NCBI RefSeq assembly: GCF_901827155.1
Contig: NZ_LR594659.1
Location: forward strand, 4,792,501-4,856,500
Reading direction: 5' to 3'
Source of the DNA: Variovorax sp. PBL-H6
GTDB taxonomy: Bacteria > Pseudomonadota > Gammaproteobacteria > Burkholderiales > Burkholderiaceae_C
Length of the DNA stretch: 64,000 bases
Below the pieces are notes generated by a model. That model did no database searches. It was not told the DNA's origin and saw only the letters and a program-made list of their open reading frames with translations. Shown piece by piece: positions 1 through 64,000 of the stretch. The position numbers and the translations under genes were made by a program. How positions within the stretch are numbered: the stretch's first letter is position 1; each line of letters starts with the position of its first letter.

Positions 1-790
1 CCAAGCCACCGCGTCGTGTGTAGCGCGCATAGACCGCAAGCTTCGTCGGTTGGCAGCGGCGCCAGATGTCCCAGAACATGCGCTCGGCGCAGGGCTCATG
101 AAATTCGTTGTGATTGCGGAAGCTCACGATATAGGCTAGCAAACCCGCCTGGTCGATCGGTGGGCCGCTGTAGCGGACCTGAACGCTGCCCCAGTCCGGC
201 TGCCCGGTTACGAGGCAGTTGCTCTTGAGCAGGCGGCTGCAAAGCGTTTCTGTCACCATGCCCTGTGTCGCATCGCTCGACAGCAACTCCGGCGCGGGCT
301 GGTAGTGCGTGCACTCGATATCGAGCCGATCGAGATCTAGGCCCTCGAGCTCATGCACCTGTTCACGGCCGAACACCTCAGGCGCCAGCAGCCTCACTCC
401 AATACCGGCAGCCCGGCCGCTACCTCTCCACAAAGCTTCACTCAGATCGATGCTCAGATGCTTCTGCACGGCCTGGAAGTCCGTAAACACCGTGCTGTTG
501 AAACTGTTGAGATAGAGCTTGAGGGACTTGCTCTCGATGATGTTAGGCGTCTCGCAAGGTATTGTGAAATGCGCGATGGCCAGCTGCGGCTTGCCGCGCG
601 AATTGAGCCAGCTGAGCTCAAAGGCCGTCCATAGATCCGCGCCGAAGAAGGGCAACGGCTGGGTCGCGATACCCATGGCTTCGCGCTGCGTGGCGCGTGG
701 AATCGGAAACAGAAGCCCGGGCTCATAGCGATCGACATAGGCCGAGGTTCGCCCCAACTGCGATCTTTCAGGTGTGTTGTCGAGGCTCAT
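1..790 (-). CDS. queF: NADPH-dependent 7-cyano-7-deazaguanine reductase QueF (3' end cut by window edge)
   Basis: QueF reduces preQ0 to preQ1 with NADPH in the cytoplasm, a step of queuosine synthesis for tRNA. The frame is open from an ATG to the left edge (263 codons), so only the last 20 or so residues of a bimodular QueF (about 280 residues in E. coli) should be missing. The N-terminal half carries the QueF motif ESKSLKLY after PCETPNI. The C-terminal half has [14 protein letters not shown], with the catalytic Cys and the Asp seven residues later, and a C-terminal YTRRGG. The ATG overlaps the stop of the upstream alpha/beta hydrolase gene in an ATGA, so translation is probably coupled. 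Identity is secure; no preQ1 riboswitch could be judged because the gene sits inside an operon. Confidence 0.95.
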
Positions 791-1680
791 GCACGCTTCT
801 CGGCGGTCTGCACAAACGGAACGATGTGCTGCAGCAGGATGTCGCACACTGGTGGTGGCAGGTCATGGCCCATGCCAGGCAGCGCGACGAAGCGCGCGTC
901 CGAAATCCGGCGCGCAGTGTCCTGGCCGCAAGCGATCGGCACCAGCGGATCGGCATCGCCGTGCAAGACCAGCGTGGGGCTTGAAATCCGGCCCAGCAAG
1001 GCATCGCGACCGCTGTCGGCCCCGATCGCCAGCATCTGCCGCACGATGCCCGCAGGCCGGTAGGCGCGGCGCAGACCGCGGGAAATGCGCTCGGTCAAGG
1101 TACGCTCATCTTCGGGATACGCAGGGCTTGCGATCAGTCGGACCACGCCGAGGCTGTGCGCCACCAGCGCTGCCTCGGTCCGGCTGGCCGGCCGACGCAT
1201 CAGAGCTGCAGCGACGTCGGGCCTCGGGCCCGGCAGGTTGCGCGCGCCGCTCGAGCTCATGATGCTGACGAGGCTCGTCGTGCGCTGCGGTGCGGTGACG
1301 GCCAAGCGCTGCGCGATCATGCCGCCCATCGAAGCGCCCAACACATGCGCGCGCCGGATGCCCAGCGCATCAAGCACCCCGAGCGCATCCTCGGCCATGT
1401 CCTGCAGCGAATAGACCGAGCGCACCGGCAGACCGATGCGATGCCGGACGCTCTGCCAGAGCAGGTTTCCCGTGGCTGCGTGGTCGAAACCCTGACTCAG
1501 GCCGATATCCCGATTGTCGTGGCGCACGACCCGGAACCCGGCGTCGACCAGCGCCCGCACGAACTCGTCAGGCCAGGCGATGAGCTGCATGCCGAGGCCC
1601 ATGATCAGCAGCACAACCGGCCGGCCTTCGCCACCGCTGTCCTCGACCTCGATCTGGAGCCCGTTGGCTGTGAGTTTCAT
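787..1680 (-). CDS. alpha/beta hydrolase
   Basis: A 297-residue alpha/beta-hydrolase-fold protein, probably a cytoplasmic esterase or hydrolase of unknown substrate. Visible landmarks are the oxyanion-side strand VVLLIMGLG near residue 24, the nucleophile elbow GASMGG near the middle, the acid strand [12 protein letters not shown] and the histidine loop PGMGHDLP, in the usual order. The start MKLTANG is supported by GGAGA in the leader; upstream in-frame ATGs lie inside the dioxygenase gene. It follows the dioxygenase by 34 nt and overlaps queF by 4 nt (ATGA). The substrate cannot be inferred; the link to queuosine synthesis may be only transcriptional. Confidence 0.88.
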
Positions 1681-1714
1681 GATGTCGTCAGTCTCCTGAA
1701 AGCCGGCGCAGCGC

Positions 1715-2557
1715 CTAGCGGAACTCGCGCTCACGCAACCACTTGGTCGCGACCCATTTCTCACCCGCGAGCACCGGGGCGCCCCCATGCAAGGTGTGCG
1801 TCGCCGGATCCGGACGCTCATAGCTGAAGAAGACGCCGGTGCCGCGCTTTGGCGCAACTTCGAGGCCCACGTCCGGGAAGGTAGTCGCACCGCCGAGTTC
1901 GGGCTCCTGCAGGTACATCACGAGCGTGGCCACGCGCTGACCGCCCCGGCGCAGGATAGTTGGCGTGCCGGGCTCGCCAGGATCGAAGTAGTCGTAGTGC
2001 GGCCGGTACTGGGCGCCAGGCGAATAGCGCAGGACTTGCAGGCCCTCGCCGAACTCCAGCGGCCATCGCAGAAGCAACGCGATGCGTTGCTCCATGCGCG
2101 CCACGACAGCGTTCTCGCCGCGTTCGAAAAACATTCCGTCGCTGGTGCGATCGACGTTGAGCGCCTCGCCGCCCGTCTGCGTCTCGACCGTGAGGGACCG
2201 CGCGAGCCGCTGCCGCGCGGTCTCGATCAGCCCCTCGCATTCCTCGTCCGAGAGCAGGTCGCCGAACACGACGACCCGCGGATGGCGGAGTGTCTGGAGC
2301 ACTTGCACGCGCCGATCGCCCGCATTGATGTACAGCGGCGCGTTCGACAGATCCGGCCCCGGCATCGAGGTCCGCGCAGCAGGAATGGTCGCGAGGCCTG
2401 CCGTCTGCGCCTCGACCTCCGCAAGTGCTGCGCCCGCCGCGTCGTCATGCCAGCCTGCATCACGCATCGAGGCGCGCAGACTGGGGATGGAATGCCCAGC
2501 CGCAAGTTGGGTGACAACCCATTCCCGCAATTCGGGGCTGATGGCTTGACTCGTCAC
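1715..2557 (-). CDS. 2OG-Fe(II) oxygenase, prolyl 4-hydroxylase-like
   Basis: A 280-residue member of the P4H-like 2-oxoglutarate/Fe(II) dioxygenases, which hydroxylate protein or small-molecule substrates using 2OG and O2. The C-terminal double-stranded beta-helix shows the iron ligands HYD (in YRPHYDYFDP) and the distal His in THTLHGG, followed by a basic residue (KWVATKW) suited to binding 2OG. The first 80 residues lack the catalytic motifs and may form a separate helical domain. The start is GTG, preceded by AAGGAG and overlapping the yaaA stop as GTGA; no ATG is nearby. No signal peptide, so it should act in the cytoplasm. The substrate is unknown; a bacterial P4H target such as an elongation factor is possible but unsupported here. 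Confidence 0.9.
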   Translation of the reverse strand: MTSQAISPELREWVVTQLAAGHSIPSLRASMRDAGWHDDAAGAALAEVEAQTAGLATIPAARTSMPGPDLSNAPLYINAGDRRVQVLQTLRHPRVVVFGDLLSDEECEGLIETARQRLARSLTVETQTGGEALNVDRTSDGMFFERGENAVVARMEQRIALLLRWPLEFGEGLQVLRYSPGAQYRPHYDYFDPGEPGTPTILRRGGQRVATLVMYLQEPELGGATTFPDVGLEVAPKRGTGVFFSYERPDPATHTLHGGAPVLAGEKWVATKWLREREFR

Positions 2558-3339
2558 ACTGATCTCCTTCGAAATACGAAACGCTCCGGGGCCGAAGCCT
2601 GGGCGTCGAAGACATAGCCCTCGAGATCGAACTTCTCCAGCACCCTCGGCGTGGAGGCCTTGTGCAGTACGGCCCAGCGTGCCATCAGGCCGCGGGCCCG
2701 CTTGGCGAAAAAGCTGATGACCTTGTACTTGCCATTTTTCCATTCCTCGAACACGCACTCCACCACGCGCGCTTTCAGTACCTTCAGGTCCACCGCCCTG
2801 AAATATTCCTGCGACGCCAGGTTGATTACCACTGGCGTGCGATCCGCGGCCAGCCGCTGGTTGAGGTACTCGGCAATGCGCGTATTCCAGAAGGCGTAGA
2901 GATTCTTGCCGTGCCTGTTGGCCAACTGCGTGCCCATCTCGAGCCGATAAGGCTGGAGCCGGTCCAGTGGCCGCAGCACGCCGTAGAGACCGCTCAGGAT
3001 GCACACATGCTCGTGCGCCCACCCGAGTTGCGCAGCGCTCAGGGTCTTCGCGTCGAGGCCGCCGTAGACATCGCCATCGAATGCCAGCGCCGCTTGCTTC
3101 GCATTGTGAGCCGTGCCTTTCGACACCCAGGCCGCGTAGCGCGTCACATTGAGAGCCGAGAGCTTGTCGGAGAGGCCCATGAGCTCGGCAACTTGCTGCG
3201 GCGACTTCCCGCGCAGGATCTTGATGAGTTCTGCAGCAGGACCGCGGGGCCCCTCGAAGTGCGGCTGGGTGGCAGGGAGGGTGCCGGATACGAGGGTTTC
3301 GTAGTCGAGCGACTTGGCCGGGGAGAGCAGAAACAGCAT
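2554..3339 (-). CDS. yaaA: peroxide stress protein YaaA (DUF328/UPF0246)
   Basis: A 261-residue protein matching the YaaA family throughout: MLFLLSPAKSLDYE at the N-terminus, LNVTRYAAW, an ILSGLYGVLRPLD motif, then NLASQEYFRAV and a C-terminal FAKRARGLMARW. In E. coli YaaA limits intracellular free iron during peroxide stress and the family binds DNA; the molecular mechanism remains incompletely settled. It is the first gene of a minus-strand operon with the dioxygenase, hydrolase and queF. No clear Shine-Dalgarno sequence precedes its ATG. Pairing with an iron-dependent dioxygenase fits an iron or redox theme, but that is inference. Confidence 0.93.
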   Translation of the reverse strand: MLFLLSPAKSLDYETLVSGTLPATQPHFEGPRGPAAELIKILRGKSPQQVAELMGLSDKLSALNVTRYAAWVSKGTAHNAKQAALAFDGDVYGGLDAKTLSAAQLGWAHEHVCILSGLYGVLRPLDRLQPYRLEMGTQLANRHGKNLYAFWNTRIAEYLNQRLAADRTPVVINLASQEYFRAVDLKVLKARVVECVFEEWKNGKYKVISFFAKRARGLMARWAVLHKASTPRVLEKFDLEGYVFDAQASAPERFVFRRRSV

Positions 3340-3484
3340 CCGCGAATTATCCCCGGGGGCCGAAACGAGGCGGCGTCAAGGGGTTAGAGTGCGCCCGGCC
3401 TTGCACACCAGCGCTAAGCTGGTGCTGAACCCCACGGCCTGCGCCGCGCTCGAATAAAATCAGAGGCTTCCTCAACCTACCCGA

Positions 3485-3515
3485 ACGGCATCCTGCGGGA
3501 TGCCGTTTTCTCTTT
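3485..3515 (+). terminator. hairpin plus T-tract immediately upstream of valS
   Basis: A perfect 9-bp stem (ACGGCATCC / GGATGCCGT) with a TGCG loop is followed by TTTTCTCTTT. The T-tract ends only about 8 nt before the valS ATG and no Shine-Dalgarno sequence lies between. It reads as an intrinsic terminator, or an attenuator in the valS leader. Confidence 0.7.
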
Positions 3516-3522
3516 GCACCCC

Positions 3523-6393
3523 ATGAGCGACACCTTGTCCCAGCCCGGCCTCGAGAGCCTGTCCAAATCCTTCGAACCCGCCGCCCTCGAGGCGCACTGG
3601 GGTCCCGAGTGGGAACGGCGCGGTTACGCGAGAGCAGGCGTACGCGGCACGGGCCAGCCCAAGGATGGCGCGGCATCCTTCGCGATCCAGCTGCCGCCGC
3701 CGAACGTGACCGGCACGCTGCATATGGGCCACGCGTTCAACCAGACGATCATGGACAGCCTGACGCGCTACCACCGCATGAAGGGCGACAACACGCTGTG
3801 GGTGCCGGGCACCGACCATGCGGGCATCGCGACCCAGATCGTGGTCGAGCGCCAGCTGCAGGAGCAGAAGATCAGCCGCCACGAACTGGGCCGCAGGAAC
3901 TTCGTGGCACGCGTATGGGAATGGAAGCAGAAGTCGGGCAACACCATCACCAACCAGATGCGGCGCATGGGCGACACGGTGGACTGGAGCCGCGAGTACT
4001 TCACGATGGACGAGAAGCTCTCGAAGGTGGTCACCGACACCTTCGTGCGGCTTTACGACGAAGGCCTTATCTATCGCGGCAAGAGGCTGGTCAACTGGGA
4101 TCCGGTGCTCAAGACCGCGGTGAGCGACCTCGAAGTCGAGAGCGAGGAAGAAGAAGGCTTCCTCTGGCACATCGCCTACCCGCTCGAGGACGGCTCCGGA
4201 TCGCTCACCGTCGCGACCACGCGCCCCGAAACCATGCTGGGCGACGTAGCCGTGATGGTCCACCCGGAAGACGAGCGGTACAAGGCGTTGATCGGCCGCA
4301 AGGTGAGGCTGCCGCTGGTCGACCGCCTGATCCCGGTGATCGCCGACAGTTACGTCGACAAGGAATTCGGCACCGGCGTGGTCAAGGTCACGCCCGCGCA
4401 CGACCACAACGACTATGCGGTGGGCCAGCGTCATGCACTGCCCATCATCGGCGTGCTGACGCTCGACGCCACCATTAACGACAACGCGCCCGAGAAGTAC
4501 CGCGGCCTGGATCGCTTCGACGCCCGCAAGTCGGTGGTCGCCGATCTTGAGGCTCTGGGCCTGCTGGTCGAGACCAAGAAGCACAAGCTCATGGTCCCGC
4601 GCTGCGCACGCACGGGGGCCGTGGTCGAGCCGATGCTGACCGACCAGTGGTTCGTCGCCATGACCAAGCCCGACGCCGGTGGCCAATCGATCGCGCAGAA
4701 GGCCATCGACGCGGTGCGTTCGGGAGAAGTGCGCTTCGTGCCCGAGAATTGGGTCAACACCTACAACCACTGGATGGCGAACATCCAGGATTGGACCATC
4801 TCGCGCCAGCTCTGGTGGGGCCACCAGATTCCTGCCTGGTACGACACCGAAGGCAATCTGTACGTTGCGCGCAGCGAAGCAGAAGCCCAGGCCCAGGCGC
4901 CAGGCAAGACGCTGGTGCGCGACGAGGACGTACTCGATACCTGGTACTCCGCGGCGCTGGTGCCCTTCTCCTCGCTCGGTTGGCCCGAGAACACGCAGGA
5001 CTACGACCTGTACCTGCCTTCGAGCGTCCTGGTCACGGGTTACGACATCATCTTCTTCTGGGTCGCACGGATGATCATGATGACGAAGCACTTTACTGGC
5101 CGGGTCCCTTTCAGGCATGTCTACATTCACGGACTGGTGCGCGATTCGCACGGTCAGAAGATGAGCAAGTCCGAGGGCAATGTGCTCGACCCCGTGGACC
5201 TCATCGACGGCATCGCCCTGCCCGAGCTGCTGGAGAAGCGCACGCAGGGCTTGCGCCGCCCCGAGACCGCGCCGGCCGTGCGCAAGAACACGCAGAAGGA
5301 ATTCCCCGACGGCATCCCCGCGTTCGGCGCCGACGCACTACGTTTCACCTTTGCCTCGCTGGCCTCACTGGGCCGCAACATCAACTTCGACGCCAAGCGT
5401 TGCGAGGGGTATCGCAACTTCTGCAACAAGCTGTGGAATGCGACGCGCTTCGTTCTGATGAACTGCGAAGGTCAGGACTGTGGTCTGCGCGAGCACACCA
5501 AGGAAGAATGCGCTTCGGGTGGTCCGGCCCATGGCTACCTCAAGTTCAGCCAGGCCGACCGCTGGATCGCCTCGCAGCTGCAGCGCGTCGAGGGCGAGGT
5601 TGCCAAGGGCTTCGAAGAATACCGGCTCGATAACGTCGCCAATGCGATTTATCAGTTCGCATGGGACGAGTTCTGCGACTGGTACCTCGAGATCGCCAAG
5701 GTCCAGATCCAACAGGGCGAGCCCGCCCAGCAGCGTGCCACCCGCCGCACGCTGATCCGCACACTCGAGGCGTTGCTACGCCTGGCGCATCCGCTGATCC
5801 CCTTCATCACCGAGGAGCTCTGGCAAAAAGTTGCGCCGGTGGCCGGCCGGCATGGCGAGTCCGTGATGATCGCCCCCTATCCGCAAAGCCAACCCGAGAA
5901 GATCGACGAGGCCGCCGAGGCGTATGTTGCGCGGCTCAAATCGCTGGTCGATGCTTGCCGCACGCTCCGAGGCGAGATGAACGTGTCGCCCGCCATGCGT
6001 CTGCCGCTCTATGCCGTGGCCGACACCACGGACGGCAACGCCTTCTTGCGCGAGGCGGCGCCGGTACTGCAGGCGCTCGCCAAGCTCAAGGAAGTGAAGG
6101 TCTTCGACGAAGAGGCGAGCTGGGCCGCAGCAGCCGAGGCGGCCCCGGTCGCCGTGGTAGGCGATGTGCGGCTATGCCTGCACATGGAGATCGACAAGGC
6201 CGCCGAAAGAGCCCGCATCGGCAAGGAGATCGCACGCGTCGACGGCGAGATCGCCAAGGTCAAGGCCAAGCTGGGCAATGAAGCCTTCGTCGCCAAGGCG
6301 CCGGCGGCGGTGATCGAGCAGGAGCGCAAGCGACTGGCGGACTTCAGCGCCACCCTGGAGCGGCTGCGCGACCAGCTTGTGCGCCTCGGCTGA
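3523..6393 (+). CDS. valS: valyl-tRNA synthetase
   Basis: A 956-residue class I aminoacyl-tRNA synthetase that charges tRNA-Val. The Rossmann fold begins with [13 protein letters not shown] (HIGH-type signature near residue 60) and closes with [10 protein letters not shown]. Between them lies the CP1 editing domain ([12 protein letters not shown]), which hydrolyses Thr-tRNA-Val. The anticodon-binding domain ends in a basic coiled-coil tRNA-binding arm (about the last 65 residues, rich in Lys, Ala and Glu). The ATG beginning MSDTLSQP is preferred; an in-frame TTG lies 9 nt upstream. There is no visible Shine-Dalgarno sequence, and a terminator-like hairpin abuts the start, so expression may be controlled in the leader. 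Confidence 0.98.
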
Positions 6394-6479
6394 CACATCC
6401 TGGATACGGAGAGCTTTAGTATTCGAGTCTGGCGCCCGGCGCCGCCCTCCTTCGATTCACCGACCCCAACGCTAAGCCC

Positions 6480-7370
6480 ATGTCTACTTCCACCAAGCGC
6501 ATTCGCAAGGCCGTGTTTCCCGTCGCCGGCTTCGGCACCCGGTTCCTGCCAGCCACCAAGGCACAACCCAAGGAAATGCTGCCGGTGGTCGACAAGCCGC
6601 TCATCCAGTACGCCGTCGAGGAGGCCTATGCTGCCGGCATCCGCGACATGATCTTCGTGACCGGCCGCAACAAGCGCGCCATCGAGGATCACTACGACAC
6701 CGCTTACGAGTTGGAGAGCCAGCTCGAGGCCAGCAACAAGTTGGAGCTCCTCAAGATCGCCCAATCGGTGATGCCGGACGACATGACCTGTTCGTACGTG
6801 CGCCAGCCGCGCATGCTGGGCCTGGGCCACGCCGTGCTGTGCGCCGAGCATCTCGTCGGCGACGAACCCTTCGCCGTGCTTCTGGCGGACGACCTGATGG
6901 TCGGCCCCGACGGGGGCGAGCCCGTGCTGGCGCAGATGACGCGGGCCTTCGCCCGGCTCGGCGGCTCCGTGCTGGCGGTACAGGAGGTGCCACTGGAGCA
7001 GGTCAAGCGGTACGGCATCGTGGCAGGCGATGCGGTAGAGGAAGGCCTCGTCAAGGTCAATCGCATGGTCGAGAAGCCCAAGCCCGAGGACGCACCCTCG
7101 CGGCTCGGCGTGGCGGGCCGCTACATCCTGACGCCCGGCGTGTTCGATGAGATTCGCAGCCAGCCCAAGGGCGCCGGCGGCGAGATCCAGCTGACGGACG
7201 GCATCGCATCGTTGATGAAGAAGGAAGCGGTCTACGCGTACTCGTACCAGGGCGTGCGCTACGACTGCGGCAGCAAGGAGGGCTTCCTGCAGGCCAGCGT
7301 AGAACTTGCGCTCGCGCACCCGGAGGTCGGTGCCCAGTTCCGGGCCTACCTCAAGACCCTGGAGCTTTAG
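6480..7370 (+). CDS. galU: UTP--glucose-1-phosphate uridylyltransferase
   Basis: GalU makes UDP-glucose from UTP and glucose 1-phosphate, feeding lipopolysaccharide, capsule and trehalose synthesis. The 296-residue protein has the nucleotidyltransferase signature [20 protein letters not shown] at residues 17-36, the sugar-nucleotide loop LLADDLMVG and the C-terminal [10 protein letters not shown]. Length and motifs match the bacterial GalU family. It lies 86 nt downstream of valS in the same direction. The last 20 nt overlap the 3' end of the convergent SGNH hydrolase gene, and no terminator is visible after it. Confidence 0.97.
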
Positions 7371-8469
7371 GGGGCGCCGCCGCCGTCAGCGGCTCGAGGA
7401 AGCGGCGCAGCTCTTCGTCCTGTATGGGGGCGAGCGGCAGACCGAACGCCTCGCGCAGGCGCGCCACCAGTGCCTGTGCCCACAGCGCGTTCCACACCAA
7501 GCCTGGATGCAGGTCCGCGAGGACCGAGTTGTGCGGCTCATCCCCGATGGTGTTCGTCACACGCAGTGCCGGGCCGATCTGCACCGTCTTGTAGTCCGGC
7601 TTGCCTTCGGCATTTCGCGAGCCCCAGTGGGCCTCGAACCAGGCCACGTCATCGAAATAGGCCAGGCGCGCGTCGCCCTCGGTCAAGCGACGGATGGCGG
7701 CATTGAAGGCCTCGAGCGCGACCCCGATGTTGCGAGACTCCTTTGCTGACTGCCAACGGTCGAAGTTTGCGGGGTCGTCCGCCTCGTTGCCGATGCCCAC
7801 CAGCAGGATGCGGGTGGCCGGGTGCGAAGCGTGGATCCGCCTGACCGCCGCACCGATTTCGCCCGCGCAGTAGTCCCTGACCTTGCGCAACTCGGGCGCC
7901 TCAGGATCTTTTGCCTGAATGTCGAGCAGGCCAGCCCAGTTGTTGATGCCGATTCGGACCACCACCACGCCGCGCCTCCAGCGCTCGGGCTCCTCGTCCA
8001 TCAACGCGACCAGCCGCGGCACCTGCCGAAAGCGCCCTTGCATAAGATTCTTGCAGGCAGCGCCGGAGTTGGCGAAGTTGTAGAGATAGTCTTCCTTGCG
8101 TGGCGCCCGTCCGCCTGGCAGCCCCATCCATTCGCGCGCCAACGCCACCACGCCCGGCCGACCCCAGCGCATCCAGGGGCCTGGATCGAGCTGTTGGCTG
8201 CGCAGGCGCACCAGGACTTCTGTCCATTGGAAGGTGCGCGGACGGAAGGCGCCGCCGCGCTCGGTACTGTCCGCGGGAAACCAGGCATTGTCCTGGTAGG
8301 AGTGGCTGTTGGAATCACCCAGCACGGCGAATGGGATCGCGTCTGATGCGGGGGTGGAACGCGCAGGTGTGTCGTGCGTCATGCCATCGCTCCACAAGGC
8401 CAGCACGAGCGCCCCGGCCGCCATTGCCAGCACCAAGCCACCAGTGGCGAAGCGGGCGCTGCGCTTCAC
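7351..8469 (-). CDS. SGNH/GDSL-type hydrolase, probably membrane-anchored or secreted
   Basis: A 372-residue protein with an N-terminal hydrophobic segment (about residues 7-26, after MKRSAR) that would be a signal anchor or signal peptide. The SGNH blocks are visible: GDSNSHSY near residue 52 (catalytic Ser), the glycine block in [13 protein letters not shown] (the Asn block) and DLHPG (Asp and His). The family comprises esterases, lipases and carbohydrate O-acetyl-esterases; the substrate is not predictable. The start is GTG, with GAGGG upstream at a rather long spacing. It lies 12 nt downstream of the TusA-like gene and its 3' end overlaps galU convergently. Confidence 0.85.
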
Positions 8470-8481
8470 GGCGGAACACCC

Positions 8482-8709
8482 TCAGCGGCGACGCAGGACG
8501 TGGATGAAGTCGGTTCCCGCCGTCTGCTGATCCACCAGGTCGTTGCCGGTCTGGCGGGCGAAGGCCTGAAAATCACGCACCGAGCCAGGGTCGGTGGAGA
8601 TCACCTTGAGCAGTTGCCCGCTCTGCATCTCGTTCAGCGACTTTTTCGCCTTGAGGATGGGTAGCGGGCAGTTGAGTCCGCGCGTGTCGATTTCTTTTTG
8701 GATGTCCAT
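8482..8709 (-). CDS. TusA/SirA-like sulfurtransferase
   Basis: A 75-residue protein of the TusA (SirA/YedF) family of cytoplasmic sulfur carriers. The signature CPLPILKAK follows DTRGLN, and its first Cys is the persulfide-carrying residue. The C-terminal half (DFQAFARQTGNDL) completes the small alpha/beta fold. True TusA feeds sulfur to tRNA 2-thiouridylation, while paralogues serve other routes, so the exact partner is open. It lies 30 nt downstream of the Nudix gene and about 0.6 kb from cysM, so a sulfur-related cluster is plausible. The start is the only ATG that includes the full fold. Confidence 0.92.
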   Translation of the reverse strand: MDIQKEIDTRGLNCPLPILKAKKSLNEMQSGQLLKVISTDPGSVRDFQAFARQTGNDLVDQQTAGTDFIHVLRRR

Positions 8710-8739
8710 CGGTGTTCCTTCTGGCGGGCTGCCGGGATT

Positions 8740-9297
8740 CTAGGAGGCGGCCGTTGCGTCGGATCCAGGCGTCACAGGCCTGGGCCATTCGATGAACTGC
8801 GGCTCGTGCCCGCGTGTGCGCAGCCAATCGGCAAGGGCATAGCCGGTGCCTGCCGGCCAGCAGCGTAACGCAGCCAGGTCGTACAGCCGGTAGTCGACCA
8901 GTTCGGGCGAAAGCCGCACCTCGCCGTCGGCCACTGCGTGATAGGCGATGATCACCTGGTTCATGCGCTGGAAGTCGTAGACGCCGACCAGATCGAGGGT
9001 AATGGTGTCGAGGTTGGTTTCTTCCTTGATCTCGCGTGCGATGCCTTCCTGCGGCGTCTCGCCGGCCTCCATGAAGCCGGTGATCAGCGCATACATCTTG
9101 TGCGCCCACGCGGCGTTGCGCGCCAGCAGCACCTGGCCACGATATTCAATGATCGCAGCCAGCACCGGGGTCGGATTGTTCCAATGGGTCCATCCGCAAG
9201 CCGCGCAGCGCAGGCGCGATTTGGGTCCTCCGTCTTCCGCCAGCTCGATGCGCGAGAGCGCCGTTGCACAGGCCGTACAGAACCTGGGATCAACCAT
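8740..9297 (-). CDS. Nudix hydrolase with N-terminal zinc ribbon
   Basis: A 185-residue protein with two parts. Residues 7-34 hold two CxxC pairs (CTAC and CAAC), a zinc ribbon like that of NadR/NudC-type Nudix enzymes. The Nudix box follows (GFMEAGET, then REIKEET), the site that binds Mg2+ and hydrolyses nucleoside-diphosphate-X compounds. Such zinc-ribbon members often act on NADH or related dinucleotides, but the downstream specificity motif is not clear, so substrate is left open. An in-frame GTG nine bases upstream overlaps the cysM stop as GTGA and is an alternative start that would couple the two genes. Confidence 0.9.
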   Translation of the reverse strand: MVDPRFCTACATALSRIELAEDGGPKSRLRCAACGWTHWNNPTPVLAAIIEYRGQVLLARNAAWAHKMYALITGFMEAGETPQEGIAREIKEETNLDTITLDLVGVYDFQRMNQVIIAYHAVADGEVRLSPELVDYRLYDLAALRCWPAGTGYALADWLRTRGHEPQFIEWPRPVTPGSDATAAS

Positions 9298-9302
9298 CGC
9301 GC

Positions 9303-10214
9303 TCACGCCGGGAAAACGCCGGTGGAGAGGTACCGGTCGCCACGGTCGCAGACCACGAACACGATCGTCGCGTTCTCTACCTTCTTGGCGGTCTCGAGCG
9401 CCACCCACAGCGCCCCAGCCGACGAGATGCCCGCAAAGATGCCCTCCTCGCGCGCCAGCCGCCGGCACATTTCCTCGGCCTGGTCCTGGCTCACGTGGAC
9501 CAGTTGATCGACACGGCTGGGCTCATAGATCTTGGGCAGGTACTCCTCGGGCCACTTGCGGATGCCCGGGATACGCGAGCCCTCCTCGGGCTGCGCGCCG
9601 ATGATGCGCACCGCGGGGTTCTGCTCTTTCAAGAAATGCGAGACGCCGGTGATGGTCCCCGTGGTGCCCATTGCGCTCACGAAATGGGTAATGCGCCCGC
9701 CCGTGTCCGCCCAGATCTCGGGCCCGGTGGTCTCGTAGTGGATGCGCGGATTGTCGGGGTTGGCAAACTGGTCGAGCACCCGGCCCTTGCCGTGCGCCAC
9801 CATCTGCTCGGCGAGGTCGCGTGCGTACTCCATGCCGCCGCTCTTGGGCGTGAGCACCAGCTCGGCGCCGAACGCCTTCATGGTCTGGGCACGCTCGACC
9901 GAGAGGTCTTCCGGCATGATCAGCACCATGCGATAGCCCTTGATGGCCGCCGCCATCGCGAGCGCAATCCCGGTATTGCCTGAAGTGGCCTCGATCAGCG
10001 TGTCCCCAGGCTTGATCTCACCGCGCTCCTCCGCACGCTTGATCATCGAGAGCGCCGGGCGATCTTTCACCGACCCAGCAGGGTTGTTGCCTTCCAGCTT
10101 GCCCAGGATCACGTTGCCGCGCGTCGAGTTCTCGGCTGCATCGATGCGCTGCAGCGCGACCAGCGGCGTCTTGCCGATCGCACCCTCGATCGTTGGATAG
10201 TTCACATTTGCCAT
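9303..10214 (-). CDS. cysM: cysteine synthase B (O-acetylserine sulfhydrylase)
   Basis: A PLP enzyme of 303 residues making cysteine from O-acetylserine and sulfide (or thiosulfate for CysM). The PLP lysine lies in GNNPAGSVKDRPALSM, followed by the substrate loop EATSGNTGIALA and the phosphate-binding GTTGTITGV. The shorter C-terminus and GNNPAGSVKDR favour CysM over CysK. The ATG beginning MANVNYPTIE is chosen; a GTG 9 nt upstream is possible and neither has a clear ribosome-binding site. It heads a minus-strand run with Nudix, TusA-like and SGNH genes, and its 5' end faces the tRNA-Leu gene 42 nt away. Confidence 0.95.
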   Translation of the reverse strand: MANVNYPTIEGAIGKTPLVALQRIDAAENSTRGNVILGKLEGNNPAGSVKDRPALSMIKRAEERGEIKPGDTLIEATSGNTGIALAMAAAIKGYRMVLIMPEDLSVERAQTMKAFGAELVLTPKSGGMEYARDLAEQMVAHGKGRVLDQFANPDNPRIHYETTGPEIWADTGGRITHFVSAMGTTGTITGVSHFLKEQNPAVRIIGAQPEEGSRIPGIRKWPEEYLPKIYEPSRVDQLVHVSQDQAEEMCRRLAREEGIFAGISSAGALWVALETAKKVENATIVFVVCDRGDRYLSTGVFPA

Positions 10215-10256
10215 GCTAGGCACTGTGCCATAATTTTGAGCTCTCTTCCTTCCCCT

Positions 10257-10341
10257 GCCCGGGTGGTGAAATTGGTAGACGCAGGGGACTCAAAATCCCC
10301 CGCCGCAAGGCGTGCCGGTTCGATTCCGGCCCCGGGCACCA
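10257..10341 (+). tRNA. tRNA-Leu (anticodon CAA)
   Basis: An 85-nt sequence folds as a type II (long variable arm) tRNA. The acceptor stem is GCCCGGG/CCCGGGC and the anticodon stem GGGGA/TCCCC, with loop CTCAAAA giving anticodon CAA, which reads UUG. The T-arm GGTTCGATTCC and the encoded 3' CCA are present. A bidirectional hairpin terminator follows about 45 nt downstream. No integrase or att-like duplication is visible beside it. Confidence 0.97.
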
Positions 10342-10386
10342 CGAACCAGGCTGCGCGCCCTGACGGCGGCCCAGCGACGCAACCAT

Positions 10387-10415
10387 AAAAAAAGGCTCCC
10401 GAGGGAGCCTTTTTA
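10387..10415. terminator. bidirectional intrinsic terminator
   Basis: The stem GGCTCC(C)/(G)GGAGCC is flanked by an A-run on the left and TTTTT on the right, so it can end transcription in both directions: tRNA-Leu from the left and the RRM-protein gene from the right. Confidence 0.9.
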
Positions 10416-10432
10416 CTGAAGCAGACAAGCGC

Positions 10433-10831
10433 TCAGTAGCCGCCGCGGCCACCGCCGCCATAGCCGCCACCGCCACTGCGGCCGCCGCCACCACCACCGT
10501 AGCCGCCACCGCCGCCACCACCACCGTAGCCACCGCCGCCGCTGCGGCCACCGCCGCCGCCGAAGCCGCCGGGCGAACGGGGCTCCATCGGACGGGCTTC
10601 GTTGACAGTCAGGGCACGACCTTCCAGCGATTGGCCGTTCAGGCCTTCGATGGCTGCGAGCGCTTCCGAATCGGTGCCCATTTCGACGAAGCCGAAGCCC
10701 TTGGAGCGACCGCTGTCGCGTTCCATCATGACTTTGGCGCTGGCAACGGAACCGTAGGCGGCAAACGCCTGTTCCAGATGGTTGTCGCGGACGGAATAGG
10801 CGAGGTTGCCTACGTAAAGTTTCTTGCCCAT
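10433..10831 (-). CDS. glycine-rich RRM RNA-binding protein
   Basis: A 132-residue protein with one RNA-recognition motif, RNP2 LYVGNL at residues 5-10 and RNP1 KGFGFVEM at 44-51. From about residue 88 comes a low-complexity tail of GGGG, GYGGGG and RSGGGG repeats ending RGGY. The layout matches the glycine-rich RRM proteins of cyanobacteria, plants and some proteobacteria, often cold-induced and thought to act as RNA chaperones; targets here are unknown. A strong GGAG precedes the ATG. The leader is long and AT-richer than the surroundings, which would fit temperature-dependent control, though that is inference. The RGG-like tail could promote condensation with RNA. Confidence 0.93.
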   Translation of the reverse strand: MGKKLYVGNLAYSVRDNHLEQAFAAYGSVASAKVMMERDSGRSKGFGFVEMGTDSEALAAIEGLNGQSLEGRALTVNEARPMEPRSPGGFGGGGGRSGGGGYGGGGGGGGYGGGGGGRSGGGGYGGGGRGGY

Positions 10832-10963
10832 GGAGGACTCCTAATCAAACCAAAAAAACAATCGATGGAGTCCCAGAGTCACAACAAGCAAGGATGCGCA
10901 GTGGCGCGAAACTGAACCGATTACCCAATACGAAGCCAAAGCGAACTAAAGCGACGCCCCGGC

Positions 10964-10994
10964 ATTGTCGCGCACTTCTCGGCGTCGCGGTCAA
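10964..10994 (-). promoter_or_regulatory. possible sigma-70 promoter for the RRM gene
   Basis: On the minus strand TTGACC is followed, after a long 19-bp spacer, by GACAAT. This would give a leader of roughly 125 nt before the RRM start codon. Weak evidence because of the spacer length. Confidence 0.3.
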
Positions 10995-11098
10995 GAATCC
11001 TATAAAGGGAAACGCTTAGTTCTCCGCGGCACCCCGATCGGCGCGTTTTCCAGCACGCGTCGCCCAGATGCAGCGCGCCTGCCGGATCTGCGCCCTCC

Positions 11099-11377
11099 TT
11101 AAGCCTTTGCCTGCGCCTCCAGCCGTCGATTGGCGTCCAGCGCGTAGAGCACGGCCTTCTCATCCTGGCCCTTGCCCGATGCATCCCCGATCGGCATCTG
11201 CGCCGAGCCGTAGAGCTCGCGTTCCAGCCGCTTCGCACGCTCGGAATACATGCGGGCCAACGCGCCATGATGTTCCGCAGCCGCCTGGTGCTCGATGCGA
11301 GCCAAATGAGCTTCCTCCAGCAGGGTCATGACGCGCCGCAGATGGCCATTTCGGTTGGGTTGGAAAAAACTGAACAT
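11099..11377 (-). CDS. hypothetical small helical protein
   Basis: A 92-residue protein I do not recognise. It begins MFSFFQ and then appears helical and highly charged: LLEEAHLARIEHQAAAEHHGAL, then RMYSERAKRLERELYG, which could form a coiled coil, and a second helix (ALDANRRLEAQ) near the C-terminus. No signal peptide or transmembrane segment. GGAGG lies 5 nt upstream of this ATG, which decides the start; another in-frame ATG four codons upstream would place GGAGG inside the coding region. It stands alone between the RRM gene and a 417-nt non-coding stretch. Confidence 0.72.
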   Translation of the reverse strand: MFSFFQPNRNGHLRRVMTLLEEAHLARIEHQAAAEHHGALARMYSERAKRLERELYGSAQMPIGDASGKGQDEKAVLYALDANRRLEAQAKA

Positions 11378-11794
11378 CGCATCCTCCATCGCAAGCCAAC
11401 GGGAACTCTTTGTAACTGCAGTCGCCCGATCCGCCCTGTAGGTCCAGCGCTCTTGTGCGATGTTGTTATGAATTAGTTCTCAGTTTTACCCAAGATCTGC
11501 GCTTGTCATTCTGCAAACAAACTACCGCTTTGATCGCCCCGTCTTTGAGCATGTTCTCCAACTGAGGGCTCATGGGCGGTGATTTGCCGGACCGAACTAT
11601 CGGTCCGACCCCGCGCGACAAACGTACGCAACCTCGGAGGAAACCCGTCCAACCCATACTGTCATCCAATGTCGACGCCCACAGGCCGGATGCGGCGGAC
11701 ACGCGTTGCGCTCTCGAACCGACGAGTGGCCGCTCCCTCGGCCGCTGGCTCGCGGCACCCTTCGTGCCTATACCTGCAACATTGGAGGCACGTC
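11378..11794. other. 417-nt intergenic region
   Basis: No convincing gene. It holds a perfect 8-bp inverted repeat (listed separately) and, at its right end, the ribosome-binding site of the first small ORF. A frame continuous with that small ORF is open from about 11579 but has no ribosome-binding site of its own. I see no clear promoter, tRNA or transposon remnant. Confidence 0.5.
11588..11607. promoter_or_regulatory. perfect inverted repeat, possible operator
   Basis: CGGACCGA and TCGGTCCG form perfect 8-bp arms around ACTA. No T-tract follows in either direction, so a protein-binding site is more likely than a terminator. It lies about 190 nt upstream of the two small ORFs. Confidence 0.4.
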
Positions 11795-11950
11795 ATGGAC
11801 AAGATCATCCTGGACTCGGCGGGCGATGGCCGCTGCTATGAATGTCTGGGGCTGCACGGCTCCCGCATCCTGACCCGCAGCCATGTGGAAGCCTGCTTCT
11901 GGCATTCACTCGGGTATGTCGTGCTTCACTATTCGCACTGGCCGGCGTGA
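11795..11950 (+). CDS. small Cys/His-containing ORF (51 residues)
   Basis: Not recognised. GGAGG sits 6 nt upstream of the ATG, an excellent translation signal. The 51-residue product has a CxxC pair at residues 14 and 17, a third Cys at 34, and His at 21, 30, 37, 45 and 48, a pattern that could bind metal; the C-terminus is aromatic (HYSHWP). The reading frame stays open upstream, so the start rests on the ribosome-binding site. A second small ORF follows 40 nt later. It may be a real small protein or a leader peptide. Confidence 0.45.
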   Translation: MDKIILDSAGDGRCYECLGLHGSRILTRSHVEACFWHSLGYVVLHYSHWPA

Positions 11951-11990
11951 AGCCGTCAAGCACGCCCTTCGCCCTTCAGGGAGAACAAAC

Positions 11991-12113
11991 ATGCTGATCG
12001 TCATGAGGACCGTTCCCAGGGCGCAGGACGCGCGCCTGGTCGTAGCGTGCATACGCGCCTGCATCTGGGCGTCCGTCGAAGGACGTCCCTTCTGTCCGCT
12101 GCGCCAGGACTGA
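11991..12113 (+). CDS. small ORF (40 residues)
   Basis: Not recognised. AGGGAG stands 7 nt upstream of the ATG. The 40-residue product starts MLIVMRTVPR and has Cys at 20, 24 and 35 with two Trp/Ile-rich segments between. It would follow the 51-residue ORF on one transcript, and a hairpin lies just after its stop. The upstream frame is open, so it could be chance. Two successive small ORFs, each with a strong ribosome-binding site, raise the likelihood that they are real. Confidence 0.4.
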   Translation: MLIVMRTVPRAQDARLVVACIRACIWASVEGRPFCPLRQD

Positions 12114-12127
12114 ACAGATCATCCGGT

Positions 12128-12147
12128 GGCCTGCCACTTGGCAGGCC
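12128..12147. terminator. hairpin between convergent genes
   Basis: GGCCTGCC/GGCAGGCC, a perfect 8-bp stem with loop ACTT, lies between the small ORFs and the convergent LuxR gene. There is no T-tract, so it may be a weak terminator or only an RNA-stabilising hairpin. Confidence 0.45.
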
Positions 12148-12153
12148 CTTCGC

Positions 12154-12516
12154 CTAAAGATGGAGAACGCCCAGCCGCGCTGCCTGCGCGACCGCATCGG
12201 TCCTGCCTGTGGCGTCGAGCTTGTCGATCAGCGAACCCACATGGAACTTCGCGGTGTGCACCGAGATGCCGAGACGCCGGGCAATGAGCTTGTTCGATGC
12301 GCCCTCGGCCACCAGGGCAAGCACTTCCAACTCGCGCCGGGTCAGGGCTGAGTCCATCGCTTTGCCCCGCTGCGCCGCCTCTGGCAGCACCACGGCCACG
12401 TCGGCCGTCTCGCCACCCTGGGCCACGCGGATGTCAGGCGCCACGGCCAGAGCGGCGGCAAGGCGCTGCGACAAGGCCTCGTCCTCGATCTCGAGGGCGA
12501 CCACGATCGGCTTCAT
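12154..12516 (-). CDS. short LuxR-type DNA-binding regulator with vestigial receiver
   Basis: A 120-residue protein. Residues 56-120 form a LuxR/NarL-type helix-turn-helix (LTRRELEVLALVAEG, then SNKLIARRLGISVHTAKFHV), complete and typical. The N-terminal 50 residues (MKPIVVALEIEDEALSQRL, then VAVVLPEAA) resemble the outer strands of a response-regulator receiver but are too short to hold the acidic pocket and phosphorylated Asp. No histidine kinase is adjacent. It starts 20 nt after the pseudoprotease gene, so the two are probably one operon and the pseudoprotease a candidate signalling partner. No clear ribosome-binding site. Confidence 0.88.
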   Translation of the reverse strand: MKPIVVALEIEDEALSQRLAAALAVAPDIRVAQGGETADVAVVLPEAAQRGKAMDSALTRRELEVLALVAEGASNKLIARRLGISVHTAKFHVGSLIDKLDATGRTDAVAQAARLGVLHL

Positions 12517-12536
12517 AGCGGCATTGTCGACCGCAC

Positions 12537-13421
12537 TCAATCTGCCGGCCGCTCCCCCACCGTCAGCCGTGCCTCCATTGCCTCGCCTGCGCGCCGCAGA
12601 GACAGCACGAGGACCGTCCCTACGCTCGCCGGACCCAGGGCGCGCAGCAGCAGGGGCACGCTGCGAATCGGCTGCCCGTTCAATGCCACGATGACGTCGC
12701 CCTGCCGAACCCCGGCCGATGCGCCGGGCCCCGGCTCCGCGACGCTCATCACCATCGCGCCGACACTCCCTGCGTCCACTCGCACCGGCTGCAGGCTCAG
12801 CCCGAGATAACCGCGCGGGATGCGGCCGTGCGACAGAAGCTGCGCGGCAACGCGCTCGATCGTGGCCGCGGGGATGAGCAGCACGCGCCGTCGCGGACCG
12901 AACACCGCCATGCCGGCCGCATGACCCTTTGCATTGAGCACGATGCCTCCCTCCGCGCCGAGTTGCAGCTGCAGGTCGAGCTCGACGCGCGCGTCGATCT
13001 CCCCACCGCGCAGGCTGCGCCATGCCGGCCCGGCCAGCGAGACCAGCCCGCCCGCCACCAGTGGCAGGCCCTCGCGCGCGCCGACGGCGAGCACCATCTC
13101 GCCGGCACGCAGCGGCCCGGCATCGAAGACCACCGGCGGCGCCGTTACGCCATCGCAGCGCAGCAGCAGCACATCGGTAGTGGGGTCGCGCCCCGCTACC
13201 TTGGCCGCGACCATCGCGCCGCCGGACAGCTGGAGTTCGGCCTCCTCGTCTTCCGGCAGACCTTCCTCGGAAGTCACGACCCATCCGGGCCGCCAAACGA
13301 ATCCGCTGGCGCGCGCGTTGCGCGTCTGGATCGCGAGCACGCTGGCCGCGACGGCGCTCACAGCATCGGCCGCCGAAGTCGACATCACCTCAAGCGGAGA
13401 CGGGGAAAAAACCTTCGACAT
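12537..13421 (-). CDS. PDZ-containing S1C (HtrA-like) pseudoprotease
   Basis: A 294-residue protein with the HtrA layout: trypsin-like domain (about 20-195) then one PDZ domain (about 203-288: YLGLSLQPV, then GASAGVRQGDVIVALNGQPI). The triad is broken. Where HtrA has TNxHVV this protein has TSEEGL (Glu at 53 for His); the Asp is kept at 83 (TTDVLLLR); where HtrA has GNSGGP it has GAEGGI (Glu at 157 for Ser). No signal peptide, so it should be cytoplasmic, unlike DegP or DegS. AAGGAG lies 6 nt upstream of the chosen ATG; another ATG is 24 nt upstream. Probably a binding or sensing protein cotranscribed with the LuxR regulator. Confidence 0.85.
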   Translation of the reverse strand: MSKVFSPSPLEVMSTSAADAVSAVAASVLAIQTRNARASGFVWRPGWVVTSEEGLPEDEEAELQLSGGAMVAAKVAGRDPTTDVLLLRCDGVTAPPVVFDAGPLRAGEMVLAVGAREGLPLVAGGLVSLAGPAWRSLRGGEIDARVELDLQLQLGAEGGIVLNAKGHAAGMAVFGPRRRVLLIPAATIERVAAQLLSHGRIPRGYLGLSLQPVRVDAGSVGAMVMSVAEPGPGASAGVRQGDVIVALNGQPIRSVPLLLRALGPASVGTVLVLSLRRAGEAMEARLTVGERPAD

Positions 13422-13655
13422 CGCAGCTCCTTGAATGCTCAGCATTGTCGAAAGCTCGCCGCCGCGTGGCTACTGCCCGGTTGGGCAGGACGCGCTTCAA
13501 GAGAGCTCACGCGTGCCGCGCAGCGTCACGCGCTCCGCTGGGCAATGCCTCGATTGTTTCCAGCCTGCGAACACCGCGGTTCAAAGCACGGTGTTTTTTC
13601 GAGGGGCGTTCGTCTCAAACTAGTCCCCATCGACAACCCATCTGAAGGACCTGAA

Positions 13656-14006
13656 ATGAATGCCTCGAAACTCATCGCTACTGCAGCCTTTTCGCTTCTG
13701 GCCGTCGCCGGGGCACAAGCTGAAACCTACGAAGGCGTGCACTCGCTGACCTCCTCGGCCAGCCGAAGCGAAGTGGCCACGCAAGCGGTTGCGGCCGCGC
13801 GCGCCGGCAACCTCTATGCCGACGGCGCAAGTGCCGGCGCTCAGACCTTCGACTCTACGGCCGATCGCTCTCAAGTGCGTGCGGAAGCCGTAGCCAAGGC
13901 ACACGATCCGTTCGCGAGCCTCGACCGCCGCGCCTTCTATCGCGACGAAGTCCCCGCCGCTTACAAGAGGCCGAAGGTGTCGTTCACGCGTCAGGCGGGC
14001 CTCTGA
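13656..14006 (+). CDS. secreted small repeat protein, unknown function
   Basis: A 116-residue protein with a clear signal peptide (MNASKLIATAAFSLLAVAGAQA, cleavage probably after AQA). The mature part holds two related segments, SRSEVATQAVAAARAG and DRSQVRAEAVAKAHDP, a motif resembling DUF4148-type periplasmic proteins of Burkholderiales. The C-terminus is basic and aromatic (RRAFYRDEVPAAYKRPKVSF). GAAGGACC precedes the ATG. It is monocistronic, with an intrinsic terminator after it. I do not know its function; periplasmic location is the firmest inference. Confidence 0.8.
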   Translation: MNASKLIATAAFSLLAVAGAQAETYEGVHSLTSSASRSEVATQAVAAARAGNLYADGASAGAQTFDSTADRSQVRAEAVAKAHDPFASLDRRAFYRDEVPAAYKRPKVSFTRQAGL

Positions 14007-14038
14007 GCCCTGGACGAGTGAAAAGCGAATAGAAGAAG

Positions 14039-14059
14039 ACGGGCCTCACGGCCCGTTTT
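14039..14059 (+). terminator. intrinsic terminator
   Basis: ACGGGCC/GGCCCGT, a 7-bp stem with loop TCAC, is followed by TTTTGTTT. It ends the transcript of the small secreted protein; the convergent acetyltransferase gene stops a few bases later. Confidence 0.85.
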
Positions 14060-14061
14060 GT

Positions 14062-14646
14062 TTAACGCCGTGCTTGCACGGTAGAGGCGCGCCACGCCTT
14101 TTTCGATAGCCTGTAGAGGACATGCCGCAGCAGGCGATGGTTTGCGGGCACCCGCGGATGGTTGAAATCGTCGGCTGGTGAGTGCGTCATGCCAAGCCGC
14201 TGCATGACGGCACGCGAGCGTGTATTGGCCGGCACGGTGAAAGCAACGATCTCGTCCAGTCCCGCCCTCTCGAAGCCGAAGGCCAGCGCAGCGCGGGCCG
14301 CTTCGGTTGCGAAGCCGCGGCCCCAGAAGGCAGGGGCCAGGCGCCAGCCGATCTCCACGCATGGCGTGAATGGTGCGCTGAAGCCGGGCACCAGCAAACC
14401 GACTGCGCCCACCAGAGGCGCGACACCCGGCGCCTCCACCGCCCAGAGGCCGAAGCCCTCGCGCTCGAAGTGGGCGGCGATGCGCGCGACCAGCGCGTCG
14501 CTCTCGGCACGGGTCAACCGATGCAGCAGGTACTGTGTCGCGCGCTCATCCGCATTCAGGCGAGCGAAGGGCTCGAGGTCCTCGTCCTGCCAAGGGCGAA
14601 GGATCAGGCGCGAAGTGATCAGACGTGTGGCGTGAGTTGGCGGCAT
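14062..14646 (-). CDS. GNAT-family N-acetyltransferase (RimJ/RimL type)
   Basis: A 194-residue acetyltransferase of the GNAT fold transferring acetyl from acetyl-CoA, probably to an amino group. The N-terminal TSRLILRPWQDEDLEPFARLNAD is typical of the RimJ/RimL subgroup. Motif A is visible as EIGWRLAPAFWGRGFATEAARAAL, with the pyrophosphate-binding GRGFAT; motif B follows as NTRSRAVMQRLGM. Substrates range from ribosomal proteins to small molecules and cannot be predicted. The basic extension after residue 165 is unusual but short. It stands alone between convergent and codirectional neighbours. Confidence 0.9.
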   Translation of the reverse strand: MPPTHATRLITSRLILRPWQDEDLEPFARLNADERATQYLLHRLTRAESDALVARIAAHFEREGFGLWAVEAPGVAPLVGAVGLLVPGFSAPFTPCVEIGWRLAPAFWGRGFATEAARAALAFGFERAGLDEIVAFTVPANTRSRAVMQRLGMTHSPADDFNHPRVPANHRLLRHVLYRLSKKAWRASTVQARR

Positions 14647-14688
14647 GCTGTTGCGCTTTCTCAGTTCTGGGTCGGTTCTTTGAACTGT

Positions 14689-15612
14689 TCAGGGCAGCAG
14701 GCCCGTGGCAACGGTCGGATACTGCAAGCGCACCCGCAGCTCTTGCTTGAGCCGCTTGTTGTCCAGCCGGCGTGACTCGCTCATGAAGCTCATCTGAGAC
14801 AAAGGCAATTGCGTCCGGGCTTCCTCGCGCGTGATGCGAGGCGGGCGCGGCAGGCCATAGAGATCGGCCGCGAGATCCATGTAGTCGCCGATCTTGAGGT
14901 CGCTGTCGTCGTTCACATGGAACACGCGCTGAGGGCCGCCGCGCCACAGCGCCGCCACGCACGCGCGCGCCAGGTCGTCGGCGTGGATGTGATTGGTGTA
15001 GACGTCGTCCTCGGTGCGCAGCACCGGCGTGCGCTTGTGCAGTCGCTCGCGCGGGGTGCCGCCTTCGCGATCCGGCGCGTAGATGCCGGGAATGCGCAGG
15101 ATGCGCGTGGCGACGCCGGCGCGGCCCAGCCAGCGCACGACCCGCTCGGCATCGACGCGGCGGTGCGCCCGCGCCGTGTCGGGCCGCACTGGGCGTGTCT
15201 CGTCGACGCGCGCCCCGCCGCAGTCACCGTAGACGCCGCTGGTCGAGCCATAAACGAGTGCAGCCGGCAGCGTGCGCAGGCGCAGTGCCCGCACCAGCGA
15301 GGAAGTGCGGGCGTCACGCCACCAGTGCGCGCCTTCGACGCGGGGGGGCGGCGCGAGGTGCAGCACGCGCGTGGCCAGACCCGAGAGGCGGCGCAAGGTC
15401 GCCGGCCGATCGAGATCGGCCACGATCGGCGTGAGGCCGGCCTCCCGCAGCGCGACCACCCGGTCGGGCGAAGAGGTCAGCGCGATCAGGCGTACGCGGC
15501 CGCGCAGGGCGCTTGCCGCCCGCAGGCCGACGTCGCCGCAGCCGACCACGAGCACGCGCTCGCGGCGAAAGCGGGTAGGCCTGCTGCCGAACGGGCTGTT
15601 GAATGCGGGCAA
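14689..15612 (-). CDS. NAD(P)-dependent epimerase/dehydratase-like protein (extended SDR)
   Basis: An extended-SDR Rossmann protein, with dinucleotide-binding VLVVGCGDVGLRAA near the N-terminus and LVYGSTSGVYGDCGG in mid-protein, the position of the catalytic Ser/Tyr region; the usual YxxxK is not obvious. ILRIPGIYAPDREGG is typical of the YeeZ-like group of sugar-nucleotide epimerase relatives. The start is uncertain. I prefer a TTG (LPAFNSPFGS) preceded by AGGGA at good spacing. An in-frame ATG at 15654 would add 14 residues, but has no ribosome-binding site and overlaps, on the opposite strand, the start codon of the divergent reductase gene. Function unknown. Confidence 0.8.
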   Translation of the reverse strand: MPAFNSPFGSRPTRFRRERVLVVGCGDVGLRAASALRGRVRLIALTSSPDRVVALREAGLTPIVADLDRPATLRRLSGLATRVLHLAPPPRVEGAHWWRDARTSSLVRALRLRTLPAALVYGSTSGVYGDCGGARVDETRPVRPDTARAHRRVDAERVVRWLGRAGVATRILRIPGIYAPDREGGTPRERLHKRTPVLRTEDDVYTNHIHADDLARACVAALWRGGPQRVFHVNDDSDLKIGDYMDLAADLYGLPRPPRITREEARTQLPLSQMSFMSESRRLDNKRLKQELRVRLQYPTVATGLLP

Positions 15613-15652
15613 AATCGGTTCCCTTTTGCTGAACAAGAGTCGAAGAATACCC

Positions 15653-16717
15653 ATGACGAGCGCAGCGCCGGACGAGGCGGGCTTTCACATCACGGTCGAG
15701 CCGAGTGGACGGCATTTCATCGCGCACGCAGACGAAACCATTCTCGCGGCCGGCATCCGCCAGGGCATCGGCCTGCCCTACGGCTGCAAGGACGGCGCCT
15801 GCGGTTCCTGCAAGTGCAAGAAGCTCTCCGGCGAGATCACGCTGCGCATGCATCAGAGCAAGGCGCTGAGCGCGGAAGAAGAGGCGGCTGGCTATGTGCT
15901 GACCTGCTGCGCGACAGCACGCAGCGATGTGGTGCTGGAATCGCGCCAGGTCACCGACGCCAATGCCTTCCCGATCCGCAAGATGCCGGTGCGCGTGCAG
16001 TCCATCGTCAAGAAGTCACACGACGTGGTGATGCTGCGCCTGCAGCTGCCGGCGGGCGAGCCGCTGCAGTTCCACGCGGGCCAGTACGTCGAGTTCATCC
16101 TGCGCGACGGCACGCGGCGCAGTTACTCGATGGCGAATGCGCCGCACACCCTGGGCGTGCCGGGCACCGGCATCGAGTTGCACATCCGGCATCTGCCCGG
16201 TGGCAAGTTCACGGACCACGTGTTCGGTGCCATGAAGGAAAAGGAGATCCTGCGGATCGAGGGACCGTACGGCAGCTTCTTCCTGCGCGAGGACTCCGAC
16301 AAGCCGATGATCCTGCTGGCCTCGGGCACCGGCTTCGCGCCAATCAAGGCGCTGCTGGAGCACATGAAGTTCAAGGCCATCGATCGGCCGGCCGTTCTCT
16401 ACTGGGGCGGGCGGCGGCCCGAAGACCTGTACATGGATGACTGGGTGCGGTCGGCGATGGAGGCAATGCCCGGCTTGCGCTATGTCCCGGTGATCTCGAA
16501 TGCAGTGCCAGACGACGATTGGCGCGGACGGACCGGCTTCGTGCACGCGGCGGTCATGGAGGACTTCACGGACCTGTCCGCCCATCAGGTGTACGCCTGC
16601 GGCGCGCCCATCGTGGTCGAGTCGGCGAAGCGGGACTACGTGGCACAGCGAGGGTTGCCGGAGGACGAGTTTTTCGCGGATGCGTTCACGACCGAGGCGG
16701 ACAAGGCGCAGCCTTGA
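15653..16717 (+). CDS. ferredoxin-type NAD(P)H flavin reductase (CDP-6-deoxy-delta-3,4-glucoseen reductase-like)
   Basis: A 354-residue electron-transfer protein in three parts. Residues 1-95 form a plant-type 2Fe-2S ferredoxin domain (CKDGACGSCKCKK, with the last Cys in TCCATAR). The FAD-binding domain follows with RSYSMANAP. The NAD(P)-binding domain carries LLASGTGFAPIKALLEH and ends with VYACGAP. This matches AscD-like proteins, named for ascarylose synthesis but widespread in Burkholderiales without that pathway, where they probably serve as general reductases for an unidentified oxygenase or other acceptor. No oxygenase is adjacent. Weak GAAGA precedes the ATG. Confidence 0.9.
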   Translation: MTSAAPDEAGFHITVEPSGRHFIAHADETILAAGIRQGIGLPYGCKDGACGSCKCKKLSGEITLRMHQSKALSAEEEAAGYVLTCCATARSDVVLESRQVTDANAFPIRKMPVRVQSIVKKSHDVVMLRLQLPAGEPLQFHAGQYVEFILRDGTRRSYSMANAPHTLGVPGTGIELHIRHLPGGKFTDHVFGAMKEKEILRIEGPYGSFFLREDSDKPMILLASGTGFAPIKALLEHMKFKAIDRPAVLYWGGRRPEDLYMDDWVRSAMEAMPGLRYVPVISNAVPDDDWRGRTGFVHAAVMEDFTDLSAHQVYACGAPIVVESAKRDYVAQRGLPEDEFFADAFTTEADKAQP

Positions 16718-16775
16718 GCGGGAGAGGGAGTAATACCGAGGCCTCGCCGCTTCGTGTCCACGCACAATCGGATGT

Positions 16776-17756
16776 ATGAAAACCAGAGACTTCCTCCTCA
16801 CCCTCCTCGCCTCCACGGCCCTCCTCGCCACCACCACCCACGTTTCCGCCCAGTCGGCACAACACCCTATCCGGCTGGTGGTCCCCTACGCTGCCGGCGG
16901 TCCGATCGATGTCACCGCCCGCGTACTGGCCGAGCGGGTAAAGGACACACTCGGGCCCGTCATCATCGACAACAAGCCAGGCGCTGGCGGCAACATCGGT
17001 GCCGACGCGGTCGCGAAGGCTGCACCTGACGGCCTCACGATCGGCATCGCGGCGACCGCCACCAACGCGGTCAACCCGTGGCTCTACAGCAGGATGCCCT
17101 TCGACGCCGCCACTGCCTTCGCGCCCATTACGCAGATGGTGCGGGTGCCGAACGTGCTGGTGATGAATGCAGAAACCGCGCAGCGCCTGAAGATCAACAA
17201 CCTGCGCGACCTGATCGCCTACGCCAAGGCCAACCCCGGCAAGCTCAACTACGGCAGCGGCGGCAACGGCAGCGCCGGCCACCTGGCGGGCGAGATGTTC
17301 AAGAAGGAAGCCGGCATCTTCGCCGTGCATATTCCCTACAACGGCGGCAATCCGGCGCAGCTTGCACTGCTCTCAGGCCAGGTCGACTTCAACTTCGACA
17401 ATCTCGCGACCGCGGCGCCGAACATCCGCTCGGGCAAGCTGAAAGCAATCGCGGTGACCACCGCCGAGCGCAGCAGCGCGCTCCCCGAGGTGCCGACAGT
17501 TGCCAGCACGCTCAAGGGCTTCGCCATCGACACATGGTGGGGCCTGGTGGCACCGGCCGGCACGCCGGCGCCTGTGCTGGACAAGCTCAACCGCGCCTTC
17601 GTCGCGGCGCTCAACTCGCCCGAGACGAAGACCCGCTTCGCCTCGCTGCTGGCCGAGCCGGTCGCGAACACGCCGGATCAGTTCGGCGCCTTCATGAAAG
17701 GCGAACTCGCGAAGTACGAGAAGGTGGTCAAGGCCACTGGCGCGAAGGTCGATTGA
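16776..17756 (+). CDS. Bug/TctC-family periplasmic solute-binding protein
   Basis: A 326-residue tripartite tricarboxylate transporter receptor of the Bug family, greatly expanded in betaproteobacteria. The signal peptide covers the first 25 or so residues (MKTRDFLLTLLASTALLA, then VSAQ). Family landmarks follow: IRLVVPYAAGGPIDVTAR, VIIDNKPGAGGNIGAD, LNYGSGGNGSAGHLAGE and VHIPYNGGNPAQ. Such proteins bind carboxylates or related solutes and deliver them to TctA/TctB or act as sensors. No tctAB is adjacent, so it is an orphan; the convergent genes are an ABC transporter of another class. The ligand is unknown. Confidence 0.93.
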   Translation: MKTRDFLLTLLASTALLATTTHVSAQSAQHPIRLVVPYAAGGPIDVTARVLAERVKDTLGPVIIDNKPGAGGNIGADAVAKAAPDGLTIGIAATATNAVNPWLYSRMPFDAATAFAPITQMVRVPNVLVMNAETAQRLKINNLRDLIAYAKANPGKLNYGSGGNGSAGHLAGEMFKKEAGIFAVHIPYNGGNPAQLALLSGQVDFNFDNLATAAPNIRSGKLKAIAVTTAERSSALPEVPTVASTLKGFAIDTWWGLVAPAGTPAPVLDKLNRAFVAALNSPETKTRFASLLAEPVANTPDQFGAFMKGELAKYEKVVKATGAKVD

Positions 17757-17783
17757 GGTCAGCCGCCGCAGCGGCACCTGGGC

Positions 17784-18500
17784 CTATTCACCCAGGTACG
17801 CCGCGCGAACTTTTGGATCGCTCAGCATCACCTTCGCATCGCCGCTCATGGTGATCAACCCCGATTCCATGACGTAGCCGCGATCGGCCAGCTGCAAGGC
17901 GCGGCTGGCGTTCTGCTCCACCAGCAACACGGTGACACCCTGAGCGTAGACCTGCTTCACCACCTCGAAGATCTTGTCGACCATGATCGGCGACAAGCCC
18001 ATCGAGGGCTCGTCGAGCAACAGGACCTTGGGGCGTGCCATCAGCGCCCGGCCCATCGCCAGCATCTGCTGCTCGCCGCCGGACATCGTGCCGGCCAGCT
18101 GCGTGGCGCGCTCCTTCAAGCGTGGGAAGGTGGCGAACACGCGGTCGATGTCCTTGGCGATCTCGGCTTTGTCCTTGCGGATGTAGGCGCCGATCTGCAG
18201 GTTCTCGGTGATGGTCATGCGCGTGAACACGCCGCGCCCCTCGGGCACCATCACCAGGCCTTCGCCCACCAGATCCCAGGCGCCCCGGCCCTTGATGCTC
18301 TTGCCGAGGAACTCGATGCCACCGGCGATGAAGGGCAAGGTTCCGGTGATGGCCTTCATGGTGGTGGTTTTACCGGCGCCGTTGGAGCCGATGAGGGAGA
18401 CGAGCTCACCTTCTCGCACCTCGAAATCGATGCCCTTTACCGCCTGGATGCCGCCGTAGGCGACCTTCAGGCCGCTCACTTTCAAAAGCGTTTGTGCCAT
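17784..18500 (-). CDS. livF: branched-chain amino acid ABC transporter, ATP-binding protein LivF
   Basis: A 238-residue ABC ATPase energising high-affinity uptake of branched-chain or related amino acids at the inner membrane. Walker A GSNGAGKTT, signature MSGGEQQMLAMGRALM and Walker B LLLDEPSMGLSP are intact, followed by the H-loop region. The short length and C-terminal PKVRAAYLGE are LivF hallmarks. It is the last gene of livHMGF and starts 1 nt after livG ends. The operon encodes no periplasmic binding protein, so substrate is assigned only to the family (amino acids, amides or short-chain carboxylates). Confidence 0.95.
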   Translation of the reverse strand: MAQTLLKVSGLKVAYGGIQAVKGIDFEVREGELVSLIGSNGAGKTTTMKAITGTLPFIAGGIEFLGKSIKGRGAWDLVGEGLVMVPEGRGVFTRMTITENLQIGAYIRKDKAEIAKDIDRVFATFPRLKERATQLAGTMSGGEQQMLAMGRALMARPKVLLLDEPSMGLSPIMVDKIFEVVKQVYAQGVTVLLVEQNASRALQLADRGYVMESGLITMSGDAKVMLSDPKVRAAYLGE

Positions 18501-18501
18501 T

Positions 18502-19272
18502 TCAATGTCCTCCCGTGCCGAGGTAGGCCTCGATCACCTTTTCGTTTCTCTGAACGTCCGCCGGTGTGCCTTCGGCGATCTGCTTGCCGTAGTCGAGCAC
18601 CGTCACGCGGTCGCACAGGCCCATCACCAACTTCACATCGTGTTCGATCAGCAGGATGGTGCGGTCGTCCTTGCGGATGCGATCGATCAGCTCACGCAGC
18701 AGCACCTTCTCGGTGGCATTCATACCGGCCGCGGGTTCGTCGAGCGCAATCAGTTGCGGGTCGGTGGCAAGCGCGCGGGCGATTTCGAGGCGGCGCTGGT
18801 CGCCGTAGCTCAGCGTGCGCGCCTTGTAGTCGGCGTATTTGGCGATGCCTACGTAGTCGAGCAGTTCGTACGCACGTTTGGCAATCGCCTCCTCTTCGGC
18901 TTTGAAACGGGCTGTGCGCAAAACGGCACCCAGCACGCCCGAATTCGTGCGCACGTGGCGGCCGACCATCACGTTTTCCAGCGCGGTCATTTCCGAGAAC
19001 AGGCGGATATTCTGGAAGGTGCGCGCAATGCCGGCCTTGGCGACCTCGTGCACGGCGGTGGGCTGGTAGGGCTTGCCGCCCAGCTCGAAGCTGCCGCTGT
19101 CGGGCGTGTACAAGCCGGTAATGACGTTGAAGAAAGTGGTCTTGCCGGCGCCGTTGGGCCCGATCAGCCCATAAACCTGACCGCGGGTGATCTTCATGCC
19201 CACATCGGACAGTGCCTGCAGGCCGCCGAAGCGCTTGGAGATGCCGCGGACGTCGAGGATGGTGTCAGTCAT
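18502..19272 (-). CDS. livG: branched-chain amino acid ABC transporter, ATP-binding protein LivG
   Basis: A 256-residue ABC ATPase, the second nucleotide-binding subunit of the LIV-type importer. Walker A GPNGAGKTTFFN, signature LSYGDQRRLEIARALA and Walker B LIALDEPAAGMN are present; the long insert after GRHVRT and the C-terminal EAYLGTG are LivG features. AGGAG is 7 nt upstream of the ATG at MTDTILD, which decides the start. A GTG seven codons upstream overlaps the livM stop as GTGA and remains possible. Confidence 0.95.
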   Translation of the reverse strand: MTDTILDVRGISKRFGGLQALSDVGMKITRGQVYGLIGPNGAGKTTFFNVITGLYTPDSGSFELGGKPYQPTAVHEVAKAGIARTFQNIRLFSEMTALENVMVGRHVRTNSGVLGAVLRTARFKAEEEAIAKRAYELLDYVGIAKYADYKARTLSYGDQRRLEIARALATDPQLIALDEPAAGMNATEKVLLRELIDRIRKDDRTILLIEHDVKLVMGLCDRVTVLDYGKQIAEGTPADVQRNEKVIEAYLGTGGH

Positions 19273-19289
19273 GCTGGTGCTCCTCTCGC

Positions 19290-20477
19290 TCACGGATTGA
19301 TGGACATGGGGCGCGAGGCAGCACCAGGGAGCTCGTCGGCAGGCGTGTCGATGCCCGGCGCGCTAGCAGGCATGCCGGATGTCGGCGCGGGCGCAGCGCC
19401 CTTGCGCAGCAGCGACTTGCCATGCTCCGGCGACGGCCAGAGGCCGCGCGGACGTACCAGCATGATGACAATCATGGCCAGCGCGATGAAGAGCTGGCGC
19501 AGGATCGAGGCGTCGAGGCGCCCATCGGTCATGGCCTGAAGCGGCCCTGCCACGTAGCGCAGCACTTCGGGCAATGCAGCCAGCAGCACTGCGCCCAATA
19601 TCACGCCCGGCAAATGGCCGATGCCGCCCAGCACCACCATGGCGACGATCATCACCGACTCCATCAGGCTGAAGGATTCTGGCGAGACGAAGCCCTGGAA
19701 AGCCGCGAACATGGCGCCAGAAACGCCACCAAAGCTGGCGCCCATGCCGAAGGCCAACAGCTTCATGTTGCGCGTGTTGATGCCCATCGCCTTGGCGGCA
19801 ATCTCGTCCTCGCGGATTGCCATCCAGGCGCGGCCGACGCGCGAGAGCTGCAGGCGGTGCGAGATCACGATGGTGATGAGAACCAGCGCGAGGAAGAGGT
19901 AGTAGTACAGCGAGACCGAGGAAATCGCATAGTCGCCCAGCTTGAGCGCCTTGCCGAGGTTGAGGCCCCAGAAATGCACCGAGTCGATGGCGGTGATGCC
20001 CTTGGGCCCGTTCGTGAGGTTGAAGGGATGGTCCAGGTTGTTGAGGAACACGCGGATGATCTCGCCGAAGCCCAGGGTGACGATCGCGAGGTAGTCGCCG
20101 CGCAGCTTTAGCGTGGGCGCGCCCAGCAGCACGCCGAACAGCGCGGCAAGCCCGAAAGCCGCCGGTATCACGAGCAGCAGCGAGCTGTGCAGGCCGTTCG
20201 GGAACATGGCCTTTACTGCCGGGAAAGTGTCCGTCAGGTGCGGCGAGCCGAGCAGCGCAAAGAGGTAGGCTCCGATCGCGAAAAAGGCCACGTAACCAAG
20301 ATCGAGCAGGCCGGCGTACCCGACCACGATATTCAGGCCCAGTGCCAGCAGCACATAGAGCAGCGCGATGTCGGCAATGCGCACCCACGCATTGCCCTGG
20401 CTTTGCAGCAATAGCGGCAGCGCCAGCAGGGCGATGGCCGCGATCACGACGTAGGCGATTCTTTTCGTGTCTTTCAT
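19290..20477 (-). CDS. livM: branched-chain amino acid ABC transporter permease LivM
   Basis: A 395-residue inner-membrane permease with about nine to ten hydrophobic segments. The signature ALGLNIVVGYAGLLDLGYVAFFAIGAYL lies near residues 46-73, and the cytoplasmic coupling loop reads RGDYLAIVTLGFGEIIR. After the last helix (ALAMIVIMLVRPRGLWP) there is a 45-residue Pro/Ala-rich tail that is longer than usual and probably disordered. AGGAGGAC precedes the ATG. It lies between livH and livG in the standard order, with short spacers. Confidence 0.95.
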   Translation of the reverse strand: MKDTKRIAYVVIAAIALLALPLLLQSQGNAWVRIADIALLYVLLALGLNIVVGYAGLLDLGYVAFFAIGAYLFALLGSPHLTDTFPAVKAMFPNGLHSSLLLVIPAAFGLAALFGVLLGAPTLKLRGDYLAIVTLGFGEIIRVFLNNLDHPFNLTNGPKGITAIDSVHFWGLNLGKALKLGDYAISSVSLYYYLFLALVLITIVISHRLQLSRVGRAWMAIREDEIAAKAMGINTRNMKLLAFGMGASFGGVSGAMFAAFQGFVSPESFSLMESVMIVAMVVLGGIGHLPGVILGAVLLAALPEVLRYVAGPLQAMTDGRLDASILRQLFIALAMIVIMLVRPRGLWPSPEHGKSLLRKGAAPAPTSGMPASAPGIDTPADELPGAASRPMSINP

Positions 20478-20489
20478 GGCGCGTCCTCC

Positions 20490-21419
20490 TCAGGCCCGGT
20501 CCGCCACCCGCTCGCCGAGCAGGCCCGAGGGCCGCAGCGTAAGCATGATGATCAGCACGATGAAAGCGAAGATGTCGCTGTAGTGGCTGCCCAGCACGTC
20601 GCCGGTGAGCGCGCCGATGTAGCCTGAGCCGATGGCTTCGATCAGCCCCAGCAGGATGCCGCCGACCACTGCGCCTGCCAGGTTGCCGATGCCGCCGAAC
20701 ACCGCCGCAGTAAAGGCCTTCAAGCCGGGGATGAAGCCCATCGCATGCTGCGCGATGCCGTAGTTGGACGCATACATCACGCCGGCCACTGCTGCCAGCA
20801 CGGCGCCGATGATGAAGGTGGCCGAGATGACCATGTCGGGCCGGATACCCATCAGCGCCGCGACGCGTGGGTTTTCGGCGGTGGCGCGCATCGCGCGGCC
20901 GAGCTTGGTGTAATTGACCAGCCACATCAGCACCACAAGGCAGAAAGCGGTGACGCTGAGAATCATGACCTGGGTCGGCGAGATCACGGCACCCCCGACG
21001 TGGATCGGCGTGGTGGACAGCAGGTTTGGATAGGCCTTGTTGGTGGGCTTCCAGATGATCATCGCCAGCGTCTGCAGCAGGATCGACATGCCGATGGCGG
21101 TGATCAGCGGCGCCAGCTTGGGGCTGTTGCGCAGTGGTCTGTAGGCCACCTTCTCGATCGTGAAGTTGAGCGTGGCAGCGACCACACAGGCAATGATGAG
21201 CGCGAGGATGAGGATGATCCAGCCGGGAGTGCCAGGCATTGCGGTCTGCATCCATCCGATGATGGTCCAACTGGTCAGCGCCCCGACCATGAGGACTTCA
21301 CCGTGCGCGAAGTTGATGAGGTTGATGATGCCGTACACCATGGTGTAGCCCAAGGCTATCAAGGCGTACATGCTGCCGAGAACCAGACCGTTGATGATCT
21401 GCTGCAGCAAGATATCCAT
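20490..21419 (-). CDS. livH: branched-chain amino acid ABC transporter permease LivH
   Basis: A 309-residue permease, first gene of the livHMGF operon. The N-terminus MDILLQQIINGLVLGSMYALIALGYTMVYG, with NFAHGEVLM after it, is the family signature, and the coupling helix appears around GRAMRATAENPRVAALMG. About eight hydrophobic segments. The ATG is preceded by AGGGA at 7 nt. A promoter should lie between this start and the rarA-side terminator, about 85 nt upstream; TACAAAT on the minus strand is a possible -10. Confidence 0.95.
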   Translation of the reverse strand: MDILLQQIINGLVLGSMYALIALGYTMVYGIINLINFAHGEVLMVGALTSWTIIGWMQTAMPGTPGWIILILALIIACVVAATLNFTIEKVAYRPLRNSPKLAPLITAIGMSILLQTLAMIIWKPTNKAYPNLLSTTPIHVGGAVISPTQVMILSVTAFCLVVLMWLVNYTKLGRAMRATAENPRVAALMGIRPDMVISATFIIGAVLAAVAGVMYASNYGIAQHAMGFIPGLKAFTAAVFGGIGNLAGAVVGGILLGLIEAIGSGYIGALTGDVLGSHYSDIFAFIVLIIMLTLRPSGLLGERVADRA

Positions 21420-21503
21420 AGAGATTTCCCTATTTGTAATGAGACGCCCTAGGTTGGCGCCCGATGTACCAGGTGCGCCGGTTGGGTGCACTGGTTTCCC
21501 TTA

Positions 21504-21540
21504 GCAAAAAACCCGCCAGCATGTATCGACGGCGGGTTTG
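21504..21540 (-). terminator. intrinsic terminator downstream of rarA
   Basis: On the minus strand AAACCCGCC and GGCGGGTTT form a 9-bp stem with a 13-nt loop, followed by a run of T. It separates rarA from livH, about 105 nt after the rarA stop. Confidence 0.8.
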
Positions 21541-21643
21541 TGGGCGGGATTGTAGTCACCTCGGATCGCCATATTTGCTCGGAACGACGGGGGTTTTCCC
21601 GCTGGTGCAGCGCATTGATGGCGCGCCAGAACGCAAGCTCGTA

Positions 21644-22939
21644 TCAGCGGCTCGCGTCTTCGTTGCGCTTGCGCAAATCTCGCAATTTCTCGCCGATACG
21701 GATCTCGAGTCCGCGCTCCACCGGTCGGTAGAAGGGCTGCCGAGGTTCCATGCCGTCGGGCAGATAGCGTTCGCCGGCCGCAAAGCCATCGACCTCGTCG
21801 TGGGCATAGCGATAGCCCTTGCCGTAGTCGAGCTGCTTCATGAGCCGCGTCGGCGCATTGCGCAGGTGCAGGGGCACGGGGCGCGTGCCGTCCTGCTGGA
21901 TGAAGGCGCGTACCTCGTTGTAGGCCTGGTAGACCGCATTCGACTTGGGCGCGATCGCGAGGTAGACCACGCATTCGGCCAGCGCCAGTTCACCTTCGGG
22001 CGAGCCCAGGCGCTCGTAGACCTCGGCCGCATCGAGCGCCAGCCGTAGCGCGCGTGGATCGGCCAGGCCGATGTCCTCGCTGGCCATCCGCACCAGCCGG
22101 CGTGCCATGTAGCGCGGGTCGGCGCCGCCATCGAGCATGCGCACGAACCAGTAGAGCGCAGCATCGGGGTCGCTGCCGCGCACCGACTTGTGCAGCGCGG
22201 AGATGGTGTCGTAGAACTGCTCGCCGCCTTTGTCGTAGCGGCGCATGCGCTCGCCGAGCACGCGCAACAGCCAGTCGTCGCCGATGGCCTCGCGCTTCTC
22301 GGCACCGGCGGCAACGGTGAGGGTCTCGAGCGTGTTGAGCAGCCGGCGTGCGTCGCCATCTGCGTAGGCCACGAGCCGCTCCACTGCGTTCGGCTCGACG
22401 GCGGGCACAGCCTGAATGTCCTGCGCCCTTGCGATGATTTGACGCAGGTCGTCCTCGGTCAACGACTTCAGCACGTACACCGCTGCGCGGGACAGCAGCG
22501 CCGAGTTGACCTCGAAGGACGGATTCTCGGTGGTGGCGCCGATGAAGGTGAACAGGCCCGACTCCACATGGGGAAGGAACGCGTCCTGCTGGCTCTTGTT
22601 GAAGCGGTGCACTTCGTCGACGAAAACAATCGTGCGGCGCTGCTCCAGGCCGTCTCGCGCCGTCGTCGCGCGCTCGACCGCATCGCGGATGTCCTTCACG
22701 CCGCCGAGCACGGCGCTGATGCTGAGGAACTGCGCATCGAAGGCATCGGCCATCAGCCGCGCGATGGTGGTTTTGCCGGTTCCGGGCGGACCCCACAGAA
22801 TGCAGGAATGCGGCTGACCCGATTCGAAGGCGATGCGCAGCGGCATGCCCGGTCCGAGCAGGTGCTGCTGCCCGATGACCTCGCCCAGGTTCTTCGGGCG
22901 CAGGCGCTCGGCAAGAGGTTGATGGGGGGTAGAGGCCAT
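21644..22939 (-). CDS. rarA: replication-associated recombination protein A (MgsA/RarA AAA+ ATPase)
   Basis: A 431-residue AAA+ ATPase acting at stalled replication forks. The N-terminal PLAERLRPKNLGEVIGQQHLLG is diagnostic. Walker A is GPPGTGKTT, Walker B TIVFVDEVHRFNKSQQDAFL, sensor 1 IGATTENPSF, followed by the MgsA C-terminal tetramerisation domain (SDPDAALYWFVRMLDGG). The start is set at MASTPHQP by family length; in-frame ATGs at 22948, 22960 and 22993 exist and none has a strong ribosome-binding site. It lies downstream of lolA, as in E. coli (ftsK-lolA-rarA). Confidence 0.95.
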   Translation of the reverse strand: MASTPHQPLAERLRPKNLGEVIGQQHLLGPGMPLRIAFESGQPHSCILWGPPGTGKTTIARLMADAFDAQFLSISAVLGGVKDIRDAVERATTARDGLEQRRTIVFVDEVHRFNKSQQDAFLPHVESGLFTFIGATTENPSFEVNSALLSRAAVYVLKSLTEDDLRQIIARAQDIQAVPAVEPNAVERLVAYADGDARRLLNTLETLTVAAGAEKREAIGDDWLLRVLGERMRRYDKGGEQFYDTISALHKSVRGSDPDAALYWFVRMLDGGADPRYMARRLVRMASEDIGLADPRALRLALDAAEVYERLGSPEGELALAECVVYLAIAPKSNAVYQAYNEVRAFIQQDGTRPVPLHLRNAPTRLMKQLDYGKGYRYAHDEVDGFAAGERYLPDGMEPRQPFYRPVERGLEIRIGEKLRDLRKRNEDASR

Positions 22940-23006
22940 GGAAGCCATAGTGTCGCGCATGCGTTGCACAACGCTTGCGGACCGAGGCGGCATCACCGCC
23001 TGCAGG

Positions 23007-23648
23007 CTATTGCCGGATCACGTCGGCACCGGCCGGCGCCTTGAACTGAAAAGTACTCGCGGGCAGTGCAGGATTCACCTCGACCTTGCTGAACTTCAGC
23101 ACTGAGCGCTGTCCAAAGCTGTCGAGAATTTCGAGCGATGCCAAGGCGTCGCCCTGAAAGCCGATTTGCACGCTCTGCAACTGGCCGTCCTTGTTCTTCG
23201 GACTCGCCTTGACCCATTGGAGGCCGTCCCGTTCGGGGACGCCCTCGAGCGTGAAGTCGGCTTGCAGCGCGCGCAGGTCGGGCGCGGAAGCGATGAGGGC
23301 CGCCGGCGTCGAGCCCAGCGCCTGCGATTGCTTGCGCTGCGTGACCTGGTTCAGGTCAGCGTCGTACAGCCAGAGCGTCTCGCCGTCGGCCACGATGCTT
23401 TGTGCAAAGGGCTGCTTGTAGTCGAACTTGAATTTGCCCGGCCGCTGGAATTCGAAGGTACCGCTCGAGACCTTGGCCCGGGAGGGCTGGCCCTCCTTGG
23501 CGGGCGCGGTCACGGTCTGAGTGAACTCGGCGCGACCCGACTTCGCGTTCTTCACGAAGGCTTCAAGGCTCTCGATACCACCGGCCCATGCGCCGGCGGC
23601 TGCAGTCAACGTCCAAAAAATCCCAACGAGTGTCTTCTTCAACAGCAT
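23007..23648 (-). CDS. lolA: outer-membrane lipoprotein carrier protein LolA
   Basis: LolA carries lipoproteins across the periplasm from LolCDE to the outer membrane. The 213-residue precursor has a signal peptide (MLLKKTLVGIFWTLTAAAGAWA). The mature part shows RAEFTQTV, SSGTFEFQRPGKFKFDYKQPFAQ and the late VEVNPALPASTFQFKAPAGADVI, all characteristic. The start is set by the signal peptide; an in-frame GTG 24 nt upstream overlaps the end of ftsK. It is transcribed with ftsK and rarA, so chromosome segregation, envelope and fork-repair genes share an operon. Confidence 0.95.
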   Translation of the reverse strand: MLLKKTLVGIFWTLTAAAGAWAGGIESLEAFVKNAKSGRAEFTQTVTAPAKEGQPSRAKVSSGTFEFQRPGKFKFDYKQPFAQSIVADGETLWLYDADLNQVTQRKQSQALGSTPAALIASAPDLRALQADFTLEGVPERDGLQWVKASPKNKDGQLQSVQIGFQGDALASLEILDSFGQRSVLKFSKVEVNPALPASTFQFKAPAGADVIRQ

Positions 23649-23661
23649 CCCTGCACATCCG

Positions 23662-26043
23662 TCATTCAGCACGCGCCGGCACCAAGATCTCGCGCTGGCC
23701 GCTGCCGCTCATCGCGCTCACCAGCCCGGCATTTTCCATGTCCTCGACCAGCCGCGCAGCGCGGTTGTATCCGATCTTCAGGTGGCGCTGCACCAGCGAG
23801 ATGCTGGCTTTGCGGTTCTTGAGCACGATCTCGACCGCCTGGTCGTACATCGGGTCCTTTTCGCCGCCTTCGCTGCCGCCTTCACCGAGTAGATCGCCAT
23901 CGCCGTCGACGGTTCCCCCTTCGAGCACCCCTTCGATGTAGTCCGGTTCCCCTTGGGACTTGAGGTAGGCGACGACACGGTGTACCTCGTCGTCGCTCAC
24001 GAAGGCACCGTGCACGCGCACCGGCAGACCGGTACCGCTCGGCATGTAGAGCATGTCGCCCATGCCCAGCAGCGCCTCGGCACCCATCTGATCGAGGATG
24101 GTGCGGGAGTCGATCTTGCTCGATACCTGGAAGGCGATGCGCGTGGGAATGTTGGCTTTGATCAGGCCGGTGATCACGTCCACGCTGGGCCGCTGCGTGG
24201 CGAGTATCAGGTGGATGCCGGCAGCGCGCGCCTTCTGCGCGAGGCGGGCGATCAGTTCCTCGATCTTCTTGCCCACCACCATCATCAGGTCGGCGAGTTC
24301 ATCGATCACGACCACGATGTGCGGCTCGCGCTTGAGAGGCTCGGGATCGTCCGGCGTCAGGCTGAACGGGTTGTAGATGAACTCCTCGCGCGCCTTCGCC
24401 TCGTCGATCTTGGTGTTGTAGCCCGCAAGGTTTCGAACGCCCAGCTTGCTCATCAGCTTGTATCGGCGCTCCATCTCGGCCACGCACCAGTTGAGACCGT
24501 GGGCCGCCTGGCGCATGTCGGTGACCACCGGCGCAAGCAGGTGCGGGATGCCCTCGTAGACCGACATTTCCAGCATCTTCGGGTCGATCATGAGCAGGCG
24601 CACATCGCGCGCCTCGGCCTTGTAGAGCAGGCTCAGGATCATTGCATTGATGCCCACGGATTTGCCGGAACCCGTGGTGCCCGCCACCAGCACGTGCGGC
24701 ATCTTCGCGAGGTCGGCAACGACCGGGTTGCCGATGATGTCCTTGCCGAGGCCCATCGTGAGCATCGACTTGCCCTCGTTGTAGATCTGCGATCCGAGGA
24801 TCTCGCTGAGGCGGATGGATTGGCGCTTGGCATTGGGCAGCTCGAGCGCCATGTAGTTCTTGCCCGGGATGGTCTCGACCACCCGGATGGAGACCAGCGA
24901 CAGCGAGCGCGCCAGGTCCTTCGCTAGGTTGACGATCTGCGAACCCTTGACGCCGGTGGCCGGCTCGATCTCGTAGCGCGTGATCACCGGGCCGGGGGAG
25001 GCCAGCACCACGCGGACCTCCACGCCGAAGTCCTTCAGCTTCTTTTCGATCAGGCGCGAAGTCATTTCCAGCGTGTCAGCCGACACGGTTTCCTGGCGTC
25101 CCTGCGCGGCATCGAGCAGGTCCACCTGAGGCAGCTTGCTGTCGGGCAGCTCGCGGAAAAGCGGCTTCTGGCGTTCCTTGGCAACCCGGTCGCTCTTCGG
25201 CACCTCGGTCATGGCGGGCTCGATCTGTACAGGCGGTGCAGGCGGTCGCCGCTTGGGGCGCGGCACGATCCGCAACTCCTCGCCCGGCGATTCGGGGTCG
25301 TCGTCCTGCTCTACGGAAGCCAGCTCCTCGCGCTCGCGCACCGCCTTCTTGCCCATGGCGATGTCTTCGGCGATCTCGCGCTTCTCGCGGCGGGACTCGA
25401 ACAGCGAATAGAGGCGCGAGCCGATGCGCTCGGCGATCTGGCTCCAGGAGAAGCGGAACACGAGGGCCGAGCCGATGACGCCGGCGGCGATCGCGATCAG
25501 TGCCGAGCCCGTGAAGCCCATCCATTTCACGCTGAGCGGACCGACCAGATAGCCGAGCACGCCGCCACCATGGCCGGGCAGATGCGATTCGAGCCGATAG
25601 AGGCGCGACCACTCGAGCACCACGCTGGCGCACAGCAGGAGCACCAGGCCGAACCAGAAAGCCAGACGGCTGCGGTTGAAGCGGCCGCGCGGCAGCTGCT
25701 CGGCCGCAGTTTCGCCGCCGCGCATCCAGCCGGCCAGCGAGGACAGCCACACGCGCAGGCCGGCAGCAAGGCACCACCAGACCGAGTAGCCGGCCAGGAA
25801 ATAGCTGGCATCGGCCAGCCATGCGCCGATGCGGCCGGCCCAGTTCTTGACCTCGCCGCCAGTGCCGGAGGTGGACCAGGCGGCGTCTGAGGGCGTGAAG
25901 CTCAGCATGGCAAGCAGCCAGAAGAGCAGCGCGACGAAGCCCGCGATCAGCGTGATCTCGTGCGCGAAGCGCATCGCGCGCGCCCGCACGGGCTGCGCTT
26001 CGCCCGACGCGGAGGATTGAAGGGTATTGAGCGAATAGGTCAT
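23662..26043 (-). CDS. ftsK: DNA translocase FtsK
   Basis: A 793-residue septal DNA translocase that pumps DNA toward dif and activates XerCD. The N-terminal membrane domain has about four hydrophobic segments up to residue 197. A short charged linker (about 215-310) is far smaller than in E. coli, as usual in betaproteobacteria. The RecA-like motor has Walker A GTTGSGKS at 455-462 and Walker B around [11 protein letters not shown]. The C-terminal gamma winged helix ([25 protein letters not shown]) binds KOPS. The ATG at MTYSLNT is chosen; no ribosome-binding site is obvious. Confidence 0.97.
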
Positions 26044-26176
26044 GGAAGGCACGGCTGATGCCCAGCGGGAGCGGGCAGGCAGCGCACTGAAACTACAACG
26101 AACACCATTGCGGCCGCGTTGTCATCGGGGCCGGCGATGCAGGCGCCGGCAGGCCGCGAGGGTGCCGGCCGGTGGG

Positions 26177-26851
26177 TCACGCAAGTGATGAAAGTCGTTC
26201 CTTGACGATCATGGAGCCATCGGGCTGCGTCTGGACGAAGCCGCGCTCCTCGAGATCCTTCATGACGCGGCTGACCATCTCGCGCGAGGCGCCGACCATC
26301 TTGGCCAGGTCCTGGCGCGAGATCTTGTCACGCACCTTCAGGTTCCCTGCGCCATCGTCGACCGCGAACTCGATCAGAGAGCGCGCGACGCGGCCATAGA
26401 CATCCATCAAGGCCAGCGATTCGATCTTGCGATCGGCATGGCGCAGCCGCGAGACCAGGCCGCGCATGATGTTGTAGGACATCGATGAGTTCTCGGGCAG
26501 ACAGCGGGCGAAGGCCTCGCGCCCGAGCATCAGCACGTCGGTCTGGACCTCGGTGCGCACAGTGGCCGAGTGCGGCTCGTCGTCGATCATGCTCATCTCG
26601 CCGATGTAGTCACCGGGGTGCAGCGTGGCGAGGATGACCTCGCGGCCTCGGCTGTCTGTGCTCATCACGCGGGCGCGACCCGTGAGGATGATATAGAGCG
26701 CATCCGACTTCTTTCCCTGCTCGACGACCATTTCGGCGCGCTTGAAGCGCTTCTTGACAATTGCATCTGCAATGCTCGCCGATTGAGCCGGCGTGAGCGC
26801 AGCAAACAGCGGCACGCGGCGGAGCAATTCAAGATTGGACAGCATCGACAT
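26177..26851 (-). CDS. CRP/FNR-family transcriptional regulator
   Basis: A 224-residue regulator: N-terminal cyclic-nucleotide-binding-like jelly roll (LFAALTPAQSASIADAI, then LHPGDYIGEMSMIDDEPHSATV), dimerisation helix and a C-terminal winged helix (ISRQDLAKMVGASREMVSRVMKDLEERGFV) close to that of CRP. The FNR-type N-terminal Cys cluster is absent, so an oxygen-labile Fe-S cluster is unlikely; cAMP or another nucleotide is possible. It sits between ftsK and divergent trxB, where E. coli carries lrp. Its leader holds AT-rich sequence (TATTAAT) that could be its promoter. Confidence 0.93.
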   Translation of the reverse strand: MSMLSNLELLRRVPLFAALTPAQSASIADAIVKKRFKRAEMVVEQGKKSDALYIILTGRARVMSTDSRGREVILATLHPGDYIGEMSMIDDEPHSATVRTEVQTDVLMLGREAFARCLPENSSMSYNIMRGLVSRLRHADRKIESLALMDVYGRVARSLIEFAVDDGAGNLKVRDKISRQDLAKMVGASREMVSRVMKDLEERGFVQTQPDGSMIVKERLSSLA

Positions 26852-26951
26852 TCATCAATCCCCGGATCTGTCGCGCGATTGAAAAGCCCATGCATTAATA
26901 CAATCGCACGCATTGATAAGACCTTGCGCCCGGTCTTGAACCGAACGGTGA

Positions 26952-28007
<1,056 letters not shown>

Positions 28008-28168
28008 CCAAGGCTTTGCTGATTTCGGGCCCTTGCTTGTCCTGGGTTCGAAGCTCTCGGTAAGCCGGGGTAAGCCGGGATACCGCCACCCGATTCTGGC
28101 GAGGTCAAGCTGCAACCCACCCCCGCAATCCTTGCGCCGGGTGCCAGCTGTTCAAGAAAGTGTTCTAC

Positions 28169-28402
28169 ATGGCACGCGTATGCGAAGTCACGGGCAAGGG
28201 CCCGATGGTCGGGAACAACGTTTCCCACGCCAACAACAAAACCAAGCGCCGGTTCCTGCCGAACCTGCAATACCGCCGTTTCTTTGTCGAGAGTGAAAAC
28301 CGCTGGGTGCGCCTGCGTGTTTCGAGCGCCGCGCTGCGCCTGATCGACAAGAAGGGCATCGACGCCGTGCTCGCAGACCTGCGTGCGCGCGGCCAAGCCT
28401 AA
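28169..28402 (+). CDS. rpmB: 50S ribosomal protein L28
   Basis: A 77-residue basic ribosomal protein of the large subunit. [29 protein letters not shown] is the invariant L28 N-terminus, followed by [21 protein letters not shown]. The family is known in zinc-binding and zinc-free forms; only one Cys is present, so this is the zinc-independent type. It is followed at 11 nt by rpmG, the standard rpmB-rpmG pair. The second ATG, not the upstream one at MFYMAR, matches the conserved N-terminus. Confidence 0.98.
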
Positions 28403-28413
28403 GGAGCTGAACC

Positions 28414-28587
28414 ATGGCAACGAGCAAAGGCGGACGCGAAAAGATCAAGCTGGAATCCACCGCGGGTACCGGCCACTTCTACACCACCAGCAAGAACAAG
28501 AAGACGATGCCTGAAAAGATGTCGATCATGAAGTTCGATCCCAAGGCACGCAAGCACGTCGAATACAAGGAAATCAAGCTGAAGTAA
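28414..28587 (+). CDS. rpmG: 50S ribosomal protein L33
   Basis: A 57-residue large-subunit protein reading [18 protein letters not shown], then [10 protein letters not shown] and a C-terminal [18 protein letters not shown]. The four zinc-binding cysteines of C+ L33 paralogues are absent, so it is the zinc-free form. AAGGAG precedes the ATG and the stop is followed by a strong terminator. Confidence 0.98.
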
Positions 28588-28600
28588 TTCGGCCTGTAAG

Positions 28601-28631
28601 AAAGCCCGCTGTGACACAGCGGGCTTTTTTT
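28601..28631 (+). terminator. intrinsic terminator of rpmB-rpmG
   Basis: GCCCGCTGTG and CACAGCGGGC form a near-continuous hairpin with flanking A-run and TTTTTTT tail, 14 nt after the rpmG stop. Confidence 0.92.
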
Positions 28632-28658
28632 GCGCCTGCCTTTGCAGGTGCACGAAAT

Positions 28659-28686
28659 AAAAAGCCGGCCCAAACGCCGGCTTTTT
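28659..28686. terminator. bidirectional terminator
   Basis: AAAAAGCCGGC and GCCGGCTTTTT form an 11-bp stem with loop CCAAAC. It backs up the rpmG terminator on the plus strand and ends the desaturase transcript on the minus strand. Confidence 0.9.
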
Positions 28687-28715
28687 ACGTGGGGCGTTGA
28701 CCCCAGGATGAAGTA

Positions 28716-29930
28716 TCAGGCGCGGGCAGCACGGAGTCGGGTCGAGAAGTCGCGCAACCCCGCAATGCCGCTGGCTTCCGCGCGATGGCACCAGGCAGCC
28801 AGATCGGCGGCCAGCTGCTCGCGCGACTGCGAGGTGTTGAGCCAGAGCTGGCGCAGCTCCTCGCGCATCGTCACCATCTTGTCCAAAACCGGGTGCGCCG
28901 CACGGGCCTGCACCAGGTTCGAACGAACAGTTGCCGGCACCTTGTCGTCGTCGCGATGCAGCCAGCGCTTGGCAGCCTTCAGCGCAGACAGGTCGGCGCC
29001 CTTGTCCTTGAGCAATGCCAGTTCTTGCTTGGTGGCGCGGCGCATCTCGCGGGCGTAGCCGGCCATCACTTCGTAGCGGTTGGCGATGACGGCTTCCAGC
29101 GTCTTCTCGTTAGCCACCGGCTGGATGTCGCCCAGTTGCATCTTCGGCGGCAGCTTCTTGACCTTCGCCCAGCCGATTTTCTGCATCAGGCTGATATAGA
29201 TCCAGCCGATGTCGAACTCGTACTTCTTGACCGAGAATTTGGCCGAGGTGGGATAGGTGTGGTGATTGTTGTGCAACTCCTCGCCGCCGATGATCAGCCC
29301 CCAGGGCATGATGTTACGGCTGGCGTCGGGCGCCTCGAAGTTGCGGTATCCCCAGTAGTGACCAATTCCATTGATGACGCCGGCCGCAGTAATCGGGATC
29401 CACAGCATCTGAACGGCCCACACCGCCAAGCCAAGCGCGCCGAAGAGCGCCAGGTTGAGCACCAGCATCAGGCCCACGCCCTGCCAGCTATAGCGCGAGT
29501 AAAGATTGCGCTCGAGCCAATCGTCCGGAGTGCCGTGGCCGTAACGCTCCATCGTTTCCTTGTTCTTCGACTCGGTGCGATAAAGCTCGGCGCCGCGCCA
29601 AAACACCTCATCGATGCCCTTGACCTGAGGGCTGTGGGGGTCTTCCGCAGTCTCGCACTTCGCGTGATGCTTGCGATGGATTGCCACCCACTCCTTGGTC
29701 ACCATGCCGGTCCCGAGCCAGAGCCAGAAGCGGAAGAAATGAGAAGGGATCGGACCCAGGTCCATGGCCCGGTGGGTTTGCGTGCGATGCAGGAAAATCG
29801 TGACCGCAGCGATGGTGATGTGCGTGGTGAACAGCGTGTACAGCACGACCTGCCACCACGTGAGATTCCACAGGCCGTTCCCAAGCCAGTCGATGGCCGC
29901 ACTCAGGAGGGCAGAGTCAGGAAGCAACAT
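28716..29930 (-). CDS. acyl-CoA/fatty-acid desaturase (delta-9 type)
   Basis: A 404-residue integral-membrane di-iron desaturase that introduces a double bond into acyl chains, adjusting membrane fluidity. The three histidine boxes are visible: HRTQTHR, HRKHH and EELHNNHH. Hydrophobic pairs lie before the first box and between the second and third. A C-terminal soluble part of about 150 residues (KTLEAVIANRYEVMAGYAREMR and after) is longer than in stearoyl-CoA desaturases but known from betaproteobacterial members. It needs an electron donor, and none is adjacent. The ATG at MLLPDSALL begins the first hydrophobic segment; upstream frame is unrelated. Confidence 0.93.
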   Translation of the reverse strand: MLLPDSALLSAAIDWLGNGLWNLTWWQVVLYTLFTTHITIAAVTIFLHRTQTHRAMDLGPIPSHFFRFWLWLGTGMVTKEWVAIHRKHHAKCETAEDPHSPQVKGIDEVFWRGAELYRTESKNKETMERYGHGTPDDWLERNLYSRYSWQGVGLMLVLNLALFGALGLAVWAVQMLWIPITAAGVINGIGHYWGYRNFEAPDASRNIMPWGLIIGGEELHNNHHTYPTSAKFSVKKYEFDIGWIYISLMQKIGWAKVKKLPPKMQLGDIQPVANEKTLEAVIANRYEVMAGYAREMRRATKQELALLKDKGADLSALKAAKRWLHRDDDKVPATVRSNLVQARAAHPVLDKMVTMREELRQLWLNTSQSREQLAADLAAWCHRAEASGIAGLRDFSTRLRAARA

Positions 29931-30061
29931 TGAATTCGGTACTCCATGGCCGCACGAAGGTGCAGCCTTTTGGTAACCATTGATTTTAAACGGAGCCGCT
30001 CCAAAAAAGGGGCTAAATCCTTGATCTGCAACAAGTATTAGACAGTGTTGAGGGCTTCGTC

Positions 30062-31333
30062 CTACTTCCGCTGCCAGGCTGCGGCAAAGAAACCGTCGGT
30101 GGAATGACGATGCGGCCAGAGCCGCAGATAGAGCCCGCCGCCTTCGCCGCCAGCGCAGAGGCTTGCGGAATCGGAAATCTTCAGGGCGCCGAGCAGCGAC
30201 GCCACATCCAGTGCCTCGAACTCCTGATGAGCCGCCCCGAACGCCTCGGCAATGGCCTCGTTCTCCTCCGGCAGCACGCTGCAGGTGGCATAGATCAAGC
30301 GCCCGCCGGCCTTCACGAGCCGCGCGGCGCTCTGCAGGATTGCGGCCTGCTTGGCGGTCAGTTCTTCGATGCTTTTGGGCGACTGCCGCCATTTGAGGTC
30401 GGGATTGCGGCGCAGCGTGCCCAACCCCGAGCAGGGCGCATCCACCAGCACCCGGTCGATCTTTCCCGCCAAGCGCTTGATGCGTTCGTCGCGCTCATGG
30501 GCGATTGCCGCGGGATGCACGTTCGACAGCTTGCTGCGCGCCAGCCGTGGCTTGAGCGCAACGAGCCGGTGCGCAGAGGTGTCGAAGGCATAGAGGCGCC
30601 CGGTGCTGCGCATGGTGGCGCCGATCGCAAGCGTCTTGCCGCCTGCACCAGCGCAGAAATCGACCACCATTTCGCCGCGCTTGGCATCGAGCAGCAGAGC
30701 CAGCAGTTGCGAGCCTTCGTCCTGCACTTCGACAGCGCCCCGGGCGAATGCGTCGAGTTTGGCGAGCGCCGGCTTCCCTTCGACGCGCAGGCCCCACGGC
30801 GAGTACGGCGTGGCGGTCGCCTGGATGCCCGCCAGCGCCAGCTCCTTCTGCACATCGGGTCGCTTGTCGGTCAGCGCGTTGACACGGAGATCCAGCGGCG
30901 CGGGTTGCTGCAGGCTTTGCACCAGCGGCCAGAAGCCCTCGCCCAATTGCGCTTTCAGCGGCCCGACGAGCCACTCCGGAAGGTTGTGGCGATGGCGCTC
31001 CAACAAGTCGTCGGGCTTGACGCCATCGCACTGGTCGAGCCAGCGCTTCTCGACATCGCTGAGTGCGCTCTTGAGGAAATCGCGGGGCCCGTAAAAGCCA
31101 AGGATCGCCATGCGCCGCTCCTTGGGTCCGCTGCCCGAGGGCGACAGGTGATCGAAAAGCAGCTTCTTGCGCAGCACGGCGTAGACCGTCTCGGCCAGCG
31201 TGGCACGCTCGCGCGGCCCCAGTTCGCGATGATCGCGGAAGTAGCGGGAGACGACCTGGTCGGCGGGATGTTCGAATTTGAGGACCAGGCCGACCAGGTC
31301 GGCGCAGGCCTCGAGAAGGGCTCGGGGATGCAT
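30062..31333 (-). CDS. rsmB: RsmB/NOP-type rRNA (cytosine-5) methyltransferase
   Basis: A 423-residue SAM-dependent RNA m5C methyltransferase. The N-terminal NusB-like region begins MHPRALLEACADLV. The catalytic domain shows VVDFCAGAGGKTLAIG (SAM binding), DAPCSGLGTLRRNPDLKW (first Cys) and YATCSVLPEENE (nucleophilic Cys). In E. coli RsmB methylates C967 of 16S rRNA. It is shorter than E. coli RsmB in the N-terminal part, so the closest relative could be a sibling family (RsmF-like), and the rRNA target is inferred. The gene lies between purN and the desaturase on the same strand. Confidence 0.85.
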   Translation of the reverse strand: MHPRALLEACADLVGLVLKFEHPADQVVSRYFRDHRELGPRERATLAETVYAVLRKKLLFDHLSPSGSGPKERRMAILGFYGPRDFLKSALSDVEKRWLDQCDGVKPDDLLERHRHNLPEWLVGPLKAQLGEGFWPLVQSLQQPAPLDLRVNALTDKRPDVQKELALAGIQATATPYSPWGLRVEGKPALAKLDAFARGAVEVQDEGSQLLALLLDAKRGEMVVDFCAGAGGKTLAIGATMRSTGRLYAFDTSAHRLVALKPRLARSKLSNVHPAAIAHERDERIKRLAGKIDRVLVDAPCSGLGTLRRNPDLKWRQSPKSIEELTAKQAAILQSAARLVKAGGRLIYATCSVLPEENEAIAEAFGAAHQEFEALDVASLLGALKISDSASLCAGGEGGGLYLRLWPHRHSTDGFFAAAWQRK

Positions 31334-31407
31334 GCCGTGATTGTCTCAGCCGGCGGTCCCCGTCACGCTGGAACAACGCAGGGCTCCCAACCGGCAACGA
31401 GTCCTCG

Positions 31408-31992
31408 TCAGTTCCTTTTTGACAGCCAGCCCGCGATTGCCCGAGGGTAAACCCTGTGTTCTTGCGTCAGCACTCGCGCAGCGAGGCTCGCAGGCGTGTC
31501 GTCCGGGAGGATCGGGACCACCGACTGGGCCAGGATCGTGCCATGGTCGAGTTCCGTGGTCACCTGGTGGACGGTCAGCCCCGCCACCTTACATCCGGCC
31601 TCGATGGCGCGTCGATGTGTGTGAAGCCCGGGAAAAGCCGGCAACAGTGAAGGATGGATGTTGATGAGGCGCCCCTCGTAGCGCGCGACGAAATGAGGCG
31701 TCAGGATGCGCATGAAGCCTGCAAGCACAACCAGCGCCGGCGCATGCGCGTCAATGGCTTCCGCGAGCGCCGCATCGAAAGCCTCACGGCTTGCGAACGC
31801 CTGGTGCGGGACCACGGCCGTGGCGATGCGCTCCGCCTGGGCGACTCCCAGCCCGCCGGCGTCGGCCTTGTTGCTGATCACCGCGGCGACCCTCGCCCCA
31901 AAGCGCCGCGTCCATTGCTCGCGCTCGGCGGCGCGCACGATCGCGGCCATGTTGGAGCCGCTGCCGGAGATCAGAATCACGATGTTCTTCAT
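31408..31992 (-). CDS. purN: phosphoribosylglycinamide formyltransferase
   Basis: A 194-residue enzyme transferring formyl from 10-formyl-THF to GAR, the third step of purine synthesis. MKNIVILISGSGSNMAAI is the classic N-terminus. The catalytic Asn-His-Asp are visible as INIHPSLLPAFPGLHTH and TVHQVTTELDHG. The ATG at MKNIVIL matches the family start; an earlier in-frame ATG lies upstream without support. It is followed by rsmB, with a 74-nt gap, and diverges from the acyl-CoA dehydrogenase pair. Confidence 0.96.
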   Translation of the reverse strand: MKNIVILISGSGSNMAAIVRAAEREQWTRRFGARVAAVISNKADAGGLGVAQAERIATAVVPHQAFASREAFDAALAEAIDAHAPALVVLAGFMRILTPHFVARYEGRLINIHPSLLPAFPGLHTHRRAIEAGCKVAGLTVHQVTTELDHGTILAQSVVPILPDDTPASLAARVLTQEHRVYPRAIAGWLSKRN

Positions 31993-32144
31993 GGGAGGCG
32001 GGATTATCTTTGCTGCTGGTTTCCACCCCCGTCGGTTTGTCTCCGCGCTGACAGGCAAACAAGCACGACCGTGCTAAAACCGACTGGTTCGACAGACCGG
32101 ACCGCCGCCTTCGTGGCGTCCCGACCAACACAGCGAGGCAACGC

Positions 32145-33326
32145 ATGGATTTGAGCTTCACGCCCGAGGAACAGAAGTTCCGAGAAGAGATTCGCGCCTG
32201 GGTTAAAGAGAACCTCCCCCAGGACATCTCCCACAAGGTGCATAACGCCCTGGAGCTCACGCGCGACGATATGCAGCGCTGGGCCAGGATCCTCGGCAAA
32301 AAAGGCTGGTTGGGCTATGGCTGGCCGGTCGAGTTCGGCGGCCCTGGCTGGACCGCCGTGCAGAAGCACCTGTTCGAGGAAGAGACCGCGCTGGCCGGCG
32401 CGCCGCGCATCGTGCCCTTCGGCCCCGTGATGGTGGCGCCAGTGATCCAGGCGTTCGGCAACGCCGAGCAGCACAAGCGCTTTCTGCCCGGCATCGCCAG
32501 TGGCGAGGTGTGGTGGAGCCAGGGCTACAGCGAGCCCGGCTCCGGTTCCGATCTGGCCTCGATCAAGACCCGGGCCGAACGCAAGGGTGATAAATACATC
32601 GTCAACGGCCAGAAGACCTGGACCACGCTGGGCCAGTACGGCGAATGGATCTTCTGCCTGGTACGCACCAGCACCGAGGGCAAGCCGCAGACCGGCATCA
32701 GCTTCCTGCTGGTCGACATGAAGTCGCCCGGCGTGACCGTGCGGCCCATCAAGCTGATGGATGGCAGCCACGAGGTCAACGAAGTGTTCTTCGACAATGT
32801 CGAGGTGCCGGCCGAGAACCTCATCGGCGAGGAGAACAAGGGCTGGACCTACGCCAAGCACTTGCTGTCCCATGAGCGCACCAACATCGCTGACGCCAAC
32901 CGCGCCAAGCGCGAGCTGGAGCGCCTCAAGCGCATCGCCAAACGTGAAGGCGTCTGGGAAGACCAGCGCTTCCGCGATGAGATCGCCAAGCTCGAAGTCG
33001 ACGTGATCGCGCTCGAGATGCTCGTGCTGCGCGTGCTCTCGGCCGCCACCTCGGGCAAGAACTCCCTGGACATCGCGGGCCTGCTCAAGATCAAGGGCAG
33101 CGAGATCCAGCAGCGCTACTCCGAGCTCATGATGCTCGCGGGCGGCCCCTTCGCGCTGCCCCTGATCCGAGAGGCGATGGCGGCGGGCTGGCAAGGCGAC
33201 TTCCCCGGTGGCCACCCCGAGCTGGCGCCGCTCGCGACCACCTACTTCAACATGCGCAAGACCACCATCTACGGCGGCAGCAACGAAGTGCAGCGCAACA
33301 TCGTCGCTCAGACCGTTCTCGGTTGA
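32145..33326 (+). CDS. acyl-CoA dehydrogenase family protein (first of pair)
   Basis: A 393-residue FAD enzyme of the acyl-CoA dehydrogenase fold, oxidising a CoA thioester at the alpha-beta bond. The FAD/substrate loop SQGYSEPGSGSDLAS, the following NGQKTWTTLGQYG, and the C-terminal TTIYGGSNEVQRNI are signature segments. The N-terminal alpha domain begins MDLSFTPEEQKF. It overlaps nothing and is followed after 28 nt by a second, shorter paralogue; such pairs often form heteromeric dehydrogenases for bulky substrates such as steroids, terpenoids or aromatic acyl-CoAs. Substrate not identifiable. Confidence 0.94.
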   Translation: MDLSFTPEEQKFREEIRAWVKENLPQDISHKVHNALELTRDDMQRWARILGKKGWLGYGWPVEFGGPGWTAVQKHLFEEETALAGAPRIVPFGPVMVAPVIQAFGNAEQHKRFLPGIASGEVWWSQGYSEPGSGSDLASIKTRAERKGDKYIVNGQKTWTTLGQYGEWIFCLVRTSTEGKPQTGISFLLVDMKSPGVTVRPIKLMDGSHEVNEVFFDNVEVPAENLIGEENKGWTYAKHLLSHERTNIADANRAKRELERLKRIAKREGVWEDQRFRDEIAKLEVDVIALEMLVLRVLSAATSGKNSLDIAGLLKIKGSEIQQRYSELMMLAGGPFALPLIREAMAAGWQGDFPGGHPELAPLATTYFNMRKTTIYGGSNEVQRNIVAQTVLG

Positions 33327-33354
33327 GCGCGACACAGCACGAAGGAACGAGACG

Positions 33355-34470
33355 ATGGACTTCAATTTCAGCGACGACCAGCAGCAGCTTCGCGACGCCG
33401 TCGCCAAGTGGGTTGAAAAAGGCTACGCCTTCGAGCGGCGCCGCGGCATCGAGGCGGCGGGCGGCTTCTCGCGCGAGGCCTGGGACGAACTGGCAGAGCT
33501 CGGCTTGGGCGGCCTCTACATTCCCGAAGAGGACGGCGGCCTGGGCATGGGGCCGGTCGAAGGCATGGTGGTCATGGAAGAGCTCGGCCGGGGCATCGTG
33601 CTGGAGCCGCTCGCTCACTCGTTCATCGCGGGCGCGGTGCTCGCCGGACATGGCGACGAGGACACCAGGAACAACTGGCTGCCGCGCATTGCCGGGGGCC
33701 AGGCACTCGTCGTGCTGGCTCATCAGGAGCGCGCAGGGCGTTATCGGCTCGACGTCTGCGCTGCCACGGCGACGAAGGACGGCGACGCATACCGCCTGAG
33801 CGGCGCCAAGAGCCTGGTGCCGGCCGGCGACGAAGCGGATGCCTTCATCGTGCCCGCTCAGCTGGACGGAACGATCGCCCTCTTCCTTGTGCCGCGCTCC
33901 GAAGACGGCGTCGCCGCCCGCGGCTACGGCACGCAGGACGGCAGCCGCGCAGCCGAGGTGGTGTTCGACAAGGCGGCCGCCACGCTGCTCGCGACCGACG
34001 GCTTGCCAGTGCTCGAGCACGCAGTCGACATCGGCATCGCCGCCACCTGCGCCGAGGGCGTGGGCGCGATGGACAAGACCCTCGCCCTCACCGTCGAGTA
34101 CATGAACACGCGCAAGCAGTTTGGCGTGCCCATCGCCAGCTTCCAGGCGCTGCGCCATCGGGTGGCCGACATGAAGATGCAGCTCGAGCTGGCCCGTTCG
34201 ATGAGCTACTACGCGGCCCTCAAGCTCAACGCACACGCAGCCGAACGCCGCGGGGCCATGGCCCGCGCCAAGTACCAGTTGGGCGTGGCCATGCGCTTCG
34301 TCGGCCAGCAATCGGTACAGTTGCACGGCGGCATCGGCGTGACCGACGAGTACATCGGCAGCCACTACTTCAGGAAGCTGACACAGCTCGAGATGGTGTT
34401 CGGCGACAGCTTGCATCACCTCGGCGAGGTATCGTCACGCATGCAGGACAGCGCCGGCGTCTTTGCATGA
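33355..34470 (+). CDS. acyl-CoA dehydrogenase family protein (second of pair)
   Basis: A 371-residue paralogue of the preceding gene product. MDFNFSDDQQQLRDAVAKW opens the alpha domain; the beta domain is more divergent, without the clear GSGSD loop of the partner (ERAGRYRLDVCA in that region). The C-terminal domain has YMNTRKQFGVPIASFQALRHRVADM and HGGIGVTDEYI, the usual FAD-binding and base-bearing segments. This asymmetry suggests a heterotetramer in which one subunit carries the complete active site. GAAGGAACGAG precedes the ATG. Confidence 0.94.
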   Translation: MDFNFSDDQQQLRDAVAKWVEKGYAFERRRGIEAAGGFSREAWDELAELGLGGLYIPEEDGGLGMGPVEGMVVMEELGRGIVLEPLAHSFIAGAVLAGHGDEDTRNNWLPRIAGGQALVVLAHQERAGRYRLDVCAATATKDGDAYRLSGAKSLVPAGDEADAFIVPAQLDGTIALFLVPRSEDGVAARGYGTQDGSRAAEVVFDKAAATLLATDGLPVLEHAVDIGIAATCAEGVGAMDKTLALTVEYMNTRKQFGVPIASFQALRHRVADMKMQLELARSMSYYAALKLNAHAAERRGAMARAKYQLGVAMRFVGQQSVQLHGGIGVTDEYIGSHYFRKLTQLEMVFGDSLHHLGEVSSRMQDSAGVFA

Positions 34471-34506
34471 CACGCAGAGCTGCTATCTTTTTTCCGATAG
34501 CACGCC

Positions 34507-34543
34507 GCGCCCGCCAGCCCAGTGCCGGCGGGCGCTTTCTTAT
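34507..34543 (+). terminator. intrinsic terminator between acyl-CoA dehydrogenase pair and lipoprotein hydrolase
   Basis: GCGCCCGCC and GGCGGGCGC form a 9-bp stem with an 11-nt loop, followed by TTTCTTATT. The hydrolase ribosome-binding site starts only about 8 nt later. A weaker GCTATC/GATAGC hairpin around a T-run lies just upstream. Confidence 0.75.
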
Positions 34544-34558
34544 TGCGCTGGAGCTCTC

Positions 34559-35938
34559 ATGCACACTCGCCGACACCTGATCGCCTTCAGCCTCGCCACG
34601 ACCATGCTCGCCGCCTGCAGCTCCGTGCCCACAATGACCGATCGTCCGCCGATCGTCTTCATGCACGGCAACGGCGACTCGGCGGCACTTTGGCAAACCA
34701 CTCTCTGGCGCTTCGAGTCGAACGGCTGGCCGAGCGACCGGCTGTTCGCACCGGACCAACCCTTTCCGCTGGCGCGAGACGACGACAGCGTGGCGCAGCC
34801 GGGGCGCAGTTCCACCGCGGAATCGATGGCATTCCTGAAAGCCGAGGTCGAGCGCGTGCTGAAGGCCACGGGTGCGGCCAAGGTGGTGCTGGTCGGCAAC
34901 TCGCGCGGCGGCAACACGATCCGAAACTATGTGCAGAACGGCGGAGGAAACCGGGTCGTGAGCCATGTGGTGCTGGGCGGAAATCCCGCCCACGGTATAT
35001 GGGCCGTCAAGGGCCTGCGCGAGGGCAGCGAGTTCTCGGGCCTCAGTCCTTTCATGCAGCGGCTCAACGCGCCGAAGAATGCGGCCGGCGACGAAGTGAC
35101 GCCGGGCGTCAAGTGGTTGACCTTGCGTTCTGACAACAACGACAAGTACGCGCAGCCCGACGGCGTGTGGATCGGCGCAAAAGGCACCGCCACCCTCATC
35201 GGCTTCGACGGGCCGGCACTCAAGGGGGCGACCAATATCGTGCTCCCCGGCGCAGACCATCGCGAAAGCTCCTTTTCGCCGGCCGCCTTCGATGCGACCT
35301 GGCGCTTCCTGACCGGCCAGGCGCCGCGAACGCTGCAGCCAGTGGCGGAACCGACCGTCACGCTGTCGGGCCGTGTCACCGGCCTCGGGCTCGATCCTCT
35401 CAATCCAGCCACAGGCGCTTTCGCCAACAACCTGCCACTGGCCGGCGCGCGGCTCGCCATCTACGCCGTCGATGCCACGACCGGTGCCCGCCTTAGCAAC
35501 CCCGCCTGGGAGCAGGCCATCGGCGCGGATGGCCGCTGGGGCCCCTTCTCCGCGCAAACGACAGCTGCACACGAATTCGTGCTGAGCGCGCCCGGCTACG
35601 CCACCACGCACATCTACCGCAGCCCTTTCCCGCGCTCCAGTTCGGTGGTGCAACTGCGGCCCGAACGTTTCGCCGAAGCCGACCGCGATGCCAAGGCCCT
35701 GGTCATCTTCACGCGACCGCGCGGCTACTTCGACGCCCAGCGCGACTTGATGCGCCTCGACGGACAACGCGAACTGCCCGGCGTGCCGCCGCAGGGCGCC
35801 GGCGTATCGAGCGCGAAGCTGAAGCTTGCGAGCGATGCCTCTCGCAGCGTTGCTGCCGAATTCAATGGGGAGCGGGTGACGGGCCAGAGCTGGCCGGCAG
35901 CGCAAGGCCATATCAGCGTGCTCGAGCTGACCTACTGA
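34559..35938 (+). CDS. alpha/beta hydrolase lipoprotein (lipase/esterase-like)
   Basis: A 459-residue precursor with a lipoprotein signal (lipobox LAAC at about residues 17-20), so it should be tethered to a membrane facing the periplasm or outside. The hydrolase domain has PPIVFMHGNGDSAALW, nucleophile elbow GNSRGGN (about 115-121) and PGADHRESSF with the likely catalytic His. After residue 260 come beta-rich segments (VTLSGRVTG, then SAPGYATTHIYR) resembling a carboxypeptidase-regulatory-like module and an uncharacterised C-terminal domain. The layout recalls extracellular lipases and polyester hydrolases. GGAGCTCTC precedes the ATG. It is followed by the crotonase-fold gene at 11 nt. Confidence 0.86.
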   Translation: MHTRRHLIAFSLATTMLAACSSVPTMTDRPPIVFMHGNGDSAALWQTTLWRFESNGWPSDRLFAPDQPFPLARDDDSVAQPGRSSTAESMAFLKAEVERVLKATGAAKVVLVGNSRGGNTIRNYVQNGGGNRVVSHVVLGGNPAHGIWAVKGLREGSEFSGLSPFMQRLNAPKNAAGDEVTPGVKWLTLRSDNNDKYAQPDGVWIGAKGTATLIGFDGPALKGATNIVLPGADHRESSFSPAAFDATWRFLTGQAPRTLQPVAEPTVTLSGRVTGLGLDPLNPATGAFANNLPLAGARLAIYAVDATTGARLSNPAWEQAIGADGRWGPFSAQTTAAHEFVLSAPGYATTHIYRSPFPRSSSVVQLRPERFAEADRDAKALVIFTRPRGYFDAQRDLMRLDGQRELPGVPPQGAGVSSAKLKLASDASRSVAAEFNGERVTGQSWPAAQGHISVLELTY

Positions 35939-35949
35939 GGGGCTGCACA

Positions 35950-36747
35950 ATGAATGCGAACGCAAACCTCGTCCTGCATGCGCGCGACACCCGCGGCGTG
36001 GTCACGCTGACGCTGAACCGTCCGGAAGCCTTCAACGCGCTCTCCGAGGAAATGATTACTGCCCTCGCCGCCGAACTCGACGCTGTCTCCGCCGACGAAG
36101 CGGCCCGTTGCGTCGTTCTTGCCGGCGCCGGCAAGGCTTTCTGCGCCGGCCACGACTTGAAGCAGATGCGGGCAGAACCCTCGGCGGGCTACTACGAAGC
36201 ACTGTTCGCCCGATGCGGCGAGATGATGCTGGCCCTCCAGCGCCTGCCGGTGCCTGTGATCGCGCGCGTGCACGGCATCGCGACCGCGGCTGGCTGCCAG
36301 CTGGTCGCGATGTGCGATCTCGCAGTGGCATCCAGTGCGGCGAAATTCGCGGTGAGCGGCATCAACGTCGGCCTGTTCTGCTCGACGCCCGGTGTGGCGC
36401 TGTCGCGCAACCTCGGCCGCAAGGCGGCCTTCGAGATGCTGGTGACAGGTGATTTCATCGATGCGAACGAAGCCATGGCCAAGGGTCTGGTCAACCGGGT
36501 GGCCGCCCCCGATGCGCTCGATGCCGAACTCGAATCGCTTGTCGCCCGCATCGTCGGCAAGCCGAAGACTGCGCTGGCCTTGGGCAAGGCCTTGTTCTAC
36601 CGCCAGATCGAGACCGGGGTTGCAGCGGCGCTGGCGGATGCGAGCCAGACCATGGCCTGCAACATGATGGACGACAGCGCGCTGGAGGGCGTTCAAGCCT
36701 TCATCGAGAAACGGCCGCCGAACTGGCCCGCCCCGGCGGCCGACTAG
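35950..36747 (+). CDS. enoyl-CoA hydratase/isomerase-family protein lacking both catalytic Glu
   Basis: A 265-residue crotonase-fold protein. LTLNRPEAFNALSEEM and GKAFCAGHDLKQM (oxyanion hole) are normal. The two segments that carry the hydratase glutamates differ: the first reads AGCQLVAMCD (Gln where Glu is canonical), the second INVGLFCSTPG (Asn where PE is canonical). This fits the ECHDC3-like subgroup, whose activity is unclear. So it should not be assumed to be a beta-oxidation hydratase. It is codirectional with, and probably cotranscribed with, the lipoprotein hydrolase. The last 4 nt overlap the convergent HNH gene. Confidence 0.88.
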   Translation: MNANANLVLHARDTRGVVTLTLNRPEAFNALSEEMITALAAELDAVSADEAARCVVLAGAGKAFCAGHDLKQMRAEPSAGYYEALFARCGEMMLALQRLPVPVIARVHGIATAAGCQLVAMCDLAVASSAAKFAVSGINVGLFCSTPGVALSRNLGRKAAFEMLVTGDFIDANEAMAKGLVNRVAAPDALDAELESLVARIVGKPKTALALGKALFYRQIETGVAAALADASQTMACNMMDDSALEGVQAFIEKRPPNWPAPAAD

Positions 36748-37301
36748 CCGTGCAGCCGTGAGTTGTGCGGCAGATGCGCCATCAGGAACTCCATCTGGTC
36801 CGCCAGGATCCGGCGGTTGCGCAGGATGAAGTCCTCCCACAGGCTCGGCACGTAGGGTGCGTAGAGCAGCGGCATGTTGGCCTGCTCGGGCGTGCGGCTG
36901 CTCTTGCGGTGGTTGCAGGGCTTGCAGGCCGTCACCACGTTCATCCAGCTGTCGATGCCGTTCTGCGCGAACGGGATGATGTGCTCGCGCGTGAGGTCTT
37001 CCTCATGGAAGTGGCCGCCGCAGTAGGCGCATATGTTGCGGTCGCGCGCGAAAAGCTTGCTGTTGGTGAGGCCCGGGCGCATCGCGAAGGGATTGATGCG
37101 CGGTACGCCCTTGGTGCCGATGATGCTGTTGATCGCAATCTGCGACTGCTGGCCCGTGACCGCGTTGTGCCCGCCGCGGAACACGGCCACCTGCGCACCG
37201 ACTTCCCAGCGCACCTCGTCCGCCGCGTAATGGATCACCGCCTGTTCGAGCGAGATCCACGACTGGGGCAACCCCTGGGCCGAGAGCTTCAAGACCTTCA
37301 C
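36744..37301 (-). CDS. HNH endonuclease family protein
   Basis: A 185-residue HNH protein. The zinc-bearing HNH fold reads CAYCGGHFHEEDLTREHIIPF, then NVVTACKPCNHRKSS, with two CxxC pairs and the catalytic His in TREHIIP. The first 90 residues (LPQSWISLEQAVIHYAADEVRWEVG) are conserved in a family widespread in betaproteobacteria next to ribF and not known to be mobile. The start is GTG, with GAGGAGG about 6 nt upstream; an upstream ATG would add 26 residues without support. Whether it acts in repair, restriction or RNA processing is unknown. Confidence 0.9.
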   Translation of the reverse strand: MKVLKLSAQGLPQSWISLEQAVIHYAADEVRWEVGAQVAVFRGGHNAVTGQQSQIAINSIIGTKGVPRINPFAMRPGLTNSKLFARDRNICAYCGGHFHEEDLTREHIIPFAQNGIDSWMNVVTACKPCNHRKSSRTPEQANMPLLYAPYVPSLWEDFILRNRRILADQMEFLMAHLPHNSRLHG

Positions 37302-37382
37302 ACACGCCTCCTCACAAAAGGGAAGAACCACGGAAAGACCAGGTCGTCGCGCATACCGGTCGGCTTGCGAACGACGCACTGC

Positions 37383-37406
37383 GTCACAATATACCGGCTT
37401 TGTGAC
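37383..37406. promoter_or_regulatory. inverted repeat around a TATA element, possible operator of HNH/ribF
   Basis: GTCACAA and TTGTGAC form perfect 7-bp arms around a 10-nt spacer. On the minus strand TATATT is a -10-like element within the repeat, though no convincing -35 was found. The position between divergent HNH and ribF start codons suits a shared operator. Confidence 0.5.
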
Positions 37407-37466
37407 AAAAGGCCCTGAGTGGGCCCATTCGGCGGGCGCGAAGCGCTATCAAAAAGATATCAGAAG

Positions 37467-38504
37467 ATGCAGGTTTTCCGGGGTTTCAGGCATCCGGGCG
37501 TGGCTCCGGCCTGCGCCCTGACCATCGGCAATTTCGACGGCGTGCACCGCGGGCATCAGGCCATGCTGGGCCTGCTCAACACGGAGGCGCGCCTGCGCGG
37601 GCTGCCCAGCTGCGTGCTGACCTTCGAACCCCATCCGCGCGACTACTTCGCCCAGCGCACCAAGCGGCCCGAGCTGGCGCCAGCGCGCATCGCCACCTTG
37701 CGCGACAAGCTCAGCGCACTGGCGGCCAGCGGCGTGAACCAGACCATCGTGCTGCCCTTCGATGCCCGGCTCGCTTCCCGAACGCCGGAGGATTTCATCC
37801 GGCATGTCCTGATCGAGGGCCTGGGCGCACGCTACGTTCTGGTGGGCGACGATTTCCGCTTCGGTGCCAAGCGCGCGGGCGACTACGCGATGCTCGACGC
37901 AGCTGGCGAGGCCCATGGCTTCGACGTGGCGCGCATGAACAGCTACGAGGTACACGGCCTGCGCGTGTCCAGCTCCGCCGTACGCGAAGCGTTGGCCGAG
38001 GGCCGGATGAGCGACGTGCAGGCCCTGCTCGGCCGCCCCTACGCGATCTCCGGCCATGTGGTGCACGGCCGCAAGCTCGGCCGGGCCCTGGGCGCCTCGG
38101 CCCCGGGTCGCCATGATGGCTTTCGCACCCTCAATCTGCGTTTCAAGCACTGGAAGCCGGCCGCCAGCGGCATCTTCGCGGTACTGGTGCACGGCCTGGC
38201 CGAGCAGCCGCTGCACGGCGTCGCCAACCTGGGCGTGCGCCCTTCGCTCGACGCCAACGACGTGAACGCCGGCCGGGTCCTGCTCGAGACCCATTGCCTC
38301 GATTGGCCCGCCCACCTCGGCGAGGAGGGGGCCTACGGTAAAATCGCCCGCGTGGAACTGCTGCACAAACTGCACGACGAATTGCGCTACACCAGCCTCG
38401 AGGCCCTGACGGCGGGCATCGCCAAGGATGGCCGCGATGCACGTGCGTTCTTCGCTTCCGCCCACGCCGAGACCCGTCGCCAGACCACGCGCGATCGAAT
38501 TTAG
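37467..38504 (+). CDS. ribF: bifunctional riboflavin kinase/FAD synthetase
   Basis: A 345-residue enzyme making FMN and FAD. The N-terminal adenylyltransferase domain has [16 protein letters not shown] and [16 protein letters not shown], then SSSAVREAL. The C-terminal riboflavin kinase domain has [24 protein letters not shown] (slightly unusual, where GRxLGFPTAN is canonical), [12 protein letters not shown] and [21 protein letters not shown] at MQVFRGF is chosen; AGAAG precedes it. It opens the ribF-ileS-lspA cluster known from E. coli and other proteobacteria. The Leu-Gly-Ala-Ser variant in the flavin-binding loop deserves a check. Confidence 0.95.
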
Positions 38505-38525
38505 CCCGGGCCCGACCGCGCTGCC

Positions 38526-38550
38526 GCCCTTCTGCAAGCTCAGGGCAGGC
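38526..38550 (-). repeat. short dispersed repeat, copy 1 (PELAEG-type)
   Basis: Read on the minus strand it is GCCTGCCCTGAGCTTGCAGA and a few more bases, close to a palindromic repeat I recall from many Comamonadaceae and Xanthomonadaceae genomes. In one frame it gives PELAEG. Confidence 0.55.
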
Positions 38551-38584
38551 GGCTTCTTTCCTTCGCACCGACGCCTTCCCCAAG

Positions 38585-38606
38585 GTTCGGGCCGAGCCTG
38601 TCGAAG
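38585..38606 (+). repeat. short dispersed repeat, copy 2 (inverted relative to copy 1)
   Basis: GTTCGGGCCGAGCCTGTCGA and two more bases. It resembles the common variant ending CTGTCGAAG and lies 34 bp from, and inverted to, copy 1 in the ribF-ileS gap, ending 20 nt before the ileS ATG. Confidence 0.55.
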
Positions 38607-38626
38607 TCCTCTGTTCGAACTTCACC

Positions 38627-41497
38627 ATGTCTGCTGACGCCGCCTCCACCACCGACTACCGCGCCACCCTAAACCTGCCCGACACGCCCTTTCCGATGCG
38701 GGGCGACCTGCCCAAGCGCGAACCGGGCTGGGTCCAGGAATGGAACGACGAGGGACGCTACCACCGCCTGCGCGACGCGCGCCGCGGCGCCCCCAAGTTC
38801 ATCCTGCACGACGGCCCGCCCTATGCCAACGGCCAGATCCACATGGGCCATGCCGTCAACAAGATCCTGAAGGACATGATCACCAAGGCGCGCCAGCTCG
38901 AGGGCTACGACGCGCTCTACGTGCCCGGCTGGGACTGCCACGGCCTGCCGATCGAGAACGCCATCGAGAAGAAGTACGGCCGCAATCTCAGCCGCGACGA
39001 GATGCAGGCGAAGAGCCGCGCCTACGCGTCCGAGCAGATCGCGCAGCAGATGGCCGACTTCCAGCGCCTGGGCGTGCTGGGCGAATGGGACCATCCGTAC
39101 AAGACCATGGACTTCGCCAACGAGGCGGGCGAGTTGCGCGCCTTCAAGCGCGTGATCGAGCGGGGCTTCGTCTATCGCGGGCTCAAGCCCGTGTACTGGT
39201 GCTTCGACTGCGGCTCCTCGCTCGCGGAGTTCGAGATCGAGTACGCGGACAAGAAGTCGAACACCGTCGATGTGGCGTTCAAGGCGCACGAACCGGCCAA
39301 AGTGCTGGAGGCCTTCGGACTGCCCTCATCCCGAACCGCTCCCGGAGCGCGAGGGAGTGAAGGCAAGGACATCTTCGCGGTGATCTGGACCACCACCGCC
39401 TGGACCCTCCCCGCCAACCAGGCGCTCAACCTCAACCCCGAGCTCGACTACGCGCTTGTCGACACCGAGCGCGGCCTCCTGATCCTGGCCGCCTCGCTGG
39501 TCGAGATGTGCATGAACCGCTATGCGCTCGACGGCAAGGTGCTCGCGACGGTCAAGGGCGACAAGCTGGGCGGACTCGAGTTCGAGCATCCGCTCTACGA
39601 TGTCGATGCCGGATACCACCGCCTGTCACCCGTCTACCTGGCCGACTACGCCACCGCGGAAGACGGCACCGGCATCGTCCACTCCTCGCCCGCCTACGGC
39701 CTCGACGACTTCAACTCCTGCGTCTCGCACGGCCTGGCCTATGACGACATCCTGAACCCGGTCCAAGGCAACGGCACCTATGCGCCGGACTTCCCGCTCT
39801 TCGGCGGCGAGCACATCTGGAAGGCGGTACCGCACATCATCCAGGCCCTGCGCGATGCCGGCCGGCTGTTGACCACCGAGGCCATCACCCACAGCTACCC
39901 GCACTGCTGGCGCCACAAGACGCCGGTGATCTACCGCGCCGCAGCCCAGTGGTTCGTGCGCATGGACGAGGGCGAGGGCGTGTTCACCAAGGACAAGGCG
40001 CCCAAGACCCTGCGCCAGATGGCGCTGGAGGCGATCGAAGAGACCGGCTTCTACCCCGAGAACGGCAAGGCGCGCCTGCACGACATGATCGCCAACCGGC
40101 CCGACTGGTGCATCAGCCGCCAGCGAAGCTGGGGTGTGCCGATTCCCTTCTTCCTGCACAAGGACACGGGCGAACTGCATCCTCGCACCATGGAAATCCT
40201 CAACCAGGCCGCCGCCATCGTCGAAAAAAGCGGCATCGAGGCCTGGAGCCGCGTCACGACCGAGGAGATCCTCGGGCCCGACGACGCGCCCCACTACACC
40301 AAGAGCACCGACATCCTCGAGGTCTGGTTCGACTCCGGCTCCACCTTCTCGCACGTGCTGCGCGGCACGCATGCAAACGTGCACCACGAGACCGGCCCCG
40401 AGGCCGACCTCTACCTCGAAGGCCATGACCAGCACCGCGGGTGGTTCCACTCATCGCTGCTGATCGCCTGCGCCCTCGAGGGCCGTGCCCCCTACAAGAG
40501 CCTGCTGACCCACGGCTTCACCGTCGACAGCCAGGGCCGCAAGATGAGCAAGTCGCTCGGCAACGGCATCGAGCCGCAGGAAGTGAACAAGAAGCTGGGC
40601 GCCGAGATCATCCGCCTCTGGGTGGCGGCCAGCGACTACTCGGGCGACATCGCCGGCGACGACAAGATCCTCGCGCGCGTGGTGGATGCCTACCGCCGCA
40701 TCCGCAATACGCTGCGCTTCCTGCTCGCCAACACCAGCGACTTCGACATCGCGAAGGATGCGGTGCCGCTCGACCAGTTGCTCGAGATCGACCGCTACGC
40801 GCTGAGCCGCGCCGCGCAGTTCCAGGCCGAGGTGCTTGCGCACTACAAGGTCTACGAGTTCCACCCGGTGGTGGCCAAGCTGCAGGTCTACTGCTCGGAG
40901 GACCTGGGCGCGTTCTACCTCGACATCCTGAAGGACCGCCTCTACACCACCGCCGCCGGCTCGCTCGCGCGCCGCAGTGCGCAGACCGCGCTCTGGCACA
41001 TCACGCAGGCGATGTTGCGCTGGATGGCGCCCTTCCTGAGCTTCACGGCGGAAGAGGCCTGGAAGTTCTGCGGCAATGGCGAGTCGATCTTCACGCAACA
41101 CTACTGCGAGCTCGGCACGCCCGACGAGGCGCTGCTGGCCCGGTGGTCGCGCATCCGCGAGATCCGCGATGCCGTCAACAAGGAAATCGAGAACGTGCGT
41201 GCCGCCGGCCAGGTCGGCTCCTCCCTGCAAGCGAACGTCAAGCTCGCCGTGCCGGCCGACGACCATGCGCTGCTGGCCTCGCTCGGTGAAGACCTGAAGT
41301 TCGTCTTCATCACCTCTGCCGTCGAGCTCGCGCAAGGGGACGGCGTCGCGGCACAGGTCTCGCCCAGCACAGCCACCAAATGCGAGCGCTGCTGGCATTG
41401 GCGCGACGATGTCGGCCACGACCCGGCGCACCCGGGCCTGTGCGGCCGCTGCACCAGCAACCTGTTCGGCGCCGGCGAAGCCAGGAGTGCCGCCTGA
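38627..41497 (+). CDS. ileS: isoleucyl-tRNA synthetase
   Basis: A 956-residue class I synthetase charging tRNA-Ile. HIGH-type [15 protein letters not shown], the editing domain with [21 protein letters not shown] loop [10 protein letters not shown] and a C-terminal zinc finger (CERCWHW, then CGRCTSN) are all present. This zinc-bearing form is the bacterial type sensitive to mupirocin in the family literature. Between residues 226 and 246 a Ser/Arg/Gly-rich segment ([13 protein letters not shown]) interrupts the usual sequence before KDIFAVIW. The stop overlaps the lspA start (TGATG). No strong ribosome-binding site; the leader carries two short repeats. Confidence 0.98.
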
Positions 41498-42000
41498 TGG
41501 CCGCCACCCGCTCCCTCGCCCCGCCGCGCACCGGCATTTGGCCCTGGCTCGCACTGGCCCTTGTGATCCTGATCCTCGACCAGTTCACCAAGACGCTGAT
41601 CCTGGGCTACTACAAGCTGGGCGACGCCACTTACGTCACCGGCTTCTTCAACATCGTGCGTGCCCACAACACCGGCGCCGCCTTCTCCTTCCTCGCGGAC
41701 GCGGCGGGCTGGCAGCGCTGGTTCTTCACCGCAATCGGGATTGCGGCGGCGCTGTTCATCGTGTGGATGCTGCGTTCACATGCGGGGCAAAAGCTCTTTT
41801 CCTTCGCCATGGCTGCGATCCTCGGTGGCGCCATCGGCAACGTGGTCGATCGCATGATGCATGGCTACGTGGTCGACTTCCTCGACTTCCACCTGGCCGG
41901 CCGGCATTTCCCGGCCTTCAACGTGGCCGACAGCGCGATCACGATCGGCGCGATCTGCCTCATCCTCGACGAGCTGCGACGCGTACGCCGGGGCAAGTAG
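41497..42000 (+). CDS. lspA: lipoprotein signal peptidase (signal peptidase II)
   Basis: A 167-residue inner-membrane aspartic protease cleaving prolipoprotein signal peptides at the lipid-modified Cys. Four hydrophobic segments; the catalytic Asp residues lie in [15 protein letters not shown] and [22 protein letters not shown] is another family block. Its ATG overlaps the ileS stop by one base, so translation is coupled. Together with ribF and ileS this reproduces the enterobacterial order; fkpB and ispH do not follow here. Confidence 0.97.
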
Positions 42001-42053
42001 GGGCCGCCCCCGGCAAACGCAAGCCGAAGGCTGGTCTATAGTCGTCGGCTTCC

Positions 42054-43712
42054 ATGAAGCACCTGTTGAATCTACTGGCCGCCGTTGCGTTGCTGGTATG
42101 GGGCACCCATCTCGTTCGCACCGGCGTGCTGCGCGTCTTCGGCGCCAACCTGCGCAAGATCCTGGTCCACAGCATGCGCAACCGCTTTACCGCGGCGCTT
42201 TCGGGGATCGGCGTCACGGCGCTGGTGCAGTCGAGCACCGCCACCTCGCTGATGACTTCCTCCTTCGTCGGCCAGGGCCTGGTGGCCCTGCCGGCCGCGC
42301 TGGCCGTCATGCGCGGCGCCGACGTCGGTACTGCGCTGATGTCGGTGCTGTTCTCGGCCGACCTCTCCTGGCTGTCGCCGCTCTTCATCTTCGTCGGCGT
42401 GGTGCTTTTCATCTCGCGCGGCTCCACCGTGGCCGGTCGCGTCGGGCGGGTGCTGATCGGTCTTGGCCTGATGCTGCTGGCGCTGCGGCTGGTGGTCGAG
42501 GCGACCGGGCCGCTGTTCTCATCCCAACCGGTGCTGGAGCTGCTGGCCTCGCTCGGCAGCGACGTGCTGCTGGAGATCACCATCGGCGCGGTGCTGGCCA
42601 TCGCGGCGTACTCCAGTCTCGCGGTGGTGCTGCTGGTGGCCGCCATGGCCAGCTCCAACGTGGTGCCGCTGGATGTGGCGCTGGGCCTGGTGCTGGGCGC
42701 CAACCTTGGCAGTGGGTTGCTGGCGGTGCTGACCACCGCGAAATCCGCGGTCGAGGTGCGCCAGGTCACCGTCGGCAACCTGGTCTTCAAGTTGCTGGGC
42801 GTGGCGATCGCGGCGCCTTTCGTCGGGACCTACCTGCGCGAGGCCCGGCCTTATATCTCCGACGCGACGCAGCTGGTCGTGCTCTTCCACCTGGGCTTCA
42901 ACCTGGTGATCAGCATCGGCTTCATCGGCTTCACCGGCTGGGTCGCGCGACTGATGAAGCACCTGCTCCCGATGCCGACCGACCCCACGGCCATGCAGCG
43001 GCCACGCCATCTCGATCCATCGGCGCTGTCCACGCCCACCCTCGCCATCTCCAACGCCGCGCGCGAGGCCCTGCACCAGGCCGACGTGGTCGAGACCATG
43101 CTGATCGGCATGCTCAAGGTGATCCGCGACAACGACCTGCGCCTGGCCGCCGAGCTGCGCAAAATGGACGACACGGTGGACGAGCTGTACTCGGCCATCA
43201 AGTACTACCTGACCAAGATCTCGCGCGAGGCGCTCGGCGAGGAGGAAAGCCGGCGCTGGACCGACATCGTCAGCTTCACCATCAACATGGAGCAGATCGG
43301 CGACATCATCGAGCGGGTGATCCTCGACATCGAGGACAAGAAGATCAAGAAGCAACGCAACTTCTCCGCCGCCGGCATGCGCGAGATCGTCGAGCTGCAC
43401 GAGCGCCTGCTCGCCAATCTGCGGCTCGGCATGAGCGTGTTCCTCAATGCCAACGTGCGCGACGCCCAGAAGCTGCTGGAAGAGAAGGCACGCTTCCGAG
43501 ACCTCGAGCGCGCCTATGCTTCCACGCACCTCGAGCGGCTTGCGGAACAGACCGCCTCGAGCATCGAGACCAGCTCGCTGCACATCGACCTGATCAGCGA
43601 GCTCAAGCGCATCAACTCCCACATCTGCTCGATCGCCTACCCGATCCTCGACTCGGCCGGTGCGCTCTCGCGCACGCGCATGCGCGAGTCGCGGCTCAGT
43701 CCGATGGAGTGA
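42054..43712 (+). CDS. Na/Pi cotransporter family protein with PhoU-like C-terminus
   Basis: A 552-residue membrane protein. Residues 1-310 form a Na/Pi (NptA/YjbB) transporter domain with two inverted QSSTATS-type repeats: VQSSTATSLMTSSF near 60 and LGANLGSGLLAVLTT near 220. The remaining 240 residues are helical and PhoU-like (AREALHQADVVETMLIGMLK, then IGDIIERVILDIED). Such proteins export or import phosphate with sodium. No pst or phoB gene is nearby. It starts 53 nt after lspA on the same strand and converges with qor. Confidence 0.9.
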   Translation: MKHLLNLLAAVALLVWGTHLVRTGVLRVFGANLRKILVHSMRNRFTAALSGIGVTALVQSSTATSLMTSSFVGQGLVALPAALAVMRGADVGTALMSVLFSADLSWLSPLFIFVGVVLFISRGSTVAGRVGRVLIGLGLMLLALRLVVEATGPLFSSQPVLELLASLGSDVLLEITIGAVLAIAAYSSLAVVLLVAAMASSNVVPLDVALGLVLGANLGSGLLAVLTTAKSAVEVRQVTVGNLVFKLLGVAIAAPFVGTYLREARPYISDATQLVVLFHLGFNLVISIGFIGFTGWVARLMKHLLPMPTDPTAMQRPRHLDPSALSTPTLAISNAAREALHQADVVETMLIGMLKVIRDNDLRLAAELRKMDDTVDELYSAIKYYLTKISREALGEEESRRWTDIVSFTINMEQIGDIIERVILDIEDKKIKKQRNFSAAGMREIVELHERLLANLRLGMSVFLNANVRDAQKLLEEKARFRDLERAYASTHLERLAEQTASSIETSSLHIDLISELKRINSHICSIAYPILDSAGALSRTRMRESRLSPME

Positions 43713-43719
43713 CGGAGCC

Positions 43720-44706
43720 TCAAAGTGTGAGGATCGTGCAGCCCGTGGTCTTGCGCGCTTCCAGGTCGCGGTGCGCCTGCTGCACCTCGGCCAGCGGATA
43801 GCGCTGTGCGATCGGGATTTTGACGGCGCCGCTTTCCACCACCGCGAACAGGTCGTCCGCCATCGCCTGCGTGCGCTCGCGGCTGGAGATGTGGGAGAAC
43901 AGCGTCGGACGGGTCACGTAGAGCGAGCCCTTGGACGCCAGCAGGCCGAGATTGAAGGGCGGCACCGGCCCCGAGCCGTTGCCGAAGATCGCGAGCAGGC
44001 CGAAGGGCCGCAGGCAGTTCAGCGAGCCTTCGAAGGTGTCCTTGCCCACCGAGTCGTAGACCACCTTCACGCCCTGGCCGCCGGTGATCTCCTTGACGCG
44101 CTCGGCAAAGTTCTCGGTGCTGTAGTTGATTGCGTGCGCCGCGCCGTGCTCCAGCGCCAGCGTGCACTTGGCATCGGTGCCGGCGGTGCCGATCAGTTGC
44201 AGGCCCAGGGCCTTGGCCCACTGGCAGGCGATCAGGCCGACGCCCCCGGCGGCCGCGTGAAAGAGGATGAAGTCGCCCGGCTGCAAGCCCTCGGCCGGCA
44301 GCGTCTTCTTCAGCAGGTACTGAGCGGTCAGCCCCTTGAGCATCATGGCCGCCCCCGTCTCGAACGAGATCGCGTCGGGCAGCTTGCACACGTTCTTTGC
44401 CGGCATCACGCGCAGCTCGCTGTAGGCGCCCGGCGGCTGGCTGGCATAGGCGGCGCGGTCGCCGGCCTTCAGGTGGGCGACGCCCTCGCCCACCGCCTCG
44501 ACCACCCCCGCGGCTTCCATGCCGAGTTGCAGCGGCATCGCGAAGGGGTAGAGCCCGCTGCGCTGGTAGGTGTCGATGAAGTTGAGGCCGACCGCATGGT
44601 GACGGATGCGGATTTCGCCCGGCCCGGGCTCGCCGACCTCCACGTCGACGATCTTCAGTTCTTCGGGACCGCCGTGGCGGTTGATGCGAACGGCTTGGCT
44701 GCGCAT
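43720..44706 (-). CDS. qor: NADPH:quinone oxidoreductase (zinc-independent MDR)
   Basis: A 328-residue medium-chain dehydrogenase/reductase of the QOR group, reducing quinones with NADPH. GLNFIDTYQRSGLYP and GMEAAGVVEAVGEGV are hallmark blocks, and the nucleotide-binding HAAAGGVGLIACQWAKALG follows. The zinc-binding residues of alcohol dehydrogenases are absent. The length and C-terminal YPLAEVQQAHRDLEARKTTG match E. coli Qor. Its end nearly abuts the convergent Na/Pi gene. 213 nt upstream to the SDR gene hold no gene that I can see. Confidence 0.93.
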   Translation of the reverse strand: MRSQAVRINRHGGPEELKIVDVEVGEPGPGEIRIRHHAVGLNFIDTYQRSGLYPFAMPLQLGMEAAGVVEAVGEGVAHLKAGDRAAYASQPPGAYSELRVMPAKNVCKLPDAISFETGAAMMLKGLTAQYLLKKTLPAEGLQPGDFILFHAAAGGVGLIACQWAKALGLQLIGTAGTDAKCTLALEHGAAHAINYSTENFAERVKEITGGQGVKVVYDSVGKDTFEGSLNCLRPFGLLAIFGNGSGPVPPFNLGLLASKGSLYVTRPTLFSHISSRERTQAMADDLFAVVESGAVKIPIAQRYPLAEVQQAHRDLEARKTTGCTILTL

Positions 44707-44919
44707 GGGTGTCCTCTTTCAGTTCTGCTTGCACGAAAAGAGCACATGGTAGACAGGCCCGAGATCCGGTGCTGGGCCGCACGAAATGCCCGCGCGTGGG
44801 CGGATCAGTTCGGCGGGGCGCTGTTCTCGTCGGCGCACCGTCTCCTCGCAAAGGTGCCCACGGATGTGCGGGGCGGCCCGCCCCTGCAGCAAAGCGATCA
44901 AAGCGGATCGCCAAGAATC

Positions 44920-45711
44920 CTAGTAGGTCCCTGGGTAGGCCCCGCCATCCGCCAGGATGTTCTGACCATTCAGATAACCCGCCTGCACGCTGCACAGGAA
45001 GGCGCAGATCGCGCCGAACTCCTCCGGCGTGCCGAAGCGCTTCGCCGGGATGGTCTTCTTGCGGCTCTCCCACACCGCATCGAAGTCCTGCCCCGACTTC
45101 TTGGCAGCGCCCGCCATCGTGCCCTTGAGGCGGTCGGTTTCGAAGGCGCCCGGCAGCAGGTTGTTGAGCGTCACGCCGCGCGCCGCGACCCCGCTGCGCG
45201 CCACGCCCGCCACGAAGCCCGTGAGCCCGCTGCGGGCGCCATTGGACAGGCCGAGGATGTCGATCGGCGCCTTCACCGAGCTCGAGGTGATGTTCACGAT
45301 GCGCCCGAAGCCGCGCGCCGCCATGCCGTCGATCGTGGCCTTGATCAGCTCGATGGGCGTGAGCATGTTGGCATCCACCGCCTTCATCCAGGCCTCGCGG
45401 TCCCAGTCACGGAAGTCGCCCGGCGGCGGGCCGCCCGCATTGGTGACGACGATGTCGTAGTCCTTGTGCGCCGCAAAGGCCGAGGCGCGGCCCTCGGGCG
45501 TGGTGATGTCGGCGGCCACCGGCCTCACCCACGGCCCGCCCGCACGGGCCGCGGCCTCGATCTTCTTCGCCGCCTCGGCCAACGCCTCGGCACCGCGCGC
45601 CACGATCACCACGTTCACGCCCTCGCGCACCAGCGCCTCCGCGCACCCGTAGCCAAGCCCCTTGCTGGCACCGCACACCAGGGCCGTGCGGCCTGTGATT
45701 CCCAGATCCAT
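44920..45711 (-). CDS. short-chain dehydrogenase/reductase
   Basis: A 263-residue SDR. Cofactor motif ALVCGASKGLGYG lies at residues 10-22 and the NAG motif reads NAGGPPPGD. The active-site Ser lies in NITSSSVKAP, but the usual YxxxK is replaced by a region reading LGLSNGARSG, as in the ketoreductase-like FabG relatives that lack Tyr. So it may be an atypical SDR with altered catalysis. AAGGAG is well placed before the ATG. It is preceded by a palindromic repeat region. Confidence 0.88.
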   Translation of the reverse strand: MDLGITGRTALVCGASKGLGYGCAEALVREGVNVVIVARGAEALAEAAKKIEAAARAGGPWVRPVAADITTPEGRASAFAAHKDYDIVVTNAGGPPPGDFRDWDREAWMKAVDANMLTPIELIKATIDGMAARGFGRIVNITSSSVKAPIDILGLSNGARSGLTGFVAGVARSGVAARGVTLNNLLPGAFETDRLKGTMAGAAKKSGQDFDAVWESRKKTIPAKRFGTPEEFGAICAFLCSVQAGYLNGQNILADGGAYPGTY

Positions 45712-45741
45712 ATCGATTGCTCCTTGACGCTTCGTGTGGGT

Positions 45742-45858
45742 CGCGACAGTGGGGACTGTCGCGGCCGATCGGGGGAACACCGCGGAACCGGCTTTGCCGG
45801 GCCGCTGGTGTTGCCCCCGGTGAGGGGGTAGGCGGCCACACGAAGTGGGCCAACCTGG
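45742..45858. repeat. palindromic intergenic repeat region
   Basis: Two nested structures: CGCGACAGT/ACTGTCGCG with a GGGG loop, then a longer imperfect palindrome from GGGGGAACACCGCGG to CCGCTGGTGTTGCCCCC enclosing CCGGC/GCCGG. The tail reads CACACGAAGTGGGCCAACCT, a phrase I recall as multicopy in Variovorax and Acidovorax. It fills the gap between eamA and the SDR gene. Confidence 0.7.
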
Positions 45859-45867
45859 GGGAGAGTG

Positions 45868-46788
45868 TCATCCCGTTCGTGTGAACACAAAGATGCCGGC
45901 GATGACCAGCGCAGTGCCGGCCGCGATCCACGCTGTGAAGGGTTCGCCGAGGATCAGCGCGCCCATCACGACGGTCGACATCGGCCCGATCATGCCGGTT
46001 TGCGCGGCCATCGCGGGGCCGATGCGCTCGATGGCCATCATCACCGCCAGCACCGGCAGCGCGGTACAGACGGTCGCGTTGAGCACCGAGAGCCAGATCA
46101 CTTCGGGCGCCAACTGCAGAACGGTGTCCAACGGGCGCAGCAGAACAAACTGGATGATGCACAACACGCAGGCCACGCCGGTCGCCAGCCCGACCAGCCG
46201 GAGCGAGCCGAGCCGCTTGACGAACTCGCCGCTGGCCACCAGGTAGATCGCGTAGCTCACCGCACTCAGGAACACCAGCAGCGTGCCCCAGGCAGCCGCG
46301 CTGGACTGGCCGAGGCTCATTTCATGGCCGAAGACCAGCAGCACGCCGGCGTAGCTGATCGCCATGCCGGCCATCTGCCAGCGCGTGATGCGGCGGCGGT
46401 AGGCGATCCAGCCGAACAGCAGCACCAGCGTCGGGTTGAGGTAGAGCATGAGCCGCTCAAGGCTCGCCGTGATGTAGGCCAGGCCGGCGAAGTCGAGAAA
46501 GCTGGACAGGTAATAGCCGGAGAAGCCCAGCCCCATCACGCCCAACCAGTCGCGCCGCGTGAGCGGCGGCTTGCCGCGCCCCGCCCACCATGCCATGAGC
46601 GCAAACAGCGGCAGCGCGAACAGCATGCGGAGCATGATGAGCGTGACCGCGTCCACCCCGTAGCGATAGGCCAGCTTGACGATGATGGCCTTGCCGCTGA
46701 AGGCGATGGCGCCCAAAGAGGCAAGCGCCAGGCCGGGGCCGAGGTGCCTGTACGCGTGGGGTCCGGTAGCGGCCTGAACAGAGGACAT
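45868..46788 (-). CDS. EamA/DMT-family transporter
   Basis: A 306-residue inner-membrane protein with ten hydrophobic segments in two EamA repeats, of the drug/metabolite transporter superfamily, mainly metabolite exporters. ALASLGAIAFSGKAIIVKLAYRYGVDAVTLIMLRML opens the first repeat, and YITASLERLMLYLNPTLVLLFGWI is typical of its fourth and fifth helices. It starts 6 nt after ggt, so the two are almost certainly cotranscribed. Export of an amino acid or a gamma-glutamyl hydrolysis product would fit, but this is inference. Confidence 0.9.
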   Translation of the reverse strand: MSSVQAATGPHAYRHLGPGLALASLGAIAFSGKAIIVKLAYRYGVDAVTLIMLRMLFALPLFALMAWWAGRGKPPLTRRDWLGVMGLGFSGYYLSSFLDFAGLAYITASLERLMLYLNPTLVLLFGWIAYRRRITRWQMAGMAISYAGVLLVFGHEMSLGQSSAAAWGTLLVFLSAVSYAIYLVASGEFVKRLGSLRLVGLATGVACVLCIIQFVLLRPLDTVLQLAPEVIWLSVLNATVCTALPVLAVMMAIERIGPAMAAQTGMIGPMSTVVMGALILGEPFTAWIAAGTALVIAGIFVFTRTG

Positions 46789-46794
46789 CGGCGA

Positions 46795-48408
46795 TCAGAA
46801 CCCGGCGGCGAGGCCGTCGCGGCGCGCGTCGCTCGCCGCCACGTAGCCTTCCACTGCCGGATCGCCTGCGCGCCAGATGAACTGGCCGGCGCCGAAGTCC
46901 TGGTAGGAATCGTTGATCACCTCGACCTTGTGGCCGAGCGCGCCGAGGCCTTGCACGAGTTCCGGCTTCATCGCCCCTTCGGCGTTGATCTCCAGCCCAT
47001 GGTTGAAGCGCCAGCGCGGCGCGTCGCAAGCGGCCTGCGGGTTCTGGCCATGGTCCAGCATACGGACGAGGGTCTGCATGTGGCCCTGCGGCTGCATGTT
47101 CCCGCCCATCACGCCGAAGCTCATCACCGGCTGCCCGTCCTTCGTCAGGAAGGCCGGGATGATGGTGTGGAAGGGGCGCTTGCGCGGCTCCACCACGTTG
47201 GGGCTGTTGGCGTCCAGGCTGAAGCCGTGCCCGCGGTTCTGCAGGCTGATGCCGAAGGACGGCTCCACGCAGCCGGAGCCGAAGCCCATGTAGTTGCTCT
47301 GGATGAAGCTCACCATCATGCCGCTCTCGTCGGCCGCGGTGAGATAGATCGTGCCGCCCTTGACCGGGTTGCCGGCCTTGAAGTCCTGTGCCTTGTTCAC
47401 GTCGATGAGTCTGGCACGGGAGGCGAGATACGCGCCGTCGAGCATTTGCAGCGGGGACACCTCCATCGACGATGGGTCCGACACGTAGCGGTAGGTGTCG
47501 GCGAAGGCCAGCTTCATCGCCTCGATCTGCAGGTGCTGCGCGGCCACCGAGTCGATCGGCATCGAGCCCATGTCGAAGTTCTGCAGGATGCCCAGCGCGA
47601 TCAGTGCCGCAATGCCCTGGCCATTGGGCGGCATCTCGTGCACGGTGTAGCCGCGGTAGTCCTGCGCGATCGGCGCCACCCATTCCGGCTTCCAGTTCGC
47701 GAGGTCGCGCACCTTGAGGCTGCCGCCCTGGGCGCTCGAGAACTTTTCCAGGGCCTCGGCGATCTCGCCGCTGTAGAAGGCAGCGCCCTTGGTGGTGGCG
47801 ATCGCCCTGAGCGCGCGGGCCGCGGCCGGAAAGCGGAACAGCTCGCCGACCTCGGGCGCGCGGCCCCAGGGCAGGAAGGCTTCGCCGAAGCCAGGCTGCG
47901 ATTGCAGGATCGGCGTGCCGGCGGCCCACTTCTGCTGCACCACGGGCGGCACCAGGTAGCCGCGCTCGGCGATCTCGATCGCTGGCGCCATCAGGTCCTC
48001 GAAGGGCAACTTGCCGAAGTGCTCGGACAGCGCGACCCAGCTGCCCACGGCGCCGGGCACCGTGACCGAATCGATGCCGCGTTGCGGCGGCGTCCGGGCG
48101 TCCTTGCCGTACTTGCGCAGGAAGTACTCCGGCGTCCAGGCGGCCGGCGAGCAGCCCGAGGCATTGAGCCCGTGCAGCTTCTCGCCGTCCCACACGATGC
48201 AGAAGGCATCGCTGCCCAGGCCATTGCTCACCGGCTCGACAAGGGTCATCACGGCTGCGGTCGCGACGGCGGCATCGACCGCATTGCCGCCCTGCTGCAG
48301 GATGCGAAGGCCAGCCTGGGCGGCGAGCGGGTGCGAGGTCGAGACGACGTTGCGCGCGAAGATGGGGATGCGGGTGGAGGAGTAGAGGTTGGCGTAGTCA
48401 AACTTCAT
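46795..48408 (-). CDS. gamma-glutamyltransferase family protein
   Basis: A 537-residue Ntn-hydrolase that would self-cleave into two subunits and hydrolyse or transfer gamma-glutamyl groups. The nucleophile should be Thr353 in VKGGTIYLTAAD, preceded by the autoprocessing site; QSNYMGFGSG and FGVMGGNMQPQGHMQ are substrate-pocket blocks. It differs from E. coli Ggt in lacking a signal peptide (MKFDYANLY), so it should stay in the cytoplasm, as in YwrD-like members. It lies between a Bug protein gene (4 nt upstream) and an EamA exporter. Amidase or acylase activity is an alternative for this subgroup. Confidence 0.9.
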   Translation of the reverse strand: MKFDYANLYSSTRIPIFARNVVSTSHPLAAQAGLRILQQGGNAVDAAVATAAVMTLVEPVSNGLGSDAFCIVWDGEKLHGLNASGCSPAAWTPEYFLRKYGKDARTPPQRGIDSVTVPGAVGSWVALSEHFGKLPFEDLMAPAIEIAERGYLVPPVVQQKWAAGTPILQSQPGFGEAFLPWGRAPEVGELFRFPAAARALRAIATTKGAAFYSGEIAEALEKFSSAQGGSLKVRDLANWKPEWVAPIAQDYRGYTVHEMPPNGQGIAALIALGILQNFDMGSMPIDSVAAQHLQIEAMKLAFADTYRYVSDPSSMEVSPLQMLDGAYLASRARLIDVNKAQDFKAGNPVKGGTIYLTAADESGMMVSFIQSNYMGFGSGCVEPSFGISLQNRGHGFSLDANSPNVVEPRKRPFHTIIPAFLTKDGQPVMSFGVMGGNMQPQGHMQTLVRMLDHGQNPQAACDAPRWRFNHGLEINAEGAMKPELVQGLGALGHKVEVINDSYQDFGAGQFIWRAGDPAVEGYVAASDARRDGLAAGF

Positions 48409-48412
48409 GGCT

Positions 48413-49393
48413 TCACTCGCTGATGATTTTGCGTTCGATGATGATCTTCTTCCACTTGGCAGCGTCCTGCGCCACCATCGCCGCGAACTGCGCGGGCGTT
48501 CCGGTGGCCGGCTCGATGCCCAACCTGGAAAGCTTGTCGCGCACTTCCGGATCGCTCACCGCCTCGTTGGCCGCGGCATTGACGCGCGCGACGAGGTCGG
48601 CCGGCAGTCCTTTCGGCCCGTAGAGGCCGAACCAGGTGTTCGATTCGAAGCCCGGCAGCACGTCCGCGATCGCCGGGAGCTCGGGTGCCAGCGGACTGCG
48701 CTTCAGCGAGGTCACCCCCAGGGCGCGCAGGCGGCCGTCGCGCACGTGTGGCATGCCGGTAGGCAGCGCGTCGAAGAGCACGTCCACCTTGCCGCTGATC
48801 AGGTCGGGAATCGCGAGCGCCGTGCCCTTGTAGGGAATGTGGGTGACGAACACGCCGGCCTGCGACTTGAAGAGCTCCGCCGTGAGCTGGACGATGGTGC
48901 CGTTGCCGCTGGAGGCGTAGTTGAGCTTGCCGGGGTTCTTCTTGGCGTAGTCGATCCATTCGCGCACCGTCTTCGCCGGCGAGCTGTTGGGCACCAGCAT
49001 GATGCTGGGCGCATCGCCCACATGCGCGATGGGCGCGAAATCGCGCACCGTGTCGTAGGGGAGCTTCGGGTTGATCGCGGGCCCGATCGAATGCGTGCTG
49101 GTGGTGGCCAGGAGCAGCGTATAGCCGTCGGCCGGCGCCTTGGCCGCGAGGTCGGAACCGATCGCGCCGCCGGCACCCGGCTTGTTGTCGATCACCAGCG
49201 TCGTGCCGAGCTTCTCGCCCATCTTCTGCGACAGGGTGCGCGCGAAAAGATCGGTGGCACCACTGGCCGGGAAAGGCACGATCAGGCGGATCGGCTTGTT
49301 GGGATAGGACTGCTGCGCGAACGCGGCGGGCCATGCAGTGGCGCACAGCGCGAGGGCGCCGGCGCGAAGAAAGGAGGATCTCTTCAGCTTCAT
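48413..49393 (-). CDS. Bug/TctC-family periplasmic solute-binding protein
   Basis: A 326-residue Bug protein with a signal peptide (MKLKRSSFLRAGALALCATAWPAAFA). Landmarks are IRLIVPFPASGATDLFART, VIDNKPGAGGAIGSD, YASSGNGTIVQLTAELF and HIPYKGTALA. It follows tctB-tctA on the same strand, with a terminator between, and precedes ggt. It is the best candidate receptor for this TctAB. The ligand is likely a carboxylate; known Bug ligands include glutamate and aspartate, and a gamma-glutamyl or glutamate-like compound would suit the neighbouring ggt (inference). Confidence 0.93.
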   Translation of the reverse strand: MKLKRSSFLRAGALALCATAWPAAFAQQSYPNKPIRLIVPFPASGATDLFARTLSQKMGEKLGTTLVIDNKPGAGGAIGSDLAAKAPADGYTLLLATTSTHSIGPAINPKLPYDTVRDFAPIAHVGDAPSIMLVPNSSPAKTVREWIDYAKKNPGKLNYASSGNGTIVQLTAELFKSQAGVFVTHIPYKGTALAIPDLISGKVDVLFDALPTGMPHVRDGRLRALGVTSLKRSPLAPELPAIADVLPGFESNTWFGLYGPKGLPADLVARVNAAANEAVSDPEVRDKLSRLGIEPATGTPAQFAAMVAQDAAKWKKIIIERKIISE

Positions 49394-49433
49394 GGGTCAG
49401 ATTCTGAGGCTTCAGGGCCGGGTCCGTTCAAAA

Positions 49434-49457
49434 GCAAAACGGCGCCCGAAGGCGCCG
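49434..49457 (-). terminator. intrinsic terminator between tctA and bug
   Basis: On the minus strand CGGCGCC/GGCGCCG, a 7-bp stem with a 4-nt loop, is followed by TTTTGCTTTT. It would reduce readthrough from tctBA into bug-ggt-eamA, which start about 40 nt later. Confidence 0.75.
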
Positions 49458-49481
49458 CTCGGCGAAGCGAAGCGAACCGCT

Positions 49482-50996
49482 TCAGTCGGCCTCGACGAAG
49501 GCTTCCTCGCGTTTCGACTTCACCGCGGGCAGCAACACGATCACCACCATCAGCGCAGCCGCGACCAGCAGCCCGGCCGAGATCGGCCGCGTGACGAACA
49601 CGCTCCACGCGCCACGAGACAACAGCAGCGCGCGCCGCAGGTTCTCTTCCATCATCGGCCCCAGGATGAGGCCCAGCAGCAGCGGCGCCGGCTCGCAGCC
49701 GAGCTTGATGAACATGTAGCCCACCACACCGAAGATCGCCACCATCCAGACGTCGAAGGTGTTGTTGTTGGTCGAGTACACGCCGATCGCGCAGAACAGC
49801 ACGATGGCCGGGAACAGCCAGCGGTAAGGAATCGACAGCAGCTTGATCCAGATGCCGATCAGCGGCAGGTTCAGGATGATCAGCATCAGGTTGCCGATCC
49901 ACATCGAGGCGATCAGCCCCCAGAAGAGCTCCGGGTTGCTGGTCATCACCTGCGGGCCGGGCTGGATGTTGTGGATGGTCATCGCGCCGACCATCAGCGC
50001 CATCACCGGGTTCGGCGGAATGCCCAGCGTCAGCAGCGGGATGAAGGAAGTCTGCGCGCCCGCGTTGTTGGCCGCCTCCGGGCCGGCCACGCCGCGGATG
50101 TTGCCCTTGCCGAAGGGAATCTCGCCCGCCTTGAGCTTCATCTTCTTCTCGAGCGTGTACGCCGCGAAGGCCGACAGCAGCGCGCCACCGCCAGGCAGGA
50201 TGCCGAGCGAGGAGCCCAGCGCCGTGCCGCGCAGGACGGCGGGGAAGCCGTTCTTGAAGTCGGCCTTGGTCGGCCAGAGCCCGTGCACCTCGGCGGTGAA
50301 GACCTGCCGTTCTTCCTCGGGACGCGACAGGTTGGCGATGATCTCGCCGTAGCCGAACACGCCCATCGCGATCACGATGAAGCCGATGCCGTCGGTGAGC
50401 TCGGGAATATCGAAGCTGTAGCGCGCCACGCCCGAGTTCACGTCGGTGCCGACCAGCCCGATCAGCAGGCCCAGCACGATCATGCAGATGGCCTTGAGCA
50501 GCGAGCCCGAGGCGAGCACCACGGCGCCGATCAGGCCCAGCACCATCAGCGAGAAGTACTCGGCCGGGCCGAACTTGAAGGCCAGCTCGGTCAGGGGCGG
50601 CGCGAAGGCGGCCAGGATCAGGGTGCCGACACAGCCTGCGAAGAAGGAGCCCAGGCCGGCCGCCGCGAGGGCTGGACCGGCCCTCCCCTGCTTGGCCATC
50701 TGGTGCCCGTCGATCACCGTCACCACCGATGACGATTCGCCTGGCAGGTTGACCAGGATGGCGGTGGTGGAGCCGCCGTACTGCGAGCCGTAGTAGATGC
50801 CTGCCAGCATGATGAGCGCGGCCACGGGCGGCAGCGCGTAAGTGGCCGGCAGCAGCATGGCGATGGTGGCGACCGGGCCGATGCCCGGGAGCACGCCGAT
50901 CAGCGTGCCAAGAAGGCAGCCGACGAAGGCGTAGATCAGGTTCTGGACCGTGACGGCCGCGGTGAAGCCGATGGTCAGGTTGTTGATGAGATCCAT
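49482..50996 (-). CDS. tctA: tripartite tricarboxylate transporter, large permease TctA
   Basis: A 504-residue inner-membrane permease with about twelve hydrophobic segments. The conserved GIGPVATIAMLLPATYAL, then AGIYYGSQYGGSTTAILVNLPGESSSVVT, and the later SFIPLLTLGIPPNPVMALMVGAM are TctA hallmarks. It works with TctB and a Bug/TctC receptor to take up carboxylates using an ion gradient. The ATG at MDLINNL is chosen; the frame continues upstream across tctB without a ribosome-binding site. tctB ends 11 nt upstream. Confidence 0.95.
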   Translation of the reverse strand: MDLINNLTIGFTAAVTVQNLIYAFVGCLLGTLIGVLPGIGPVATIAMLLPATYALPPVAALIMLAGIYYGSQYGGSTTAILVNLPGESSSVVTVIDGHQMAKQGRAGPALAAAGLGSFFAGCVGTLILAAFAPPLTELAFKFGPAEYFSLMVLGLIGAVVLASGSLLKAICMIVLGLLIGLVGTDVNSGVARYSFDIPELTDGIGFIVIAMGVFGYGEIIANLSRPEEERQVFTAEVHGLWPTKADFKNGFPAVLRGTALGSSLGILPGGGALLSAFAAYTLEKKMKLKAGEIPFGKGNIRGVAGPEAANNAGAQTSFIPLLTLGIPPNPVMALMVGAMTIHNIQPGPQVMTSNPELFWGLIASMWIGNLMLIILNLPLIGIWIKLLSIPYRWLFPAIVLFCAIGVYSTNNNTFDVWMVAIFGVVGYMFIKLGCEPAPLLLGLILGPMMEENLRRALLLSRGAWSVFVTRPISAGLLVAAALMVVIVLLPAVKSKREEAFVEAD

Positions 50997-51007
50997 GACG
51001 CTTGCTC

Positions 51008-51496
51008 TCAGCCGGTGATGAAGGTAGGCCAGACCTGGAACTGCAGCTTGAGCAGGACCACGAAGGCGACATAGCTGCCCATGGCCAGGATGGTGGCGAG
51101 GACCAGGCTTGCTTTGACGCTGTACTGCTCGCCCGCGAGACCCGCGACGAGCACCAGCGCGTAGATGGCGGCGATCAGCCCCATGGCCGGCAGCCCGACA
51201 CTGGGCAGGCCACCCAGCAGGATGCCGAAGATCAGGTTGGAGCCGATGATGAAGGCCAGCGGTCGCCAGGCGATCTTGCCCACCGGTTCGCCGTCCACCG
51301 TCTCGATGGCCAGCGCGGTGAAGATCACGATGATCCCAAGAACACCGAGCAGGATGCCCAACATCAACGGAAAGTAGCCGGGACCCATGCGGGCGCCGGT
51401 GCCGACGTTGTAGGTCGTCGCTCCCCATGCGAAGGCAATGCCGACGACGGTGAACATCAGACCCGCAAAAAAGTCTTTCTGACTTTTGATTTTCAC
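51008..51496 (-). CDS. tctB: tripartite tricarboxylate transporter, small permease TctB
   Basis: A 162-residue membrane protein with four hydrophobic segments, the small subunit of the TctABC transporter. GTGARMGPGYFPLMLGILLGVLG near residues 32-54 is the family signature. The start is GTG with GAGGGG 7 nt upstream. It heads the tctB-tctA-(terminator)-bug-ggt-eamA run. The 121-nt gap before gspE, transcribed the same way, would contain its promoter on the right side. Confidence 0.94.
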   Translation of the reverse strand: MKIKSQKDFFAGLMFTVVGIAFAWGATTYNVGTGARMGPGYFPLMLGILLGVLGIIVIFTALAIETVDGEPVGKIAWRPLAFIIGSNLIFGILLGGLPSVGLPAMGLIAAIYALVLVAGLAGEQYSVKASLVLATILAMGSYVAFVVLLKLQFQVWPTFITG

Positions 51497-51617
51497 GAAC
51501 TGCCCCTCGAAAAATTTCGAACAGCGGATTGTGAGGTCAGCTCCCGGTCAGGATCGATGTGGATACCACCTAACGTGAGGCGAGGGTTACTCCGGAGGGA
51601 CAGCCGCGCAGGCTGCG

Positions 51618-53489
51618 CTATTCGAGCGGTGGTGTGGCGCTCAGCACTTCATCCACCGTGGTCAGCCCTTCGGCCACGCGCAGGGCACCGGCCAGGCGCA
51701 GCGGCCGCATGCCGTCGACCACGGCCTGGTGCCGCAGCGCCACCGTGTTCGGCTCCTTGTCGACCAGCGTCTTGAAAGGCTCGCTCACGGTGAGCAGCTC
51801 GTACAGGCCCATGCGGCCGCGGTAGCCCGTCATGCGGCAATCGACGCAGCCGACCGGCTTGTACGCACGCACCGAGCCGGTGATCTGCCAGGGCTTGACG
51901 AACGCGCCGAGCTGCTCGCGCGTGACGCTCTCGTCGGGCGCCTTGCAATGCGGGCACAACGTGCGCACCAGTCGCTGCGCCAGCACGCCGAGCATGGTGG
52001 CGTTGATCAGGTAGTTGGGCACGCCCAGCTCCATCAACCGCGTGATCGCGCTGGGCGCGTCGTTGGTGTGCAGCGTGCTGAAGACCAGGTGGCCGGTGAG
52101 CGCGGCCTGCACCGCCATCTCGGCGGTGGCGAGGTCGCGCACCTCGCCCACCATGATGATGTCCGGGTCCTGCCGCATCAGCGCGCGCAGGCCTTCGGTA
52201 AAGCCGAAGTCCAGTTGCGGCTGCACCTGCGTCTGGTTGAAGGAGGGCTCGATCATCTCGATCGGGTCCTCGATGGTGCTGACGTTGACCTCCTCCGTCG
52301 CGACCCGCTTGAGCGTCGAGTAGAGCGTGGTGGTCTTGCCCGAGCCGGTCGGTCCGGTCACCAGGATGATGCCGTGCGGGCGCGTCACCAACTGCTCCCA
52401 GCGCTGCGCGTCGTGCTGCGCGAAGCCCAGTGCATCGAGATCCTTGACCGCCGTGTCGGGGTCGAAGATGCGCATCACCATCTTCTCGCCGAAGGCGGTG
52501 GGCAAGGTCGAAAGCCGCATCTCGACCTCGTCGTACGCGGCAGCCGCTGACGGGCCGCCCCGAGGCGGAGCCCCCTCGGGGGGCAGGGAGGACGCGTCAG
52601 CGCCGAGCGTGGGGGTCCGAAGCCTTCGGGTTTTGATCCGTCCATCTAGCGGGCGGCGCTTCTCGACCACGTCCATGCGCCCCAGCAGCTTGATGCGCGA
52701 CACCATCGCATTCATCACGCCCATCGGCATCTGGTAGGCCGGGTGCAGCACGCCATCGATCCGGAAGCGGATCACGCCCTGGTCGCGCCGCGGCTCCAGG
52801 TGAATGTCGCTGGCCCGCTGGTCGAAGGCGTACTGCCATAGCCAGTCGACCACCTGCACCACGCTCTGGTCGTTGGCGTCGAGCTGCTTGTTGCTCTTGC
52901 CCAACTCGACCAGTTGCTCGAAGCTCGCGCCGCCCGCGCTGCCGCCGGCCTTCTGCGCCGCCCGCACCGACTTTGCCAGCGAGAAGAACTCGGCGGTGTA
53001 GCGCTGGATGTCGGTCGGGTTCGCCACAACGCGCCGCACCTGGCGGCGGGACTGGCGCTCCACCTCGGCGATCCAGTCGGTGAGGAAGGGCTCGGCCGTC
53101 GCCACCACCACCTCGGTCGGCGTGACCTGCACCGGCAGCACCTTGTGGCGCTCGGCATAGGCGGCGCTCATGGTGTCGGCCACCTTGCCGACATCGACGC
53201 GCAACGGGTCGATGCGCAGGTAGGCCAGCCCGGCGCGGCCGGCCAGCCATTCGGTCAGCATCTCCAGATCGAGCGGCTTGCCATCGGCCTGCCGCGTCAT
53301 CGCGACATTGGCCAGGCGCACCAGCGGGGGCTGGCGGCTCTCGGCCTGCGCGCACCGCGTCATCGTGCGCTTGGCCTCCTCGGGCGAGATCACGCGGTCC
53401 TTGGCAAGCCATTCGATCAGGTGCCGCAGGTTGAGCGGCCCTTCGGGACGGGCAGACGCGGCGGATGCGGGAGAAGTCACTGCGCTCAT
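51618..53489 (-). CDS. gspE: GspE/PulE-family type II secretion ATPase with in-frame repeat insertion
   Basis: A 623-residue hexameric ATPase powering pseudopilus or pilus assembly at the inner membrane. The N-terminal GspE_N domain (PTDIQRYTAEFF) is followed by the ASDIHLEPRRDQ block, Walker A GPTGSGKT at 379-386, Walker B DPDIIMVGEVRD at 441-452, and a zinc finger (CPHC, then CVDC). About residues 289-318 form a Pro/Gly/Ala-rich insert between DGRIKTR and YDEVEMRL, which are normally contiguous or nearly so; its DNA looks like a dispersed palindromic repeat. No other gsp genes are near. Start overlaps the upstream spermidine-synthase-like stop (ATGA). Confidence 0.92.
   Translation of the reverse strand: MSAVTSPASAASARPEGPLNLRHLIEWLAKDRVISPEEAKRTMTRCAQAESRQPPLVRLANVAMTRQADGKPLDLEMLTEWLAGRAGLAYLRIDPLRVDVGKVADTMSAAYAERHKVLPVQVTPTEVVVATAEPFLTDWIAEVERQSRRQVRRVVANPTDIQRYTAEFFSLAKSVRAAQKAGGSAGGASFEQLVELGKSNKQLDANDQSVVQVVDWLWQYAFDQRASDIHLEPRRDQGVIRFRIDGVLHPAYQMPMGVMNAMVSRIKLLGRMDVVEKRRPLDGRIKTRRLRTPTLGADASSLPPEGAPPRGGPSAAAAYDEVEMRLSTLPTAFGEKMVMRIFDPDTAVKDLDALGFAQHDAQRWEQLVTRPHGIILVTGPTGSGKTTTLYSTLKRVATEEVNVSTIEDPIEMIEPSFNQTQVQPQLDFGFTEGLRALMRQDPDIIMVGEVRDLATAEMAVQAALTGHLVFSTLHTNDAPSAITRLMELGVPNYLINATMLGVLAQRLVRTLCPHCKAPDESVTREQLGAFVKPWQITGSVRAYKPVGCVDCRMTGYRGRMGLYELLTVSEPFKTLVDKEPNTVALRHQAVVDGMRPLRLAGALRVAEGLTTVDEVLSATPPLE
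52536..52625. repeat. palindromic repeat inside gspE
   Basis: CGCTGAC and GTCAGCG arms enclose further palindromes (GGCCGCCCCGAGGCGG, CCCCCTCGGGGGG), ending GAGCGTGGGGGTCC. The style matches the intergenic repeat at 45742-45858 and elements I recall from Comamonadaceae. It stays in frame, encoding about 30 residues. Confidence 0.65.
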
Positions 53490-54235
53490 CGGTCGGCAAT
53501 CGGTTTGAACACCCGCAGCCACTTCGGTGCAGGCAGGCCCCAGCGAGTCTGGATGCTTTGGGCGCGCTCGGCAAGCTCGGGCCGCTTGGGCCGGCTCGGA
53601 CTGCGCTGGGCCAGCACGATGGTGTTGCCTTCGCGCGTCGGCCGGAAAGCCCACAGCGCCTTCTCGCCGAATGCGGCAGCAATCTTCTCGACGCTGCGCT
53701 CGTAGCTCGAGGACCGGCCGAAGAGATTGACCGTCATGCAGCCGTCCTCGGTCAGCAGACGGCGGCAGTCGGCATAGAAGTCCTCGCTGTCGAGCACCGG
53801 CGCCGCGGCCTCGTGGTCGTAGAGGTCGACCTGCAGCGCATCGACCGTGCCCTGCCACGCGGCCTTGCGGATTTCGGTCTGCGCATCGGCCACGACCACC
53901 TGCAGCCTGGCGTCGTCGGCCGGCAGCTTGAACCAGCCGCGACAGGCCGCCACCACCTGCGGGTTGAGCTCGATGGCGGTGGTGCGCATGCGCAGCGCCT
54001 TGCGGCAAAACTTGGTGAGGCTGGCGGCGCCCAGGCCCAGCTGCATGGCGTGGCGCTTGGCCACGTCCGCCGGGTCGACGAAGAGCAGCCAGGCCATCAT
54101 GCGCTGCACGTACTCGAGCTCGATCTCGAAGGGCGCATCCAGCTTCATCGAGCCCTGGACCCATTCGGTGCCCAGGTGCAGGTAGCGCACATCCCCGAAG
54201 TCGGAGAAGTTGACCTCGGGCAAGGCGCGCTTCAT
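53486..54235 (-). CDS. spermidine synthase-like methyltransferase-fold protein
   Basis: A 249-residue protein of the spermidine/spermine synthase fold. LLFVDPADVAKRHAMQLGLGAASLTKFC is the nucleotide-binding region; TAIELNPQVVAACRGWF and VVVADAQTEIRK are the acidic strand and pocket. The aminopropyl-acceptor motif (usually GGGDG and DxDP) is degenerate: GLGAAS and a following DALQVDLYD. So it may not make spermidine. It overlaps the DNA glycosylase upstream (ATGA) and gspE downstream (ATGA). An orphan SpeE-like methyltransferase is the safest label. Confidence 0.85.
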   Translation of the reverse strand: MKRALPEVNFSDFGDVRYLHLGTEWVQGSMKLDAPFEIELEYVQRMMAWLLFVDPADVAKRHAMQLGLGAASLTKFCRKALRMRTTAIELNPQVVAACRGWFKLPADDARLQVVVADAQTEIRKAAWQGTVDALQVDLYDHEAAAPVLDSEDFYADCRRLLTEDGCMTVNLFGRSSSYERSVEKIAAAFGEKALWAFRPTREGNTIVLAQRSPSRPKRPELAERAQSIQTRWGLPAPKWLRVFKPIADR

Positions 54236-54780
54236 GGGACGGGCAGGTACTGCGCGATCACCTCGCGCCATGCCGCCGACTTGCGTTCGAAGCTCCACGA
54301 TGCATGCGCGGGACTGGACGAGGGCAGGCGATGCACCGGCACGCCCAGCGTGCGCGTGTGCCGCGCATGCCTGAAGCTCTCGCCGCCGTTGTGCGCGATG
54401 GCGGCGAGAGCCGGCAGGCGCAGGCTGGCGATGTCGTTCGGCACGGCGTCGCGGATCGCCGCATCGAGGCTGCCCTCTCGCCGACAGCGCCCGTACACGT
54501 CCCACACGCCGAGCCCGCGCGCGAGCAGCCAGTCGCTGCGCCTCTGATAGCTGTCGCCCCCCGTAGGCAGCGGGTTATGAGGCCAGATGGCTTGCAAGAT
54601 TCTCCAGAATTGATTTTGTGGGTGCGCATAGTACTGCTGCTGCTCGATCGACCGGGCGCCTGGAAAGCTGCCGAGAATCAACAGCACCGTGGCTTCCGAC
54701 ACGATGGGCGCCAGTCCGGTGAGCACGGCTTGCGTCTGCAACGGAAACACGTCGGGTCGATTCATCAGGCTCGTGAGCAT
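54232..54780 (-). CDS. DNA-deoxyinosine/uracil glycosylase (UDG superfamily family 6)
   Basis: A 182-residue base-excision-repair glycosylase, probably removing hypoxanthine from deaminated adenine. The fold signature LLILGSFPGARSIEQQQYYAHPQNQFWRIL (family 6 has GSFPG where Mug has GINPG) is clear, with the leucine loop LPSSSPAHASWSFE near the C-terminus. A terminator-like hairpin ends about 9 nt before the chosen ATG, leaving no room for a promoter; a second ATG lies 15 nt further in. Coupled by ATGA to the spermidine-synthase-like gene. Confidence 0.87.
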   Translation of the reverse strand: MLTSLMNRPDVFPLQTQAVLTGLAPIVSEATVLLILGSFPGARSIEQQQYYAHPQNQFWRILQAIWPHNPLPTGGDSYQRRSDWLLARGLGVWDVYGRCRREGSLDAAIRDAVPNDIASLRLPALAAIAHNGGESFRHARHTRTLGVPVHRLPSSSPAHASWSFERKSAAWREVIAQYLPVP

Positions 54781-54785
54781 AGAAG

Positions 54786-54812
54786 TAAAAAAACCCGCCG
54801 ATGGCGGGTTTT
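54786..54812. terminator. bidirectional terminator abutting the DNA glycosylase start
   Basis: AAAACCCGCC and GGCGGGTTTT form a 10-bp stem with a GAT loop, T-runs on both strands. On the minus strand it follows the lysine-rich repeat protein and ends next to the glycosylase ATG. Confidence 0.85.
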
Positions 54813-54832
54813 CGCAGGCGCCTCGAACCGGA

Positions 54833-55261
54833 TCAGGGCTTCTTCGCAGCTTCGTTCTGGGCCGTGCCCGGAATCTTCTCGCCGATCTTGTCGCCCACCT
54901 GGCGCGTCTTGTCGGCGGCGGCTGTCGCGGTGTTGCTCACGGCCGTGCCGGCCTTGCCGGCGACGTTCTCTGTCGTATCCACCGCCTTCCTGGTGCCGCG
55001 CTTGGTGGCGTTCCAGGCCTTCTTGCTGGTCTTCTTGGTGCCGGTCCAGGTCTTCTTGGCGCCGCTCTCGGTCGCGTTCACGGCCTTCCTGGTGCCGCTC
55101 TTCGTGGCATCCCAGGCCTTCTCGCCGGTGTTCTCCGCCTTCTCGACCGTGCTCGGCTGTGCGCTTGGCGCGGGCTGCGTCTGTGCGGCGGCCGACAGGC
55201 CGAGGGTGGCCAAAGACAGCGCCAGCGCGACGGGCACCCAGCGAATCGATGATGTCTTCAT
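54833..55261 (-). CDS. secreted lysine/alanine/threonine-rich repeat protein
   Basis: A 142-residue precursor with a signal peptide (MKTSSIRWVPVALALSLATLGLSAAAQ). Residues 40-125 are low complexity and basic, with degenerate repeats: KAWDATKSGTRKAVNATESGAKK, then KKAWNATKRGTRKAVDTTENVAGKAG. The 11-residue-like spacing of A/K/T resembles group-3 LEA proteins and histone-like tails. So it could be a periplasmic stress-protective or DNA/polyanion-binding protein; neither is shown. AAAGGACC precedes the ATG. Monocistronic, with a terminator just after the stop. Confidence 0.8.
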   Translation of the reverse strand: MKTSSIRWVPVALALSLATLGLSAAAQTQPAPSAQPSTVEKAENTGEKAWDATKSGTRKAVNATESGAKKTWTGTKKTSKKAWNATKRGTRKAVDTTENVAGKAGTAVSNTATAAADKTRQVGDKIGEKIPGTAQNEAAKKP

Positions 55262-55381
55262 GGGAAAGGTCCTTTGGAGTTGGAGTGACGAACTTGCCAC
55301 CTCCTTGCAACGGCGACAGGCCGGCGAGGATGACATCAAAAGCGCACCCCGAGACCCGGTCGCGCAATTTGCGTCATCGGC

Positions 55382-56242
55382 CTACGTGCTTCCCCGGCGA
55401 TCTGCCGACACGCCCATCAGCGCCGACAGACGCGGCAGCGCGTCGACCGCGTTGTGGGTGGTGGCTGCGGCCAGTGCTTCGACCGTGATCCCGCGCAGCC
55501 CTGCCAGGACCTCGGCGATGCGGGGCAGTTCGCCGGGCTCGTTGCGGCCCTGCGGCTCGCCCGCGGCGCGCTGCGCTTGCGTGCGATAGAGCCACTGGGG
55601 CTGGATGTCGGGCGAGTCGGTCTCGAGCACGATCGCCTCCAGCGGCAGCTCGGTCGCGAGGCGGCGCAGCTGCAGCGCGCGCTCGAAGGTCAGGGCACCG
55701 CCAAAGCCCAGCTTCAACCCGAGCGCGAGACAGGCCTGCGCCTGCTGAATGCTGCCGTTGAAGGCGTGGGCGATACCGTGCCAATGCCCCTCGGGCGCCA
55801 CCTGGCGCAGATGCTTGAGCACCTGGTCCACCGAGCGACGCACATGAATGATCACCGGCAGCCCGTGCTTGCGGGCAAGCTGCAACTGTGTGTGAAAGAC
55901 GTGCGCCTGCCACGCCGGATCGAGCCCGGGGACGAAGAAGTCGAGCCCGATCTCGCCCACTGCGACGAGGCGCGGGTCCTCGCGGCGGCGCGCGAGCTCC
56001 GCATCGAGCTGCGCAAGATGCTCATCCTGCGCCTCGTTGGTACACAGCGGATGGATGCCGAGTGCGTAGGCGTCGTCCTGCGCATGCGCGAGCTCGCGCA
56101 CCCTTGCGAAATTCGCGACGGCCACCGCCGGAATCACGCAAAGCGCCACGTTGCGTTGGGCCGCGCGCGCGCGCACGGCGGGCATCTCGCCGCCGAACTC
56201 CGGGGCATCCAGGTGGCAATGGGTATCGACGAAGACAGCCAT
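55382..56242 (-). CDS. TatD-family metal-dependent hydrolase (DNase)
   Basis: A 286-residue TIM-barrel metal hydrolase. FVDTHCHLDAPEF carries the HxH metal site; VGEIGLDFF provides Glu, and VIIHVRRS the next His. TatD and its relatives are 3'-5' exonucleases or D-aminoacyl-tRNA deacylase-like enzymes. The Asp near the C-terminus (VLETDSPDIQPQW) is the last ligand. The ATG at MAVFVDT matches the family. It is divergent from the membrane-anchored protease, sharing 90 nt. Confidence 0.92.
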   Translation of the reverse strand: MAVFVDTHCHLDAPEFGGEMPAVRARAAQRNVALCVIPAVAVANFARVRELAHAQDDAYALGIHPLCTNEAQDEHLAQLDAELARRREDPRLVAVGEIGLDFFVPGLDPAWQAHVFHTQLQLARKHGLPVIIHVRRSVDQVLKHLRQVAPEGHWHGIAHAFNGSIQQAQACLALGLKLGFGGALTFERALQLRRLATELPLEAIVLETDSPDIQPQWLYRTQAQRAAGEPQGRNEPGELPRIAEVLAGLRGITVEALAAATTHNAVDALPRLSALMGVSADRRGST

Positions 56243-56332
56243 CTGCAGATGATGCCCGAAGGCATGCACAGGCGCGGAAAGCGTGCTACCGTGCCTGCTC
56301 ACGCGTGGACTTTTTTAGCCGGAGGTGTCCCG

Positions 56333-57331
56333 ATGCGCAGGCCAGCTTTCTACAGTCGCTCGCCCCGCACGCCGCTCGATGACGCGGCCGATGCCGGGAC
56401 GCCGCAGCAGCCCGACGGGTCCCCCGGCGACGCATCGGCTCCGGCCGCTGCACCTGCCGCCAAGCGTGGCTGGCAGCCCGGCCGCCGCAGCTTCGCGCTG
56501 CTGCTCGCGCTCAGCATCGGGTCGGCCGCCACCAGCGTCGCGTTGTGGCCGCGCCAGAACATCCGCCAGTACACGCAGAAGGACATCGACGCCGCCGTCC
56601 TGCGCACCCTGCACACCGCCACCCTGCCCTCGCCGGCCGCCAAGGCCGCAGAGATCATCCGTCCCTCGGTGGTGCGCGTGGTGGGCTACGGTCCCGAGAA
56701 GAAAACGCCCGAAGCCCAGACCCAGAAGCAGGGCCGCAACATGGCCAAGGGCAAGGCGCCGGAGGCGCAGCCGGACGAGCCGCCCGGCGAGGTCGAGCGT
56801 GGCGTCGGCACCGGCGTTGTGATCGTCGACAAGGGCATCATCCTCACCAACCTGCACGTGGTCGCGGGCGCCGAGAAGATCAAGGTCACCTTCGCCGACG
56901 GCCTCGAGGCACCCGCCGTCATCACCGGCGTGCAGCCCGAGAACGACCTGGCCGTGTTGCAGGCCCAGAAGCTGCCCGACGACCTGATCCCGGCCGTGAT
57001 GCGCTCGACCGCCGACCTGCAACCCGGCGACCAGGTGGCCGCCGTGGGCTTTCCCTTCGGCATCGGGCCGTCGGTTTCCGCAGGCGTCGTCTCGGGCCTC
57101 AAGCGCTCTTTCCGCTCGCCGGAAGGCAAGCAGGAGCTCGGGAACCTGATCCAGTTCGACGCCGCCGCCAACCCAGGCAACTCGGGCGGGCCGCTCGTCA
57201 ACATGAACGGCGAGGTGCTCGGCATCGTCACCGCCATCCTCAACCCCACGCAGCAGCGCACCTTCATTGGCATCGGATTTGCAGTACCGATCGAGAACGC
57301 CGCCTCGGCCGCCGGTTCGCCGCCCTTCTGA
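56333..57331 (+). CDS. membrane-anchored S1C trypsin-like protease without PDZ domain
   Basis: A 332-residue protein. A 50-residue Pro/Ala-rich cytoplasmic stretch is followed by one transmembrane segment (about 52-72), then a periplasmic trypsin-like domain with an intact triad: His175 in TNLHVV, Asp205 in ENDLAVL and Ser284 in GNSGGP. No PDZ domain follows; the protein ends soon after GIGFAVPIEN. GGAGG precedes the ATG. It is 32 nt upstream of moxR and probably in the same operon, so it may work with the MoxR/VWA system as an envelope protease. Confidence 0.9.
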   Translation: MRRPAFYSRSPRTPLDDAADAGTPQQPDGSPGDASAPAAAPAAKRGWQPGRRSFALLLALSIGSAATSVALWPRQNIRQYTQKDIDAAVLRTLHTATLPSPAAKAAEIIRPSVVRVVGYGPEKKTPEAQTQKQGRNMAKGKAPEAQPDEPPGEVERGVGTGVVIVDKGIILTNLHVVAGAEKIKVTFADGLEAPAVITGVQPENDLAVLQAQKLPDDLIPAVMRSTADLQPGDQVAAVGFPFGIGPSVSAGVVSGLKRSFRSPEGKQELGNLIQFDAAANPGNSGGPLVNMNGEVLGIVTAILNPTQQRTFIGIGFAVPIENAASAAGSPPF

Positions 57332-57363
57332 CCCTCCTGGCCCAGCCCTCTAGAAAGCACCGC

Positions 57364-58383
57364 ATGAGCACAGAGACCGAATCGACTTTCGCGCCTTCCG
57401 CCACCACCGCCGAGCTGATGGAGCAGATCCTCTACGAGGTCAAGCGTGTCGTCGTCGGGCAGGACCGCTTCCTGGAACGCGTGATGGTGGCCGTGCTGGC
57501 GGGCGGCCATCTGCTGGTCGAAGGCGTGCCGGGCCTGGCCAAGACCCTCACGGTCAAGACGCTGGCCGAAGCAGTGCGCGGACGCTTCAAGCGCATCCAG
57601 TTCACGCCCGACCTGGTGCCCGCCGACCTGGTGGGCACCCGCATCTACAACCAGAAGACCGGCGAATTCAGCACCTCGCTCGGTCCCGTGTTCGCCAACC
57701 TGCTGCTGGCCGACGAAATCAACCGTGCGCCAGCCAAGGTACAGAGTGCGCTGCTCGAGGTGATGCAGGAGCGCCAGGTCACGATCGCCGGCGAGACCCA
57801 CCGCGTGCCGCGCCCCTTCCTGGTGATGGCGACGCAGAACCCGATCGAAACCGAGGGCACCTACCCGCTGCCCGAGGCGCAGGTCGACCGCTTCATGATG
57901 AAGGTGCTGGTCGACTATCCGACGGACGAGGAAGAGTTCGTGATCGTCGAGCGCGTGATCGGCCCCGCGGTCGAGGCCAGCCCGGTCGCGACCACCGACC
58001 AGCTTGCGGCACTGCAGGCGGAAGCGCGGCAGGTGTACGTCGATCCGTCGCTCATCCAATACGCGGTGCGCTTGGTGTCGGCCACGCGCACGCCCGAGCG
58101 GCACGGGCTGAAGGACATGCGCCGCTTCATCACCTACGGTGCCAGCCCGCGCGCCACCATCAACCTGACCGAGGGCGCGCGCGCGTTGGCGCTCCTGCGT
58201 GGCCGTAGCTATGCGCTGCCCGAGGACATGACGGCCCTGGTCCCCGACGTGCTGCGGCACCGCGTGACGCTCTCCTACGAGGGCCTGTCCGAAGGCCTCA
58301 CCCCCGACGGCGTGGTCGAACGCATCATGCGGGCCGTGCCGCCGCCGGCCAAGCCGCTCGAACATGAAAAACTGGTGGCCTAG
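57364..58383 (+). CDS. MoxR-family AAA+ ATPase
   Basis: A 339-residue AAA+ ATPase. Walker A GVPGLAKT lies at residues 54-61, Walker B LLLADEIN ends at 120, and sensor 1 is MATQNPIETEGTYPL. MoxR ATPases are thought to remodel or activate partners that carry von Willebrand factor A domains. The MRP subgroup fits (VGQDRFLERVMVAVLAGGHLLVEGVPG). It overlaps the DUF58 gene by 20 nt and shares an operon with a DUF58 protein and a VWA protein. Target complex unknown. Confidence 0.95.
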   Translation: MSTETESTFAPSATTAELMEQILYEVKRVVVGQDRFLERVMVAVLAGGHLLVEGVPGLAKTLTVKTLAEAVRGRFKRIQFTPDLVPADLVGTRIYNQKTGEFSTSLGPVFANLLLADEINRAPAKVQSALLEVMQERQVTIAGETHRVPRPFLVMATQNPIETEGTYPLPEAQVDRFMMKVLVDYPTDEEEFVIVERVIGPAVEASPVATTDQLAALQAEARQVYVDPSLIQYAVRLVSATRTPERHGLKDMRRFITYGASPRATINLTEGARALALLRGRSYALPEDMTALVPDVLRHRVTLSYEGLSEGLTPDGVVERIMRAVPPPAKPLEHEKLVA

Positions 58384-59359
58384 CCGCCGCCCAGCGGCCA
58401 ACGACGAACAGCTCGCGGCCGCCGAGGCCGCGGCCGGCGGCGCCGAGCGCGCGCTGCGCCGGCTCGAGTGGACAGTGGTGCGCCGGCTCGACGGCCTGCT
58501 GCAGGGCGACTACCGCACGCTGATGCGCGGCACCGGCCTGGACCTGGCCGACCTGCGCGAGTACCAGCACCACGACGACGTGCGCCACATCGACTGGAAC
58601 GTCACGGCCCGCCTGCAGACGCCGCATGTGCGCGTGTTCACCGAAGACCGCGAGATGGCGGCCTGGTTCATCCTCGACCTGAGCCGGTCGGTGGACTTCG
58701 GCTCCGGGCGCAAGGCCAAGCGCGAGATCTCGGCCGGCTTCGTCGGCGTGATCGCGCGCCTGCTCACGCGGCACGGAAACCGGGTCGGCGCGCTGGTCTA
58801 CGGCAACGACGTCGAGGCGGTGATTCCGCCGCGCACCGGCCGGCGCCACGTGCTTCACTTGCTGCACGCGATGGAGCGCCGCGCCGCCCAGAAAGACCAG
58901 CCCAGGCAAAAGGGGATGACCCGCCTGGCCGAGCTGCTCAAGTCCGCGGCCGTGCTCATGCCGCGCCGCTCGACCGTGTTCGTGGTGTCCGACTTCCTCA
59001 GCGAGCCGGGCTGGGACCGTGCACTGGCGCAGCTGGTGCGGCGCCACGAGGTGGTGGCGGTGCGCCTGTTCGATCCGCTCGAGCTCGAGCTGCCCGATCT
59101 TGGCCTGGTGCCGCTCACCGACGCAGAGACCGGCGAGCAACTCTGGGTGGACACCCACGACGCCGCCTTCCGCAAGCGCTTCGCCCACCTCGCTGCCGAA
59201 CGCGAAAACACCTTGCGCGAGACGCTGGCCAAGGTCGGCGTCGACACGCTCGAACTCTCGACCAACGACGACCTGGTGGAAGCGATCGTGCGCTTTGCCG
59301 ACATGCGCAAGCGCCGCGTGCGCGCCGGTTCGTCCCAGCCCAAGGCGGTGGCCGCATGA
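58364..59359 (+). CDS. DUF58 domain-containing protein
   Basis: A 331-residue protein of the DUF58 family, which accompanies MoxR and VWA proteins. The diagnostic RGTGLDLADLREYQHHDDVRHIDWNVTAR lies near residues 54-82, followed by a degenerate VWA-like domain with ILDLSRSVDFGS (DxSxS-type site). No transmembrane segment, unlike many DUF58 proteins. It overlaps moxR by 20 nt and the VWA gene by 4 nt (ATGA), consistent with stoichiometric, coupled synthesis. Confidence 0.92.
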   Translation: MKNWWPSRRPAANDEQLAAAEAAAGGAERALRRLEWTVVRRLDGLLQGDYRTLMRGTGLDLADLREYQHHDDVRHIDWNVTARLQTPHVRVFTEDREMAAWFILDLSRSVDFGSGRKAKREISAGFVGVIARLLTRHGNRVGALVYGNDVEAVIPPRTGRRHVLHLLHAMERRAAQKDQPRQKGMTRLAELLKSAAVLMPRRSTVFVVSDFLSEPGWDRALAQLVRRHEVVAVRLFDPLELELPDLGLVPLTDAETGEQLWVDTHDAAFRKRFAHLAAERENTLRETLAKVGVDTLELSTNDDLVEAIVRFADMRKRRVRAGSSQPKAVAA

Positions 59360-60432
59360 ACTTCCTCTGGCCTCAATTCCTCTGGCTCCTGGCTGCCGTG
59401 CCGCTGCTGGTGCTGCTTTATGTCTGGCTGTTGCGGCGCAAGAAGAAGCTGGCGCTGCGCTATGCCAGCCTGTCGATCGTGCGCGAGGCGATGGGCGTGC
59501 GCCAGAGTGTGCGGCGCCATATCCCGCCCTTCCTGTTCCTGCTCGCGATGGTCGCGATGCTGATCGCCGCGGCGCGGCCCATGGCGGTGGTGGTGCTGCC
59601 TTCCAACCAGCAGACCATCATCCTGGCGATGGACGTTTCGGGCAGCATGCGCGCGGCTGACGTCCAGCCCAACCGGCTGGTGGCAGCGCAGGAAGCGGCC
59701 AAGGCCTTCCTGAAGGACCTGCCGCGCCACGTGAAGGTCGGCATCGTCGCCTTCGCGGGCAGCGCCAACGTCGCGCAGCTGCCCACCACCAACCGCGAGG
59801 ACCTGGTCCAGGCGATCGATTCCTTCCAGCTGCAGCGCGCCACCGCCACCGGCAACGCCATCGTCGTCTCGCTGGCCACCTTGTTCCCGGACGCCGGCAT
59901 CGACATCGCGAACTTCGGCCCGAACGGCATCAACAGCAGCAACGGCAACAGCAACAGCAGCAACCGCACGCGCGGCGTTCCTCTCGACCAGGCCGGCAAG
60001 CCGCCGCCCAAGGAATTCACGCCCGTGGCACCGGGTTCCTACACCTCGGCAGCGATCATCATGCTGACCGACGGCCAGCGCACCACCGGCGTCGATCCGC
60101 TCGACGCGGCCAAGGTCGCGGCCGAGCGCGGCGTGCGTGTCTACACGGTGGGCATCGGCACGGTGGACGGCGAGACCATCGGCTTCGAAGGCTGGTCGAT
60201 GCGCGTGCGCCTCGACGAGGAGACGCTCAAGGCCATCGCCAACAAGACGCAGGCCGAGTACTACTACGCGGGCACCGCGGCCGACCTCACCAAGGTCTAC
60301 AACACGCTGAGCTCGCGGCTCACGGTCGAGAAGAAGGAAACCGAGATCTCGGCCCTGTTCGCGCTCGGCGCCGCGGTGCTGGCGCTGCTGTCGGCCGGAC
60401 TCTCGCTGCTCTGGTTCAACCGCATCCTGTGA
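59356..60432 (+). CDS. VWA domain-containing membrane protein (BatA-like)
   Basis: A 358-residue protein: one or two hydrophobic segments at the N-terminus (FLWPQFLWLLAAVPLLVLLYVWLL, then FLFLLAMVAMLIAA), a von Willebrand factor A domain with MIDAS DVSGS at 93-97 and a later TDGQ, and a C-terminal hydrophobic segment. The architecture is that of BatA. An Asn/Ser-rich insert (NSSNGNSNSSNRTRG, about residues 195-215) sits in the domain, probably a surface loop. BatB, BatD and BatE genes are not next to it. The last 4 nt of DUF58 overlap its ATG. Confidence 0.93.
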   Translation: MNFLWPQFLWLLAAVPLLVLLYVWLLRRKKKLALRYASLSIVREAMGVRQSVRRHIPPFLFLLAMVAMLIAAARPMAVVVLPSNQQTIILAMDVSGSMRAADVQPNRLVAAQEAAKAFLKDLPRHVKVGIVAFAGSANVAQLPTTNREDLVQAIDSFQLQRATATGNAIVVSLATLFPDAGIDIANFGPNGINSSNGNSNSSNRTRGVPLDQAGKPPPKEFTPVAPGSYTSAAIIMLTDGQRTTGVDPLDAAKVAAERGVRVYTVGIGTVDGETIGFEGWSMRVRLDEETLKAIANKTQAEYYYAGTAADLTKVYNTLSSRLTVEKKETEISALFALGAAVLALLSAGLSLLWFNRIL

Positions 60433-60473
60433 GGAGTGCGGCGCGTAGGCCGAAACCGGGCGACACTCGCCGC

Positions 60474-61232
60474 ATGTTCAATCTCGAAGACAAGACGGCC
60501 CTCGTCACCGGCGGCAATGGCGGCATCGGCCTGGGCATGGCGCGAGGCTTGGCGCAGGCGGGCGCCCGCGTCGTGATCGCGGCGCGCAATTCGGAAAAAT
60601 CGACCGCCGCGGTCGAGGCCCTGCGCGCGCTGGGCAGCGACAGCTTCGCGCTGGCGGCCGACGTGAGCGACGAGGCCTCGGTGCAGCGCCTCGTCGACGA
60701 GGCGGCCGAGCGCTGCGGCCGGCTCGACATCCTGGTCAACAACGCCGGCACCACCGTGCGCAAGCCGGTGGACCAGCTCGCGCTGTCAGAGTGGCACCAG
60801 GTGATGGACACCAACCTCACCAGCGCCTTCCTGTGCTGCCGCGCGGCCTACCCGCATCTCAGGAAGGCCGGCGGCGGCAAGATCATCAACATCGGCTCGA
60901 TGATGTCGATCTTCGGCGCCCCCTATGCGCCGGCCTATGGCGCGAGCAAGGGCGGGATCGTGCAGCTGACGCGCGCCATGGCGGCCTCCTGGGCGCCCGA
61001 CAACATCCAGGTCAACGCCGTGCTGCCGGGCTGGATCCGCACCGAGCTGACCGACGGCGCGCGCGTCCAGGTGCAGGGCCTGGAGGATCGCGTGAACACG
61101 CGCACGCCCGCCGGACGCTGGGGCAGGCCGGAGGATCTGGCGGGCATCGCGGTCTTCCTGGCGAGCCCCGCCTCCGACTTCGTCACAGGCACGGCGATTC
61201 CCGTCGACGGCGGCTATTCGATCGCGGCCTGA
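60474..61232 (+). CDS. short-chain dehydrogenase/reductase (SDR)
   Basis: A 252-residue classical SDR. Cofactor motif ALVTGGNGGIGLGMARGL lies near residues 9-26, NNAGT follows, and the catalytic Ser (IGSMMS) and YGASKGG are intact. VDGGYSIAA is the usual C-terminus. It is close to glucose-1-dehydrogenase-like and 3-oxoacyl-ACP reductase-like enzymes, so the substrate is not predicted. It starts 41 nt after the VWA gene on the same strand and may be cotranscribed, though without functional connection. It converges with the LysR gene. Confidence 0.92.
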   Translation: MFNLEDKTALVTGGNGGIGLGMARGLAQAGARVVIAARNSEKSTAAVEALRALGSDSFALAADVSDEASVQRLVDEAAERCGRLDILVNNAGTTVRKPVDQLALSEWHQVMDTNLTSAFLCCRAAYPHLRKAGGGKIINIGSMMSIFGAPYAPAYGASKGGIVQLTRAMAASWAPDNIQVNAVLPGWIRTELTDGARVQVQGLEDRVNTRTPAGRWGRPEDLAGIAVFLASPASDFVTGTAIPVDGGYSIAA

Positions 61233-61277
61233 CGCGGTGACTGCGGCGGCATCGCCGTCGTGGGGCCGTGTCGGGAC

Positions 61278-62195
61278 TCAGCGCTGGATTCGCGGCGACG
61301 CGGGCGTCTTGAGCGCCTCGTCCCACACACGGTCGAACACGTCGCAGAAGGCCTCTTGCACCACCGACATCGGCCGGTAACGGTTGCGGATGATGCGGAC
61401 CTCCAGCCGTTCGCTGCTCTTGAAGGGCCGCACCGCGAGCCCGGTGAATGACTGGCCCGCCACGGCCGCGCGATCGATGACGGCGATGCCGGCACCGGCC
61501 TGGGCAAACCAGCAGGCAGTGGTGGCGGAGCGCACCTCGATGTCCAGGCGCAGATCCGCAGCGGCCTTGCCGTAGGCGCGGTGCAGGCTCTGGCCGTACG
61601 GCGTGCTGGCGGGCGAGGTGATCACGCGCTGGCCGCGCAGGTCGGAAGGCGTGACCAGGGCCTTCGCTGCAAGCGGATGGTCCTCGCGCATCACGCAGGC
61701 CAGGCCACAGGCGTAGCTCTTGACGGTCACCAGATTGGGATGCTCGTTGGGCAGGAGGCCGATCGCAAGATCGGCGGAATGATCGAGCAGCGCATCGACC
61801 ATGATGGGCGACACCAGGATCTCGATGCGGCTCTTGAGCAGCGGAAAGCGCTCGTAGAGCAGGGCCACCGCGCGCGGCGCAAGGTGCGAGGCCAGGCTGG
61901 CAGAGACGGCCAGGCGCAGCGTGCCGGTCTCGGGCCGGGCCAGTGTTCGCGAGACGTCGCGAACGCGCTCGACGCCGCGCCAGAGGTTCTCGATCTCGGC
62001 GTGAAGCTGCTGCGCCTCGGGCGTGGGCACGAGGCGGCCCTTGACGCGCTCGAACAGGGTCAACCCGCTCTGTCGCGCCGCATGGGCGAGCAGCTTGCTC
62101 ACCGCCGGCTGCGAGACGTGCAGCAGCTCGGCCGCCCCGGCCACGCTGCCGGTGAGCATGACGGCGCGGAAGACTTCCATGTGACGCAGGTTCAT
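61278..62195 (-). CDS. LysR-family transcriptional regulator
   Basis: A 305-residue LysR regulator. The winged helix (LRHMEVFRAVMLTGSVAGAAELLHVSQPAVSKLLAH) is typical; the effector domain begins near residue 90 (GTLRLAVSASLASHLAPRAV) and has AGAGIAVIDRAAV. It is divergent from the third Bug gene, which it most likely regulates in response to the transported or metabolised solute. A perfect TAACC/GGTTA repeat overlaps its start codon and could be the autoregulatory site. A TTG two codons upstream is possible as start. Confidence 0.93.
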   Translation of the reverse strand: MNLRHMEVFRAVMLTGSVAGAAELLHVSQPAVSKLLAHAARQSGLTLFERVKGRLVPTPEAQQLHAEIENLWRGVERVRDVSRTLARPETGTLRLAVSASLASHLAPRAVALLYERFPLLKSRIEILVSPIMVDALLDHSADLAIGLLPNEHPNLVTVKSYACGLACVMREDHPLAAKALVTPSDLRGQRVITSPASTPYGQSLHRAYGKAAADLRLDIEVRSATTACWFAQAGAGIAVIDRAAVAGQSFTGLAVRPFKSSERLEVRIIRNRYRPMSVVQEAFCDVFDRVWDEALKTPASPRIQR

Positions 62196-62207
62196 AACCA
62201 AAGGTTA
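62195..62207. promoter_or_regulatory. TAACC-N3-GGTTA inverted repeat at the LysR start
   Basis: A perfect 5-bp arm inverted repeat overlapping the LysR start codon, in the LysR-Bug gap. It does not follow the T-N11-A spacing exactly, so assignment as the LysR site is tentative. Confidence 0.35.
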
Positions 62208-62304
62208 AGGCATGGCCATGTCTTTTCATTTGCCCGCGGGCGGTGCGCGCCGAACAATGGGTCTGACTCCCCCGGCGGGGAGAGAAAAAAGATGGAGACA
62301 AGCC

Positions 62305-63285
62305 ATGACGAAGACGAACATCGGCCCTGCGCGCCGCCGCCTGCTGCAGGCCGCGGCCCTGATGGCCCTGGCCCCCTCGCTGCGCGCAGAAGGGTTCCCG
62401 AGCAAGCCCGTGCGCATCTACCTGCCCCAGCCCCCCGGCGGCGCGGCCGATCGGCTCGCGCGCGTGCTCGGCGAGCGGCTGGAAGCGCGCTGGAAGCAGT
62501 CGGTCATCATCGAGAACAAGCCGGGCGGCGGCGTGGTCATCGGCACGCTGGCGACCGCACGCGCAGCGCCCGACGGCCACACGATGGGCCTGCTCGGCAG
62601 CTCGCTCAGCATCAATGCCGTGCAGCGCAAGGACCTGCCCTACGACAGCGTGAAAGACCTGCAGCCGATCGCCCGCGTCGGCTACTACACGGTGGCGCTG
62701 GTCGCGGCGGCCGACTTCCCGGCCAACGACATCCGCGAGCTGATCGCGCTGGCGAAGAAGCAGCCCGGAAGGCTTTCGTTCGGTTCCAACGGCATCGGCA
62801 CTTCCGCGCAGCTCGCCGGCGAGATGCTCAACCACATGGCCGGCATCCAGCTGCAACACGTGCCCTACAACGGCGCGGCCAAGATGTACACCGAGATCGT
62901 GGGCCGGCAGATCCCGATGGGCTTCTCGGTCGCGAGCTCGGCGGAGACCTTCGTCAAGGGCGGCCAGCTCAAGGTGCTCGGCGTGACCAGCACGAAGCGC
63001 AGCCCGCTCTACCCCGACTGGCCGGCAATCGCCGAGACGCTGCCGGGCTACGAGGCCGTCAACTGGGCCGGCTTCGCGGCGCCGGCCGGCGTGCCGCGCG
63101 AGATCGCGCAGCGCCTCGCCGACGACATTGCCGCGGTGCTCGCGATGCCCGACGTCGCCAAGTCCATGGCCGAGATGGGCGTGGAGGTCTCGCCGCAGGG
63201 GCCGGACGAATTCAAGGCCTTCATCCAGAGCGAGATCCGGCGCTTCGCCGAAGTCACCAGGCCGCTCGGCGCACCCACCAACTGA
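62305..63285 (+). CDS. Bug/TctC-family periplasmic solute-binding protein
   Basis: A 326-residue Bug protein with a signal peptide (RRRLLQAAALMALAPSLRAE, Tat-like with RRR). Landmarks: VRIYLPQPPGGAADRLARV, VIIENKPGGGVVIGT, FGSNGIGTSAQLAGEML and VPYNGAAK. GGAGACAAGCC precedes the ATG; a longer frame upstream lacks a ribosome-binding site. It is followed at 8 nt by an FAD oxidoreductase and preceded by a divergent LysR gene, suggesting a small catabolic unit for an unidentified carboxylate. No tctAB is present in the window on this side. Confidence 0.92.
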   Translation: MTKTNIGPARRRLLQAAALMALAPSLRAEGFPSKPVRIYLPQPPGGAADRLARVLGERLEARWKQSVIIENKPGGGVVIGTLATARAAPDGHTMGLLGSSLSINAVQRKDLPYDSVKDLQPIARVGYYTVALVAAADFPANDIRELIALAKKQPGRLSFGSNGIGTSAQLAGEMLNHMAGIQLQHVPYNGAAKMYTEIVGRQIPMGFSVASSAETFVKGGQLKVLGVTSTKRSPLYPDWPAIAETLPGYEAVNWAGFAAPAGVPREIAQRLADDIAAVLAMPDVAKSMAEMGVEVSPQGPDEFKAFIQSEIRRFAEVTRPLGAPTN

Positions 63286-63293
63286 CATCACCC

Positions 63294-64000
63294 ATGAACG
63301 ACGACGACACCTATACCTTGACGCGCCGGATTCCAGCCGGCGACAGTTACGACCTCGTGGTGGCAGGCGGCGGCCCGGCAGGCACCGCGGCAGCCGTGTG
63401 CGGCGCGCGGCTGGGCCTCAAGACCTTGCTGGTCGAAGCCACTGGCTGCCTCGGCGGCATGGGCACCTCGGGGCTGGTCGCGTCCTTCGGGCCGGTGGCC
63501 GACGGCGAGCGCATGCTGGTCGGCGGCTTCATGAAGGAGCTGCTCGAAACCATGTGGGCCCAGAAGGCCTTCGGCCAGCACGTAGTGCCCGACTTCCTGA
63601 ACGCCCAGCTCAATCGCTGGGTCCCGTTCAAGCCCGAGCACCTGAAGCGCATCCTCGACGACTTCGCGGTGTCGGCCGGCGTGGAACTGCGCTTCTTCAC
63701 GCGCGTGATCGAGGCCGAGACCCGCGGGCGGCGCGTCGATGGCGTGGTCCTGAGCAACGTGGAGGGACTGCGCTACGTGCGCGCAAGAGCCTTCGTCGAT
63801 GCGACCGGCGACGCTGCGCTCGCCGCACTCGCGGGCGCCGAATGCAAGGTGGTGCTGCGCGATACCGAAACGGTGGCGCCGAGCACGCTGTGCTCGCTGC
63901 TCGGCGGCATGCACTGGGACCATCCGGCCTATGGCAGCGACTGGCACGGGATCGACGAGGTCAAGAACCACACCAAGACCGAGCTGCTCGCCCATGCCAT
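63294..64000 (+). CDS. FAD-dependent oxidoreductase (3' end cut by window edge)
   Basis: The first 235 residues of a flavoprotein of the FAD_oxidored/GIDA-like type. The dinucleotide fold reads SYDLVVAGGGPAGTAAAVCGARLG, followed by LLVEATGCLGGMGTSGL, and a second cofactor region YVRARAFVDATGDAALAALAG. Such proteins oxidise or dehydrogenate small carboxylates or amines; the substrate is unknown. It lies 8 nt after the Bug gene, consistent with uptake and oxidation of one compound. The frame is still open at the right edge, so length is unknown. Confidence 0.9.
   Translation, partial: MNDDDTYTLTRRIPAGDSYDLVVAGGGPAGTAAAVCGARLGLKTLLVEATGCLGGMGTSGLVASFGPVADGERMLVGGFMKELLETMWAQKAFGQHVVPDFLNAQLNRWVPFKPEHLKRILDDFAVSAGVELRFFTRVIEAETRGRRVDGVVLSNVEGLRYVRARAFVDATGDAALAALAGAECKVVLRDTETVAPSTLCSLLGGMHWDHPAYGSDWHGIDEVKNHTKTELLAHA

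Follow-up and report, generated by a model that had tools for sequence, protein, structure and literature searches.

An HtrA-like pseudoprotease and a LuxR-type regulator form a conserved gene pair with a palindromic operator: a possible cytoplasmic damage switch

Genes and features of the locus

The window analysed here is a stretch of 64,000 nucleotides from Variovorax sp. PBL-H6 (contig NZ_LR594659.1, positions 4,792,501–4,856,500), in which two genes follow each other closely on the minus strand. The first (12537..13421) encodes P0001, a protein of 294 amino acids for which Pfam, a structure model and fold searches all give a trypsin-like fold of the HtrA type followed by one PDZ domain. 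The second (12154..12540) encodes a regulator of the LuxR/NarL type, recognized from its open reading frame and from Pfam, with 128 residues if it is read from a TTG at 12540 or 120 if it is read from an ATG at 12516. Trypsin_2 (E = 4e-14) and PDZ_2 (E = 5e-11) are the only Pfam models found in the 294 residues of P0001. The trypsin-like double barrel and the PDZ domain are those of the HtrA/Deg proteases (S1C), but the catalytic His-Asp-Ser triad of this family is missing from P0001, as seen in the alignment with DegP, in the motifs and in a 228-row family alignment. Glu53 (codon at 13263..13265, minus strand) occupies the His position, Asp83 (13173..13175, minus strand) is retained at the Asp position and Glu157 (12951..12953, minus strand) takes the place of the Ser, where some Bradyrhizobium homologues have a Gln. 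An earlier note made from the letters of this DNA had read the same two Glu residues, the retained Asp and a PDZ domain after the trypsin-like domain; the DegP alignment, the motifs and Pfam bear out this reading. No signal peptide or membrane anchor is visible when the N-terminus is read by eye, and P0001 is likely to be cytoplasmic.

Conservation of the catalytic positions and of the PDZ loop

The best 120 of 3784 homologues (P0001 included) have Glu at position 53 in 119 cases, Glu at position 157 in 118 (two have Gln) and Asp at position 83 in 114 (six have Asn), a conservation that excludes a sequencing error at the two Glu codons. A comparison of homologues at these two residues had been proposed as a check in the earlier note, and we extended it to an alignment of 228 rows, drawn from 108 loci and from 120 proteins that partly overlap with them. 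Position 53 is Glu in 225 rows, with D, N and G once each; position 157 is Glu in 188, the other 40 having Gln; position 83 is Asp in 212, G in eight, N in six and A in two. Judged by its sequences, the sampled family is one of conserved pseudoproteases, since none of the 228 rows has a His at 53 or a Ser at 157; homologues with an intact triad, which would have spoken against the note's reading, do not appear among them. A Gly replaces the catalytic Asp in all eight genomes of genus g248. The predicted ligand-binding loop of the PDZ domain, R203-G-Y-L-G-L (12798..12815, minus strand), belongs to the most conserved parts of the pseudoprotease (RGYLG), with R203, G204, Y205 and G207 present in 228/228 rows.

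The three carboxylates that stand in place of the triad could form a new ligand or metal site, with which the pseudoprotease would sense an ion or a small molecule and signal to the regulator; a precedent is MamO, a metal-binding pseudoprotease (PMC4794232). We consider this improbable, and rated it lower in view of the Gln found at position 157 in 40 of the 228 rows and of the loss of Asp83 from several lineages (Gly in eight rows, Ala in two, Asn in six), which leave only Glu53 nearly fixed. Moreover, a divergent subfamily has a His at the Ser position (L336), and the metal site of MamO is a surface di-histidine and not the triad (PMC4794232).

Pairing across genomes

The two genes were compared in 92 loci, 84 of them distinct (L001, 80 named loci and 11 further loci), and in every one of the 92 the gene immediately downstream of the pseudoprotease, on the same strand, encodes a relative of the regulator. 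We then surveyed 398 Pseudomonadota genomes, scoring for each genome the best six candidates for the pseudoprotease and the best ten for the regulator, which limits the meaning of an absence. The pseudoprotease profile separates 17 genomes, at 296–477 bits, from a next match at 154 bits, and the regulator profile likewise separates 17, at 95–200 bits, from a next match at 72 bits. Both profiles select the same 17 genomes, and in all 17 the coordinates place the genes next to each other. The co-occurrence that the earlier note had proposed looking for is thus found in the locus set and, from either gene, in the survey.

The distribution of the pair is uneven. It is patchy in Variovorax, the genus of the window (12 of 61 genomes), and common in the Bradyrhizobium-type genus (82 of 98 genomes, six of which carry a divergent form). 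Sequences are highly conserved among loci of Variovorax, Polaromonas, Reyranella, Telmatospirillum, Methylobacterium and Bradyrhizobium. The divergent version was seen in some Bradyrhizobium-type genomes at L336–L339 (G880, G852, G872 and G878): besides the His at the Ser position in L336, its regulator is about 190–200 residues long in L337–L339 and ends in ETITL or ETINL.

The regulator and its C-terminal tail

Pfam finds a GerE/LuxR helix–turn–helix in the regulator (PF00196, E = 1.5e-17), of the NarL/FixJ type, with about 55 residues ahead of it; the earlier note had seen only about 50 residues in place of a receiver. A receiver domain with a phosphoacceptor Asp has no Pfam match in the regulator of the window, nor does a receiver model match the long form of about 200 residues from L139. 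In a structure model of middling quality (pLDDT 76, pTM 0.42), the N-terminus of the main-family regulator consists of a strand, a helix and two further strands, the first half of a fold like that of receivers. With this low-confidence model, Foldseek returns full-length response regulators as the nearest folds, at a weak E value of 5e-4, and only three matches reach E = 0.001. The N-terminal half is likely to be of receiver ancestry, to which these matches point weakly. In genus g248 (L136–L143), the regulator is about 200 residues long, with a degenerate N-terminal half.

The start of the regulator gene bears on how closely the two genes are joined. The earlier note gave a spacing of 20 nt, which holds if the ATG at 12516 is the start; the TTG at 12540, from which this ATG lies 24 nt further on, offers instead an overlap of 4 nt with the stop of the pseudoprotease. 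A start with the same 4-nt overlap is available in 90 of the 92 loci (GTG in 57, TTG in 31 and ATG in two), the exceptions being L118 (20 nt) and L100, where the regulator frame is broken, and comparison of the loci makes this overlap the likely arrangement. In L100 (Bradyrhizobium manausense BR 3351) the break lies ahead of the helix–turn–helix part, and the pseudoprotease frame is intact.

The regulator ends in GVLHL-COOH (codons at 12157..12171, minus strand), a free hydrophobic C-terminus of the Phi-x-Phi-COOH form of PDZ ligands. All 62 distinct tails of the family end in this way, including those of g248 (GLVLV) and of the divergent pairs (ETITL and ETINL), and each of the best 120 of 7979 regulator homologues ends in G[VI][IL]xL at a fixed length. 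The same ending occurs in three of 12 other LuxR proteins used as controls, and in two of 29 in the genome of the window. The tail is modelled as disordered, lacking secondary structure (pLDDT about 59). From the comparison of tails, we lean slightly towards a docking of this proposed ligand in the PDZ domain of the partner; the conserved hydrophobic end could instead serve in dimer packing. The earlier note had imagined a cytoplasmic pair that dispenses with a kinase and in which the PDZ protein may control the regulator through binding. Control by binding gains indirect support because the PDZ-ligand-like tail and the PDZ loop are invariant and half of the receiver is missing, and this proposal may be regarded as partly supported.

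The palindromic operator and a candidate promoter

Ahead of the pair lies a palindrome that reads CTGCCC-AACC-GGGCAG on the minus strand (13473..13488). Its general form, CTGSCC-N4-GGSCAG, is found 40–72 nt ahead of the pseudoprotease start with 12/12 positions in 88 of the 92 loci and 11/12 in the other four (80 and four, respectively, of the 84 distinct loci). The upstream sequences of the pair otherwise differ, the palindrome being the exception. When each upstream sequence was shuffled 20 times, a 12/12 site never appeared and an 11/12 site did so in 1.0% of cases. In 15 Variovorax and Polaromonas loci, 184,550 bases in total, there are 15 exact sites. The genome of the window has six exact CTGCCC-N4-GGGCAG sequences, the other five of which all lie within predicted frames, including a weak one of 66 residues. 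A −10-like hexamer, GACAAT (13444..13449, minus strand), follows the operator by 23 nt, and an xAxxxT hexamer stands at exactly this distance past the palindrome in 76 of the 92 loci; we take it as a candidate promoter element from this conserved spacing. The position of the palindrome would suit an activator site beside the −35 position. The regulator very probably binds the palindrome.

The pseudoprotease might also be no more than an HtrA paralogue in decay, which has lost its catalytic residues, has no function and adjoins a regulator to which it is unrelated. This is extremely improbable: decay is contradicted by the high conservation over six genera, by the conserved operator and by the strict pairing. 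A second alternative is that the regulator activates or represses the operon by itself and that the pseudoprotease serves other clients as a chaperone or adaptor, being the regulator's neighbour only for co-expression. The conserved operator ahead of the pair would by itself explain autoregulation, and an HtrA fold whose PDZ loop is intact could serve as a chaperone. However, this leaves unexplained the strict reciprocal presence of the two genes and their possible start overlap, as well as the fixed PDZ-ligand-like tail, a form seen in only two of the 29 control proteins of the same genome, and we hold it to be quite unlikely.

A 13-bp palindrome, AATGCTCAGCATT, beside the start codon of the window gene was also considered and was dropped, being absent from the closest relatives. 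Divergent from the pair in the window, a gene at 13656–14006 (plus strand) encodes a small, exported-looking protein with a weak match to DUF4148 below the cut-off, and a related gene also adjoins the pair in L037. Two very small frames (11796–11951 and 11992–12114, plus strand) are convergent with the regulator gene; the first (product MDKIILDS.GDG..YECLGL) seems, by eye, to be found again in L040 (Variovorax sp. KK3), where it lies downstream of the pair.

A third gene encodes an HtrA with an intact triad

In 16 loci (ten distinct), the regulator is followed after 7–10 nt by a gene for an HtrA-like protein of about 320–350 residues; this count leaves out L127, where the third gene is present. 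In all 16 adjacent third genes the motifs of His, Asp and Ser are intact, and a signal peptide is not visible by eye in any of them. In genus g248, an intact HtrA homologous to the third gene is divergent from the pair in 8/8 genomes, and the intergenic region that they share carries two palindromes at 11/12 in all eight. A close form of the third gene (above 540 bits) occurs in nine of the 12 Variovorax genomes with the pair (adjacent in seven, unlinked in two) and in none of the 49 without it (Fisher p = 1e-8, kinship ignored). Fifteen of these 49 have a more distant HtrA (313–382 bits), and none of six such loci carries the palindrome. The unlinked third genes that bear it are both Variovorax copies (L197 and L198) and one from Methylobacterium (L199); it was not found at L200 and L201. 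The clade of the window itself (G000, G403 and G448) has the pair and lacks a close third gene, and therefore only autoregulation is left there.

In the Bradyrhizobium-type genomes, the third gene is not linked to the pair and occurs more widely (in 92 of 98 genomes, against 82 for the pair). Here, we collected 97 upstream regions, 96 of them with a start found, leaving out two short matches. A 12/12 palindrome lies within 140 nt of the third gene in 41 of the 79 genomes that have the main pair, while 38 of the 79 have no 12/12 site within this distance, seven of them showing an 11/12 site. The 12/12 site is found in one of six genomes with the divergent pair and in one of 11 without a pair (Fisher p = 0.003, kinship ignored). 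Against these counts, the background holds one site in 705,468 positions, which lies where the L061 locus is expected to have its own operator. It is likely, from the distribution of these sites, that a regulon joins the pair to the protease gene in many, though not all, lineages, and the regulator probably controls the third gene wherever the site is present.

We may wonder at this stage whether the third protein, rather than the regulator, is the object on which the pseudoprotease acts. This is the main rival explanation: the pseudoprotease would enter mixed trimers with this active cytosolic HtrA or activate it allosterically, and the regulator would only set the amounts of both. There is a precedent in MamO, an HtrA-like pseudoprotease that boosts the proteolytic activity of its active relative MamE (PMC4794232), and the third gene is adjacent to the pair in 16 loci, is divergent from it in eight and shares its operator in many genomes. 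On the other hand, the obligate partner of the pseudoprotease in 17/17 genomes is the regulator and not the third gene, three Variovorax genomes keep the pair without a close third gene, and Bradyrhizobium-type genomes can have the third gene without the pair. In a phylogenetic tree, moreover, the pseudoprotease and the third protein form separate groups (supports 100/100 and 100/99) on long branches. Taken together, we judge this explanation to be unlikely, if still the foremost of the alternatives.

The same tree does not support a derivation of the pseudoprotease from the third gene, since the former is not nested in the group of the latter, with the warning that attaches to long branches. 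Some Bradyrhizobium loci have another HtrA gene about 2.5 kb upstream, which was not counted as a third gene; with a hydrophobic N-terminus by eye, its product is apparently an ordinary exported HtrA.

Proposed mechanism

We propose, as a possibility that we hold with less than even confidence, that the pair works as a single damage switch of the cytoplasm: the PDZ domain would hold the tail of the regulator, and the response would raise the pair and, where present, the protease. In the resting cell, the PDZ domain of the pseudoprotease would dock the regulator tail and keep the regulator off or inactive. When cytosolic proteins are damaged, their exposed hydrophobic C-termini would compete for the PDZ domain, and this competition would free the regulator, which could then bind the palindrome just upstream of the −10-like hexamer and activate its own operon and, where it is present, the protease gene. 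The levels of pseudoprotease, regulator and protease would rise together, and the newly made pseudoprotease would shut the response off and so reset the switch. The whole chain, with the pseudoprotease as an anti-activator and damaged cytosolic C-termini as the signal, is conceivable and falls somewhat short of an even chance, the direction as anti-activator rather than co-activator being its least certain step.

Relation to known systems

HtrA proteins are known as envelope proteases. P0001 differs from HtrA/Deg members of S1C such as MucD, DegQ, DegP and DegS in that its His and Ser are replaced, in its size of 294 residues, in the invariable presence of an adjoining LuxR-type regulator gene and in having no signal peptide or membrane anchor visible by eye. 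In the DegS/RseA/sigma-E system, the PDZ domain of DegS reads exposed C-termini, and DegS signals to transcription by its cleavage, in the periplasm, of an anti-sigma factor. The reading of exposed C-termini by the PDZ domain of an HtrA fold and a transcriptional output would be common to that pathway and to the one proposed here, whereas P0001 lacks the residues for cutting and is paired with a protein that is itself DNA-binding. Degenerate receivers are a common feature of regulators. With NarL/FixJ and pseudo-receiver regulators, the family shares the GerE-type helix–turn–helix and, in the long forms of about 200 residues of g248 and of the divergent pairs, a degenerate N-terminal half; it differs in the window family by its mere 55 or so residues before the helix–turn–helix and by the lack of a Pfam receiver. 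How pseudo-receivers are activated is called a mystery in a 2025 review (PMC12632262). MamO, too, is a trypsin-like relative of HtrA that is no longer catalytic and whose locus also encodes an active relative; yet it has a Thr at the nucleophile position and a C-terminal transporter (TauE) domain in addition to its surface di-His metal site, and a regulator partner is not mentioned for it in the available text of that report (PMC4794232). A TauE-type domain is absent from P0001 by Pfam over its 294 residues.

The HtrA fold, the pseudoprotease and the NarL-type helix–turn–helix with a lost receiver are thus known kinds already. We found no description of such a pair, with its operator, protease target or tail, in the open-licence papers searched, and what appears to be new is the strict pairing, the palindromic operator, the protease target and the Phi-x-Phi tail. 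The unit joins two puzzles and names a likely binding surface (the five-residue tail and the PDZ loop), a likely DNA site and a likely target gene. It is a tentative idea, on which we would place rather limited confidence, that a dead cytosolic HtrA-PDZ protein acts as a sensor that is neither a kinase nor proteolytic, releases a half-receiver LuxR regulator upon damage and thereby switches on a cytosolic HtrA via a dedicated operator. Were it true, a pseudoprotease would act as the receptor of a signal through its hold on a transcription factor, and the bacterial cytoplasm would possess an HtrA-based pathway for protein damage, a counterpart of the DegS–sigma-E pathway without proteolysis.

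Other HtrA-like and LuxR-type genes

Elsewhere in the window, a frame at 55454–57331 (plus strand) contains an HtrA-like protease domain at about 56780–57292 with a GNSGG motif and a hydrophobic stretch ahead of it; no PDZ domain is visible before the end of the frame, and its product matches the A3 profile only over positions 51–210. The genes just downstream are, to judge by their sequences, presumably MoxR-like and DUF58-like. In the same genome, at G000:C1:2857251-2865530, four LuxR-type regulators with frames of about 880–920 residues lie within about 8.3 kb.
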